DNA from: Anadara kagoshimensis
Lineage: Eukaryota; Mollusca; Bivalvia; Arcoida; Arcidae
Direction of reading: 5' to 3'
DNA length: 64,000 nt
NCBI GenBank assembly: GCA_021292105.1
Contig: CM037857.1
Span: forward strand, 36,897,932-36,961,931
The translations under genes and the position numbers were made by a program. The notes under the pieces are model-generated. The model had not been told where the DNA came from, did no database searches, and was given only the letters and a program-made list of their open reading frames with translations. Within the stretch, counting starts at the first letter, position 1. Every line of letters begins with the position of its first letter. Below are positions 1-64,000 of the stretch, one piece after another.

Positions 1-786
1 CAGTAGGCAAGGATGATGACATGAAAACTGAACATTTGATGTAATTTTTTGTTAACAAATCAGGTTTTATTTTGCAAATGTGTGAGAAAAAGAATCCTAC
101 ACCAGTAACAGGGTAAGAGAGAGATATAATGTATGTTATTTTTCTTAAGAATACAATATTGATTTTGGAACAAACAAGTTACTTTATCTGATACATATAT
201 GTTGAAACAATTGGTCTTTTGAAATATTGGACAGCCATTAATGACTATATGCAAATTATCTGATACAAATGTGTCCTATCAATAATAAGCATGGTTGTAT
301 ATGAAGTATAAGTACTTTATAATAATAACGTGATTAAACACAAGTATCGTGTACATCTGCTTTAATGGCTCAACCTTGTGTACAACTACAGACGTCATAT
401 ACTAATGATGTAGTCATTACATCACATGATACATACATGTACAATAGAGTTATCTGCCCCTTGACCGTAATACACTTTTATAACTGTGAAATCATTAGGG
501 ATCAAGGACTAGAGCTTTTATTAGGGGTTTTATGACCTAATTTAGCACAATTGAATTAATGGATCACCGGCCACACCCACAAAGGCCTGGCATGCTTGAA
601 TTACACACCAATAGAATGAAAACACGACCTGAATTCTGCTTTTTGATCATGTCAATGATACTAGTACGTCATTTGTTGCCGTGACGCTGCTTTGGTAATG
701 TGAATGCGGCCAGTGTCGGAACATTGTGGGAGTGGCCAGCGATCCGTAAATTATATAAACAGGGTCCAAGATGGTCAGTCACTTAC
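1..786. other. Intronic sequence at left edge
   Basis: Downstream intron of the ADAM17-like gene on the minus strand. No exon with the required phase and CC-containing Cys-rich pattern was seen, and no repeat family was recognised. Confidence 0.6.
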
Positions 787-857
787 CACTACAGATACAT
801 GTCATCTCTCCCCTTGATTGACAAAATTCTTCACAAATTCCATTCTTACAAATACCC
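787..857 (-). CDS. ADAM17-like: ADAM17-like exon 18: start of membrane-proximal Cys-rich region
   Basis: Acceptor TTTCAG, donor GTAAGT, 71 nt. Encodes GICKNGICEEFCQSRGEMTC then ICS, matching LGKCKDGKCIPFCEREQQ of ADAM17. Exit phase 1; the next exon was not found in bases 1-786 and should lie to the left. Confidence 0.92.
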
Positions 858-3800
858 CTGAAAAATATTTCATTATACAATAAAAAATGAAGAATGAAAA
901 ATGCATGACACAAATATATTTAAATACTAATCCTCAACCTACTCCCCAACTGATATTTCCAACCATTCATAATCCAAACCTTGTTTAAGTAAAATTATCC
1001 ATTCCAAAAACAAAAATACAATGTACCTATAAATAAAATTTTCTCAGTAAAATTCCTATTGCAATCTGACATTCTAGGGCATGAAATTTCATTTTTAATC
1101 AAAGGGGTATACCTTACATAAAATAAACATACTGGTAATACAATGAACTGAAAAGGGATGCCATTTCAAAAGTGTCCTCTAAGTGAGCCCCAACTTAAAA
1201 ATAAAGTTTTCAAAAACATGTGCATGATCAAAATACATGTATGATTAGCCAATGAAAACATTAACCCCCTCCCCCCAAGAGATTGTTCCTGTGAAGTTTC
1301 CTAAACAAAGAAAAATGTAGTAAACATTGATTTTGCCCACTTTGCTATGGATAACCTGTAACACATATTTATTTGCATCTGTAGAAAATATGTAGATGGT
1401 CAAGTCAAATTATACAATCTAATGTTTATTTATTATATTTATTATACAATCTAATGTTTATTTATTATACAATCTAATGTTTATTTATCTATACTGCACT
1501 GAGTCTTTATCAATTTTCTACATTATATCCAGCATGACCCACATTAATTCAAATATAATATTTTGTTTTTTAATATCATTCAAAATAACAAATTTGAGAG
1601 CTACTACTAGTATAACCCCACCCCCCACCCCAACCCCACCCCCTTTTTTAACTTCAACCATTGACTGTAAATGTAAAAACAAATGTCGGTAAAAAGTCAG
1701 TAAACAGGAGGTAAATGTCTGTCAGACTTAAATTTGTACTTGCAGCATGGGACCTCATACTGAACTGGCATACATAATTTCAAGTGGCTATGTTTAGTAG
1801 TTGCTAAGATAAACTGTCACGAAATGTTTTGTTTCTGAAGAACAGAATGTCAGAGGTTAAAAAATATACCATAACCTAAGTTCACTGGAATGTGTCTAGT
1901 ACAGTTTCACAAGAGGAGTCACTATGAATATTCCATAAACCACATGACGTTTCGATCAGGTGAGAGCTAAAAGCCTGTCTAGACTGAACTGTTTTGTTAG
2001 GATGTACTTTTGTTTTTGCTAAATGAACTTGTGTAAACTGAATTTCTAGCTTATCTGAAGAAAAAACCTTCATTCCAGAAGCTGTTCAGTTTAGGCAGGT
2101 CTAACTGTAATAATAATAACAAAGATTTAATATTTACCCATCCAGACATGGTGCGTCACTCAGATTAATTGGAGGTGGACAGTGCAAACTTGATCCACTT
2201 AAACATGGGTTAAGGAATTTAAACAAAACAAAAAAATTCATATACAGTAAAACCTTATTATTATGGCCCTCAATATATAATAACTTTGCTACCTCACTTA
2301 TTAAAAAAGTATCTTTCTTTTCTACTTTTTCTTATAAATATGACTCCCTCAGTTTGTTGCCGAGACCCTTTACACTGCCAAATTCTGAAATATTTTGAAA
2401 ATGAAATAAGGTTTTACTGAATTACATGTTTCACTGGCCGCCAAACCTTTAAGGTGAAATATTTACAATTGCAGTATCTTTCCTTCAATGAAGTATTTGA
2501 CATTCACTATACTTTGCCACTTCATAGAGACATTGCTCCATGCGCTGACGTGATGATGTCAGATGTCAAATGCTCTCGTTGATTGACAGGAGACAATCCA
2601 ATTTTATGAGAAGGTGCACCAACAGTGCATTACAAAACTGTTTTCAAACTAACAAGGAAAATGTAAGATAACAATAAAATTAATTTTTACAAATATTGTA
2701 AATATAAAGAATAAGGTCATTTTCCAATATCTTTATGATCTTGCAAAGTATAATGGGCTGTCTCAAATTTTTGCACAAAAGGCTTCACCTTTTATGCAAT
2801 TTGTGACAGCCCATTATACTTTGCAAGTTCATAAAGACATTGGAAAATTACCTTTTTTTCTTAAATATGGTAGGAATGTAGAAATTAAACATAAGACATT
2901 AATTTTTTAAATCAAGAACATCACTGAACATGCAAATTATAGAGTCTGTAAATCATGTCATGTGACCAACACAAGTGTGATATCCATGTACAAGAATAAA
3001 AGGTGTGATAAGAAACTATGACAAATGACATTACTTAACAATGATCATTTGCAACTTGACATAACTGACAACAAAGCCTGTTCTCTCTATATAAATAGCA
3101 AGAAACTTTCACATCCAGGTATAAAATTAAAGATTTCAAACAAGACTTTACTGCCCATGTTGTCGATACTTTTAAACAAGTGGACCAAAATTAATCCTTT
3201 TGGAACTTTCAGTAACATGTTACGTCTTAAAATGATAGATGTGCAAACACAATATCACAGTTGTGCTGAATGGATAATATGGGTTTTTTTCAACATCTCC
3301 ATCAAGCTTATTTCAACACAGTCTCCTTGATGCTAAATCAGCAATAGCCTTCAGTCTACAAAAAATACTAACATTTGAACCTAGCCTAGTTTTCTGTTTC
3401 AGAACTTGCGATGTAAACATTCTCCATTAATAATCGGCACAATATTACTGGATACTGATCATTTGGAACGATGATTAAGCCTGTACTGGGTTTTGTACAC
3501 AATTCATGATCACTTTATGTAAATAAAACAACTTTTCCACTGAAAATACACAAATTCAATGTATGTATGTAAAAATGATTCCCACTTAAAAAGGATACTT
3601 GCACGTAGAGCTAGACTTGCAGTCAACATTATCATCTATCTTTTCCAGACATGGTGTGTCTTTGGGTGCTTTAATGCAGTCTTTACAACAGGCATAATTC
3701 ATTGGACTAAAATACAAACAAATCACATACAATATACACATTTATCAATACTGTTTATATATTTTGACTGGCATATAAACTTAAAATGTCAGTGTACCTC

Positions 3801-6800
3801 CCACAAAGGATTTGTCAATAGGTCATGACCATTGATGTTGGTTTACATTTGTGCCAATCCATAGATCTATCTCTCATTACAACTCCCCCTCCTTATAAAG
3901 TACTCTGAGTTGGGTGTGCTGCTACTTTAAAAAGTAAAAGAGTAAAAGAATATAGTGCAAAAAATTTCTAAAGTTTGAAAAAGACAGGGGGTAAAAATTA
4001 ATTAAGTAAGATTAAAGTAATAGTATGTACAAATAAAAGATAAAAGAAATTTTGGTGTTTAGGGTCTGGGGTGATGTAATATGCCAGCCTGGATAAGGAA
4101 GATATGGAGCAGAAAGCCTATTGGAACAGATGGAAGGATAATTCCCATACACTGACATAATGATAGTAAGTTAGAATGGTGTTTTTAGGCTACAATCAAG
4201 ATAATTTTACTATATGAAGACAGAAAGTTCTGGATTGTAGATGAAACTGTAATATCCAGAGCACACACCAGGGGTTACCTCATTGTAAAAGCTACATTTG
4301 TCATTATTTTTAGATGGACTTTATAGACAGTTTTGACTGTACATGTCACAACAATTGACATTTACCTGCAAATAGCCTTTGGTTTTAGCTCACATTTTGC
4401 ATTACAACAGGCGTCACCTTGGTAACCAGCATCACATTCTTCACCTTTTTCAAGTCTGGCATTGCCACAAAGTGCCCCCTTTTTATTCAGTGGTTCTACA
4501 ATTTACCAAGTGTAGTACATAAAAGTACATATTTCAGTTAATAAGGAAGTGAGCAAAATAATTTTGTAATGACCTACAGAAGAATAGGTAGAAATTTATA
4601 GAATTGGAAGCTTTCACTAAAGACGTGTGTATATAATTCTTAAATCAATCAAATTACAAAAAGTCCATTAATTCAACACATTAATCCATATATTGGTGAG
4701 TTGAAAAATTTGTGTCAAATTCAAATGAATTTTCCTGCAATAAGTCGACATATTGAAACTCGAACAAAATGGGATCTCGCGAGATCATTCTTTCTTTCTG
4801 GAGATCCCTCTACTGTCTAGTGCACCACCGTTAACAGTGTAAAGACAGAGAATGCATAAATTGTCTGTAACTAAAGTTTTCATATTATTTGGGAATTTTT
4901 CCTAAGGAATATAGAAAAGTAAATTAAGAGTTTCTAAAGGTTTGACCTAGTAATTAATCATTTGGCCTATGCTGAAAATTAGAGTAAAACCTTGTCACAG
5001 AACTTTGTCTGCTGTGCTTTTTTAATGGTCACAATGTCAGCCATATTACCCTTATAATGTGTTTATAATGATAAATAATAATGCCTACCATGACATACAA
5101 CATTAGTTTTTACATCTTATCAAATGGAAGCCAGAACATTATTTTCTAAATGTTGAGTGCATCCTCTTGCTGTTCAATTGAATTTCAAAGTAGCATTGAC
5201 ATTGTGCTACATGAAATTGAATGTCAATTCAATGTTGACAATGCCAAATTGAAGTTCATAATGCAAATATGATGTCAACAATAGGTTATAACATCACATG
5301 TGTTTGTATGACACCATTAGTTAACGGTTGTTTTTATTCTGAATTTTAAACTTTTCATTTTTTGTATTTTGTTTCCTTTACACACAGAATATGAGTACAA
5401 CTTGTAACCAGTTCCATCGAAAGGACATATGTGTACCTGTGGCAGGCTGCAAAGAATCACATACTGTACAGTTGTTTAATTCCGCAGGGGGAAAATATTG
5501 CGGCTCCAGCTAATACTGAAACTTATTCATGGGTATAAAATTTCACGGGGCAGTGGCCAGTATTAACAATATCCTTTACAAATTATCTAAGTCTATGTTT
5601 AATAAAATTTCCACTTGGTATTAATTTTGTGCTAAAAAGTCAAACCACTAATATAGCAAAATTAAATCCCAAGTGAATAAAAGCAACTATACAGTATCCT
5701 ATGTGGCAGTGTATCAGTAGATGACAAGAGTATAAAGGAGCAGTTTTTACTCATATTACAGTACCAGGTCAGATCACATTAAAGGAGTCATACCAGTAAT
5801 GTTTTCTATGGTCAAACACAAGATTCGTGTGAATGTTAAGGCATGAGATATAACAATGGTGATAAGAAGTTAGGTCCATGGACTAGTGATGCTTTACTTT
5901 TCAGTCGAGTATTTCATTTATATTGAGGCAGGCAGCTCAGGGTTGGTGGAAAAAATAAAAGTGCCAGGAGAAAAGCAATGATGTTCTGTAACTGACAAAC
6001 TTTCTCAAACTAGCATCTTAAACTGAAACCTAGGCAGTAAGAGGCACTAAAAAATAAAGAAAACCAATATCTGTACATGTATAGAGGAGGGTGCATTATG
6101 AACATGATGAAATACAAACTCTTTTGAGATAATACTACACTTCAGATATTAGAGACCAGCTGACAAGATAAGAGTTGAGTTGAGTAATGGTGTTTAACGT
6201 CTCAGTCAAGAATATTTCACTTATATCAAGACGTTGCCAGCTATAGATGAAGGTGCAGAAATTTTGTCTGTGCGTTGCGCTGATGGCATTATACAGCAGG
6301 GTTCCTCATCATGCCAAGCCCACCATGACATGGGACTTCATTTGTTTTAAGTTCCTATCCGAAAGAACCGTGACTTTCATTTCGTAATTCTGAGTGCTTG
6401 GCAAAAGAACAGTCACTACCCACTTTCAAGTCTTGGGTCAGACCCTGTCGGGGCTTGAACCCACGACATCCCACTTAGGAAGGGAGGACAAAATTAGAGG
6501 AACATACATAGAAATGTACGTACATGTTCCTCCACTACAACAATTTGTGAGTAAGTGATAATAATGAAAAGCAAAAATGTTATGGGTATCATGCATGTCG
6601 GTCACTGATTTTAGAAAGAAATATAGATTTTAAGTTACTTACCAGAAAAACAACTAAAACCTTTGTTTCTTATTACTTGAAACATAAACCTTTTACTGCA
6701 TGGTGAAAAAATCTGAAATAGAAAAGTTCTAGATGATAGTTTTAGCGATATATACATATTATATACAGTGTGTACATCGTATATACAACCCTTCGTAACG

Positions 6801-9800
6801 ACACTTTATGTAGAAAAAATATATTTCATAACAAAAAAAACACTGAACTATATTCATGACACATGTTCTGTAGTAATAACACCATGATTTAATTTGACAA
6901 ATTGGAGATTCCAATTATGGTGATACAAGATTCTGTATCATATGTGTATTTTGTATTTTGGTAAATTAGGTAGAAAAAACTAGTCTAATGTTAAATAAAA
7001 ACAGTGATTGATAACCTAGATATATTTAGATAATTATATATCGATTTATTTTAAATGATGTTTATGTCCAAAAACCTAGTAATGTTTGGTACTCCTATGC
7101 AAAGAAAGGAATAACAAACAAGAAGACAAAATAGTACCATAATCCTTGGAACCTCAACCTTATATTATTATATATTTTGTAATTAATCTTTTTTTTAACA
7201 TTTTGTAAATTATAGGGTAACAATGAATTAATTAACACATTGCTTGTTTTATTAATTTCTTTTACCGTATAGACTGAAGTAGTTTTTATCAGGCTTCAGC
7301 CATTCACAGAGGTAATACTTAGATCTGTCAAGCATGTCTGACAATATGTGAACCATAATAATCACAAACATAGTCAAATTGACCAGGGGTTTTACATATA
7401 TACAGCTTGTTTACTTACCTGATTATTTGTCTGATAGCCACTGGTTGCCCTTGGATACATGATATATTTTCCTCCCTCCTCAGACTTAGGTGAACACTGA
7501 TCGGTGTCTGGATCATGTTCACTTCCCCAGTTATGAGCTAGAAAATAGAAACATTTTAGCTTAATGCTGAACTAAACTGGTCTACCTTTTGTTATTACAG
7601 TAACTGTAGTCTACACAGAATATTTCAACTGAGCAACTAATGCATGGTGTCAATTGATTATCAAGTTACGTACTGCTTTCTAACTGAGAATCAAAAATTT
7701 CAAAAATTAAAATTCAAAATCTCATTTGTTAAAAAAATGAAAAGGTTTTTTTTTCGCACACAGAGGGCAACCACAAAATCAATCTTCATACATAGATTCG
7801 ACCAGTTTAAATGAAAGAAAAAAATATTTTACTCCACAGATCTGTTAAATCTTTCAAATACATGCATTTCACTTGTAATTTCTAGCAAAATTGTGATTTA
7901 AAAGGTCTTGGGTTCAAATTCCAGTCTGGTTGCATGGTTGTGCGATTTAAAAGGTTTTGGGTTCAAGTTCCAGTCTGGTTGCATGGTTTGTCTTTGATAG
8001 GGGTTCACAAGCATACATTATAATAACCCATAACATTTGTGGGGGAATAATTATTTCCACTGGAAATGGAATCACATAATTTCCTCATAAAAATCTCATT
8101 TTATTAACTGAATTTACAACCTAATCATTACTTTATCATTCTAGACAATCATTAAGAGGTATTGATCATATGATATTCTAGAAAATCCTATTTCACATCT
8201 TCCAAAACCAGATAGCTGACAGATAAAGAGGTCCAAAGTCCCCGAGCAAGTTAATTGATTAAATGTGGTTTTACATCCCAGTCAAGAAAATTTCACTTAT
8301 ATTGAGACATACCAGCTATTGGGCGAAAATGCAAAAAAAAATTATGTTTGTAGTGCATGCACTCAGGCAATTAATTAAATGTTGTTTTGTGCCCCTGTCA
8401 AGAAAATTTCATTTATATCTAAATGGCATCAGCTATAGATGAAGATGCAAAATTTTCACCTTTGTAGTGCACTTAGCAATATACAGAGAAGGTTATTTTA
8501 CATGTCACACCTGCCGTGACACAGGTCATCGGTTTTATGGGGTCTTCAGAAGGACCCTATGAGTAAGTAAAGAGTTAACTAAGGTATACTTACCTAGTTC
8601 TGTAGTATATAGTAAGGTATGGGGCCAGAGTCAGGAATATTAATATGAAAAAGAAAACAAAATAAGAAATTAGAGAACAAAACAACAAACAGTATAGGTC
8701 CACTTGACCTTTAATTTAAATATTTGTCCCGGACCAAGTACCGGTACATCTGGAACACAAGTGTTTATTTTGTACACATCATGAGATATACTCACCCCAT
8801 AGAGTAAACCTGTGTAGTGTGTATGCATTAACTTGGATCTTAACACTACCCATGTAGTGGGTGGACCCTCCAATATGAATATTCCTAACAAAAGGTCAAA
8901 CGGACAGGTCAATGTTGTTTGCCTACACAGTATTATAATAGTGATCAAATACAAAACATTTAAAATGTGTATCCTGGTGACAGTTTTCAATTCATAATAC
9001 TGTGTATGCGATAATGTGTACTTTATAAATGAAATTTTTGGAAATTTTAAATTTATAGTAAACATTGAAAACTGTTGTAAAGACAACTTTGTCCATGATC
9101 AGCTGCTTAAAGAAAGGGCAAAATTAGATCCCATTCTACTACATATAAGTAGTTCTGATACCTAATCATCTACTGTCTAAAATGTGATAGTACCTTCATT
9201 ACATAGTGACAGTCTGTCTAAAATTACCTTAATTTGACTGACCATACACAATTTGCTATTTTTAAGCTGATGTGGCCAGAGAAAAACTATTGAACTTTGG
9301 CTGATAAACTCTCTCACTCAAGGATCTGCCCAGAGTCAGGTTGGAAACTTGGTGATGAGAGATGCTAGGGTTACTATCTAGACTTTAATTTGGATTAGCA
9401 TGTGCTGTGTCCAGAGTCAGATTGGAAACTTGGTGATGAGAGACACAAGTGTTACTATCTAGACTTTGATTTGGACTTACAATGTGCTGTGTCCAGAGTC
9501 AGATTGGAAACTTGGTGATGAGAGACACAAGTGTTACTATCTAGACTTTGATTTGGACTTACATGTGCTGTGTCCAGAGTTAGATTGGAAACTTGGTGAT
9601 GGGAGACACAAGTGTTACTATCTAGACTTTGATTTGGACTTACCATGTGCTGTGTCCAGAGTCAGATTGGAAACTTGGTGATGAGAGACACAAGTGTTAC
9701 TATCTAGACTTTGATTTGGACTTACCATGTGCTGTGTCCAGAGTTAGATTGGAAACTTGGTGATGAGAGACACAAGTGTTACTATCTAGACTTTGATTTG

Positions 9801-12800
9801 GACTTACCATGTGCTGTGTCCAGAGTAAGATTGGAAACTTGGTGATGAGAGACACAAGTGTTACTATCTAGACTTTGATTTGGACTTACCATGTGCTGTG
9901 TCCAGAGTCAGATTGGAAACTTGGTGATGAGAGACACAAGTGTTACTATCTAGACTTTGATTTGGACTTACAATGTGCTGTGTCCAGAGTAAGATTGGAA
10001 ACTTGGTGATGGGAGACACAAGTGTTACTATCTAGACTTTGATTTGGACTTACCATGTGCTGTGTCCAGAGTTAGATTGGAAACTTGGTGATGAGAGACA
10101 CAAGTGTTACTATCTAGACTTTGATTTGGACTTACCATGTGCTGTGTCCAGAGTTAGATTGGAAACTTGGTGATGAGAGACACAAGTGTTACTATCTAGA
10201 ACTTTGATTTGGACTTACCATGTGCTGTGTCCAGAGTCAGATTAGAAACTTGGTGATGAGAGACACAAGTGTTACTATCTAGACTTTGATTTGGACTTAC
10301 AATGTGCTGGTCCAGAGTAAGATTGGAAACTTGGTGATGAGAGACACAAGTGTTACTATCTAGACTTTGATTTGGACTTACCATGTGCTGTGTCCAGAGT
10401 TAGATTGGAAACTTGGTGATGAGAGACACAAGTGTTACTATCTAGACTTTGATTTGGACTTACCATGTGCTGTGTCCAGAGTTAGATTGGAAACTTGGTG
10501 ATGAGAGACACAAGTGTTACTATCTAGACTTGGACCAGGGCCGCGGAAACTTCGGTCCGGCCCGTCGGACATTTTTTGTACAGGCAAAAAAAAAAAAAAA
10601 AAAAAAAAAAAAGGTCGTCGGCACAGGGCTGTCTATGCGTGCATGTTGTGGTTTATTTTGTCAAACTAACCAAATAAATTTTTTGAGCTACCGCGATTGC
10701 CAATTTAAATCCATGTGCGTTATTAGATCACGATGTTGAGTGTGTATTAGGTTAAATCTAAGACTAAGACGTTTACGAAAGATATTAATGCCTAAACTTT
10801 TATTAAAATAAAATTTTATCGGGTTTCTGTATTTATTAATAAAGAAACAGTTAAGCACGTAGTAGGCAATATTCAACACCCCGCGTGGAACCTCTTTAAT
10901 AACAAACCGTCACCCTTGACCGACACTCGTTATGGCTTCCGTAATCAACACACTTATTATTAAACAAACACACGTTTAACGAAAGTTATTATGATTCACA
11001 CTGGGAAACAAAAGAAATAGACAGTAAGACACGCGGCACGCGACTACTTAAGTCCACAGGTAATTACTGATTAATAAACAATCACCTGATTGTTAGATCA
11101 TACTGTTGTTGACAGGTAAACACATGGTAAGGACAATACACTTAGTGAAGTCAGGTAGAGTTTAAAAGACCGACAGACAGACTAGCAGTAGTTTACTTTT
11201 GTCGGACCGAAAACTGATTTGTCCGTTTAATATTCCAGTTGTAAAATTGAAAATGTCCGAAAACAAAAAATGTCCGACTGGTGATTTTTCACGTCGGTCA
11301 AAATAAATTTTTGTCGGACATGTCCGGCAAATATGAACGTTTCCGGACCTCTGATTTGGACTTACCATGTGCTGTGTCCAGAGAAAGATTGGAAACTTGG
11401 TGATGAGAGACACAAGTGTTACTATCTAGACTTTGATTTGGACTTACCATGTGCTGTGTCCAGAGAAAGATTGGAAACTTGGTGATGAGAGACACAAGTG
11501 TTACTATCTAGACTTTGATTTGGACTTACCATGTGCTGTGTCCAGAGTCAGATTGGAAACTTGGTGATGGGAGATGCTAGGGTTACTATCTAGACTTTGA
11601 TTTGGACTTACCATGTGCTGTGTCCAGAGTCAGATTGGAAACTTGGTGATGAGAGACACAAGTGTTACTATCTAGACTTTGATTTGGACTTACCGTGTGC
11701 TGTATCCAGAGTAAGATTGGATACTTGGTGATGGGAGATGCTAGGGTTACTATCTAGACTTTGATTTGGACTTACCGTGTGCTGTGTCCAGAGTCAGATT
11801 GGATACTTGGTGATGGGAGATGCTAGGGTTACTATCTAGACTTTGATTTGGACTTACCATGTGCTATGTCCAGAGTCAGATTGGAAACTTGGTGATGAGA
11901 GACACAAGTGTTACTATCTAGACTTCGATTTGGACTTACCGTGTGCTGTGGTTACAGTAGCCTGCGATGTTAATGCCCTGGTGTTACTACCTGGATTTTT
12001 GTAGGAACTCACACCTGTGTTTACAGCTATTCTGCCATTTCCCACCCAAATTGCTGTGCAAAAAAAACCAAAAAAAAAGCAAGTCAAATACACTCCAACC
12101 TGCCTAAAAGGCCACCTCTATACAAGGGCCACCTGCCTATAAAGACCAGTAGAATTGTATCCCAATTGTTCTTTATTCATATTATTTAAACCTGTATATA
12201 ATGCCCACCTGCACATTAAGGCAACATTTACTGGTTTCCTTGTGTGGCCTTTATGGACAGGTTTGACTGTACATGTAAATATACTCAAAAATATTATTAT
12301 GCAGTTTATGCATACACAAACCTTGGATAACTAGCAGATTATAGACAATTCCTGCTACATTAAACATTGTCATTTTAACTTATATACATGTAGTTCTCAA
12401 AATATGTACATTTACATGTGTTGTCAGTTGAAAAGTGTGCATTACAACCAATTGAAATGATAAGAATTTTTGCCCTTTATCTTTTGTCATTTTAATATGT
12501 ATGTATATAATTGTGTCAATTTTATTCGTTATCTTTAGAAAGTGTCATTCATTCACTATTTCCTGACTGTTTAATACTTTACACAATGTACATAAAAATG
12601 CATACCAATCTATGTCCAAAAAACGATCGCAAAGCAAAGCAAAACTTTGAAACTGACAAATTATTATGTTAAAACATATAGTCCCACTAATATTGGGAAT
12701 AGGGAAGGCTGTAATCTAAAACTCAAATCACAACAAGTGCTACTACTGTCAAGACTCCAACAAGTAACTAATAATACAAGAATCTTTACATTCTTATCCA

Positions 12801-15800
12801 TTGTAACATAACAACCTGTCCCTCTGACTTAAAAATTTCGAGGACAATTCCAAGAGTTAAATTAGATTGAAAGTTGATTGTGTGTGACATCGCAAAAATC
12901 TGAAATGTAAACATCACAATGAGCTGTGATATGTTGTCATGGCTTCGTGTGACATGTGATGTGACACTATGAAATATTACATAGACTACTTGGCAATGTT
13001 AGGAGAATCAAGTACATCCTTTTTCATTGAAAGATGATTTTGTTCTAGTCTTCTTACTTGTGTAAAGAAAAATTCAAGCCTTGTTTGGTTGATTTTTTAA
13101 CATGACTGTTAAGAAAAATCATCTCCTGATTTTAGAAGGGTAAGAATATTTTATTTCTTCTGAAAAATTAAAGTATTCTGGCAAGAAAAATACCTACGAT
13201 GTGAACATATTCCCCCAGCATCATTTATTCTTGCTGAAGCGATGTAAGCCAGTCCAAGTTTTCCTGGAAAAGACTGGAACGTGAAAAGATGGGCCAGGCA
13301 GTGTTTCACTCTCTTTACATAATCATCACCAAATATCTGTAAATATATATATAAGTCCATATCATAAATAAAACTATAAAAAATCCTATTTTCTGAATAA
13401 CCGACTATTATTCCCGAAATATAACTTTTGTGATTCTTTTGCTAAAACCATTTCATCACTATAAACTATTGCAATATTAACTTAAGCCGAATATTTGGTA
13501 TCAATAATATAATTTTATAAAATATAATTATGTTGATTTACTTTTGCTATTATTTTTTACATGAAACATGCTAAATTAATCACAAGCGATTAAAGATGGT
13601 TACAGTATATTGGGACAATTGGTCACTAAACTGTGTTGAAATAAATAAATAAAGTTGAAGATTTCAACACAACCCAGAACTTTCTGTTACAGGTGCCCTG
13701 AAATACCTAGACCGGTTTCTTTGTAATGGGAACTTATCAGTTGACTATTTGGGGAGATAATTTTTTTAGATTTTTAGGGGTGAAGTTTGTTCGGGTATAT
13801 CTAGGGAGTGACACGAGTGTATTGGTGGACTAAGACATTAGATGGACACGCCTCAGTCCTTCACTGTACTTACATCTAGTAATCAATCCATGTCAGTTTT
13901 TCTATTTTCTTGACTATAATGATTGTTACTAGGGAGTGACGTGAGTGTATTGGTGGGTGGAGACATTAGATGGACACACATACTTACATCTAGTAACCAA
14001 TCCATGTCAGTTTTTCTGTTATCTTGATTATAATGATTGTTACTAGGGAGTGACGTGAGTGTATTGGTGGGTGGAGACATTAGATGGACACGCATACTTA
14101 CATCTAGTAATCAATCCATGTCAGTTTTTCTGTTATCTTGATTATAATGATTGTTACTAGGGAGTGACGTGAGTGTATTGGTGGGTGGAGACATTAGATG
14201 GACACGCATACTTACATCTAGTAACCAATCCATGTCAGTTTTTCTGTTATCTTGATTGTAATGATTGTTACTAGGGAGTGACGTGAGTGTATTGGTGGGT
14301 GGAGACATTAGATGCATCTAGTAACCAATCCATGTCAGTTTTCTGTTATCTTGATTGTTATGATTGTAACTAGGAGTGATGTGAGTGTATTGGTGGGTGG
14401 AGACATTAGATGGACACACATACTTACATCTAGTAACCAATCCATGTCAGTTTTTCTATTATCTTTATTGTTATGATTGTTACTAGGGAGTGACGTGAGT
14501 GTATTGGTGGGTGGAGACATTAGATGGACACACATACTTACATCTAGTAACCAATCCATGTCAGTTTTTCTGTTATCTTGATTATAATGATTGTTACTAG
14601 GGAGTGACGTGAGTGTATTGGTGGGTGGAGACATTAGATGGACACGCATACTTACATCTAGTAATCAATCCATGTCAGTTTTTCTGTTATCTTGATTATA
14701 ATGATTGTTACTAGGGAGTGACGTGAGTGTATTGGTGGGTGGAGACATTAGATGGACACACATACTTACATCTAGTAACCAATCCATGTCAGTTTTCTGT
14801 TATCTTGATTATAATGATTGTTACTAGGGAGTGACGTGAGTGTATTGGTGGGTGGAGACATTAGATGGACACACATACTTACATCTAGTAACCAATCCAT
14901 GTCAGTTTTTCTGTTATCTTGATTATAATGATTGTTACTAGGGAGTGACGTGAGTGTATTGGTGGGTGGAGACATTAGATGGACACGCATACTTACATCT
15001 AGTAATCAATCCATGTCAGTTTTCTGTTATCTTGATTATAATGATTGTTACTAGGGAGTGACGTGAGTGTATTGGTGGGTGGAGACATTAGATGGACACG
15101 CATACTTACATCTAGTAACCAATCCATGTCAGTTTTTCTGTTATCTTGATTGTTATGATTGTAACTAGGGAGTGACGTGAGTGTATTGGTGGGTGGAGAC
15201 ATTAGATGGACACGCATACTTACATCTAGTAACCAATCCAAGTCAGTTTTTCTGTTATCTTGATTGTAATGATTGTTACTAGGGAGTGACGTGAGTGTAT
15301 TGGTGGGTGGAGACATTAGATGGACACGCATACTTACATCTAGTAACCAATCCAAGTCAGTTTTTCTGTTATCTTGATTGTAATGATTGTTACTAGGGAG
15401 TGACGTGAGTGTATTGGTGGGTGGAGACATTAGATGCATCTAGTAACCAATCCATGTCAGTTTTTCTGTTATCTTGATTGTTATGATTGTAACTAGTGAT
15501 GTGAGTGTATTGGTGGGTGGAGACATTAGATGGACACACATACTTACATCTAGTAACCAATCCATGTCAGTTTTCTATTATCTTTATTGTTATGATTGTT
15601 ACTAGGGAGTGACGTGATTGTATTGGTGGGTGGAGACATTAGATGGACACGCATACTTACATCTAGTAACCAATCCATGTCAGTTTTTCTATTATCTTGA
15701 TTATAATGATTGTTACTTTGTGTTGGCTCATTATGAACTACCACCTAAAATAGAAAAATTCAAATAATAAACTTAATATAGTATTATGTAGGTACCAGGA

Positions 15801-18800
15801 GAATAGCTGGACAGTTAAACTGATAACAGAGTCTCTGTACTATAACTGTTACATTGATGACAAGAGAATTTCTGGACCACAACTACTAAACTGATAACAG
15901 GAGAGTCACTTGACATGTTAGTTGCCACACAACTACTAAACTGATAACAGGAGAGTCACTTGACATGTTAGTTGCCACACAACTACTAAACTGATAACAG
16001 GAGAGTCACTTGACATGTTAGTTGCCACACAACTACTAAACTGATAACAGGAGAGTCACTTGACATGTTAGTTGCCACACAACTACTAAACTGATAACAG
16101 GAGAGTCACTTGACATGTTAGTTGCCACACACTTACTAAACTGATAACAGGAGAGTCACTTGACATGTTAGTTGCCACACAACTACTAACTGATAACAAA
16201 AGAGTCACTAGACATGTTAGTTGCCACACACTTACTAAACTAATAACAGGAGAGTCACTAGACATGTTAGTTGCCACACAACTACTAAACTGATAACAGG
16301 AGAGTCACTTGACATGTTAGTTGCCACACACTTACTAAACTGATAACAGGAGAGTCACTTGACATGTTAGTTGCCACACACTTACTAAACTGATAACAGG
16401 AGAGTCACTTGACATGTTAGTTGCCACACAACTACTAAACTGATAACAAAAGAGTCACTAGACATGTTAGTTGCCACACACTACACTAATAACAGGAGAG
16501 TCACTAGACATGTTAGTTGCCACACAACTACTAAACTGATAACAAGAGTCACTAGACATGTTAGTTGCCACACAACTACTAAACTGATAACAGGAGAGTC
16601 ACTTGACATGTTAGTTGCCACACACTTACTAAACTGATAACAAGAGTCACTGGACATGTTAGTTGCCACACAACTACTAAACTGATAACAGGGGAGTCAC
16701 TAGACATGTTAGTTGCCACACAACTACTAAACTGATAACAGGAGAGTCACTTGACATGTTAGTTGCCACACACTTACTAAACTGATAACAGGAGAGTCAC
16801 TAGACACGTAAGTTGCCACACACTTACTAAACTGATAACAGGAGAGTCACTAGACATGTTAGTTGGCACACAACTGCTAAACTGATTACAGGAGAGAAAC
16901 TGGACATGTAAGTTGCCACACACTTACTACACTGATAACAGGAGAGTCACTTGACATGTTAGTTGCCACACAACTACTTAACTGATTACAGGAGAGTCAC
17001 TAGACATGTTAGTTGCCACACAACTGCTAAACTGATTACAGGAGAGTCACTAGACATGTTAGTTGCCACACAACTGCTAAACTGATTACAGGAGAGTCAC
17101 TAGACAGTACTGAAGATACTGGAACTATCATTTAAATTTGTAATGGAAAATGACTGTCTAGCATATTCACAGATAAAAGTCATTTTACAGGAAACAGACA
17201 AACTATGTAATGCTTCTCTACAAATATTATGGGCAATCATGTAATACAGTAAAGCTATTGATCATCAATATTACAGTATCACATTGTATCATACAGAAAA
17301 AATACAACAGGAGGATGGCAAGTTAAACACAAAGTTGCCTGGTTTTAAACATTCTACGTTTGGCTATATTGCATTAAGAATGTTATGCAGTTTATCAAGA
17401 GGGTTCTTAACAATGGGCATCATTCTTTGTGTGTTCATGGATCCCAGATTTTAAAATCACATTAGAGAAGCAACTTGGAAATGTCTATAAATGAAAAGAA
17501 GCTTAAGAATTAATTGAAAATTATACAGTGTTTTCACGATCAATTAGGACTAACAAAATCAAGGTGGTACATGTAGAACAAAACAGACTTTTTCCTATTA
17601 AAACAAATATCAATTAAATCTATATTTTTAAAGTTCACGTATGATTCAGATGAACACTTTTTGGAAAATATGGCTAAAAACCATTACCTTATAAACAATA
17701 TATATTAAGAAGATGCTACCTCCTAATTTTAAGATGTCTAGAAGTACACATTAAACACATAGTGACTTACCTCTGCTATTTCAAATCCTAAATTTTTCAA
17801 TGTTGAAGAATCATCAGGCCAACTTGTTTTTGTGTATATGTTGTTTATATTGTTAATCATACTTATCTGCAAATACAGTACAAAAACCATGATACAGTCA
17901 TTAAACAAAAGTATCAGCACTTTTTTTCATCCAGTATATATGTGAAATCAACTACTTTTCCAAAATATTATCCATGAAGTTATGATGACTTAATTTATTC
18001 CTGGATCAATTTTGATAATATCTTTACTGTAATAAGCAAAATTAATGGTTGATTTTTCTTGAATTTTGACATTTTTCTCTACCTTTTTATGATTTTTATT
18101 GTCCAAAACCTTAACTATAAGAACACAAGTGTCATGGTTGGGACTGCTGGGTTTACTTGCAATTTTACAATTGTTTTAATACATCAATGTATAAGTTTTA
18201 AGGGAGATAAGTCAATAACTTGAGAAGTGTCAGGACAAGTGACTTATCTCCCTTAGACTATGATCAACAAATGAAAAAAATGAAAAAAGTTTAACATACC
18301 CTTGCTACAGTAACATGTCTTTATTACTGTATAATGAGAATATTTGTTATGTATTCATATTCATCATTTTAATGATCACATCCTAACATAAAATGAACGT
18401 TAACAAAGAATATAAACATATGATCATTTTTATTGTTTTATTGACATTAGTAACCTTGGAGATCAGAGTAATAGTACAATTCTAATAACATGGCTTTATT
18501 ACACATTAATTTTGGGACAGATTTTACAAGTATGATTTTTAGAAAAAAAATATATAAAGTTAACAGTCTGTCTTTGGTATACCCAGAGTTCATTCTATAA
18601 GGAGTTGTGGGGCCATTGATCCAATATTTGCCAAATGACCCACCCCATTGTTAAGGCCTAAGCGGATTGTATTTAACATTACATGAATATAAAAAATATT
18701 GATGTTATGGTGTTAAGAGTGAAGTTTTTGAAACTGGTCCCTTTAAAAAAATCCTAGAATGAACACTGTATACTATAAATATTTGATCAAAGCAAACATG

Positions 18801-21800
18801 TTTACATACCAAATATTCAGCTGTTCTGTGTTCATTTCCGCCTCCAATTCCATCATGAAAGTAGTGATCTGCGACCAGTGATAACCTGCATACCGTATGT
18901 GTTCCGACATAAGGTAAAGATCTCTTATAACGACCTATAAATACACATATACAATAATTATCATTAATCTATGGATGGAAAAGGTATTTTACAGCAACCT
19001 ACATCATAATTAATGTCATAGATTTTCTCAAGGCAAAGTGCAAAATCTACTACAATAAGTAATACCGTTAACTAAAATGTGGTTCAATTCAAAAGTGTCC
19101 ACCTAAACTAACCCCAAATGGGAATCACGAATCATGTGCACGATCAAAATAAAATAGCTACTGGCACAATTACTACACCAAAAGATTGTTTCTGTAACAT
19201 TTCATTCAGATCTGTTTAGTGGTTTTAGAAGCAGACAAACGTGTGCAGAAGAAAAGGAGTGAAACTATATGTTCCACCACTTTGTTTGTAGGACACAATA
19301 AAATCTGGAGATAAACAACTTCAAATTAAGTAAAACTGTTTGTTAAACAAAGAAAAAACGCTTATGTTTTTAATCAAATATTAACTTCATATCCATTCAT
19401 AATTAGATACTTTACCTGAATGTTCATCTTCGTCGTTGTCATGCATAAAGGGAGACAACTTAATATCATCTTCAAAATCTGCCACTTCTTTTGATTTTAA
19501 TTTTTTCTTGCTGAATCACAAAAACTTTTTCTGGAAAGAATAGTTATATAATATGTATTATTAACAGTCTTAATCATGCAATGTAATCATTTCAGAAAAT
19601 AAAAACATCCACCAATCTTCCAAAGCTTATTTACCAATACAAAATCTCATTATTTAACTAGTAGTAGTAACCCTTGTATAATGTCAAAAATATATGTTTG
19701 TGTAAAGGGTAATCAATCTAGAACTGTCTCTTAAGAGCCAAATACCCCCAACCCCAACACTGACCTTCTGACCTGACCACACCAATTTGGTATCACATCG
19801 CCTCATTTTGGTTTACATTTGTGCCAAGTTTGATCAAAATCTATACATAGACATGGAGGGTATGGAGCGGACAGGATATTCAGACAGACAGACATACAGA
19901 GAGACCTATACCCCTGTAAACTTCATTTGTGGGGGTACATGATAGGGATTTACAGTAAAATCTTGAAAAACTATTTTCTCCTGAAACCTCAATATCAAAA
20001 AGAAAAGGTTAACAACATCACTCAATCAATCACTCAATGAATCAAATACAGATATTGTCAACATACTTGCCCGTCGTTCCTTGTAACATTCCATTAGGTG
20101 TCCATTTAAGATCAGATTGACGATAAGCTATCATGTCATGGTCTGGTGAAGAATCCAGGTGTCTCCATGATGGCTAAAATAACACAAAATAACGTAAGAT
20201 ACTATAAGAGTGCATGAAACTATATTAAGTCTAAAGAAATTGTAAATACATGTATTAACATTTTATGGGTACTTTGTGGAAGAATTCACTAGAATTTGCA
20301 ATCAATTTTACTTTTGACAAACAAGAACTTTTTTCTGAAAATATCACTACATATTCACATAGTGACAAAGAATTGTGCTGCAGTGTATGGTGCACAGAAA
20401 GCCAAAGCATGACCGACACATGACATTCTGTAAAACAGAAGGCTAAAAGGGCCGTAAGAACAATCCAATCACTATGCAGAAAACAACAAATAAAAAAAAT
20501 AAATATAAATGTAGTCTGTTATGAAAACATGGCTTTGTGTTTTTTGTTGACAGTTTCTTCACAACTATTCAGGCTGATCAATTCGACAGATTTATCTGTT
20601 TTTGACAGATTTGTACCATTAAAATGGAAAAACAGAAGGATAAAATGAAACGGTCAAACTAGGCAGATTCTGACCATTTTGACATTTTTTTTATTAAAAG
20701 TACTAAAAATTCAGGGTTTATGTATGGAAATTGTACCAAAATCAAACACATAACAATAAAAAAGTACCTAAATGGCAACCTTGCACACTAAAAATGTTCT
20801 GATCTGGACAAATAAATAAATTTGATTGGTTAGCCTAACTATTTGTTGACAATTTCTCTACAACTACTGGGTTGATTTCACTTTTAAAACTTTTTTTGCA
20901 TAACCTATGCTGGTGCTTCAAAAATAGAACAAAAAGTGAAATTCTCAATGTTTTACCTAAGGACCCATTTTTGCATATGGACGGTCAAATGAATAAACAC
21001 TGAATTTCACTAGATGTGAAACACACTGCCCAAACCCTGTATCATAAAATGATAGGGTATAAACCACTGAATTTCACTAGATCATCTAGATGTGAAAACA
21101 CACTGCCCAAACCCTGTATCAAAAATGATAGGGTATAAACACTGAATTTCACTAGATGTGAAACACACTGCCCAAACCCTGTATCAAAAATGATAGGTAT
21201 AAACACTGAATTTCACTAGATGTGAAACACACTGCCCAAACCCTGTATCATAAAATGATAGGGTATAAACACTGAATTTCACTAGATGTAAAAACACACT
21301 GCCCAAACCCTGTATCATAAAATGATAGGGTATAAACACTGAATTTCACTAGATGTGAAACACACTGCCCAAACCCTGTATCAAAAATGATAGGGTATAA
21401 AAACCTTAAGTTTAAGCTTACAGTCAAAATATTTGAATTGTATTACCTCAACAAAATACATATCTCATCAGTATGATACTGGCTGTCAATAAATCGTTCT
21501 CCAAGTGGACACTGACCCGTGATCTTTTGTCATCTACAATAAACCATACACCAAATTTACAGTAATGTTATCATTTATACAAGAGGGCCATGACAGCTCT
21601 GGACACTTAAACTGACAAACATTTGTATTTTGGCTCGATTGGAATAATGCTAACTTAGTCCCTTTCAGTATATTTGAAGTAGAAGACAAATTTCTTAAAT
21701 AAGCAGCAAGTATGGAGTAACATGTACATGCAAAAACATATTCACAAAAGGAAGTAGGAGATAAACTTAATCCAAATCCAAAAAGAAGCAGACAACTTCT

Positions 21801-24800
21801 GTCACCTGGCTGACTTCATTGAAACTGTTGTAACCTCCAAATGTTGAAAATGTTTCTCAATAGTTTGAAGTTAAATGGATTGACCTAGTGACATTATATG
21901 TTGAAACAACTTCTATATAATAGCCACAAGTAAAACTTTATCCCAATTGTTCTTTATTCATGCTATTTCAACCTGTATGTAAAAACCACCTGTCCATATA
22001 TGGACATAAAGGCCATGTTTATTAATTCCCTTGAGTGGCTTTTAAAGTTTTAAAGACAGGTTTGAATATATATGTACTTAATTTCACAGGTTCAATTTTT
22101 TGCAGTTTGCTACTTGTGTCAACCCTTTCCCAGGGAGTTATATTCACAAATCAATCTGATTTCTGAAATTGACTATAAGGTCGAAAATATTTATTATTTT
22201 ACACATGGTACACATACTTATTTTGCCGGGAAATTTCTGACCACAAAAAAAGTGAAAATTAGTACAGTCAAACCTGCCATAAAGGTCATCTCTATATAAA
22301 GGCCACCTGCTTTTAAAGGCCAGTTTAATTTTATTCCTATTGTTCTTTATTCAGTTTATTTGAACCTGTATATAAGGGGAAACTGTCTATAAAGGCCACT
22401 TTAACTTGTTCCCTAGTGTGGCCTTTATAGACAGGTTTGACTGTACACTGCGAATAAAACTACACTAATTGTATTTGACAAAGTGATCTAATTACTGACT
22501 GAAATTGAAAATAACCCACACATGAACACTGAACAACTGATGACTAAAATTAAATCACTTAGATGACTAACTTGTGCACTTTGTGCTAAGGTGAGCAAGA
22601 GAAGAAAACGAGAATCTTATCCGTTAGAAAGTGACTTTACCACATTGTACTCACCTTTCAAAGTCCCAGACATAAACTTTGTATGATCAATTTCAAATGG
22701 AATGTCACTTCCGTTGCCACTGACAACAGAAGCTTTAAAATCATGTGACAGTATTGTAGATTGCTTCAAATACATATGGAAAAATCTGTAAAATAAAATA
22801 TAACAACAATAATGATAGGTTAAAACATTTATTTTATTTCTTGTTACCTGTAACATGAAAATATAAGAACCATAATGATTGGTTAAAACATTAATTCAGT
22901 TTCTAGCTTTCTTTCTTTAACTTTATCTGATATGTAATTTCTATCTGGTGATTTTTTCTGAAATATTGCAATATACATATTGCATTTTGATTCTCTTCCC
23001 AATACTCATTCCTACCTGCCATCCATAAATTAATTACACATGTCTAAAACTAAACCAGATAAATATAAATTTATATACACATGTAGTTGCCTGTGGATAG
23101 CAATTGTATGTCAAAATTGTAATGGCATAGATAGGCTTCTGACAAAGTTTCAGTAAAATCACCTTAGTAGTTTAAAGGTAAAAAGAGGTCTTCCTGACAC
23201 ATGCACATAAATATATGCACACCTGCTATTCTAAAATCTTCCACTAGACACTGGACCAAAAGCCAAATACTATAACTGATCCAAGTACAAAAACTGATGG
23301 CCTCAGAGTGGCTTCAGTGAGACAGTGGCCTTAGCCTGATGGTGTAATTACAAATCATGGCCCCAGATTCACAATTATTTCTTAACTATGATTTTTCCTG
23401 AGCTTAAATCAGGCAAATTTGAAATTCAAATAATTTGGTTACTTTTCAAGATATTCATTTAATTAATGTTTTATTTTGTAGATCATTCAGAAATGACTGT
23501 GAAACCAGGTCATTATGCTGTAGATACAAACCTTCCAAGTGTGAAAAAAGTAATCTCATGTAAATGTGAGGATGGATTAGGATCAACACTTCTTCTGACA
23601 CGAGTTGTTACATCTGACAGTTTCATGGTCTCATAGTAATGAAGATCATTCATAATGTTGCCTATAATGGAAAAAGTTTAGTACTACATAATACTATACC
23701 TTAAAGTAAACCTTATTGTAAAAGTATGGAACTAACTTTGGTTTGTACAAAACCTTCAAAGTGTACATGTTTATGGTTCATGTTTAGATAGTAAATGTTT
23801 ACAAATTCTGTAAATGTCAACAGGTGTTGCTAATGTGTAACGAAATTCAGACAGAAAATGAAAAATAATATCTTTAAAGAGGTGGTTATCAACACATCTG
23901 AACTAGGTAAGAAACGGCCCTTTTAGCATTTCTATACCGGTAACTATGATGTATTTTTAACTGGAACATTTATAACTGGAAGTGCATTTTTAAGAACTTA
24001 TAACTTTTTTTTTCGCATGACAGATTTTTTTCCCGCACGACAGATCTTTAGAAATATAAGTTTACTGTAACTGTTCAAAATTTTAAGTCCCCCTACTTAG
24101 AAATGAATCCCCGCGGCCATTTTTCCAAAAAGGTCATTAATTTTACTCGATTTTAAGCCAGTTTCTAGGCAAACAAATGAAAAATGCATGCAGGATGTTA
24201 TAGTCATAAAAACGCTTAGGCGCTCTATCCCCCGATTGGACGATTTCGATTTATCCCCCGTTTCGGGCGGATCCCAGACCTGTTGAACTCACAGAGGTGA
24301 CATCTTATCCATTAGGCCACTGCTGCAGTATAGTATTTTATGAAAGTTCAAGATGCTCTTGATGAGATATTATGTCATTTGTATAAAAAACAGTGGCGGA
24401 TCCAGCTTTGCCCCGACACAGCTAATTGTCAATCAACCAGCGTATTGACCAGTTAATTAGTTGTACTGATTAATTACAGTTGAACTTCGATAACTCGAAC
24501 TTCGATATCTCGAATACCACGGATAACTCGAAGTAATTAATTTGACCCGACCGGTTTTCTATATAAACTATATAAATACAACCTCGATAACTCAAACACC
24601 TATAACTCTAATACCCCCGATAACTCGAAGTAATGTTAAGGTGCAAAATTAAAAATTATAGGAAAAACAACCTTCTAAAACTCGAAATATTTTTAACAAT
24701 GGGTGACCAATAGAATGTTTCAGTGAGAACACGGTAATTAATCGACAATTAGCTATAATATAATCGGTATAATCCGATTAATGATTGGAGAAGTAGTACG

Positions 24801-27083
24801 GATCAAAGGTTTTGCTACTGTATTAATTAGTATCAATTAAAGGATTAGTACTCTGTGCCTAAATGGGCGACGAAGTGTAATCGTGTACTCCCTCAGTAGA
24901 AGCCGAGTTTTGTGCCGCTGGCGACAACAACAAATTTTCAAAAGATTTAAGCTGGGTTTTAGTGACTGACACGTGGTAGGCACACTAGTTTTATAATTTC
25001 TATAAAATGTGCGTCTTGTTTTGTATATTATAATATACAATGTACATGGATATTTTTTGGATTCAGTTCTTTGAATGCATTACAGTCATGTATTGGTAAT
25101 ACACATTTCGTGTATTTCATGTATGCGTTTGTTGTCGACATCAGTCCTTATAAAAACATAATTAATAATTTGATTTTAATTCATTTATTATATTATGTAA
25201 TACCGGTACATATTACACCAGTGTATCAGTAAACAGTTTTACACCATCCAACATTTCTCCCAAAGAAATGAAAGTTACATTGTGACGTCATCCTTCAACT
25301 TCGAAAACTCGAACACCCCGATAACTCGAAGTCATCATCAAAGTCCTGTGCACTTCGAGTTATCGAAGTTCTACTGTAATCCCTATACACAGGTAGGAAA
25401 TTGCAATCAGGTGAAGATGTAATTTACCAGTTCGCTGAAGCATGAAAGAATCCAGGTAGTACTGACCAGTCTTAGGTGATAATGTTATTTACCTGATCGC
25501 TGAGGCGTGAAAGAAACCTGCAGGTTGTATCAGTAGATAACGTTAATTAGTAATACTAATTAAGAGACTTCCGTGAAGAGTGATTTCATTAATCATACAT
25601 GAATTCGTGTAATTTACCTTTTTAAACCAAGGGACATGGCCAAGAGAGAGAGAGACAGAAATAATTTTTAGCACACAAGATTATCTTTTTTGTATATTAT
25701 ATAGCACTATGTTCTATTTCCATATAAAAGTCCAAATTTTTGTACATTTTTTTCTCAATTGGTTTTAATGGGAAAAATCTGTCTCATTTGACTTTTTATT
25801 CTATTCGTCTGTTTATCAGCCTTAGGGAACATATCAGTCTAAAATAATCTTTTTTTTTTCTAATTACAAGATTCTTTTGTTCGGTTGCACCTTAATGCGC
25901 ATAATACAATGATGAAAATGACTAACTAGTCATTTTAAAACTAATAATATAATAAAATTAACTTGAAAGTTCAGATGGATGCCATACAGTTCATTTAAAA
26001 CAAGTGTGGAAAAGGGGTGGTGGTAGTGGGAGACCTACCCCTTCGGTATATGTAGCAGGCAGGTCAGTTGGTAGAGTGCTTGTCTCGTAAGTCAAGGAGG
26101 TCGAGGGTTTGATCTCTGGTCAGGTCTGACTCAAGAATTGAAAAAATGTAGTGACTGTTCGCTCGGCATTAAAAAATGAATGCTGGTCTTTCTGACAAAC
26201 CTTAAAAACTGAGGCCCCTTGTCACGTGGCACGATAAAGTACCATCACTGCATAATACCATCACTGCAAAGCACAGGTAAATATTTCTGTATCTACAGGT
26301 CTATAGCTGAAGACGTCTCGATATAAGTGAAATATTATTGACTTGGTAGTTAAACCCCATTAATCAATGATCAATCAAACTTAGGACCGGGATTCAAACA
26401 GCTACAAATTTCGACAGTACAGTTGATAGACATAAATCGATAAAGATATTATAACTTGCAGACACTCATAGCCACCTGCGTCAATATTACATTTTTTTTT
26501 AAAAAAGCTAGACTGGTAAGTTCTTTGACTGGTTAAGATCCACTTTGAATGCGAGGTAAAAAGGCGCTCGACAGTGTTCAAGCTGCAGGAAATTGCACCA
26601 TTTGTACTGAAAAAAGCGAAATTTTTCTGGGGGAGCATGCCCCCAGACCCTCTTAGCAGGTCCCACCTTTGGCGCATAATTGTGCCCCCCCCCCCCCCCA
26701 CCATTCACCAAGACTCTGGATCCGCCCCTGAAAATATATGACTTTATTTTAAAATTTATTAGATTTTTTTCATGAAAATATCCCATATAATCACTGTCAC
26801 AAACATGATTACTCTGGCAATAACAGTATTTTAACACTATTATTTACAAGTTATATACAGTTATAAACCATCAACAACATTTATGAAATGTGACTTGAAT
26901 AAGGAAGATATATATATAAGCTTACTTTACATCTGAAATCACACTTCCGTACTGATCCATCAGACAGTCAGAAAGAATTTGTCATCAGTTAAATCTACGA
27001 TTTTGTAGCTATAACATACCTGTAACAACATAAAAACATACTGCTACAGTGGATAATGCGAGATTAATATTTGGGTACATCAT
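787..27083 (-). CDS. ADAM17-like: ADAM17/TACE-like metalloprotease-disintegrin gene, 18 exons, 3' end outside window
   Basis: Membrane-anchored zinc sheddase of the ADAM10/17 group, expected in the secretory pathway and at the cell surface. Seen: 18 exons, 1,736 coding nt, whose phases all join except exon 4 (two nt short). In order they encode a signal peptide, a prodomain with an RVRR site, a second furin-type site RYKR before the catalytic domain, and the catalytic domain with CLAHLFTFQSF. The joined zinc motif is HELAHNWGSEHD, followed by Met-turn YIMYP. After that come the disintegrin stretch (CGNARLEKGEECDAG, ACCKDC, LHCPPP) and a Cys-rich segment (GICKNGICEEFC). Residue order and the two convertase sites match my recollection of ADAM17 better than ADAM10. 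The transmembrane and cytoplasmic parts must lie left of base 1. The prodomain exons show no clear cysteine-switch Cys. Order of exons: 27020 down to 787. Confidence 0.93.
858..2137. other. Intron between exons 17 and 18
   Basis: Holds a short ~25-bp tandem repeat (three copies of a TACAATCTAATGTTTATTTA unit, about 1410-1490) and a C-rich tract at 1616-1643. A dispersed repeat piece at 1155-1320 resembles 19085-19260. Nothing coding was seen. Confidence 0.6.
2138..2197 (-). CDS. ADAM17-like: ADAM17-like exon 17: disintegrin domain, CPPP segment
   Basis: Acceptor TTTAAG, donor GTAAAT, 60 nt. Joined to exon 16 it reads CNGSSLHCPPPINLSDAPCL, the CTGNSSECPPP...CLD segment. Phase 2-2. The acceptor pyrimidine tract is poor, so the exon start rests mainly on phase and homology. 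Confidence 0.9.
2715..2852. repeat. Long-arm hairpin (MITE-like) in intron
   Basis: Left arm GGTCATTTTCCAATATCTTT... is the near-perfect inverted complement of the right arm ending ...ATTGGAAAATTACC. The arms are about 60 bp and the loop is short. A weaker related sequence lies at 2480-2560. Probably a small fold-back transposon relic. Confidence 0.75.
3599..3706 (-). CDS. ADAM17-like: ADAM17-like exon 16: disintegrin domain, middle
   Basis: Acceptor TTTTAG, donor GTATCC (weaker), 108 nt. Encodes PMNYACCKDCIKAPKDTPCL then a stretch ending VDCKSSSTC. Spacing of the cysteines follows SPCCKNCQF...CKGVSYC. Phase 2-2. Confidence 0.93.
3707..4365. other. Intron between exons 15 and 16
   Basis: AT-rich. 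Contains only the terminal piece (TTATAGACAGTTTTGACTGTA, about 4320-4341) of the TA-flanked MITE family annotated at 22265-22443. Confidence 0.55.
4366..4495 (-). CDS. ADAM17-like: ADAM17-like exon 15: disintegrin domain, first part
   Basis: Acceptor TTGTAG, donor GTAAAT, 130 nt. Encodes EPLNKKGALCGNARLEKGEE then CDAGYQGDACCNAKCELKPK. This is the CGNSRVDEGEECDPG...CCNSDCTLK disintegrin start. Exit phase 2 completes Ser with exon 16. Confidence 0.95.
4496..6642. other. Intron between exons 14 and 15
   Basis: Contains a minus-strand SINE (6175-6490), a SINE-tail scrap at about 5895-5960, and a patch of overlapping short inverted repeats at 5160-5270. No exon-like open segment with ADAM17 similarity was seen. 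Confidence 0.55.
6175..6490 (-). mobile_element. tRNA-headed SINE, minus strand, head truncated
   Basis: Reading the minus strand: part of a tRNA-like head with B-box (GGGTTCAAGCCCC), then 'GACCCAAGACTTGAAAGTGG', a central domain, and the tail 'TATAAGTGAAATATTCTTGA' with 'AACACCATTA'. Same family as 26052, 43651, 56401 and 58069. The A-box end is missing. The layout resembles bivalve tRNA/V-type SINEs such as RUDI; that family name is from memory and unchecked. Confidence 0.85.
6643..6712 (-). CDS. ADAM17-like: ADAM17-like exon 14: end of catalytic domain
   Basis: Acceptor TTTCAG, donor GTAAGT, 70 nt. Encodes IFSPCSKRFMFQVIRNKGFS then CFS, matching [23 protein letters not shown]. Phase 0 in, 1 out. 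Confidence 0.93.
6735..7005 (-). repeat. Dispersed copy of the palindrome module of the 1.3-kb array
   Basis: Read on the minus strand it aligns with about 46190-46500 of the tandem unit. Shared stretches include AACTAGTTTTTCTA-like, GTGATACAGAATCTTGTATC-like, and the TATATAATATG block after CAGTGTGTATA. The 18-bp palindrome and CRE of the array copies are not preserved here. The module is therefore a dispersed element older than the array. Confidence 0.65.
7419..7537 (-). CDS. ADAM17-like: ADAM17-like exon 13: zinc-site second half and Met-turn
   Basis: Acceptor TTCTAG, donor GTAAGT, 119 nt, phase 1 in and 0 out. Encodes AHNWGSEHDPDTDQCSPKSE then GGKYIMYPRATSGYQTNNQ. It contains the second and third zinc His, the following Asp and the Met-turn (YIMYP; recalled YVMYP in mammals). 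Confidence 0.96.
7892..7989 (+). repeat. 49-bp direct duplication
   Basis: Two adjacent copies of a segment with GGGTTCAA(A/G)TTCCAGTCTGG, a tRNA B-box-like core. Probably a duplicated SINE-head fragment. Confidence 0.6.
8240..8560 (-). mobile_element. Two SINE tail fragments, minus strand
   Basis: Two degenerate copies of the SINE tail ('TATAAGTGAAATTTTCTTGA...' on the minus strand) at 8240-8340 and 8362-8560. Heads are absent. They lie just left of microexon 12. Confidence 0.6.
8594..8599 (-). CDS. ADAM17-like: ADAM17-like exon 12: 6-nt microexon completing HExxH
   Basis: On the minus strand the six bases AACTAG lie between acceptor CTACAG and donor GTAAGTAT, both strong consensus. Exon 11 ends CAC-G and exon 13 starts CT-CAT-AAC. 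Joined directly they give H-A-H-N, lacking Glu and Leu. With this microexon the join reads CAC-GAA-CTA-GCT-CAT, i.e. HELAHNWGSEHD, the full HExxHxxGxxHD motif. It was found by searching the intron for the required 6-nt pattern between splice sites. Confidence 0.87.
   Translation of the reverse strand, partial: N
8600..9329. other. Intron sequence between microexon 12 and the 82-bp array
   Basis: No recognised repeat or coding segment. A 138-codon minus-strand open frame here has no domain, signal or splice support. Confidence 0.5.
9330..10531 (-). repeat. 82-bp minisatellite, left block (~14-15 copies), exon-11-derived
   Basis: Consensus unit 82 bp, very homogeneous. On the minus strand each unit is a 60-nt segment ending ACAGCACATG|GTAAGTCC, preceded by TCTAG. 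It reads SNTCVSHHQVSNLTLDTAH in the frame of exon 11 (SNTRALTSQATVTTAH), so the unit carries an exon-11 3'-end copy and its splice donor. Donor to next acceptor is only 22 nt. Some units carry ATGCTAGGGTTAC variants. Confidence 0.92.
10532..11351. mobile_element. ~820-bp insertion interrupting the 82-bp array
   Basis: A non-repetitive block cleanly splits an array unit (TAGACTT | ... | TGATTTGG). Ends are GC-rich and imperfectly inverted: left GGGCCGCGGAAACTTCGGTC, right complement GGTCCGGAAACGTTC, with recurring GTCGGACA/GTCCGACA motifs. An A tract of about 27 lies at 10586-10612. No ORF of note. Probably a non-autonomous DNA transposon; family unknown and target duplication unclear. Confidence 0.65.
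11352..11939 (-). repeat. 82-bp minisatellite, right block (~7 copies), abutting exon 11
   Basis: Same unit as 9330-10531, continuing directly up to the donor of exon 11 at 11939. The final intronic bases after exon 11 (GTAAGTCCAAATCGAAGTCTAG on the minus strand, spaced as in the units) are the array's own spacer. This shows the array grew from this splice boundary. Confidence 0.9.
11940..12053 (-). CDS. ADAM17-like: ADAM17-like exon 11: strand before the zinc site; seed of the 82-bp array
   Basis: Acceptor GCACAG after a T-rich tract, donor GTAAGTCC, 114 nt, phase 1-1. Encodes IWVGNGRIAVNTGVSSYKNP followed by SNTRALTSQATVTTAH. The final TTAH supplies the first zinc-binding His. The last base G starts the catalytic Glu codon, finished by the 6-nt exon 12. 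Its 3' end and donor resemble the adjacent minisatellite unit. Confidence 0.93.
12091..12269. mobile_element. 179-bp MITE with TA target duplication
   Basis: Ends CACTCCAACCTG (left, degraded) and CAGGTTTGACTG (right), flanked by TA on both sides. Same length and internal sequence (CCCAATTGTTCTTTATTCA) as 22265-22443. TA duplication and TIR suggest a Tc1/mariner-mobilised MITE. Confidence 0.75.
12270..13197. other. Intron between exons 10 and 11, remainder
   Basis: AT-rich unique sequence. Nothing recognised apart from the MITE to its left. Confidence 0.5.
13198..13336 (-). CDS. ADAM17-like: ADAM17-like exon 10: catalytic core, CLAHLFTFQSF
   Basis: Acceptor TTACAG, donor GTAGGT, 139 nt, phase 0 in and 1 out. 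Encodes IFGDDYVKRVKHCLAHLFTF then KLGLAYIASARINDAGGICS. This is the most diagnostic exon: mammalian ADAM17 is recalled as CLAHLFTYQDF...LGLAYVGSPRANSHGGVC. The GTAGGT donor is preferred over a downstream GTATTT because only it keeps exon 11 open. Confidence 0.96.
13801..15660 (-). repeat. 114-bp minisatellite (~16-17 copies), exon-9-derived
   Basis: Each unit on the minus strand is the last ~55 nt of exon 9 (coding AACNNH...RKTDMDWLLD), donor GTAAGTAT, a ~59-nt spacer, then CACTCCCTAG before the next exon copy. It is thus a miniature exon-donor-spacer-acceptor series. Several copies are shortened by loss of the GGACACGCATACTTAC segment. The copies begin out of phase with exon 9 (TAA first if spliced at CCTAG), so inclusion would break the reading frame. 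Confidence 0.92.
15661..15744 (-). CDS. ADAM17-like: ADAM17-like exon 9: catalytic domain; seed of the 114-bp array
   Basis: Acceptor TTTTAG, donor GTAAGTAT, 84 nt = 28 codons, phase 0-0. Encodes VVVHNEPTQSNNHYNQDN and KTDMDWLLD, the region before the CLAHLF strand. The last ~55 nt plus the donor are repeated about 16 times immediately downstream on the minus strand (13801-15660). This rightmost copy is taken as the functional exon because only it has the unique 5' part. Confidence 0.9.
15885..17105. repeat. 50-bp minisatellite (~24 copies)
   Basis: Unit AACTACTAAACTGATAACAG plus GAGAGTCACTTGACATGTTA and GTTGCCACAC. Lies in the intron between exons 8 and 9. Units vary (TTGACATG/TAGACATG, loss of GG). 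No similarity to the neighbouring exons was seen, unlike the 82- and 114-bp arrays. Confidence 0.93.
17106..17770. other. Intron sequence upstream of array, before exon 8
   Basis: AT-rich; no repeat or coding segment recognised. Confidence 0.5.
17771..17866 (-). CDS. ADAM17-like: ADAM17-like exon 8: catalytic domain
   Basis: Acceptor TTGCAG, donor GTAAGT, 96 nt = 32 codons, phase 0-0. Encodes ISMINNINNIYTKTSWPDDS then LKNLGFEIAE, matching the LIELIDRVDDIYRNTSW helix of ADAM17. Confidence 0.93.
18199..18255. repeat. Hairpin with 16-bp perfect arms
   Basis: TAAGGGAGATAAGTCA (18199-18214) and its exact complement TGACTTATCTCCCTTA (18240-18255) around a 25-nt loop. Either a fold-back repeat relic or a stable RNA hairpin in the intron. 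Confidence 0.8.
18582..18768. mobile_element. 187-bp MITE, TA-flanked
   Basis: Left end CCCAGAGTTCATTCTATAAG and right end TCCTAGAATGAACACTG are inverted repeats, with TA immediately outside both. Short, non-coding; Tc1/mariner-type by TA duplication. Confidence 0.7.
18810..18934 (-). CDS. ADAM17-like: ADAM17-like exon 7: furin-type site and start of catalytic domain
   Basis: Acceptor TTATAG, donor GTATGT, 125 nt. Starts RYKRS, a proprotein-convertase site at the prodomain/catalytic boundary, then VCRLSLVADHYFHDGIG and NEHRTAEYL. This is the family's TCKLLVVADHRFY strand. Exit phase 0 joins exon 8. Confidence 0.93.
18935..20066. other. Introns flanking exon 6
   Basis: Two recognisable dispersed repeat pieces: 19085-19260 (also at 1155-1320) and 19745-19945 (with ACAGACAGACATACAGAGAG and CCCCTGTAAACTTCATTTGT). 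Otherwise nothing outside exon 6. Confidence 0.5.
19416..19510 (-). CDS. ADAM17-like: ADAM17-like exon 6: acidic end of prodomain
   Basis: Acceptor ATTCAG, donor GTAAAG, 95 nt. Encodes KKKLKSKEVADFEDDIKLSP and an acidic run ending HDNDEDEHS. Its last G completes glycine before RYKR of exon 7. Low conservation is expected here; splice sites and phase (2 in, 1 out) carry the call. Confidence 0.82.
20067..20173 (-). CDS. ADAM17-like: ADAM17-like exon 5: prodomain
   Basis: Acceptor TTTTAG, donor GTATGT, 107 nt, phase 0 in and phase 2 out. Begins PSWRHLDSSPDHDMIAYRQS and continues DLKWTPNGMLQGTTG. It matches the PLWRF...MLVYKSEDIK block of ADAM17. No cysteine appears where the mammalian PKVCGY cysteine switch is recalled. 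Confidence 0.9.
20994..21399. repeat. 65-bp minisatellite (~6 copies)
   Basis: Unit AAACACTGAATTTCACTAGA + TGTGAAACACACTGCCCAAA + CCCTGTATCA(T)AAAATGATAG, about 65 bp. It sits 47 bp from exon 4 in the exon 4/5 intron. The rest of this intron (20174-20993) shows nothing recognised. No clear copy of exon 4 sequence in the unit. Confidence 0.9.
21447..21533 (-). CDS. ADAM17-like: ADAM17-like exon 4: prodomain, reading frame broken as sequenced
   Basis: Acceptor TTGTAG, donor GTAATA, 87 nt, but phase 1 to phase 0 requires 86 or 89. The start reads DKRSRVSVHLENDLLTASI, the middle reads HTDE in another frame, and the end reads MYFVE in a third, which joins PSWRH of exon 5 (family motif NIEPLWR). 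One missing base in each of two short homopolymers would reconcile all three frames at 89 nt. An alternative donor (GTATTT, exon end at 21460) also keeps frame but loses the MYFVE match. Could be an assembly error or a real lesion. Confidence 0.8.
21930..22065. mobile_element. Degraded copy of the 179-bp MITE
   Basis: Contains TTTATCCCAATTGTTCTTTA, CAACCTGTATGTAAAAACCA and the right end AAGACAGGTTTGAATATATA of the MITE at 22265-22443. The left terminus is lost. Confidence 0.6.
22265..22443. mobile_element. 179-bp MITE with 23-bp TIRs and TA target duplication
   Basis: TIRs CAGTCAAACCTGCCATAAAG and CTTTATAGACAGGTTTGACTG complement; TA on each side. Best preserved of three to four copies here (12091, 21930, end fragment near 4320). 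Confidence 0.82.
22655..22785 (-). CDS. ADAM17-like: ADAM17-like exon 3: prodomain
   Basis: Acceptor TTACAG, donor GTGAGT, 131 nt. Encodes FFHMYLKQSTILSHDF followed by a segment ending PFEIDHTKFMSGTLK. This aligns with the prodomain block recalled in mammals as FKLYLTSSTERFSQNF and the following strand. Phase 2 in, phase 1 out, matching both neighbours. Confidence 0.9.
22786..23531. other. Intron between exons 2 and 3
   Basis: AT-rich; no repeat or coding segment recognised. Confidence 0.5.
23532..23661 (-). CDS. ADAM17-like: ADAM17-like exon 2: N-terminal prodomain with RVRR site
   Basis: Acceptor TTATAG, donor GTTTGT, 130 nt, phase 1 in and phase 2 out. Encodes NIMNDLHYYETMKLSDVTTR then VRRSVDPNPSSHLHEITFFT. 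The RVRR falls where mammalian ADAM17 has its upstream proprotein-convertase site (recalled as VRKR), so it probably marks the same prodomain cleavage. Confidence 0.88.
24477..25376. mobile_element. 900-bp TIR element, pogo/Tigger-like ends, TA-flanked
   Basis: Left CAGTTGAACTTCGATAACTC and right complement CAGTAGAACTTCGATAACTC are ~25-bp TIRs inside TA duplications. Extra 'ATAACTCGAA' motifs occur within both subterminal zones. No transposase ORF: a non-autonomous derivative. The CTTCGATAACTCGAA end style is recalled from pogo/Tigger-type elements. Confidence 0.8.
26052..26380 (+). mobile_element. tRNA-headed SINE, full length
   Basis: tRNA-like head (CAGTTGGTAGAGTGCTTGTC A-box, GAGGGTTTGATCTCTGG B-box), 'GGTCTGACTCAAGAATTGAA', a central domain, then CTATAGCTGAAGACGTCTCG and ATATAAGTGAAATATTATTG with tail AAACCCCATTAATCAATGATC. 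In the first intron of the ADAM17-like gene. Confidence 0.88.
27020..27083 (-). CDS. ADAM17-like: ADAM17-like exon 1: start codon and signal peptide
   Basis: Starts at tandem ATGs and encodes 21 residues, MMYPNINLALSTVAVCFYVV then T: a short N-region and a hydrophobic core typical of a signal peptide. It ends with G before donor GTATGT, phase 1, which fits exon 2 exactly (G|GC). No better upstream ATG was seen. The start is supported only by signal-peptide character and phase, so it is less certain than the conserved exons. Confidence 0.75.
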
Positions 27084-27429
27084 TTGCGCTTATTGTTTTA
27101 GCTGATAACGATGGAATTTGAAGAATCTGACACTATTTTCACTCTAGCCGCAAGACATTTTTCAACCGGAGTCCCTTCCCGGAAGAACGATTGAATATAT
27201 AATATTAGAGCGGGAAACGGAAGACTATAATCCGGTTTATTTTTGCCAGCAGTATCTAAAACATATTCTCGGTTTCGACGGTGTGACGGCACAGGTGAAG
27301 ATGGTTGGAAACGGTGACACTAACCCCTTAGATACTATAGATTTATATAGTGATTCGTACAGATCAACATTAAAAATGCAATAAAATTTAAGTTTGGCAA
27401 GGTTATACAACATGTACATGTACACATGG
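27084..27429 (-). promoter_or_regulatory. 5' UTR/promoter region of the ADAM17-like gene
   Basis: Sequence upstream of the ATG at 27083, slightly richer in GC than its surroundings (CGGGAAACGG, CCGGAGTCCC on the plus strand). A TATATTATA-type stretch lies near 27195-27205. The transcription start cannot be placed. It ends at the Tc1/mariner-like element at 27432. Confidence 0.35.
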
Positions 27430-27598
27430 TACAGAGATGTGCAAAAAGTATTCGGTCACTTTGTAAAATCCTTCTTTATTTCATATAAAAGTGTATGCAT
27501 ATAAAAAATTCTCAAAATTTATTTCTTTGTAAAGTTTTATAAAATTTTCACTGATAAATCAAAAATTAGTTGTAGTTTTTTTACTTACAAATTATTGT

Positions 27599-28429
27599 CC
27601 GTCTTATAACATTCAAGAAAACATCCAACTTGATCGCAAATCTCTCGAAAAAATATATTTCACGTTCATTCGGCCATTACTAGAATATGGAGACATCCTC
27701 TGGGACAACCTCACCCAGGAATATATCAATAAGCTAGAAAAAATTAACATTGAAGCGGCTCGCGGAGCCACCAAATTATCTAGTTTGTCCTCATTGTACC
27801 AAGAAGTTGGTTGGGAAACTTTAGAATACCGTCGTAAAAAACATAAACTGTTACAATTCTATAAAATTTATCACGGCCTGTCTTCTCAATATCTAAACGA
27901 CTTGGTACCTTCAACAACTTTCCAGAGACACTCTTATAACACACGTACATCTAGCAATTTAGACACGTTCTTGTGCAAAACGGATACTTACTTCAAATCG
28001 TTCCTACCTTCTGCAACAAGAGATTGGAATGATCTACCTAGACATATTCGTGAAGGCTCTATTTCTCAATTCAAAACTTTCCTCAATAATGAATCACAGA
28101 TCCCATCCTACTTTAATATTGGCAATCGTGTTGAACAAATACATCATTGTCGATTGCGCTTAAAATGCAGTTCATTACATTCACATCTCTTTCATAAAGA
28201 TCTCATAGAAAACCCTTATTGTTTATGTGGTCAAATTGAGAATACGGAACACTTTTTATTACACTGCCCTTTGTATCATGTTATTCGACGTCGTACTATA
28301 GGAACCTTGAATTGCCATTATAATTTGAGTACATTGTTATATGGAGATAGTTCACTAACACCAGCGAAAAATGCTGAAGTGTTCTTACATGTTCATGAAT
28401 TCATTCGCCAATCCAAACGATTTTACTGA
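27599..28429 (+). pseudogene. 5'-truncated LINE ORF2, C-terminal RT region
   Basis: Open frame of ~277 codons without an N terminus; the annotated ATG-like start is internal. Visible: LEKIYFTFIRPLLEYGDILW, the thumb-proximal segment after the RT palm; KHKLLQFYKIYHGLSSQYL; and a C-terminal Cys/His motif YCLCGQIENTEHFLLHCPLY. Catalytic RT and endonuclease domains are absent. Downstream to about 28710 is a 3' UTR with a (TC)n run and AATAAATATTG near its end. This is a different LINE family from 34004-37958. Probably dead on arrival. Confidence 0.85.
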
Positions 28430-28452
28430 AAACTATTCATACTCCATTGTGT

Positions 28453-28455
<3 letters not shown>

Positions 28456-28498
<43 letters not shown>

Positions 28499-28520
28499 TC
28501 TCTCGCTCTCTCTCTCTCTC
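28456..28520 (+). repeat. (TC)n microsatellite in LINE 3' UTR
   Basis: Nearly pure CT dinucleotide run with three interruptions. Confidence 0.95.
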
Positions 28521-29005
28521 ATTCGTAATGTTCTACAGAATGTCTTACTTAATTGCTTGTATATAATGCCATGTTGTATAAATTGTTATATTATAGATGC
28601 ACAGGAAACTGGTTAATATAAGAGTTTTACTCTTGTTCCAGGATCCTGATTTATGAATTGTTTTATTATGTTATTGATTTAATTTTCAAATAAATATTGT
28701 TTAAACTAAAACATAAGGTGAACAGCATGCTAAATATTTAACTGAGATATAAAGCATGATTATATAGTAGATTTTATTTTTTAAAACAAATCTGTTGAAT
28801 TTAAAATGTTAAACTATTGAAAACAACATACCTTTCTAATTATTTTTTAGAACATACTTCAACTAATTTTACATTTAACAGTGAAAAAATCATGGAAATT
28901 GACAAAGAAATAAATTTTTGATAATTTTTTAAAAACACATGGTTTTATATGAAATAAAGAAGGATTTTACAAAGTGACCGAATCCTTTTTTCACGTCTCA
29001 CACAC

Positions 29006-29052
29006 AACAACAACAACAACAACAACAATAATAATAATAATAATAATAATAA
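29006..29052 (+). repeat. (CAA)n(TAA)n microsatellite
   Basis: Compound trinucleotide run immediately right of the TIR element end at 28999. Confidence 0.95.
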
Positions 29053-31031
29053 ACAAAAACTGGGATGTCAGGTTTAACATCGTGATCTGTGTGATCCCCG
29101 ATTAGTAGCCTGTGTTCTGTAAACACCGTCGGTTACAATGTGCTGTCACCGGAGTCCGCGTGGTATAAAGTTATATAATGAATGTACTTTTAATAAATAG
29201 GTCAGTAGTGTGACCGTGGTTTTTATACTAAACTTGTGCTTTAGTCTCAGTGAACAGCACAGTGTGGGAACGGAAGTTGAGTCAAACTGTACAGTTTTCG
29301 GTAGCTCTGTTCATCGAAGCGAGAGACGAAATAAAAACAATATGTCTGAAACGGTTGGTGGGTACTTTTTAACTTGTATTAAGCATATAATGCAAGATCT
29401 GGATAGAAATTTAAATGGAGAAATTTGACGATGAAAATTATTTACCATTTTAAGAATTCGTTGTTATTTATATCTTTATACACTCGACAATAATAACACT
29501 TGAACACGAGACAGTGAGATAAAATACATCGACTTGTAGCGAAAAATGCGTAAATTCTCTAGCGTGATGGATTTTCTAGTGTGACAAACAATACTTAAGA
29601 CAACTTTTAATATATTAAGATGACATCATCCTCCTTTAAATGGTTATTGTTATAAATAAGATTTTTCTTCGCACCTTGGAGATTGTTTACTGTACAGGTA
29701 GCTCGAAAAATACTGTACAGGTAGCTCTAAATATCTGTAATTTTTCTGTACAGGTAGCTCAAAATTAAAACAAAATAAATCAAAGTTTAATGCATTATTA
29801 TATCCCCCCCCCGCAAACGAAGTTCAGGGGGTATATAGAAATCACCCTGTCTGTCCGTCAGTCTATTCGCCCGTTCGTGCATCCGTCTGGTTGTCTGTCT
29901 CAATATCGTGTCCTCTCCGTATCTTCCATGTCTATCGATGGTTTTTCTTAATTTCAAATGTTAAAAGAACACCGAAACGATTCCACTGTTTATACTGCAA
30001 AAGTAAAGCAAAATTAATTTTTGTCTGAGGTTGTCGACCATTGTATAATATTTCACAAGGATTTGGAACTGAAATTTAATAAAACAGACCTAAATCAAGG
30101 AGATATTCGAATTAAAAATTTTCCACATTATCCCAAGGGAATACGAGAAAGACAACACAATGCTTACATGTATACCAAACGAATCAACTCAGGTATATGT
30201 TCTGGACTCGATCATTAAGGGATTAACAGGTTTCAGCAGAGAAAAAAATTCCTTAATATTTTCGTATATAAAACTATTTTGGAACTAGACATTGCGTTTG
30301 AGCAGGGCTCAATCGCTGGGTAAGTCACCACCCCCCAATGGTGGCAAACGTTTACATTAGAAAATAATTGATAGTGTTAATAGTTGCAATGATGGATGTA
30401 TTTGAATGAAGATGAAAGTGTAACAACTTCCGGAAATTGTTATTTTTTCTACACAGATGCTATATAAGTATGACCTTTTTCATTTGCACATTAATAACTA
30501 GACGTGTTAAATGTTTTACTATTTACTACAACCTTCAGGAAAATGCAAAAGGCAACATAAATAACTTTAATTGAAAACATTATTGATACATGTAGAAAAC
30601 TTTGACATTCATCCTCTGCAACTTTATAAATTTCTTTGACTTGATATGCGATCAATGTTGATCAAAATCATCAAACTACTATAAAAGTTATCTAACAAAA
30701 TTACATGGCCATAAAAACTAGGTCACAAAGACCAACTTTGTGTTGCCATATGTAAAGCATCCCAAATTGTACCTAAAATCAGGTTTCATAAGAATTGTTT
30801 TATTACTTTAAAAATCATCTAAAAGTCACTGGGTCATAAATTTGTCACAGTGAATTGCTTTGTGTTGAAATACATAAAGCATCTAAAAGTTTTACTTGCA
30901 AATCAAGTTTCAGCAAAATTGTCCTGTTAAACTTTATATTATTAAAGAAAATCACTGGACCATAAGAATTAAGTTACAATGGCCTTTTCTTTGTTACGAA
31001 AGCCTATTAAGCTCATAAATAAAAAAAAATT

Positions 31032-31241
31032 AAAAGGCGTTATAACGCGAAATAAAGGCGTTATAATGCGAAAAAAGGCGTTATTACGCCTTTAGAAAGG
31101 CGTAATAACGCGAATTGAAAGGCGTTATAACGCGAAATAAAGGCGTTATAATGCGAAAAAAGGCCTTATAACGCCTTTAGACGAAACGCGAAATAAAGGC
31201 GTAATAACACGAATTGAAAGGCGTTATAACGCGAAGTAAAG
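31032..31241 (+). repeat. GGCGTTATAACGCG array, left
   Basis: About nine ~19-20 bp units AAAGGCGTTATAACGCGAAA with variants (GTAATAACG, CCTTATAACG). The units contain the local palindrome CGTTATAACG. Inverted relative to 31794-31970. Confidence 0.92.
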
Positions 31242-31323
31242 ATGCCTTCCATAATGATGTGGAGGTCCTGGGGTTTAATCTCTACCCCCGCCCCCACACT
31301 TTACCACTTTACATACATATTAA

Positions 31324-31325
<2 letters not shown>

Positions 31326-31370
<45 letters not shown>
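31326..31370 (+). repeat. (TG)n microsatellite
   Basis: Uninterrupted TG run of about 20 dinucleotides in the centre of the 3.65-kb TIR element. Confidence 0.95.
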
Positions 31371-31371
<1 letters not shown>

Positions 31372-31793
31372 CCTGCACAACTATATGTAATGTAATAAGC
31401 TGTTTTATATGTATTTATTTTATGAAAATTAAAAAAAACTGCACATCATCTGATCCTGCGCTGAAATGAACATACTATTTCAGTAAAACAGAAAGAAAGG
31501 TTTCTTTTCAATGTTAAAGTGTTGTTTTTTCCTAAAGAGTATCATTTTATATATGGGGATTGAAATCTTTTAAGTAATCTGAAATATAAACATTGATAAA
31601 CATTGGCAATGTACACATGGCTATTTATTAAAAAGTTCCTGTCCAATTGTCAATCGCTAACTTTTAACAATGATTAAATGACACTTGTGACATCTTAGTA
31701 TGAATAGATCTACAGTTGCCTTAAGCTATTCAAACTAAAACCAATCTGTCTGTGGTGAGGGTTGTCACTCAAGTGACTGCTCTATATATAGAC

Positions 31794-31970
31794 AAAAAGG
31801 CGTTATTACGCCTTTCTAAAGGCGCTATAATGCCTTTCGATTCGCGTTATTACGCCTTTCTAAAGGCGTTATAACGCCTTTATTTCGCGTTATAACGCCT
31901 TTCAATTCGCGTTATTACGCCTTTATTTCGCGTATAACGCCTTTCAATTCGCGTTATTACGCCTTTATTT
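31794..31970 (-). repeat. GGCGTTATAACGCG array, right (inverted)
   Basis: About eight units, the reverse complement of those at 31032-31241 (GCGTTATTACGCCTTTATTT). The two arrays could fold together as arms of a ~950-bp hairpin. Confidence 0.92.
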
Positions 31971-32913
31971 CAGTCTAGAACGTAACGTTGTTTATTTTGT
32001 TTTAAACAAATTTGAGGCTTTATGATATTTAGACAATTTATGCCATAGAGCCTTTTAAAACTGCGTTACCCAGGCGTGATTCTTCACATTCTATGATTAT
32101 ATCTATATCCTTTTACTATTTTAGAGACATAATAGTATTCAGTTGTATATTGTTCATAATAAACAATATTAGCCTTAATTTACATAGAGCAGTATTGTCT
32201 GACCATGTCCTTTTTATGACTTGATGTATTTTAGATCGTTGATGACCTTAGAATATGAATGTCACGCCTGATACACGCATTTTAGATAGCAACCCTACGT
32301 TTATACCCCTGAAACCCAAATACAAAAAATCAAAACTTGTTTTTTTTTTTTTAAATTAATCGTGATACATGCATTTCTATTAAATGAAAGCGTTCTTTAT
32401 ACTTTCTTATACTTTGACTTTTAATTGCCAGTTGCGAGCTACCTGTACAGTACAATTTCATAAAATGTGAGCTACCTGTACAGTAAACAGAAAACCACAC
32501 TGTCCAATTAAATCGTGTTTTGAAGTTTTCTCCAAACTTCTAAGTACTGTATTAAGTCACAAGTTGTTTTTAACATTCATAGCTTGCAAACTGTCTTCAG
32601 AATGGTATTAGTAATATAGAGAAAATTGAGAATGAATCGTGAATTCATGAAAATTCCGCTGTGATCTATCATGTTCAACAAACGAATAAAAGTTTTAGGC
32701 TTGGTTTTTCACAAAATGTGTTGGATAATTAAAAATTGCATTAACATAGTGATATCCATGTAGCTATAAAAATCTCACAACACTTCATAACAACAATAAT
32801 TTTACATATTTTTACTTATGTTTGACTCCACTGTTTTCATTCCTCGCTTCGATAAACAGAGCTACCGACAACTGTACAGTTTGACTTAACTTCCGTTCCC
32901 ACACTGTGAACAG

Positions 32914-33390
32914 GATTATTGTATTTTCAATCGAGTTAATCACGGGGAAATTTATCAAGGTATGTTTCTTGTTTTATTTCAATATGTTGATATTGCCGTA
33001 TATCATTCTTTGAATCTTATATTAAACCCCCAAAAAGTGCTAAACGAAAATATGACAGTATGTATAGGTCGCGATGACCACGGTGTAAAACTTGACCATG
33101 CGTTTCGACAATGTATTTATAATAACTATTTAATCATCGAGTTGCAATTTCTTACAGATTTACCCCTCTTATACAATTACATTTGATTTTTAAAGAACAA
33201 AATGTATATAGGAGAGAGAGAGTACTGTTTGCAAGCACTAATTAAAATATTATTTTTCGCATATAGTATGCAATTTTGATCATGTTCGATGTTAAAAATA
33301 GTCTTTTATTTGAATATGAGAAATATAGTGACTTGGTTCGACTATTTAAATTCAACTTTTTAATATTCTTTAATTCAATTTTCAATTGTC
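32914..33390. other. Unique AT-rich spacer
   Basis: Contains a 74-codon plus-strand open frame (32962-33186) with no supporting feature. Nothing recognised. Confidence 0.45.
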
Positions 33391-33961
33391 ATGCCAATCT
33401 TTTTTTTTCAATTTTTACTATTTATCTTTCTCTTATATAAAAACTATAAAAATACAAAATTGTAACTTTTTAAAAGGCAATAACTCCAAAATGATTAGTC
33501 AGATATTTTTTAAATTTCCCATGTACCTTTATTTTTCATGCTGATTATTTTTGCATCAATACTTTTTATCTCTCTCTAACAATTTTAATGGGGCAATAAC
33601 TCCAACATGGGTGATCATATTTTTATGAAACTTGCTTATCAGCTTAAATTTAGGCCATGGCCTTTGACCTTGACTTCATTTCGACGAATGAACAAATCTT
33701 AAGATTAAGACTATATAGAATCCAAATATTATATAAGTTTTTTTGCCTCCAATGAGCGTTTTAAGAGAAGATTTTTTTAGGTTTTGTCTATTTTTTAGTA
33801 ACAGCGGCCATCTTGGCTACTTGTTGGCAATGATTTGACAAACTATAGTTAGACTCTGTCAAGGACCTTCCACAGCTAATTTGGTTTCATCTATTGGCCC
33901 AGTTGTTTCGGAGGAGAAGATTAAAGTTTACTGAAGGACGCACAGACGCACGCTTCGCCAT
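33391..33961 (+). repeat. ~570-bp direct repeat, left of the intact LINE
   Basis: Nearly identical to 38114-38682 (two substitutions and one indel noticed). Contains AGGCAATAACTCCAAAATGA, GGCCATGGCCTTTGACCTTG and GAAGGACGCACAGACGCACG, text typical of a dispersed mollusc repeat. It ends abruptly at CGCTTCGCCAT, where the LINE begins. Confidence 0.92.
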
Positions 33962-34003
33962 CGCCGCTTATCCTCATCTGCACGTTCTAAATGCAATGAT
34001 CAA

Positions 34004-34444
34004 ATGTCAAACACTATTACAAATGACACTAACAGTGGCGGAAAATGTTTGGAACCGAACGACGTAACCCCTGAAACATCAGAACCACCAACAACGCAAA
34101 TCCGTATCACCGAGGCAGATAATGAATATGACTGCAATAATACTTCAGCAAGTGTTACAAGTGGTTTTCACGCTGTTTATTCGGCACGTCAGCGGGTAAA
34201 ACGATATTTTATCGGACGAATATCAGGAGAAGTAACTGTTAATGACATCAAAAAATATCTAGAAGAAAGAGAAGTCCATTGCACCTTTGTTCGTCTAATG
34301 AAAAGTCGCCGTCAAAATACAGTTTCTGCTCGTGTGAATATAGTAGCACAGAACTGTAAGATTGTAGAACAAAGGAATTTCTGGCCTAAAGGTATTAGTT
34401 TTCGGCCGTGGCTCTCGAAAAGCTCTTATTATGGAGTGGATTAA
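34004..34444 (+). CDS. LINE ORF1, 146 aa, probable RRM-like nucleic-acid-binding protein
   Basis: First ORF of the intact retrotransposon, 42 bp after the element's 5' end. The N-terminal ~55 residues are polar and low in complexity (TPETSEPPTTQI). Residues ~60-145 hold a compact segment, RVKRYFIGRISGEVTVNDIK then KYLEEREVHCTFVRLMKSR, with SARVNIV and WPKGISFRPW. The strand-helix-strand order resembles the RRM-like ORF1 domain of other invertebrate LINEs. No zinc knuckle. Its TAA overlaps the ATG of ORF2 by 14 nt in the +1 frame, suggesting re-initiation or leaky coupling. Function (RNA binding, RNP assembly) is inferred. Confidence 0.75.
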   Translation: MSNTITNDTNSGGKCLEPNDVTPETSEPPTTQIRITEADNEYDCNNTSASVTSGFHAVYSARQRVKRYFIGRISGEVTVNDIKKYLEEREVHCTFVRLMKSRRQNTVSARVNIVAQNCKIVEQRNFWPKGISFRPWLSKSSYYGVD

Positions 34445-37400
34445 GTCAGATTCAAAAGCTTTTTTCAGTTTACTTATCTGTGTTATGGTTAGTGTTCTTA
34501 ATATGCTGTCTTGGAACGTTACAGGGATAATGTCCAGTTCATTATACTTAGCAAAAGCTCTCAAAGCACACGATATTAGCATTTGTGGCATATCGGAACA
34601 TATGCTGAAACCTGAGACAGTTTGCTTTTTAGAATCCATTGACAATGATTATAATTGTTTGGCTACTGTTGACTTCAGTTTACACCCCGTGTTCACAAAC
34701 AGAATAGGTAAAGGAGGTGTATGCTTATTGTGGCACAAACGTCTAGACAATATTGTTGAGCCGTTACAAATTGAACCACCAGATGATCGAATTATAGGAA
34801 TAAAGGTGACTTTAAGTGACAATGAAATATTTTATGTATTTCAAGTTTATTTACCTACAACTCGTTACACAGTTGAATTATATCAAAATTATATTGACAA
34901 ACTATGTGAATTAAGTTCAAGTTATGGCTCTCTTGGAAGAGTTGTGATTATGGGTGACTTTAATGGCCATTTCAAGGGAGAAAGGTATTTTGGCGCGTTA
35001 AATCCGCGGGATAGGTTTTTACAACAGCTACTTGACGATTGTGATATGTCTTGTCTAACAGCATCTAGTTTATGTACAGGAGAGCAGTGGTCATATGTAC
35101 CAAGTGGCTATGGGTCGCCTAGTCTGATTGATCATATAGTGATCCCGAACACTGCCGTTGATACCGTGAATGACTGTATCATTTTAGGTGACGAATTTCT
35201 TGAAGTATCAAATCACCGTCCTATTAAATTCTCGCTCTCATATTCACATACGGACATCATTGAAGATCATATTAAAGACCACACACGTGTTCGTTACAAA
35301 TGGAAATCTGCGGATTTAGACGCTTATCGATATACACTAGATGATTTACTACTTCAAACTCTACCATGTGAGATGAACAATGACAACTTAGAAACTTACT
35401 ATAATACTATGGTTGACTGTTTTGTTAAAGCAGCGTCACAAAATGTTCCAAAAACCGGATTTAAGCCTTTTTTAAAACCTTACTGGAACCGAGAACTTAA
35501 AGCACTACACAAGTCCATGCGGCAAGCTAGATCGATTTGGATATCTGAAGGAAAACCTCGTGGTTTAGACTTCCATTCTTATGCTTTATACAAAGCTACG
35601 AAACGAGAGTTTCGATGTAAAATGCGACAGCACCACGATAATTACATAATGCAACAGTTCGACCAGATTGATAACGCGGCTGATGTTGACCAGGTTCTAT
35701 TTTGGAAATTAGTTAATTCTAAACGGGTTAAGTCAAGGTCTGTGGCAGGTGCTGAGTTACGATTTAATCAGGAGACATTACGAGACCCAAGACTCATAGT
35801 TGATAGTTGGGGTGAATATTTCCAAAAGCTATATGGTGTGCAAGATGACTCTGGTTTCGATGATAATCATCGGCGTAACATTGAATGTTTGGTGGAGGAG
35901 TATAAAAGAAACAACAATTGTAATGAAAATGAGGACTTGTTAAATGAGCTGTTTACCATGGAAGAATTAACAACCGTTTTGAATCATTTACCAAATGGTA
36001 AAGCGTCAGGACTTGACTCAGTAACATATGAACACATTAAGTTTGCAAGTCCTTTTACGCACAACTGCTTACTCAACTTATATAATGCTTTCGTAAAACA
36101 TGAAATAATTCCCGATGCCTGTAAAGTAGGATTAATTATCACATTACACAAAGGAGGAAATAAATCGAAGGACAATACCGATAACTATCGGGCCATCTCA
36201 CTACAGCCAGTCATAGAAAAGGTTTTTGAGAAACTTGTGTTAAATCGTATTGAAAACTCTTGTTTGAATGAGAAAATAAATCCGTTACAGAATGGTTTTC
36301 AAAAACAAATGAACAGTAATATGGCCTCATTTATCGTCAAAGAATGTGTTTCGTATGGAAAGGAACAGAATAGTAAAGTGTTCGCTGCATTTATGGATGC
36401 CGAAAAAGCATTTGATCGAGTATGGCATACGGGCCTTTTCTACAGATTACATGAATTTGGAGTGAAAGGAAAACTGTTTAGAATGATTATTGAACTTTAC
36501 AGAAACATGTCAGCTAGAGTTCTTCACAAGGGCCTGTTATCAACGGATTTTCAAATTCAGTGTGGAACAAGACAAGGTGGCATTTTATCGCCGTGGTTTT
36601 ATCTTGTGTACATTAACCCATTGTTAAACTTGCTCAGCTCATATAGTGGTGGCTTTTCTATTCTCAATAAAAACTTCAGTTGTCCAACACAAGCTGATGA
36701 TATTGTGCTGCTTTCTCTTTTAAAACATGGATTAGATGCGCTATTGGAGAAATGCTACGATTTCAGTCGAAAATGGAGATTCAAATTTAACGCTTCAAAG
36801 TGTAAGGTAATGGTTTTCAATGAACGTAAAGTTGACTTTCAGCGACAGGTCAGATTATGGAAATTCGGTAATGAAACCTTATCCGAAGTAGAAGAATATA
36901 AACATGTAGGAATAACACTAAACAAATATGACATTTATAAGATCGATGTCGACGAACTCTGCCACAAAATTAGAGGGACATTCTTCGGTTTAATGGAATC
37001 TGGAATACATGGTGACTTTTTACATCCACTAAAGATTTATAACTCTATCGTATTACCACGTGCTTTGTTTGGATCCGAGTTATGGTCTTCGATACCAGTA
37101 ACATCATTACGTCGTTTGACCACAATACATCACTATTGCTTAAAAAGAATACAGAATCTTCAAATGCGAACAAGATCAGATATGGTGACAGGACTTCTTG
37201 GAACTTTTTCAATCGAATATATCATCGACAAAAACAAGCTAACATTCTTTGGGTCGCTCTGTCGATTGCCGAACGCTTCAGCGGTGAAACAACTGTTTTT
37301 AATCCGGTATTTTCAATTTAGTTTTGGATCTGTGCAATCGAACATTGGATATATGCAAGATATACACCGCATTCTAATCAGATATGGTCTTGATCAGTTG

Positions 37401-37958
37401 ATGGAAGATTATGTGTTATCAAATGTTTGTTTATCTAAATACCAATGGAAGCGGTTATTATCAGAAACTATTATGGAAAAACACAATTCTGAGTGGTATA
37501 CTAGAATCTCAACTTCTGAAGACTTCTCTCGCTTTACCCGTATTCACAATGATAATGTTCCAAATGTTTGGTGGAAAATTAGCAGAAAACAACTGTCCCT
37601 TAAATCAGCATGTTTTCTTATGATTAAACTATGTTGTGTCCTACCCAACAGCAAAATAAAGTGCATACGATGTCAATCGGACGTCATAGATATTGTAAAA
37701 CATGTGTTCTTTGGCTGTCATGCAACTGTACACATACAGGAAACATTCTGGGATAATGTTATAGATAGGTTTGGTGTCCAACTTTATTCATTTTTAGACA
37801 ATCTAGATCAGGACAGTTTAATAACAGTGGTACTTGGTGGAACTCACACGGGTCTGGAAGATGCTATAATCGATTATGATTTGCTAGACTTTAGAATGTT
37901 TTGCTCCATATTCATACAGAAGGTGTTTGCTGACCAACCATTGATTCCAGTTTATTGA
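34431..37958 (+). CDS. LINE ORF2: endonuclease-reverse transcriptase, 1175 aa, intact
   Basis: Non-LTR retrotransposon polyprotein for target-primed reverse transcription. The N-terminal EEP/APE-like nuclease shows LSWNVTG (~25), GISEHM (~53), VIMGDFNGHF (~172), LIDHIVIP (~232) and SNHRPIKFSL (~259). The RT shows LPNGKASGLDSVTYEHIK (~520), YRAISLQPVIEKVFEKLV (~585), FMDAEKAFDRVWH (~653), CGTRQGGILSPWFYLVY (~710) and TQADDIVLLS (~752). The catalytic box is therefore QADD rather than the usual F/YADD. C terminus: CIRCQSDVIDIVKHVFFGCH (~1077), a CCHC-like motif. No stops or frameshifts. Start at 34431 overlaps ORF1; Met at 34503 just before LSWN is an alternative. Style is Jockey/I/CR1-like; clade unassigned. 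Confidence 0.95.
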   Translation: MEWIKSDSKAFFSLLICVMVSVLNMLSWNVTGIMSSSLYLAKALKAHDISICGISEHMLKPETVCFLESIDNDYNCLATVDFSLHPVFTNRIGKGGVCLLWHKRLDNIVEPLQIEPPDDRIIGIKVTLSDNEIFYVFQVYLPTTRYTVELYQNYIDKLCELSSSYGSLGRVVIMGDFNGHFKGERYFGALNPRDRFLQQLLDDCDMSCLTASSLCTGEQWSYVPSGYGSPSLIDHIVIPNTAVDTVNDCIILGDEFLEVSNHRPIKFSLSYSHTDIIEDHIKDHTRVRYKWKSADLDAYRYTLDDLLLQTLPCEMNNDNLETYYNTMVDCFVKAASQNVPKTGFKPFLKPYWNRELKALHKSMRQARSIWISEGKPRGLDFHSYALYKATKREFRCKMRQHHDNYIMQQFDQIDNAADVDQVLFWKLVNSKRVKSRSVAGAELRFNQETLRDPRLIVDSWGEYFQKLYGVQDDSGFDDNHRRNIECLVEEYKRNNNCNENEDLLNELFTMEELTTVLNHLPNGKASGLDSVTYEHIKFASPFTHNCLLNLYNAFVKHEIIPDACKVGLIITLHKGGNKSKDNTDNYRAISLQPVIEKVFEKLVLNRIENSCLNEKINPLQNGFQKQMNSNMASFIVKECVSYGKEQNSKVFAAFMDAEKAFDRVWHTGLFYRLHEFGVKGKLFRMIIELYRNMSARVLHKGLLSTDFQIQCGTRQGGILSPWFYLVYINPLLNLLSSYSGGFSILNKNFSCPTQADDIVLLSLLKHGLDALLEKCYDFSRKWRFKFNASKCKVMVFNERKVDFQRQVRLWKFGNETLSEVEEYKHVGITLNKYDIYKIDVDELCHKIRGTFFGLMESGIHGDFLHPLKIYNSIVLPRALFGSELWSSIPVTSLRRLTTIHHYCLKRIQNLQMRTRSDMVTGLLGTFSIEYIIDKNKLTFFGSLCRLPNASAVKQLFLIRYFQFSFGSVQSNIGYMQDIHRILIRYGLDQLMEDYVLSNVCLSKYQWKRLLSETIMEKHNSEWYTRISTSEDFSRFTRIHNDNVPNVWWKISRKQLSLKSACFLMIKLCCVLPNSKIKCIRCQSDVIDIVKHVFFGCHATVHIQETFWDNVIDRFGVQLYSFLDNLDQDSLITVVLGGTHTGLEDAIIDYDLLDFRMFCSIFIQKVFADQPLIPVY

Positions 37959-38113
37959 ATAGCTGTACAGTCGCGTTGTCATTTTAAGGACATTTTTCAT
38001 ATTACTCTAATCTTATGTATATACGTTTGAATTTCTAGCTTTCGTTTGTTAGTTCCTTACCTTTCTATCCTTTCTAACTGATCTCCCTGAGAGGAGGAAA
38101 TAAAGATATATAT

Positions 38114-38682
38114 ATGCCAATTTTTTTTTCAATTTTTACTATTTATCTTTCTCTTATATAAAAACTATAAAAATACAAAATTGTAACTTTTTAAAAGGCA
38201 ATAACTCCAAAATGATTAGTCAGATATTTTTTAAATTTCCCATGTACCTTTATTTTTCATGCTGATTATTTTTGCATCAATACTTTTTATCTCTCTCTAA
38301 CAATTTTAATGGGGCAATAACTCCAACATGGGTGATCATATTTTTATGAAACTTGCTTATCAGCTTAAATTTAGGCCATGGCCTTTGACCTTGACTTCAT
38401 TTCGACGAATGAACAAATCTTAAGATTAAGACTATATAGAATCCAAATATTATATAAGTTTTTTTGCCTCCAATGAGCGTTTTAAGAGAAGATTTTTTTA
38501 GGTTTTGTCTATTTTTTAGTAACAGCGGCCATCTTGGCTACTTGTTGGCTATGATTTGACAAACAATAGTTAGACTCTGTCAAGGACCTTCCACAGCTAA
38601 TTTGGTTTCATCTATTGGCCCAGTTGTTTCGGAGGAGAAGATTAAAGTTTACTGAAGGACGCACAGACGCACGCTTCGCCAT
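38114..38682 (+). repeat. ~570-bp direct repeat, right of the intact LINE
   Basis: Copy of 33391-33961. Beyond it the repeat continues (GACATGAGCACACATGGCCT, GTGAGCTAAAAGCCCACTGG), which the left copy lacks. That is the arrangement expected if the LINE entered a pre-existing repeat and duplicated 570 bp of it. Confidence 0.9.
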
Positions 38683-40092
38683 GACATGAGCACACATGGC
38701 CTTGTCAAGTGAGCTAAAAGCCCACTGGAAATCAGCCTTGAAAACATATATCCATCTATTTGTAAAACCATGAATCGTGATTTTTTTTATTATAAAGTCA
38801 AAATATAGTTAGGATTTGAAATAAAAGTTTGCTATTGCTGTGTCTTGTGCTACTGACTTTTGAATGTATTGTTTCATAAAAATTCAAAAGTAGCACATGG
38901 TAGCTAAAATATGTTATAAATTGCTTGAGATCATTTCACGTTTTTTTTTGTCCATTCAATGAAAATTGTCAATAGTTATACGTTTTCAGTTAGGTTATGT
39001 GTTCAGAAACATTATTTAAATGACTGTTTACATATTTATTCTTTTAAGATGCAGATCTGTCTGGTAACCGATAATAAGACTTTTTTGGAAATGTAATTAA
39101 AACAGGAATTCTTTATCTTCTAGAATATATAAGGTTTACAGGCTGAAAATATGCGCTAAAAATTAACCACCATTTATTTGTAAGTCTTGAATACCAGTAC
39201 ATGTAATAAGATTAAAATGGAGATTTTTTATTACTAGTATAAGACCATAGATATAGACAATTTTGAATGAGCTAAAAAATTATAATGCAGAAATATTTAA
39301 TAGCAAATTACTTCTGTTTTTATTTTTGTGTTAATTCCTGATACATATATATATGCATTTGTGGTTCAATCATGAACACAAAAACAATATTTTAATGATT
39401 TTCTTCTAATTTTGCATTAATATGCCGTTGCCATGGTAACCAATATCTGACTAAATCGATGAAAAAAGACTAAGTCGTATGCTTCTTGATAATATTTGAC
39501 AAAATTAATGCAAAACTGGAAAATGCAGTGAAATTTATTCATGATAATTTCAATATAATCAAGGGGTTAAGACAACAGTTTCCATTTTACAAAAAATTCA
39601 CGACAAAAATTCGTGTAGCATATTTACAAAAAATCCCATAACAACGCAGTGTGTAAAAAAGGGACACGTCTCTGTGACAAGGGTTTTAGTCTGTCAACAA
39701 ATCTCGCTCGAACTCGAAAAAAAAACACACATGCGCAAGTATACGTTTGGACACAGTCAATATTCAGGAAAGGGGTGACAGGTTTCAAATCTAGCTAGTT
39801 GTTTACATTTCCGTGACAAAAAATACGACAGAGTTGGTGTCGCATGTTTTTCCTTAATTTTTGTCAAATGCTACATAAATTTAATCGCCAAAAACGTATT
39901 CTTTCTTTGCGAAATGGAACCTCAACATTACGGTCTCCACCCCTAATAAAACAATAAAGTGGTCAAAAATTGCCCCTGGCAAGTAGATCCGGGTACTCTT
40001 GAAGAATTGTACAGGTAGTGATCACAACTTGAAAGAACAGGTAAGTGAAAGCATGTGTTTTTTTTATTGTAGTTCCCCCGATCAAGGCTGCG
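38683..40092. other. Unique spacer
   Basis: Begins with the end of the dispersed repeat that hosts the LINE. Then AT-rich sequence with no recognised feature, becoming less AT-rich at 39650-40040. Confidence 0.45.
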
Positions 40093-40135
40093 ATGGAAAG
40101 TGAACATGAGAATGTTTATTCCTCCCAACTACAGT
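40093..40135 (+). CDS. Speculative first exon of an unidentified plus-strand gene
   Basis: ATG in the context GCTGCGATGG, encoding MESEHENVYSSQLQ, followed by donor GTAAAA in phase 1. This phase matches the exon at 44411 (joined: QLQYVKKSYEQ). A pyrimidine-rich stretch and AG precede it. A one-in-three phase match and an ATG are weak evidence; it could be unrelated. Confidence 0.25.
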
Positions 40136-40330
40136 GTAAAACCACTTTTAAAAGTATTGTCAACTCGTTGTTTAAATCGATATCGAGAATTTTTATTTTT
40201 TTATCGGGGAAATTTCCACATCATATTTTACTTTTTTCTAAATGGCGCAAATTTAGATTGTAAGAATAACTCGTTTGTAACTACAGCGGAAATAACAAGT
40301 CACTCCATCGAGACGATATTTATGATTAAA

Positions 40331-41130
40331 AACAGAGTTCCCATGAAGTAATATTTCCCACTTTAATTTTGGCGCCAATTTGACAATGGAAATTTTGTTG
40401 GAGGGTGTGCATGGGGGTTGTTAAAATTTGAATATAAGCACCTTTAAATCGATTAAAATGCATTTTATCCTGTATGAGTTATGACAATATAGTATGCTTG
40501 GGGTTCCAATGAAGAATTTCCCACTTTAATTTTGGCGCCATTTTTGACAATGGACTTTTTTAAAAAAAGAAAAGGGGAGGGGGAGGGGAAATTTTGTTGG
40601 AGGGGGTGCATGGGGGTTGTCAAAATTTGAATATAAGTACCTTTAAAACGATTAAATTGCATTGCTCCTATACCAGCTGTGCCAATATAATATGCTTAGG
40701 GTTCCAATGAAGAATTTCCCATTTTAATTTTTTGGCGCCATTTTTGACAATGGACAATTTGTTTTTGGAGGGGGGGGGTGTCAAAATTTGAATATAAGCA
40801 CCTTTAAACGATTAAATTGCATTGTTTTATGTACTAGCTGTGACAATATAATATGCTTAGGGTTCCAATGAAGTAATATTTCCCACTAATTTTGGCGCCA
40901 TTTTGACAATGGACATTTTTTAAATGAAATGGGGGGGGGGTTGTCAAAATAAGAATATAAGCACCTTTAAAACGATTAAATTGCATTTTTTCCTGTCCCA
41001 GCTGTGCCAATATAATATGTTTGGGGTTCCAATGAAGTAATTTCTCACTTTAATTTTGGCACCATTTTTGACAATGGACAATTTTCTGGGGAGGGGGAGA
41101 ATGTTGTCAAAATTTGAAAAATAAACACCT
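40331..41130 (+). repeat. Satellite-like array, 5 units of ~163-198 bp
   Basis: Units begin GGGTTCCAATGAAG at 40499, 40697, 40858 and 41022 (first, variant copy at ~40336). They contain TTTCCCACTTTAATTTTGGC GCCA, TTTGACAATGGA, a variable G-rich run, and TTGAATATAAGCACCTTTAA. Length differences come mostly from the G-rich tract. Confidence 0.88.
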
Positions 41131-41997
41131 TTTAAATCAAAAAAATAATGCTCAGATTAATTGAATAAATGAAGATTTCCGCTGCTCCAGTTAGACATTG
41201 TTTAGTACAGACCTGTATCGTTGCGCCACAACACAAATATAGTTCTATCACTAAAGCACCGATATCCATAGGTATTATATATAATTTTATTGTTCGAAAT
41301 ACAGTTGCCGAATAAATATTGGTATTTAAATATAACAAAGTCTTGTTTACAACGATGAATTATGTCATTACGTTTTGTAAACAAAAACACGTGTACCGGC
41401 GTGTAGGAATACATGACGTAATCGTAGTCTAGACAGCACACGACATCTTTGCATTAGACGACATCTTTTTGAAAAAAAAATATAGTCAAAAAAAATTTTA
41501 ATGCACATTTTAGAGGGTGTAATTTCATTGAAAAATTGCATTTTTTTATGAAACTTTTCTATATAATTGCCATTTAATTCTGTTACAGGCACCAGATCAT
41601 TATAATTGATGAGTTTATTTAAAACCCCCTTCATCAGAGTTGATTTAAGCAAAACTCACATATTTTATGAACTATTTGCATAAAGTTATGTGTTTATATC
41701 AAGTGGCTGCACAGCCGTTAGAACAAGACAGGGGAGACAACTTTCAAGGGGAATAACTCTTTTTTTTAACTCACAAAGTAGACTTGAATTTTTGATATAT
41801 GATACAGGATATTGTTATCTAAATGTATGCAAAAAATTATAAAAATCTATAGTTGAATTATTTTCCATGGCTCTCTCTGTAACCTCCTTAAATGTTATTT
41901 TAGTAATTATGGTCCATTTCCTTATCCTTCAATTCATTACCTGGAAATTTTACCCTGTTAAAACATTTTTGACATGTAAAGAAAACAAATAAAATTA

Positions 41998-42043
<46 letters not shown>

Positions 42044-42308
42044 GCACTTAATTATGAATTATGATAATTAGATCCAGCCTAATAACACTGGTCATCTTTA
42101 ATTGTAAAAAAGTTAAAAAATTTATAAAATATTAAACAAGAGAAAAGTGTCAATGTAACACATGCCCCCACTTTATTCATGATAGATTATTTGAATGAGG
42201 TTTACTCTCCAATGCAAGATTATTTCACTTATATCAAAACGTCACCAAGTACAGGTGAAAGTGCAGAAATTTATACTTTTGCATTGCACTATGCAGTGAA
42301 TGTTTTTT
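41131..42308. other. AT-rich spacer with microsatellite and SINE-tail scrap
   Basis: (ATT)n run at 41998-42042; a minus-strand SINE-tail fragment at 42190-42300. Otherwise no feature was recognised. Confidence 0.5.
41998..42042 (+). repeat. (ATT)n microsatellite
   Basis: About 15 uninterrupted ATT units. Confidence 0.95.
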
Positions 42309-43562
42309 TAGCTCACCTGAGCCAAAGGCTCAGATGAGCTATTGCAATCTATCACCGTCCGTCTTGCGTCGTGCGTCGTCCGTCGTGCGTAAACTTTACA
42401 TTTTAATCTTCTCCTCCAAAACTACTGGGCCATATTTGATGAAACTTGGTGATTATCATGCCTACGTAACAGCCTTTCAAAATTGTGTTCGGGGTTTGGC
42501 CACGCCCAACAATATGTCCGCTGTTACTAAAAATAGCAAAAAGACACAAAAATCTTCTTCTCTGAAACCAAAAGGTGCAGGCAAATTTTGATTGGATATT
42601 TGGATTCAGCATACCTGGGAACATTAAAATTGTGTTTTTCATGAAAATTAGACGAAAAATAGGTTACGCGTTTTTTGCGTAAAATTTCATAATTTTTAAA
42701 TGAGACATTTATTGTTATAACTTCATAACGACTGGAGATAATTGTATGGAGTTTTCACTGTTGATCTTGTCTTGCAATTTTCTTCCAATTGATGTCAAGG
42801 TCGAAGGTCAAGGTCATGTCCCAGTTTTTAACCTTTGATAAAAAATGCTATTTTTTTTTAACATTTCTTGTGACAATCATTTCGATACATAGATCAGGGT
42901 CATGGGTTCAAAGGTCAAGGTCACAGATGTCCAAGAATACCAAAATAGTTAATTATCTGCAAAACCGTTATGATTTTTTGTATAGGCATGTATATCAGAA
43001 TATTGTAGGTAATGGCACAATGGTCATTTTGATATATGAATAAATGGTCATGGGTTCAAAGGTCAAGATCACAGATGTAAACAAGTACTGAAATGGTTAA
43101 TTATCTCAAAAACTATAAACTTTTTGTATAGACATGTATATTTGAATATTGTAGGTATTGGCCTAACGATCATTTTGATATATGAATGAAGGTCATAGGT
43201 TCAAAGGTCAAGGTCATACACTAGAACGAATACTTAAATCGTTAATTACCTCAAAAACTATAAACTCTTTGTATAGGCATGTATATTGGAATATTGTAGG
43301 TATTGGCCTAATGCACATTTTAATATACAGATGTTTCAGCTGTTTATAAATAATATTTTGTCGCTAGACTTTAAATATGTTATATATAGCATACTTATAT
43401 AATAATTATTATAATTAATTTGCAAAAATACTTTCATATTATTGGCCCTTACTGCTAAAAAATTTTGATATTCTCTTTTATTAATGTCATTGACCATTGA
43501 ACCTCTGCATAAGATATGTACTCTTCCTCAGGTGAGCGTTAAGGCCCATGGGCCTCTTGTTA
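42309..43562 (+). mobile_element. 1.25-kb mollusc-type dispersed element with CTCACCTGAG ends
   Basis: Left TAGCTCACCTGAGCCAAAGG and right CTCAGGTGAGCGTTAAGGCC: short inverted ends typical of a very abundant bivalve/gastropod repeat (recalled). It has a characteristic CCGTCCGTCTTGCGTCGTGC run at the left. Inside, a ~145-bp segment (GGTCATGGGTTCAAAGGTCA ... GTATAGGCATGTATAT) is repeated about three times. No protein-coding capacity. Confidence 0.78.
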
Positions 43563-43650
43563 ATCTACTGAGGCCTTAACTTTGACTTAAGACTTGGCAT
43601 CTAAAAGACATGTGAGCTTATATGGTGCAGAATGTGCATGTTTCATATAA

Positions 43651-44029
43651 AGTTGGTAGAGTGCTCGCTCCATTAGTGGGAGGTCATGTGTTCGAACCCC
43701 GGCCGGGTCTGACTCAAGATTTAAAAAACAAAAACCCATTACCCTTGTTAAAACTATTTTTAACATAAAATAGTAATTATAAACTCGAGACCCTGGAAAA
43801 GTATCACATTTTTTCTCTTGTCGCTTTTTAGAAGATTTTTGTGCACCTATACATCACCGTTGTCTAGTTTTCTTAGCCATGGTAGAGCAATGAACTAGTT
43901 ACACTGTATCATGGTTTCAAGCTTTACTGAAATCGACCCATTAGTTGCCTATAGCTGGCAATGCCCCAATATAAGTGAAATATTCTTGACTGGGATGTTA
44001 AACACCATTACTCAACTCAACTCAACTCC
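43651..44029 (+). mobile_element. tRNA-headed SINE, plus strand
   Basis: Head AGTTGGTAGAGTGCTCGCTC with B-box GTTCGAACCCC, GGCCGGGTCTGACTCAAGAT, a rearranged centre, then CTATAGCTGGCAATGCCCCA and TATAAGTGAAATATTCTTGA. Tail of ACTCA repeats. Confidence 0.85.
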
Positions 44030-44410
44030 ACCTGGATTAAATTGTATTAAACAATAAATATAAGTGCATTTGTATTCCATGCCTTTTAAGAAAGATGTGG
44101 ATATTTAATATAAAGTTCAGTACTTCCAGACACTTCCAGTACAGAGTTATTTCCAAAACTATGAAGCACTATTTTACTAAACTTGGTGCAAAGTAACATT
44201 AAAAGGTGCCCATATCACTAGTCTTAGTTGATTTGCCCTTTTTCCGGAAGTTATGACATTTATGTTTCTTAAGTAACCTTCAAATTTGGATCAAAGGTCA
44301 AGGTCACAGCTAAATTTTTTACCTGAAAAACTCTACACAAGTGGAAATAACAAAAAAGTGCCCACTGATGGTGGATCCTAATTCACTGAATTTGCTTGTT
44401 ATATTTGTAG

Positions 44411-44492
44411 ATGTGAAAAAGAGCTATGAGCAGAATCAACAGTTTGCTGAAGATTTTGATGTTATTGATGTAACAGCAGTAACAAAAATTAA
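44411..44492 (+). CDS. Candidate internal exon of an unidentified gene
   Basis: Acceptor TTTGTAG, donor GTAACC, 82 nt. Open in one frame as VKKSYEQNQQFAEDFDVIDV then TAVTKI, entry phase 1, exit phase 2. The exit phase fits the exon-like segment at 45788 (AA|A), giving ...TKIKKTGVELEQYL. Composition is coding-like, but the protein family was not recognised. A truncated, altered copy lies at 56228-56272, at the far side of the 1.3-kb array. Confidence 0.5.
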
Positions 44493-44514
44493 GTAACCAT
44501 ATCAATATATATAT

Positions 44515-45440
44515 GATGATCAAATGGCTGTTCAGTAAGGATAATATTCAATCAGTATGGTCTCAATAAGTGTGTTTTAGATAGCTGCTGTTCAACCCTG
44601 CTTTCATGTTGTAATTTGTTTTTGGTGGCTCATTTTTGGTCTTTTTGGTGTTAAAATTTTAAGTAGTGCTTTATCCTTTCCGCCAGCTTGACCCCAATAC
44701 TTCTGACAAAGAAATGGATTCAGAAACCTTGACAGTGTTTTGAATTTTAACTAAGGATCATTGATGTATTGCAAAATCGAATTTTTGGAGTATACAAATG
44801 TAATTGATGATCAAATAATGGCATACAGTCCATTACTTACATTTGTCATGTAGTACTTTTGAGTTTTTATGCATGCTTTTATAAAAATTCAAAAGTTGCA
44901 CATAACATTCACAAGACTAAAACACTAAAATGTCTTGTTTGCTAATCCTGCATTCTTTTTCTTCCCTTTACTTCACTCTTTTTTATCCCATAACATTCAT
45001 GTCATTATTTGTAAAGGGGTATTTTTGCCCTCATCGAGAAAAATGCTAAATTAGTTTTGGTCTTTATATACATCAATGTTCCTTGGTTAATTGTAAAGAC
45101 ACTGTCAAGGTTTCTGAATTCAATTCTTCATCAGAGGTGTTAGGATCAAACTTGAAAATATGAAATTCTGTGTTATAGTGGAGACATCTTGAAAGCATCA
45201 ACCACTGCATGAGACCAGGAAAAGACTGGCAGTACACACCTTGAGACCAGACTAATTGATGAATCCTAACCTGTACAATCATAAGACACTCATATTGCAT
45301 GCACTTCAGCAAATAATTATAAGCCAAATAAGTGAAATAATTAAAAGAATATATGTCTGTTTAAATGATCACATATTGGGACCAAATTTCACATAGCCTA
45401 AAACAGACCTTATAAATCAATGCCCCATGTGACGACAGCC
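44515..45440 (+). repeat. Member of a local ~0.6-1 kb duplicated family
   Basis: Sequence from TATTCAATCAGTATGGTCTC through CACCTTGAGACCAGACTAAT to CATGGCTTATTAAAGAACCC. It recurs, diverged, at 56325-57300, 58790-59390 and 59398-60005. Non-coding as far as seen. Confidence 0.75.
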
Positions 45441-45494
45441 ATGGCTTATTAAAGAACCCTCTTGCCCACCTTATTCCAAAGGTCAATATTTCTC

Positions 45495-45585
45495 CCACTT
45501 CATCTATAGCTGGCAACGTCTCGGGTGTAAGTGAAATATTATTGACTGAGACGTAAATACCCAATTCAGTCAAATACAAGCAGTT
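45495..45585 (+). mobile_element. SINE tail fragment
   Basis: CTATAGCTGGCAACGTCTCG and AAGTGAAATATTATTGACTG: the 3' part of the local SINE family without a head. Confidence 0.7.
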
Positions 45586-45787
45586 GAGACCTACAGAATT
45601 AACATCATCAATGGTCTATTTGACTTGTTTTGCTGGGTTTTGTTGTGGTTTTCTCTTTGTAACATTGGCTAATGTCAAATAATGGGACACTAGCAAAATG
45701 CTTAACCAGTCAAGAGTATATTCACTTATATCAAGATAAATGATATATTGTATTTTCATGTACACTAATGTAGCTTTCTTTTGCAAG

Positions 45788-45939
45788 AAAAACGGGTGTT
45801 GAATTGGAACAATACCTGTTAATCATCGATGGAGGAAAGATCAGCAATCAGTGCTGTACACACACATGGAGGATGGAGGTTTCATTCTGCAACCAGGCAG
45901 AAGAACAAGACGATGATGCAGTATTATGTTATTGGATAG
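45788..45939 (+). CDS. Candidate exon A of the array unit (first copy)
   Basis: Acceptor TTTTGCAAG, open for ~50 codons to donor GTATAT. Reads KTGVELEQYLSIIDGGKISN then QCCTHTWRMEVSFC and NQAEEQDDDAVLCYWI. Entry phase fits the exon at 44411. Two other frames are also open over most of the segment, so the right end and true frame are uncertain. Repeated at ~1.3-kb spacing through 53600; the copy near 49690 has a 1-bp loss that shifts frame. Family not recognised. Confidence 0.4.
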
Positions 45940-46250
45940 GTATATAAATGCAATACACACATGAACATATTAATCTTTTTAGTTTTGATTTTAAGCCTGT
46001 GTTTATTCTTAAATGGTTCTTCCACTGTTCCAGACCAGACTGCTTCTTCTGTATGAAGAAAACAATCCTTACTGGCATTAATATAAAAAGAAAACAATTT
46101 GTAGCTTAAAACATAAAGACTATAAAACCAATGTGTAAAAAATGAAACTGCTGTAGAACAAAGTACTGCTGGGAAATATCTACTATTTTATCTAACATTA
46201 AACTAGTTTTTCTATCTGATTTGACGAAATACAAGTTTTATCAAACACAC

Positions 46251-46333
46251 GTGATACAGAATCTTGTATCACCACACTGTGGTGATACAACATTGGCGGT
46301 AAAGTGCACGTGCACTTTCTCATTGTGACGTCA
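46251..46333 (+). promoter_or_regulatory. Palindrome/E-box/CRE cluster (first of eight)
   Basis: Within ~80 bp: GTGATACA-N5-TTGTATCAC; a palindrome with 13-bp arms (TTGTATCACCACA and its complement) around a single C at 46264-46290; the perfect 18-bp AAAGTGCACGTGCACTTT centred on E-box CACGTG; and TGACGTCA, a CRE, at 46326-46333. Repeated in each 1.3-kb unit (near 47564, 48864, 50166, 51473, 52783, 54079; degraded near 55376). Binding is inferred only. Confidence 0.55.
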
Positions 46334-46691
46334 CGTCATGTCAAATGTCATAACATAGTTCAGTGGTTTTCTGTGGTAAAATGTATTTTTTCACATAAAG
46401 TATTGTTTTTTTTATTATTTTAATAACCTAATTGGAAATGTAAGATAAAAATGTCATATACACAGTGTGTATAATATGTATTTATATAGCTATGGACCAC
46501 TCATTGTACAATATTTGTTGGAAGATTAAAATCCAAATATCTTAAAGAACACATTATATACCATGTTTTTTACTATATGCAGTTCTTGTAAATAGTTGAA
46601 AATGTAATCAATGGTCTATTTGACTTGTTTTTCTGGGTTTTGTTGTGGTTTTCTCTCGACATTGCCTAATGTCAAGTTCATGGTTTTTCAG

Positions 46692-46792
46692 ATAACAGAA
46701 GAAGATGAATTGGACTTCAAGGACCAGATGTGCCCCAAATGAAGACACTAGACGACAAGAAGAAACAAAGAATCCAGGATCTCATTGTGGTA
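46692..46792 (+). pseudogene. Exon-like segment B of the array unit, broken by TGA in every copy
   Basis: After a strong acceptor (TTTTTCAG) the frame reads ITEEDELDFKDQMCPK and then TGA. Directly after, in the next frame, comes MKTLDDKKKQRIQDLIV up to GTATTT. One more A in CCCAAATGAAG would fuse both halves. All copies share the break (e.g. 48044, 49345, 50648, 51951), so it predates amplification. Alternatively MCPK-stop is a genuine C terminus. Confidence 0.4.
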
Positions 46793-49700
46793 TTTTTTCT
46801 ATTTTTTCTGTAATTGACCTGGCAAGCTGAAAGTCATTTATTTGATCTTTACAGCAGGGCATTGCCAGGGAACTAGCATCTCAACTTTGAAGTCAAGATT
46901 ATTTCACTTGATATTACAATCATAAATCTGATGATTTATGATGGCAGATTCTCCAATTAAAGTCAGTAGCTTAAATTGGGAATACATTGTAGCAGAAATG
47001 CTTAACCAGTCAAGAGTATATTCACTTATATCAATATAAATGATATATTGTATTTTCATGTACACTAATGTAGCTTTCTTTTGCAAGAAAAACGGGTGTT
47101 GAATTGGAACAATACCTGTCAATCATCGATGGAGGAAAGATCAGCAATCAGTGCTGTACACACACATGGAGGATGGAGGTTTCATTCTGCAACCAGGCAG
47201 AAGAACAAGACGATGATGCAGTATTATGTTATTGGATAGGTATATAAATGCAATACACACATGAACATATAAATCTTTTTAGTTTTGATTTTAAGCCTGT
47301 GTTTATTCTTAAATGGTTCTTCCACTGTTCCAGACCAGACTGCTTCTTCTGTATGAAGAAAACAATCCTTACTGGCACTTAATATAAAAAAAAACAATTT
47401 GTAGCTTAAAACATAAAGACTATAAAACCAATGTGTAAAAAATGAAACTGCTGTAGAACAAAGTACTGCTGGGAAATATCTACTATTTTATCTAACATTA
47501 AACTAGTTTTTCTATCTGATTTGACGAAATACAAGTTTTATCAAACACACGTGATACAGAATCTTGTATCACCACACTGTGGTGATACAACATTGGCGGT
47601 AAAGTGCACGTGCACTTTGTCATTGTGACGTCACGTCATGTCAAATGTCATAACATAGTTCAGTGGTTTTCTGTGGTAAAATGTATTTTTTTCACATAAA
47701 GTATTGGTTTTTTTTATTATTTTAAATAACCTAATTGGAAATGTAAGATAAAAATGTCATATACACAGTGTGTATATAATATGTATTTATATAGCTATGG
47801 ACCACTCATTGTACAATATTTGTTGGAAGATTAAAATCCAAATATCTTAAAGAACACATTATATACCATGTTTTTTTACTATATGCAGTTCTTGTAAATA
47901 GTTGAAAATGTAATCAATGGTCTATTTGACTTGTTTTTCTGGGTTTTGTTGTGGTTTTCTCTCGACATTGCCTAATGTCAAGTTCATGGTTTTTCAGATA
48001 ACAGAAGAAGATGAATTGGACTTCAAGGACCAGATGTGCCCCAAATGAAGACACTAGACGACAAGAAGAAACAAAGAATCCAGGATCTCATTGTGGTATT
48101 TTTTCTATTTTTTCTGTAATTGACCTGGCAAGCTGAAAGTCATTTATTTGATCTTACACAGCATTGCCAGGGAACTAGCATCTCAACTTTGAAGTCAAGA
48201 TTATTTCACTTGATATTACAATCATAAATCTGATGATTTATGATGGCAGATTCTCCAATTAAAGTCAGTAGCTTAAATTGGGAATACATTGTAGCAGAAA
48301 TGCTTAACCAGTCAAGAGTATATTCACTTATATCAATATAAATGATATATTGTATTTTCATGTACACTAATGTAGCTTTCTTTTGCAAGAAAAACGGGTG
48401 TTGAATTGGAACAATACCTGTCAATCATCGATGGAGGAAAGATCAGCAATCAGTGCTGTACACACACATGGAGGATGGAGGTTTCATTCTGCAACCAGGC
48501 AGAAGAACAAGACGATGATGCAGTATTATGTTATTGGATAGGTATATAAATGCAATACACACATGAACATATAATCTTTTTAGTTTTGATTTTAAGCCTG
48601 TGTTTATTCTTAAATGGTTCTTCCACTGTTCCAGACCAGACTGCTTCTTCTGTATGAAGAAAACAATCCTTACTGGCACTTAATATAAAAAAAACAATTT
48701 GTAGCTTAAAACATAAAGACTATAAAACCAATGTGTAAAAAATGAAACTGCTGTAGAACAAAGTACTGCTGGGAAATATCTACTATTTTATCTAACATTA
48801 AACTAGTTTTTCTATCTGATTTGACGAAATACAAGTTTTATCAAACACACGTGATACAGAATCTTGTATCACCACACTGTGGTGATACAACATTGGCGGT
48901 AAAGTGCACGTGCACTTTGTCATTGTGACGTCACGTCATGTCAAATGTCATAACATAGTTCAGTGGTTTTCTGTGGTAAAATGTATTTTTTTCACATAAA
49001 GTATTGGTTTTTTTTATTATTTTAAATAACCTAATTGGAAATGTAAGATAAAAATGTCATATACACAGTGTGTATATAATATGTATTTATATAGCTATGG
49101 ACCACTCATTGTACAATATTTGTTGGAAGATTAAAATCCAAATATCTTAAAGAACACATTATATACCATGTTTTTTTACTATATGCAGTTCTTGTAAATA
49201 GTTGAAAATGTAATCAATGGTCTATTTGACTTGTTTTTCTGGGTTTTGTTGTGGTTTTCTCTCGACATTGCCTAATGTCAAGTTCATGGTTTTTCAGATA
49301 ACAGAAGAAGATGAATTGGACTTCAAGGACCAGATGTGCCCCAAATGAAGACACTAGACGACAAGAAGAAACAAAGAATCCAGGATCTCATTGTGGTATT
49401 TTTCTATTTTTTCTGTAATTGACCTGGCAAGCTGAAAGTCATTCATTTGATCTTCACAGCAGGGCATTGCCAGGGAACTAGCATCTCAACTTTGAAGTCA
49501 AGATTATTTCACTTGATATTACAATCATAAATCTGATGATTTATGATGGCAGATTCTCCAATTAAAAGTCAGTAGCTTAAATTGGGAATACATTGTAGCA
49601 GAAATGCTTAACCAGTCAAGAGTATATTCACTTATATCAATAAATGATATATTGTATTTTCATGTACACTAATGTAGCTTTCTTTTGCAAGAAAAACGGG

Positions 49701-52700
49701 TGTTGAATTAGACAATACCTGTCAATCATCGATGGAGGAAAGATCAGCAATCAGTGCTGTACACACACATGGAGGATGGAGGTTTCATTCTGCAACCAGG
49801 CAGAAGAACAAGACGATGATGCAGTATTATGTTATTGGATAGGTATATAAATGCAATACACACATGAACATATAAATCTTTTTAGTTTTGATTTTAAGCC
49901 TGTGTTTATTCTTAAATGGTTTTCCACTGTTCCAGACCAGACTGCTTCTTCTGTATGAAGAAAACAATCCTTACTGGCACTTAATATAAAAAAAAAAATT
50001 TGTAGCTTAAAACATAAAGACTATAAAACCAATGTGTAAAAAATGAAACTGCTGTAGAACAAAGTACTGCTGGGAAATATCTACTATTTTATCTAACATT
50101 AAACTAGTTTTTCTATCTGATTTGACGAAATACAAGTTTTATCAAACACACGTGATACAGAATCTTGTATCACCACACTGTGGTGATACAACATTGGCGG
50201 TAAAGTGCACGTGCACTTTGTCATTGTGACGTCACGTCATGTCAAATGTCATAACATAGTTCAGTGGTTTTCTGTGGTAAAATGTATTTTTTTCACATAA
50301 AGTATTGGTTTTTTTTATTATTTTAAATAACCTAATTGGAAATGTAAGATAAAAATGTCATATACACAGTGTGTATATAATATGTATTTATATAGCTATG
50401 GACCACTCATTGTACAATATTTGTTGGAAGATTAAAATCCAAATATCTTAAAGAACACATTATATACCATGTTTTTTTTACTATATGCAGTTCTTGTAAA
50501 TAGTTGAAAATGTAATCAATGGTCTATTTGACTTGTTTTTCTGGGTTTTGTTGTGGTTTTCTCTCGACATTGCCTAATGTCAAGTTCATGGTTTTTCAGA
50601 TAACAGAAGAAGATGAATTGGACTTCAAGGACCAGATGTGCCCCAAATGAAGACACTAGACGACAAGAAGAAACAAAGAATCCAGGATCTCATTGTGGTA
50701 TTTTTTCTATTTTTTCTGTAATTGACCTGGCAAGCTGAAAGTCATTCATTTGATCTTCACAGCAGGGCATTGCCAGGGAACTAGCATCTCAACTTTGAAG
50801 TCAAGATTATTTCACTTGATATTACAATCATAAATCTGATGATTTATGATGGCAGATTCTCCAATTAAAAGTCAGTAGCTTAAATTGGGAATACATTGTA
50901 GCAGAAATGCTTAACCAGTCAAGAGTATATTCACTTATATCAATAAATGATATATTGTATTTTCATGTACACTAATGTAGCTTTCTTTTGCAAGAAAAAC
51001 GGGTGTTGAATTGGAACAATACCTGTCAATCATCGATGGAGGAAAGATCAGCAATCAGTGCTGTACACACACATGGAGGATGGAGGTTTCATTCTGCAAC
51101 CAGGCAGAAGAACAAGACGATGATGCAGTATTATGTTATTGGATAGGTATATAAATGCAATACACACATGAACATATAAATCTTTTTAGTTTTGATTTTA
51201 AGCCTGTGTTTATTCTTAAATGGTTCTTCCACTGTTCCAGACCAGACTGCTTCTTCTGTATGAAGAAAACAATCCTTACTGGCACTTAATATAAAAAAAA
51301 ACAATTTGTAGCTTAAAACATAAAGACTATAAAACCAATGTGTAAAAAATGAAACTGCTGTAGAACAAAGTACTGCTGGGAAATATCTACTATTTTATCT
51401 AACATTAAACTAGTTTTTCTATCTGATTTGACGAAATACAAGTTTTATCAAACACACGTGATACAGAATCTTGTATCACCACACTGTGGTGATACAACAT
51501 TGGCGGTAAAGTGCACGTGCACTTTGTCATTGTGACGTCACGTCATGTCAAATGTCATAACATAGTTCAGTGGTTTTCTGTGGTAAAATGTATTTTTTTC
51601 ACATAAAGTATTGGTTTTTTTATTATTTTAAATAACCTAATTGGAAATGTAAGATAAAAATGTCATATACACAGTGTGTATATAATATGTATTTATATAG
51701 CTATGGACCACTCATTGTACAATATTTGTTGGAAGATTAAAATCCAAATATCTTAAAGAACACATTATATACCATGTTTTTTTACTATATGCAGTTCTTG
51801 TAAATAGTTGAAAATGTAATCAATGGTCTATTTGACTTGTTTTTCTGGGTTTTGTTGTGGTTTTCTCTCGACATTGCCTAATGTCAAGTTCATGGTTTTT
51901 CAGATAACAGAAGAAGATGAATTGGACTTCAAGGACCAGATGTGCCCCAAATGAAGACACTAGACGACAAGAAGAAACAAAGAATCCAGGATCTCATTGT
52001 GGTATTTTTCTATTTTTTCTGTAATTGACCTGGCAAGCTGAAAGTCATTTATTTGATCTTTACAGCAGGGCATTGCCAGGGAACTAGCATCTCAACTTTG
52101 AAGTCAAGATTATTTCACTTGATATTACAATCATAAATCTGATGATTTATGATGGCAGATTCTCCAATTAAAAGTCAGTAGCTTAAATTGGGAATACATT
52201 GTAGCAGAAATGCTTAACCAGTCAAGAGTATATTCACTTATATCAATATAAATGATATATTGTATTTTCATGTACACTAATGTAGCTTTCTTTTGCAAGA
52301 AAAACGGGTGTTGAATTGGAACAATACCTGTCAATCATCGATGGAGGAAAGATCAGCAATCAGTGCTGTACACACACATGGAGGATGGAGGTTTCATTCT
52401 GCAACCAGGCAGAAGAACAAGACGATGATGCAGTATTATGTTATTGGATAGGTATATAAATGCAATACACACATGAACATATAAATCTTTTTAGTTTTGA
52501 TTTTAAGCCTGTGTTTATTCTTAAATGGTTTTCCACTGTTCCAGACCAGACTGCTTCTTCTGTATGAAGAAAACAATCCTTACTGGCACTTAATATAAAA
52601 AAAACAATTTGTAGCTTAAAACATAAAGACTATAAAACCAATGTGTAAAAAATGAAACTGCTGTAGAACAAAGTACTGCTGGGAAATATCTACTATTTTA

Positions 52701-55700
52701 TCTAACATTAAACTAGTTTTTCTATCTGATTTGACGAAATACAAGTTTTATCAAACACACGTGATACAGAATCTTGTATCACCACACTGTGGTGATACAA
52801 CATTGGCGGTAAAGTGCACGTGCACTTTGTCATTGTGACGTCACGTCATGTCAAATGTCATAACATAGTTCAGTGGTTTTCTGTGGTAAAATGTATTTTT
52901 TTCACATAAAGTATTGTTTTTTTTATTATTTTAAATAACCTAATTGGAAATGTAAGATAAAAATGTCATATACACAGTGTGTATATAATATGTATTTATA
53001 TAGCTATGGACCACTCATTGTACAATATTTGTTGGAAGATTAAAATCCAAATATCTTAAAGAACACATTATATACCATGTTTTTTTACTATATGCAGTTC
53101 TTGTAAAAGTTGAAAATGTAATCAATGGTCTATTTGACTTGTTTTTCTGGGTTTTGTTGTGGTTTTCTCTCGACATTGCCTAATGTCAAGTTCATGGTTT
53201 TTCAGATAACAGAAGAAGATGAATTGGACTTCAAGGACCAGATGTGCCCCAAATGAAGACACTAGACGACAAGAAGAAACAAAGAATCCAGGATCTCATT
53301 GTGGTATTTTTCTATTTTTTCTGTAATTGACCTGGCAAGCTGAAAGTCATTTTTGATCTTTACAGCAGGGCATTGCCAGGGAACTAGCATCTCAACTTTG
53401 AAGTCAAGATTATTTCACTTGATATTACAATCATAAATCTGATGATTTATGATGGCAGATTCTCCAATTAAAAGTCAGTAGCTTAAATTGGGAATACATT
53501 GTAGCAGAAATGCTTAACCAGTCAAGAGTATATTCACTTATATCAATATAAATGATATATTGTATTTTCATGTACACTAATGTAGCTTTCTTTTGCAAGA
53601 AAAACGGGTGTTGAATTGGACCAATACCTGTCAATCATCGATGGAGGAAAGATCAGCAATCAGTGCTGTACACACACATGGAGGATGGAGGTTTCATTCT
53701 GCAACCAGGCAGAAGAACAAGACGATGATGCAGTATTATGTTATTGGATAGGTATATAAATGCAATACACACATGAACATATAAATCTTTTTAGTTTTGA
53801 TTTTAAGCCTGTGTTTATTCTTAAATGGTTTTTCCACTGTTCCAGACCAGACTGCTTCTTCTGTATGAAGAAAACAATCCTTACTGACACTTAATATAAA
53901 AATAAAACAATTTGTAGCTTAAAACATAAAGACTATAAAACCAATGTGTAAAAAATGAAACTGCTGTAGAACAAAGTACTGCCGGGAAATATCTACTATT
54001 TTATCTAACATTAAACTAGTTTTTCTATCTGATTTGACGAAATACAAGTTTTATCAAACACACGTGATACAGAATCTTGTATCACCACACTGTGGTGATA
54101 CAACATTGGCAGTAAAGTGCACGTGCACTTTGTCATTGTGACGTCATGTCATGTCAAATGTCATAACATAGTTCAGTGGTTTTCTGTGGTAAAATGTATT
54201 TTTTTCACATAAAGTATTGGTTTTTTTTTATTTTAAATAACCTAATTGGAAATGTAAGATACAAATGTCATATACACAGTGTGTATATAATATGTATTTA
54301 TATAGCTATGGACCACTCATTGTACAATATTTGTTGGAAGATTAAAATCCAAATATCTTAAAGAACACATTATATACCATGTTTTTTTACTATATGCAGT
54401 TCTTGTAAATAGTTGAAAATGTAATCAATGGTCTATTTGACTTGTTTTTCTGGGTTTTGTTGTGGTTTTCTCTCGACATTGCCTAATGTCAAGTTCATGG
54501 TTTTTCAGATAACAGAAGAAGATGAATTGGACTTCAAGGACCATATGTGCCCCAAATGAAGACACTAGACGACAAGAAGAAACAAAGAATCCAGGATCTC
54601 ATTGTGGTATTTTTTCTATTTTTTCTGTAATTGACCTGGCAAGCTGAAAGTCATTCATTTGATCTTTACAACAGGGCATTGCCAGGGAACTAGCATCTCA
54701 ACTTTGAAGTCAAGATTATTTCACTTGATATTACAATCATAAATCTGATGATTTATGATGGCAGATTCTCCAATTAAAAGTCAGTAGCTTAAATTGGGAA
54801 TACATTGTAGCAGAAATGCTTAACCAGTCAAGAGTATATTCACTTATATCAATATAAATGATATATTGTATTTTCATGTACACTAATGTAGCTTTCTTTT
54901 GCAAGAAAAACGGGTGTTGAATTGGAACAATACCTGTCAATCATCGATGGAGGAAAGATCAGCAATCAGTGCTGTACACACACATGGAGGATGGAGGTTT
55001 CATTCTGCAACCAGGCAGAAGAACAAGACGATGATGCAGTATTATGTTATTGGATAGGTATATAAATGCAATACACACATGAACATATAAATCTTTTTAG
55101 TTTTGATTTTAAGCTGTGTTTATTCTTATGGTTCTTCCACTGTTCCAGACCAGACTGCTTCTTCTGTATGAAGAAAACAATCCTTACTGGCACTTAATAT
55201 AAAAAGAAAACAATTTGTAGCTTAAAACATAAAGACTATAAAACCAATGTGTAAAAAATGAAACTGCTGTAGAACAAAGTACTGCTGGGAAATATCTACT
55301 ATTTTATCTAACATTAAACTAGTTTTTCTATCTGATTGACGAAATACAAATTTTATCGAACACATGATACAGAATCTTGTATAACGACATTGTATCACAC
55401 ACTGATACAACATTGGCGGTAAATGCACGTGCACTTTATCATTGTGACGTCACGTCATGTCAAATGTCATAACATAGTTCAGTGGTTTTCTGTGGTAAAA
55501 TGTATTTTTTCACATAAAGTATTGTTTTTTTTGTTATTTTAAATAACCTGTATATAATATGTATTTATATAGCTGTGGACCACTCATTGTACAATATTTG
55601 TTGGAAGATTAAATCAAAATATCTTAAACAACACACATTAATATCATGTTTTTTTACTATATGGAGTTCTTGTAAATTGTTGAATGTAATCATGGTCTAT

Positions 55701-56400
55701 TTGACTTGTTTTTCTTGGTTTTGTTGTCGTTTTCTCTCTGTGAATTGGCTAATGTCAATTTGTTGTTTTTCAGATAACAGAAGAAGATGAATTGGACTTC
55801 AAGGACCAGATGTGCCCCAAATGAAGACACTAGACGACAAGAAGAAACAAAGAACCCAGGATCTCATTGTGGTATTTTTTCTATTTTTTCTGTAATTGAC
55901 CTGGCAAGCTGAAAGTCATTCATTTGATCTTCACAGCAGGGAATTACCAGGGAACTAGCATATCAACTTTGAACATGTTGAAGTCAAGATTATTTCACTT
56001 GATATTACAATCATAAATCTAATGATTTATGATGGCAGATTCTCCAATTAAAGTCAGTAGCTTAAATTGGGAATACATTGTAGCAGAAATGCTTAACCAG
56101 TCAAGACTATATTCACTTATATCAAATAAATGATATATTGTATTTTCATGTACACTAATAAGCTTTCTTTTGCAAGAAATTTGGATGAAAACAGGTTTTG
56201 AATTGGATCAATACCTATCGATGGAGGAAAGACCAGATTTGATGTTATTGATGGAACAGAAGTAACAAAAGATAAGTAACCATATCAATTTATTTAAAAG
56301 ATGGACAAATGGCTGTTCAGTAAGGATATTATTAAATCAGATTTGTCTCAATAAGTTTGTTTTAGATGCCTATTACCCCTTCTTTCATGTAGTTGGTCAA

Positions 56401-56738
56401 GACCACTGCAATAGCTCAGTTGGTGGAGTTTTTGACCCCTAATGTGGAAGGTTGTGAGTTCAAACCCCTACTGGATCTGACACTAGACTTGAAAGTGAGT
56501 ATTGACTTTTTTTAGTCAGGCAATATACCTTATAAAATGAAAGTCAGTTCTTTCGGTTGGGAACTTAAAATAAACGAGGTCCCATGTAACGTAGGCTGAG
56601 CATGATAAAGAGCCCTGCTGTAAAATGCAATGAGTGCAATGCACAGGTAAAAATTCTGCATATTTACCTATAGCTGATGACGTCTCGATATAAGTGAAAT
56701 ATTTTTGACTAAGATGTTTAACACCATTATTCAACTCT
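56401..56738 (+). mobile_element. tRNA-headed SINE, full length
   Basis: GACCACTGCAATAGCTCAGT head with B-box GAGTTCAAACCCC, a central domain with TTCTTTCGGTTGGGAACTTA, tail ATATAAGTGAAATATTTTTG and AACACCATTATTCAACTC. Confidence 0.9.
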
Positions 56739-57070
56739 TGGTGGCAGATTTTTTTTATCTTTTTGGTAGTGCTTTGTCCTTTCTGTAGTTTGACCCCAAT
56801 ACTTCTGACAAAGTAAACGATTCAGAAACCTCGACAGTGTTTTGAATTTTAATTAAGGATCATTGATGTATTGCAAAATTGAATTTTTGAAGTATACAAA
56901 TGTAATTGATAATCAAATAATGGCAAACAGTCCATTACTTACATTTGTCAAGTGTTGCTTTTGAGTTTTTATGCATGATTTTATAAAAATTCAACAGTTG
57001 CACATAACATTCACAAGACTAAAACACTAAAATGTCTCGTTTACTAATCCTGCATGTTTTTCAATCTGTA

Positions 57071-57123
57071 ACTTTCTTTTTTTTTTTTTTTTTTTTGTTT
57101 TTTTTTTGTTTTTTTTTTTTTAC
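57071..57123 (+). repeat. Poly-T tract
   Basis: Interrupted T run of ~50, inside the duplicated flank. Confidence 0.95.
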
Positions 57124-57300
57124 TTTACTCTTTTTATATCCCATAACACTCATTGTCATTATTTGTAAAGGGGTATTTTGCTCCTTTAAGAAAAATGCTA
57201 AATTAGTGTTGGTCTTTATATACATCAATGTACCTGGGTTAATTTAAAAGACACTGTCAAGGTTTCTGAATTCAATTCTTTATCAGTGTTGTTAGATGCT

Positions 57301-58068
57301 TGGACGAAAATTATGAAACCAAAATTTAAATATTAGTTATAATGTTAGACATGAAATATTTGAGACCAGTTATAATGGTAAGCATTGCAGGATAAAGACC
57401 TATAGACCTTGGGTTAATAAATCAATGGCATACTACCTACCTTAGTTTTGACTCTTGATCATTCTAGGATTGACTCCCGATCTTGCCATCCTAGGAGATC
57501 GTCAAAGAAGCTGAAGTACTTTAAACCAGTGAGCATAGTTCTTCTTGTTGCTGAGCGTAAGCCAAAGGACTTTTCTTCACAATTTTCAGACCTCAACGTT
57601 ATATTAAATCATCTTCAGGGAGTAGAGGATCTTGTAGTTCCGTGAAAGTGCCTGTTAAATCATCCAGTTACCATTAGGGAGTACATGTTCTTCATGGAAA
57701 GTGCCTGTGGAGCCTGTGATGTCAGGGAGTAGTGGACCTGCAAGTTGAGTTAACAACCTGGAGTGGATGAAGTACCACCAAGGTTATCTTCAGAGGACTA
57801 CCGATTTCAAGCATATTCCAACCAACTGATCATTTAAGTATTTCTGTATTCAACATTCTGATTTTAGCATTATTACTAAATTACAAAATTTTTGTACCTT
57901 TGCCTAATGCACATTGCTCTGGGCCATTTTCATTATGTAATTATTTTTTGAACTTTACCTATAGCTGGCGACGGCTCATATAAGTGAAATATTCTTGACT
58001 AGGACCTAAAACCCCATTCAATCAAATGCAGTTGAGACCTGCAAAACTAACATCATAATTAAAGAACA
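57301..58068. other. Spacer with SINE tail fragment
   Basis: A 65-codon plus frame at 57448-57645 (ending LNVILNHLQGVEDLVVP) has no domain or splice support; its status is undecided. A SINE tail lies at 57950-58030. Confidence 0.4.
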
Positions 58069-58414
58069 GACCACTGTGGTAGCTCAGTTGTTAGAGTGCT
58101 CGATCCGTAAGTGAGAGGTCGTGGGTTCAAACCCCGGCCGGGTCTGACCCAAGACTTGAAAGTGGGTAGTGACTTCTTTCTCCAAGCATTCGGCATTATG
58201 AAAAGAATGTCACGGTTCTTTCGGATGGGAACTTAAAATAAACGAGGTCCCGTGTCACGGTGGGCTTGGCACGCTAAAGAACCCTGCTGTATAATGCCAT
58301 CAGCGCAACACACAGGCAAAATTTCTGCACTTTCGCCTATAGCTGGCGACGTCTCGATATAAGTGAAATATTCTTGACTGGGATGTTAAACACCATTATA
58401 CTACTACTATTATT
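58069..58414 (+). mobile_element. tRNA-headed SINE, best preserved copy
   Basis: Head GGTAGCTCAGTTGTTAGAGT, B-box GTGGGTTCAAACCCC, GGGTCTGACCCAAGACTTGA; centre TTCGGATGGGAACTTAAAAT and GTGTCACGGTGGGCTTGGCA; tail CTATAGCTGGCGACGTCTCG, ATATAAGTGAAATATTCTTG, AACACCATTATACTACTACT. Good reference for the four other copies. Confidence 0.92.
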
Positions 58415-58789
58415 AAAGAACATGAGAGTCAGCAAGTTGCCTTCAAAGACCTTTAGTCTTTAACCATGAATCTTCAAGAGATTGACAGGTGTAATTGGAC
58501 CAATATCTAAGTTTGGCTAGTATGGAGGTATATTGGTATGTTTTGCAGGCATTTAAGTATGTCGACAGTCTTGCAGATTCGTATCCAGACAGATCTCCTA
58601 GTAGCACAAATGTTTTGAATAACACAAAGTAATTTCCACCAGCAGTAGTAACAAAGAGCTGAATAACATATTAACTTAAAGCCCCCCACACCAGCTGTCT
58701 TTACCATCCAGGGCACATAGTTCATATGACTAATGTAGCCAATTTCTTTTATTAGGAATTGGATAGAGCAGGTGTTGAATTGACCAGGA

Positions 58790-60005
58790 ATATTATTCAA
58801 TCAGTATGGTCTCAATATGTGTGTTTTAGATTGCTGTTGGTCACCCCTTCTTTCATGTTGTAGTTTGTTCTTGGTATCTGGTTTTTTTGGTCTTTTTTGT
58901 GTTTAAATTTTAGTAACATTTGTCTTTTCCTGTTTGGCCCCATCACTTCTGATGGGAAATGAATCCAGAAATCTGAAGTGTTTTAAAATAAACTTAGAAT
59001 AATTAAAGTAGAGACATAAAGCATTAACTACTGCTTGAGACAAGGAAAAGACCAGCAGTACACACCTTGAGACCAGACTAATTGATGAATTCTTACCAAT
59101 CATTATGCACTCATATTACATGCATTTAAACACATAATTTTAAGAAAAATAAGTGAAAAAATCTAAGAAAATATGTTTGTGCTCTGTTTAAATGATCAAA
59201 TATTGGGACCAAATTACACATAGCATCAAATAGACCTAATACATTGATGCCCCATGTCATGCCAGGCATGGCTTATTAAAGAACTCTCTGCACATTTAGG
59301 ATATGTCTTCCATGTTCTACTTACATGGTCAAATATTGAAGCTCTTAAAGAGGTCATATTGGAAGAATTTGCAGTTATAGGTCATCCTTATGACAGAACC
59401 AGGAATATTATTCAATCAGTATGGTCTCAATATGTGTGTTTTAGATAGCTGTTGGTCACCCCTTCTTTCATGTTGTAGTTTGTTCTTGGTGTCTGATTTT
59501 TGGTCTTTTTTGTGTTTAAATTTCAGTAATGTTTGTCTTTTCTACAGTTTGGCCCCTGCACTTCTGATGGGCAATGGGTCCAGAAATCTGAAGTGTTTTG
59601 AAATAAACTTGGAATAATTAAAGTAGAGACATAAAGCATTAACTACTGCTTGAGACAAGGAAAAGACCAGCAGTACACACCTTGAGACCAGACTAATTGA
59701 TGAATTCTTACCAATCATTATGCACTCATGTAACATGCATTTAAACAAATAATTTTAAGAAAAATAAGTGAAAAAATCTAAGAATATATGTTTGTGCTCT
59801 GTTGAAATGATCAATATTGGGACCAAATTACACATAGCCTCAAATAGACCTAGTTAATTGATGCCCGATGTCGTGTCAGGCATGGCTTATTAAAGAACCC
59901 TCTCTGCACAATTTAGGATATGTCTTACATGGTCCAAATATTGAGGCTCTTAAAGAGTTTATATTGGGACAATTTGCAGTTAAAGATCATCCTTATGCCA
60001 CACGA
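58790..60005 (+). repeat. ~605-bp tandem duplication (two copies)
   Basis: GAATATTATTCAATCAGTAT starts near 58790 and 59402. Both copies share CACCCCTTCTTTCATGTTGT, ACCTTGAGACCAGACTAATT and CATGGCTTATTAAAGAAC. Related to 44515-45440. Confidence 0.85.
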
Positions 60006-60205
60006 CTGCTGCTAGGTGGTTGATATTTGATTTTATATAAAAATACTTGAGATCAAATCTACTGTTTGTCATTAGTTCAAAGTTGGTGGATTTATATTAT
60101 AACCAATGATCCCATGATAATATTTTCTGCCTTGCTTATTCTGTTCATTTGCTTTGATGAGTTAATATTGATATTTAGGAAAGGGATTTATTTTTGTATT
60201 TCTAG

Positions 60206-60427
60206 AAAAAAAAGCAAACAATGCCATGGAACCATGTAATACCTGTCCTAAGTGAGGAACAAAGTTACAATTTAGAAAGAGAAGAGGATAAGAAACTAAT
60301 GTGTGGACATTATACAACTTCACAGAATTCAACAATCTTGAAATTGACTAACAAATCCAAATTAAATGTGAAAAAAACATTTTATAAATACAGGAGATTT
60401 TTAGAGTTATGCCATTCAAAATCATGA
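60206..60427 (+). CDS. Possible terminal exon, lysine-rich, unidentified
   Basis: Preceded by TTTTGTATTTCTAG, a good acceptor, and open to TGA. From an internal Met it reads MPWNHVIPVLSEEQSYNLER then EEDKKLMCGHYTTSQNSTIL and ends YRRFLELCHSKS. Could be the 3' exon of the plus-strand gene suggested at 44411/45788, but no linking exon is visible. Low-complexity K/E content means chance is possible. Confidence 0.25.
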   Translation, partial: KKKQTMPWNHVIPVLSEEQSYNLEREEDKKLMCGHYTTSQNSTILKLTNKSKLNVKKTFYKYRRFLELCHSKS

Positions 60428-61873
60428 ATCTATTCAACATAAGTTATAACCGTTCAGATCTACCAGGAAACAATGTGAACTTCTCCCAGGGAAGCGAGGC
60501 TTGGTGCTCTGGAAGAGTAAGCACCTCCTGTTAAGCGATCAAACACCTATGAGACTTTAAATACATCTAGATTCTAGATATTTACATTACCGGTATACAT
60601 TTATTATTACAGTAGATAAGATAATGTTAATTTGCTTGGGATATTAAAAATTACAATGACCAAGTTGTAAAAAAAACATGCAGTGATTTTGTTACAATTT
60701 ATTAAAAACTACCTTCTGCCTTTTGAATTGAGAAAATTTGAAGTTCTGAAACGCAAAAAACTGTTTAATGACATGTATGCAATAGCTTAGGGTTTTAAAA
60801 GATGTTATATTCTGACAATATCTTACATTTTTTGTGAACAATATTTTAACATTTTGTTGGTAAAGACAACTACATTTAATTTGCTAGTTTATCACTGTTG
60901 TTTTGGAAATATTTGTAGTCAAATTGGGAAATTTTAGTCATTTTTCCAAGGTTTTATTCATTAGTAAATTTGAGCAAACAAAATCACTGTAATGTGTCAT
61001 ATTGGTATAACTTTGTTTAACTAAAACATTAATTTTTTGAATTTTTGTGTGTTTATAATGCAAAGTAATTATTTTGTTTTTAGTCATTCTTGAACATCAA
61101 GATATCAGTAAGATTGTCATGACAACATATGTATCATATTGTTTTTATATTTTTTGCGACCAGAGTTTTTTAATGGAAATAAGGGAGACCATATTTAGAA
61201 CTTTCGTTTTTTAAAACATATCTAATGTCTAATGATTAAGTAAATGCACTTCAATGTGTAAATTTTTGCCAGAATGTTGTCAATAGTAAACAAATATCAG
61301 AACAAATTTTATAAGTGTAGGTTCAAAGAAATTTTTTTAAATATATTAGACTAAGAAAATCAGTATCCTTAAATACAAGTGCAATTATTAGGGTCAATGA
61401 ATGAAAATGACTTGTATTCACTTTAAAACTGGCTGGTGCATTTAAAAACCTATTTATCCACTCATTAAATACAATCAATTAAGATGATGAAAAATACAAA
61501 AAAAATTCAAAAATATAGGAGAATTGTTGAATGGAGGGTTTTGTCTGAAATAGCTGAAAAATTGTTGATGCAACATATAACATCATGCAACCAACAATCA
61601 TTTGAAATTGGGTACTTTATAGCCATTCTGGGTAATATTACCTGCTTCAGCCTTGATCCCTTGGATATTTTTTTTCAAAATTTATTGTCTTGTTTGCAAT
61701 TGTGAAAAATAATGTCAATTTGACTAAACAAATGTCCACACTAAAAACCGTTGCTACTTCATTTAATTTTATGATTTTTCAATAAAAAAAATTCAAGATA
61801 TTAAAAAATGTTTCTATAGGATAAAGTTTTCTTCAAACGCCTGACCTCATTTTCCAGGATGTTTTGTTTTCAA
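60428..61873. other. AT-rich spacer
   Basis: No repeat or gene recognised. A 73-codon plus frame (61484-61705) has no support. Confidence 0.45.
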
Positions 61874-64000
61874 ACTACAGACCAAATAGAAAGACATAAC
61901 TATTCAGTAGAACCCCTTATGAGGTCCCCCTTTCAGATTTTTTGTAGAAAGGGTGTCCACATAAAGAAGGGCAACTGAAGTATTTTTGCCATACAGACAT
62001 TTCTCTGGTAGTAGAAGTGGAGCCTGTTTGAAAGGAGGAACTTCTACTGACCATTTTAATATTCCGGTACTAGTATATATTTTAACTGTCTATTTGAGAC
62101 AGTTAATCGAATTCTGACAAACTGCAGTCACGTGGTTATACCATACACATCAATCTGGTTACTTCAAAATTTCATTTAAGATAGTGTATTTGTACACTAT
62201 CAAATTTGTCCTTTTTCTTATTTTTTTTTAAATTCTAGTGACCAGGTGTTATGGTTGACCTTACACAGATCTCTGGTCTGCTGAAGTCTGAGTATTCACT
62301 AATGTTGAGCTTGTTTCAGTTGACCATATAACATCTTTCTTCAATGTGATATTCTGGTACTGGTTTATTCTTGTACACACCTAATTTTGGTCTGTTGGAA
62401 TGGTACTCAAACAAAGTTGTAATATTGAGCCGTTTCTGCTGACCATATAGCGTCTTTAATTTGTTCTAGAACTGGAATATACCTAACTGTCTCTATTGAG
62501 GAGGCAGAAAAATCGATTTCTGACAAATTGCAAATTGCAATTTCGCGGGTTAATCATGCGCAGTAAAACTGGTCCGCTCCTGAATTCAGTTGAAGATTTG
62601 GTATAGCTGTGTGTCAGATGGGACCAGGTAGGGTGTTTTATTACTTAACTGTCTCTGTTGAGGCAAGTTTGTCAAAATTGAGTTTCCCTACATGGTTAAC
62701 CATTTATATTTAAGGTCTACTGGAAAACCATTTTTCTAAAAGTAATTATAGATATATTTTTGTAAAGGTATTAAAAATTACCTATATAATGGTTTCAGTG
62801 GACAAACTTTTATGATATTCCAGTCTTGGAACATTATTGACTGTCTCTATTGAGGCTTGTCATTCAAATTCTAACAATTGCAGTCACTAGGTTAATGATG
62901 CACACATGCACTCACAAACATCAATGGTCTGTATAAGATTTTTAACACAACAAAACACACATACACACATGCATGCACACACACACACATGAAATATATG
63001 CACAAACTACCATAACATTACCACTTTGTAAATATTCGTATTTGTCCATCATTTACCAATGCATATTTTCAGTAAAGTTACAATATGTTATACTTTACTA
63101 GGTTGTTTCCCGTGATAACTTGCCAGTGGCCACTTAAAATTTTCTTCAACCAAACCCCTGTTATTATGCCAAACTTTGACTAAAGATATGTTCAAACTGA
63201 AACAACTTGTAATTCAGTTAATATGTTGCAGTTTCCAGCTGATTATATTATTTTGATATTTAATAATCTTTAAAGTTTATAATTTTTTTCAACATTGTAA
63301 AACAAAAATCATTACAATGAACTATAAGAAATATCTGGGCTTATTTATACAGGATTTTTCTCAAATAATTTAACTACAGACCAAATAGAAAGACATAACT
63401 ATTCAGTAGAACCCCTTATGAGGTCCCCCTTTCAGATTTTTTTGTAGAAAGGGTGTCCACATAAAGAAGGGCAACTGAAGTATTTTTGCTATACAGACAT
63501 TTCTCTGGTAGTAGAAGTGGACCCTGTTTGAAAGGAGGAACTTCTACTGACCATTTTAATATTCCAGTACTAGTATATATTTTAACTGTCTATTTGAGAC
63601 AGTTAATCGAATTCTGACAAACTGCAGTCACATGGTTATACCATACACATCAATCTGGTTACTTCAAAATTTCATTTAAGATAGTGTATTTGTACACTAT
63701 CAAATTTGTCCTTTTTCTTATTTTTTTTAAATTCTAGTGACCAGGTGTTATGGTTGACCTTACACAGATCTCTGGTCTGCTGAAGTCTGAGTATTCACTA
63801 ATGTTGAGCTTGTTTCAGTTGACCATATAACATCTTTCTTCAATGTGATATTCTGGTACTGGTTTATTCTTGTACACACCTAATTTTGGTCTGTTGGAAT
63901 GGTACTCAAACAAAGTTGTAATATTGAGCCGTTTCTGCTGACCATATAGCGTCTTTAATTTGTTCTAGAACTGGAATATACCTAACTGTCTCTATTGAGG
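61874..64000 (+). repeat. 1.5-kb-period duplication running off the right edge
   Basis: AACTACAGACCAAATAGAAA at ~61876 recurs at ~63375 (period ~1499), and the two copies match nearly base for base to 64000. Inside the unit, a motif with AACTGTCTCTATTGAGG and TGACAAA(C/T)TGCA recurs every 150-400 bp (62085, 62490, 62645, 62840). A short palindrome GATAGTGTATTTGTACACTATC-type hairpin is at ~62179. A (CA)n tract is near 62950-62990. Confidence 0.9.

Follow-up and report, generated by a model that had tools for sequence, protein, structure and literature searches.

The ADAM17-like gene in the window (the whole 64-kb stretch of DNA that was analysed) appears to carry a six-nucleotide exon that supplies the catalytic glutamate of its zinc-binding motif. 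With a probability of roughly 0.9, the hexamer AACTAG (8599-8594) is a true exon, included as a rule, that goes back to the common ancestor of the seven ADAM17-like genes detected in this genome and provides the Glu and the hydrophobic residue after it. Position, phase, Glu and the following Leu/Phe are conserved in the seven genes, and the reading frame is open. A microexon is an internal exon of about 3-27 nt, and the Glu of HExxH is the catalytic base of this metalloprotease family and essential.

The gene lies on the minus strand and runs off the window toward position 1. Its exons were located by tblastn with a fragment of human ADAM17, some of the matches being weak, and the exon borders were set from consensus splice sites and open phase (Table 1). 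The numbers 11 and 13 are those of the first-pass annotation, with the exons upstream of the catalytic domain uncounted. RYKR in the exon at 18810..18934 resembles a furin-type site. The match of exon 11 to the human fragment is weak when taken alone (E 0.12); position, phase and paralogs also point to its identity. Putative disintegrin-like and Cys-rich matches to the human fragment come next toward position 1, at 4484-4368 (E 2e-7) and, less clearly, at 3708-3601 (E 0.09), 2199-2140 (E 0.3) and 856-788 (E 0.45); no transmembrane part was seen before the gene leaves the window.

The spliced product is a Reprolysin-type domain of 250 aa with HExxHxxGxxHD and a Met-turn (HELAHNWGSEHD..KYIMYP). 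In phmmer, its best PDB matches were ADAM17/TACE chains (E 4.8e-54; best ADAM10: 5.4e-25), and it aligned to human and mouse ADAM17 over residues 13-249 of 250. Both the PDB match and the side of the tree on which it falls place it closer to ADAM17 than to ADAM10. The score for Pfam Reprolysin_5 was 112.8 bits with the two microexon residues and 100 bits without them.

Table 1. Features of the ADAM17-like gene in the window
Feature	Positions	Strand	Basis or remark
First catalytic-domain exon, RYKR..CRLSLVADHYFH..	18810..18934	-	splice sites, phase
Catalytic-domain exon ISMINNINNIYTKTSW..	17771..17866	-	splice sites, phase
Catalytic-domain exon VVVHNEPTQSNNHYNQDNRKTDMDWLLD	15661..15744	-	splice sites, phase
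Exon preceding exon 11 (IFGDDYVKRVKHCLAHLFTFQSF..GGICSH)	13198..13336	-	splice sites, phase
Exon 11, 114 nt, ..IAVNTGVSSYKNPGSNTRALTSQATVTTAH+G, first His of HExxH	11940..12053	-	tblastn E 0.12, phase, paralogs
82-bp satellite, 7.3 copies, up to true exon-11 donor	11352..11950	-	repeat analysis
82-bp satellite, 14.7 copies, units copy exon-11 end and donor	9330..10531	-	decoy CAG|CACATG|GTAAGT in most units
Intron upstream of microexon, 3340 nt	8600..11939	-	splice-site borders
U-rich tract, 41-100 nt upstream of microexon	8640..8699	-	62% U against intron mean of 32%
Microexon 3' splice site region, ..ccccataccttactatatactacag|	8600..8639	-	sequence
Probable microexon AACTAG	8594..8599	-	phase 1 on both sides; same-position, same-phase counterparts in six paralogs
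Microexon 5' splice site GTAAGTAT	8586..8593	-	GTRAGT match 6/6
Intron downstream of microexon, 1056 nt	7538..8593	-	splice-site borders
Exon 13, 119 nt, (A)HNWGSEHDPDTDQCSPKSEEGGKYIMYP.., with the Met-turn and the remaining zinc-ligand His residues	7419..7537	-	splice sites, phase
Exon next after exon 13 (IFSPCSKRFMFQVIRNKGFSCFS)	6643..6712	-	splice sites, phase

On the minus strand, exon 11 ends with ACA GCA CAC G|GTAAGTCC at 11940 (donor gtaagtcc), and exon 13 begins with ..TTTTCTAG|CT CAT AAC TGG at 7537, which reads CT-HNWGSEHD. Hence, a direct join of the two exons lacks the HExxH glutamate: it gives TTAHAHNWG in an open frame of 248 aa, in agreement with the first-pass annotation. Joining exon 11, AACTAG and exon 13 gives TTAHELAHNWG, open over 250 aa, and HExxH is restored. 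The hexamer completes the Glu codon (G|AA), encodes Leu (CTA) and begins the Ala codon (G|CT). The 20-mer CTACAG|AACTAG|GTAAGTAT had a single exact match in the window, on the minus strand at 8605-8586, and was also single-copy in the 1.115-Gb assembly. This match places the hexamer exactly where it had been annotated, at 8594..8599. A search of the assembly for the spliced junction, allowing up to three mismatches and skipping very common words, returned no copy.

The central proposal of the first-pass annotation, that the catalytic Glu comes from a six-nucleotide exon (together with Leu or Phe), is supported by the sequence, the phase, the open frame and counterparts in six paralogs. Also supported is the further proposal that the integrity of the active site depends on recognition of the hexamer. 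The loss of Glu and Leu on skipping would be in frame, as had also been predicted: an essential residue goes, as it does when the mini-exon of plant GH32 enzymes is lost, and the product stays open at 248 aa.

A search of the assembly with the 80-residue active-site region gave ten matches: the two window exons, six exon-13 homologues on contig C14 (at 9.97, 10.82, 14.62, 16.00, 48.76 and 50.65 Mb) and two ADAM10-like matches. The latter (C2:20.5 Mb and C12:6.32 Mb) were excluded from the count of ADAM17-like genes. Searches with two other queries returned the same seven ADAM17-like genes. Weak extra matches were seen at C18:58.76 Mb (E 0.93), at C12:10278447 (E 0.08) and in two short stretches of C14 (E ~7). 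For each C14 gene and for C12, ~20 kb upstream from exon 13 was taken for analysis. No relatives were found among 45 pattern matches in prokaryote genome contigs or among 27 in viral contigs.

All six C14 genes showed the same arrangement. The last letters of exon 11 give (T/V)AH+G|gt. Exon 13 opens with ag|GA or ag|GT and continues as CAT AA(C/T) TGG, its phase being the same, and between the two exons lies an intron with a six-nucleotide exon in the right phase: AACTAG twice, AATTCG, AATTTG and AGTTTG twice. Including the window gene, AACTAG occurs three times (window and the 14.62/16.00 pair). The very short internal exon has both a 3' and a 5' splice site in each of the seven genes, and GTAAG follows the hexamer directly in all of them. 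The motif is thus split in the same way throughout, into His+G, six nucleotides, and the rest of the Gly/Ala codon with HNWG. The spliced C14 motifs read HELGHNWG or HEFGHNWG. Between the 48.76-Mb and 50.65-Mb genes, the microexon shows a synonymous change in the Phe codon (AATTCG/AATTTG). The distance between the flanking exons ranges from 1.1 to 4.4 kb, and the introns are very different. The first-pass annotation had proposed to look for the microexon in other bivalve ADAM17 loci; conservation was found in six other ADAM17-like genes, a comparison within the same genome.

These genes do not represent seven independent cases. There are three close pairs (9.97/10.82, 14.62/16.00 and 48.76/50.65 Mb). 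Over the aligned parts, intron identity within a pair is about 90% (in an alignment with many gaps), 95% or 99%. Together with the window gene, this makes four lineages. Hence, position, phase and coding are conserved in 7/7 genes and four lineages of one genome. The members of each pair have the same orientation, and the pairs are either recent duplications or uncollapsed haplotypes.

The ADAM10-like genes of this genome (C2:20.5 Mb, C12:6.33 Mb and C12:10.28 Mb) are M12B-type matches with HE(L/I/V)GHxFG. Their motif is unsplit, in one reading frame, in 3/3 genes, whereas it is split in the seven ADAM17-like genes, which are M12B-type as well. In a small tree built from hand-joined rows and carrying a long-branch warning, the ADAM10-like genes were separated from the seven ADAM17-like genes and human ADAM17 with a support of 95/97. 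The tree gave no firm place to human ADAM17 among the seven genes and did not single out an orthologue of the vertebrate gene. At C2:20506700-20507317, the ADAM10-like protease is encoded by a single open frame of 874 codons, which is perhaps a retrogene.

Several introns contain satellites that repeat exon ends. In the two 82-bp arrays of the window, CAYAGCACAYG|GTAAGTCCAAATC has 16 matches, the true exon-11 junction included, and the exon-11 intron is lined with putative decoy donors. The arrays are interrupted by ~800 bp at ~10532-11351, with a run of 27 A at 10586-10612, perhaps an inserted mobile element. A 114-bp satellite at 13867-15717 (minus strand, 16.6 copies) repeats the last part of exon 15744-15661 along with the adjoining donor; the junction-spanning 23-mer has 11 exact matches there, including the true junction. 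At C12 ~6.321-6.333 Mb, in an ADAM10-like gene, a 70-bp satellite of more than 100 copies repeats the end of the active-site exon FAHEIGHNFGSS and its donor; GCTCACGAAATC has 126 matches, 117 of them across the junction. Counting the two in the window and the one on C12, at least three introns of genes from this superfamily contain junction-bearing satellites in the genome. Further intronic arrays lie at 15878-17106 (50-bp units, 24.8 copies) and 20993-21401 (~67-bp units, 4.8 copies). At ~45.9-55.1 kb of the window, the translated match MCVLHLYTY recurs every ~1.3 kb, at least eight times among the matches listed, which suggests a large tandem array.

In each of the seven genes, the donor of the microexon agrees with GTRAGT in five or six of its six positions. 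Three of the four lineages have pyrimidine-poor acceptors: the last 20 nt before the AG contain 8, 8, 9, 9, 8 and 8 pyrimidines in the six paralogs, whereas the window gene has 13. Of the two introns, the downstream one is shorter in 5/7 genes, and in the 10.82/9.97 pair the two introns are near-equal (558 against 546 and 557 against 544). The search for shared regulatory motifs covered U content and counts of GGG. At 41-100 nt upstream of the microexon, the window gene has a marked U-rich tract (share of equally U-rich intron windows 0.004), as does the 14.62/16.00 pair (0.010 and 0.005). In the 9.97/10.82 pair the tract is moderate (0.037), and the 48.76/50.65 pair shows no marked one (0.160 and 0.127). 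As one lineage has no marked tract, it does not seem to be a common requirement, and its case as a shared splicing element is weakened.

From the genomic sequence we infer that the hexamer is present in the mRNA, and how it may be spliced. The strong microexon donor would probably pair first with the nearby exon-13 acceptor (intron definition). The six bases would then be fused to exon 13 in a composite exon, 125 nt in the window gene, which would subsequently be joined to exon 11. The donor match, the poor acceptors and the shorter downstream introns fit a removal of the downstream intron first. For the 9-nt exon of potato invertase, the downstream intron is reported to be removed first (PMC4674806), and detention of upstream introns is described as more frequent for plant microexons (PMC8831610).

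A hexamer of this kind could arise by chance, in which case the gene would be a pseudoprotease without HExxH. In dinucleotide shuffles of the stretch between exons 11 and 13 of the window gene, the loose pattern AG|ARNNNG|GT occurred on average 0.43 times, a point in favour of chance. The strict pattern AG|AR(CTN/TTN)G|GTRAG was found in only 4, 1, 1, 0, 0, 1 and 0 of 2000 shuffled introns for the seven genes (4 for the window gene), an expectation of ≤0.002 per intron. On the antisense strand, the stretch between exons 11 and 13 of the window gene has one loose and no strict match, and strict matches are absent from the antisense strand of all seven introns. The first-pass annotation had spoken of one perfect candidate. 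This holds insofar as AACTAG is the only sense-strand AG|A(A/G)NNNG|GT in the 4.4-kb stretch between exons 11 and 13; the intron is not clean, as it contains 19 other AG|N6|GTRAG hexamers (CACATG, CACACG and CACATT) with equally good donors in the 82-bp satellite, none of which encodes Glu. In the 16.00-Mb intron, AACATG is a further loose match, and its donor (gttta) is weak. Ranked by donor match as the sole criterion among those AG|N6|GT hexamers that lie over 60 nt away from either end of the intron, with CACA-containing (satellite) hexamers left out, the Glu-encoding hexamer comes first in 7/7 introns; if kept, many satellite hexamers would tie with AACTAG in the window gene because they carry GTAAGT. 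The shuffles, this ranking and the same-place, same-phase counterparts in six further genes, four lineages in all, led us to reject a chance origin, which is very improbable. Nor is AACTAG|GTAAGT at all likely to be a recursive-splicing (ratchet) site, at which the long intron would be removed stepwise with nothing left in the mRNA. The hexamer does end in AG before GTAAG in 3/7 genes (window and the 14.62/16.00 pair). In the other four it ends in TCG or TTG, so there is no AG|GT junction, and we rejected this reading; it would also leave the Glu codon without explanation. We give equally little credit to a Glu from another exon, such as an alternative to exon 11 or 13. Our exon calls were made from the genome, which leaves room for such an exon, but no result points to one: neither HEL[AG]HN nor T[TASV]HE occurs in any frame of the 64-kb window, and the window intron has no second AG|ARNNNG|GT on its sense strand. 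This reading was rejected on the absence of the motif, and readthrough of the exon-11 donor was rejected as it gives TAHGKSKSKSR and then a stop.

An old, normally included microexon is most likely on the sequence evidence. Its inclusion is probably constitutive, because the enzyme without the hexamer should be dead. A real but regulated microexon, the shedding switch put forward in the first-pass annotation and not supported here, is a rival to constitutive inclusion only and is compatible with a real exon: skipping would depend on tissue or stimulus and yield a dead in-frame isoform without Glu and Leu, maybe as a brake on shedding. Such a switch is conceivable, as most acceptors seem weak and the frame would survive skipping. 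The skip product of the window gene stays in frame, as would be the case for any six-nucleotide exon of these genes, and the pyrimidine-poor acceptors in three of four lineages would allow skipping. Very short exons are prone to it: when the 9-nt potato invertase exon was exchanged for a 6-nt one, more than 50% of transcripts were reported as skipped or otherwise affected (PMC4674806). Against regulation, the donors match GTRAGT at 5-6/6 in every gene, and the presence of the exon in each paralog fits an exon that is needed. We consider regulated skipping unlikely. A little less likely still is a seven-gene sheddase family gated by the shared six-nucleotide exon between active enzyme and dead decoy, with the window satellite (~20 copies of the exon-11 donor) tuning the choice.

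These findings point to an animal enzyme family whose defining residue may depend on an exon of just two codons that is kept through gene duplications. As seven genes share this design, ordinary gene prediction could wrongly call the enzymes dead. The microexon will probably escape gene predictors and protein databases, and the proteases are then likely to be listed as HExxH-less pseudoproteases. Moreover, microexon recognition becomes testable across seven genes with very different introns.

Like human and mouse ADAM17 (TACE), the window gene has the catalytic domain with HExxHxxGxxHD and the Met-turn; the human motif is HELGHNFG, that of the window gene HELAHNWG. One description of mouse ADAM17 assigns the catalytic zinc-binding domain to exon 11 (PMC6404580), which suggests that a microexon split is absent there. 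In titles and abstract openings, no published microexon of ADAM17 or of a metalloprotease active site was found, which is no proof of absence. Six nucleotides are also the length of an exon in chicken cardiac troponin T (cTNT), which is not known to be part of an enzyme active site. That microexon is reported as constitutive (PMC4674806).

The closest precedent would be the 9-nt mini-exon of plant acid invertases and their relatives, and the exon described here its metalloprotease counterpart. The plant mini-exon encodes the DPN of NDPNG with the catalytic Asp, is conserved in phase 1 and is described as missed by annotation, with none annotated in rice and maize; chicory 1-FEH IIb without it is described as an in-frame, transcribed and putatively dead allele (PMC4477480, PMC4579127, PMC8831610). 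Cold-induced exon skipping is reported for an invertase transcript (PMC8483784). Common to both systems is a conserved microexon in phase 1 that encodes an acidic residue used in catalysis. The GH32 exon belongs to a plant glycoside hydrolase and encodes three residues in 9 nt, whereas here six nucleotides of an animal metalloprotease provide Glu and Leu/Phe. Inclusion and cold-responsive splicing are experimental findings for GH32, whereas inclusion in the seven ADAM17-like genes is predicted from the genome.
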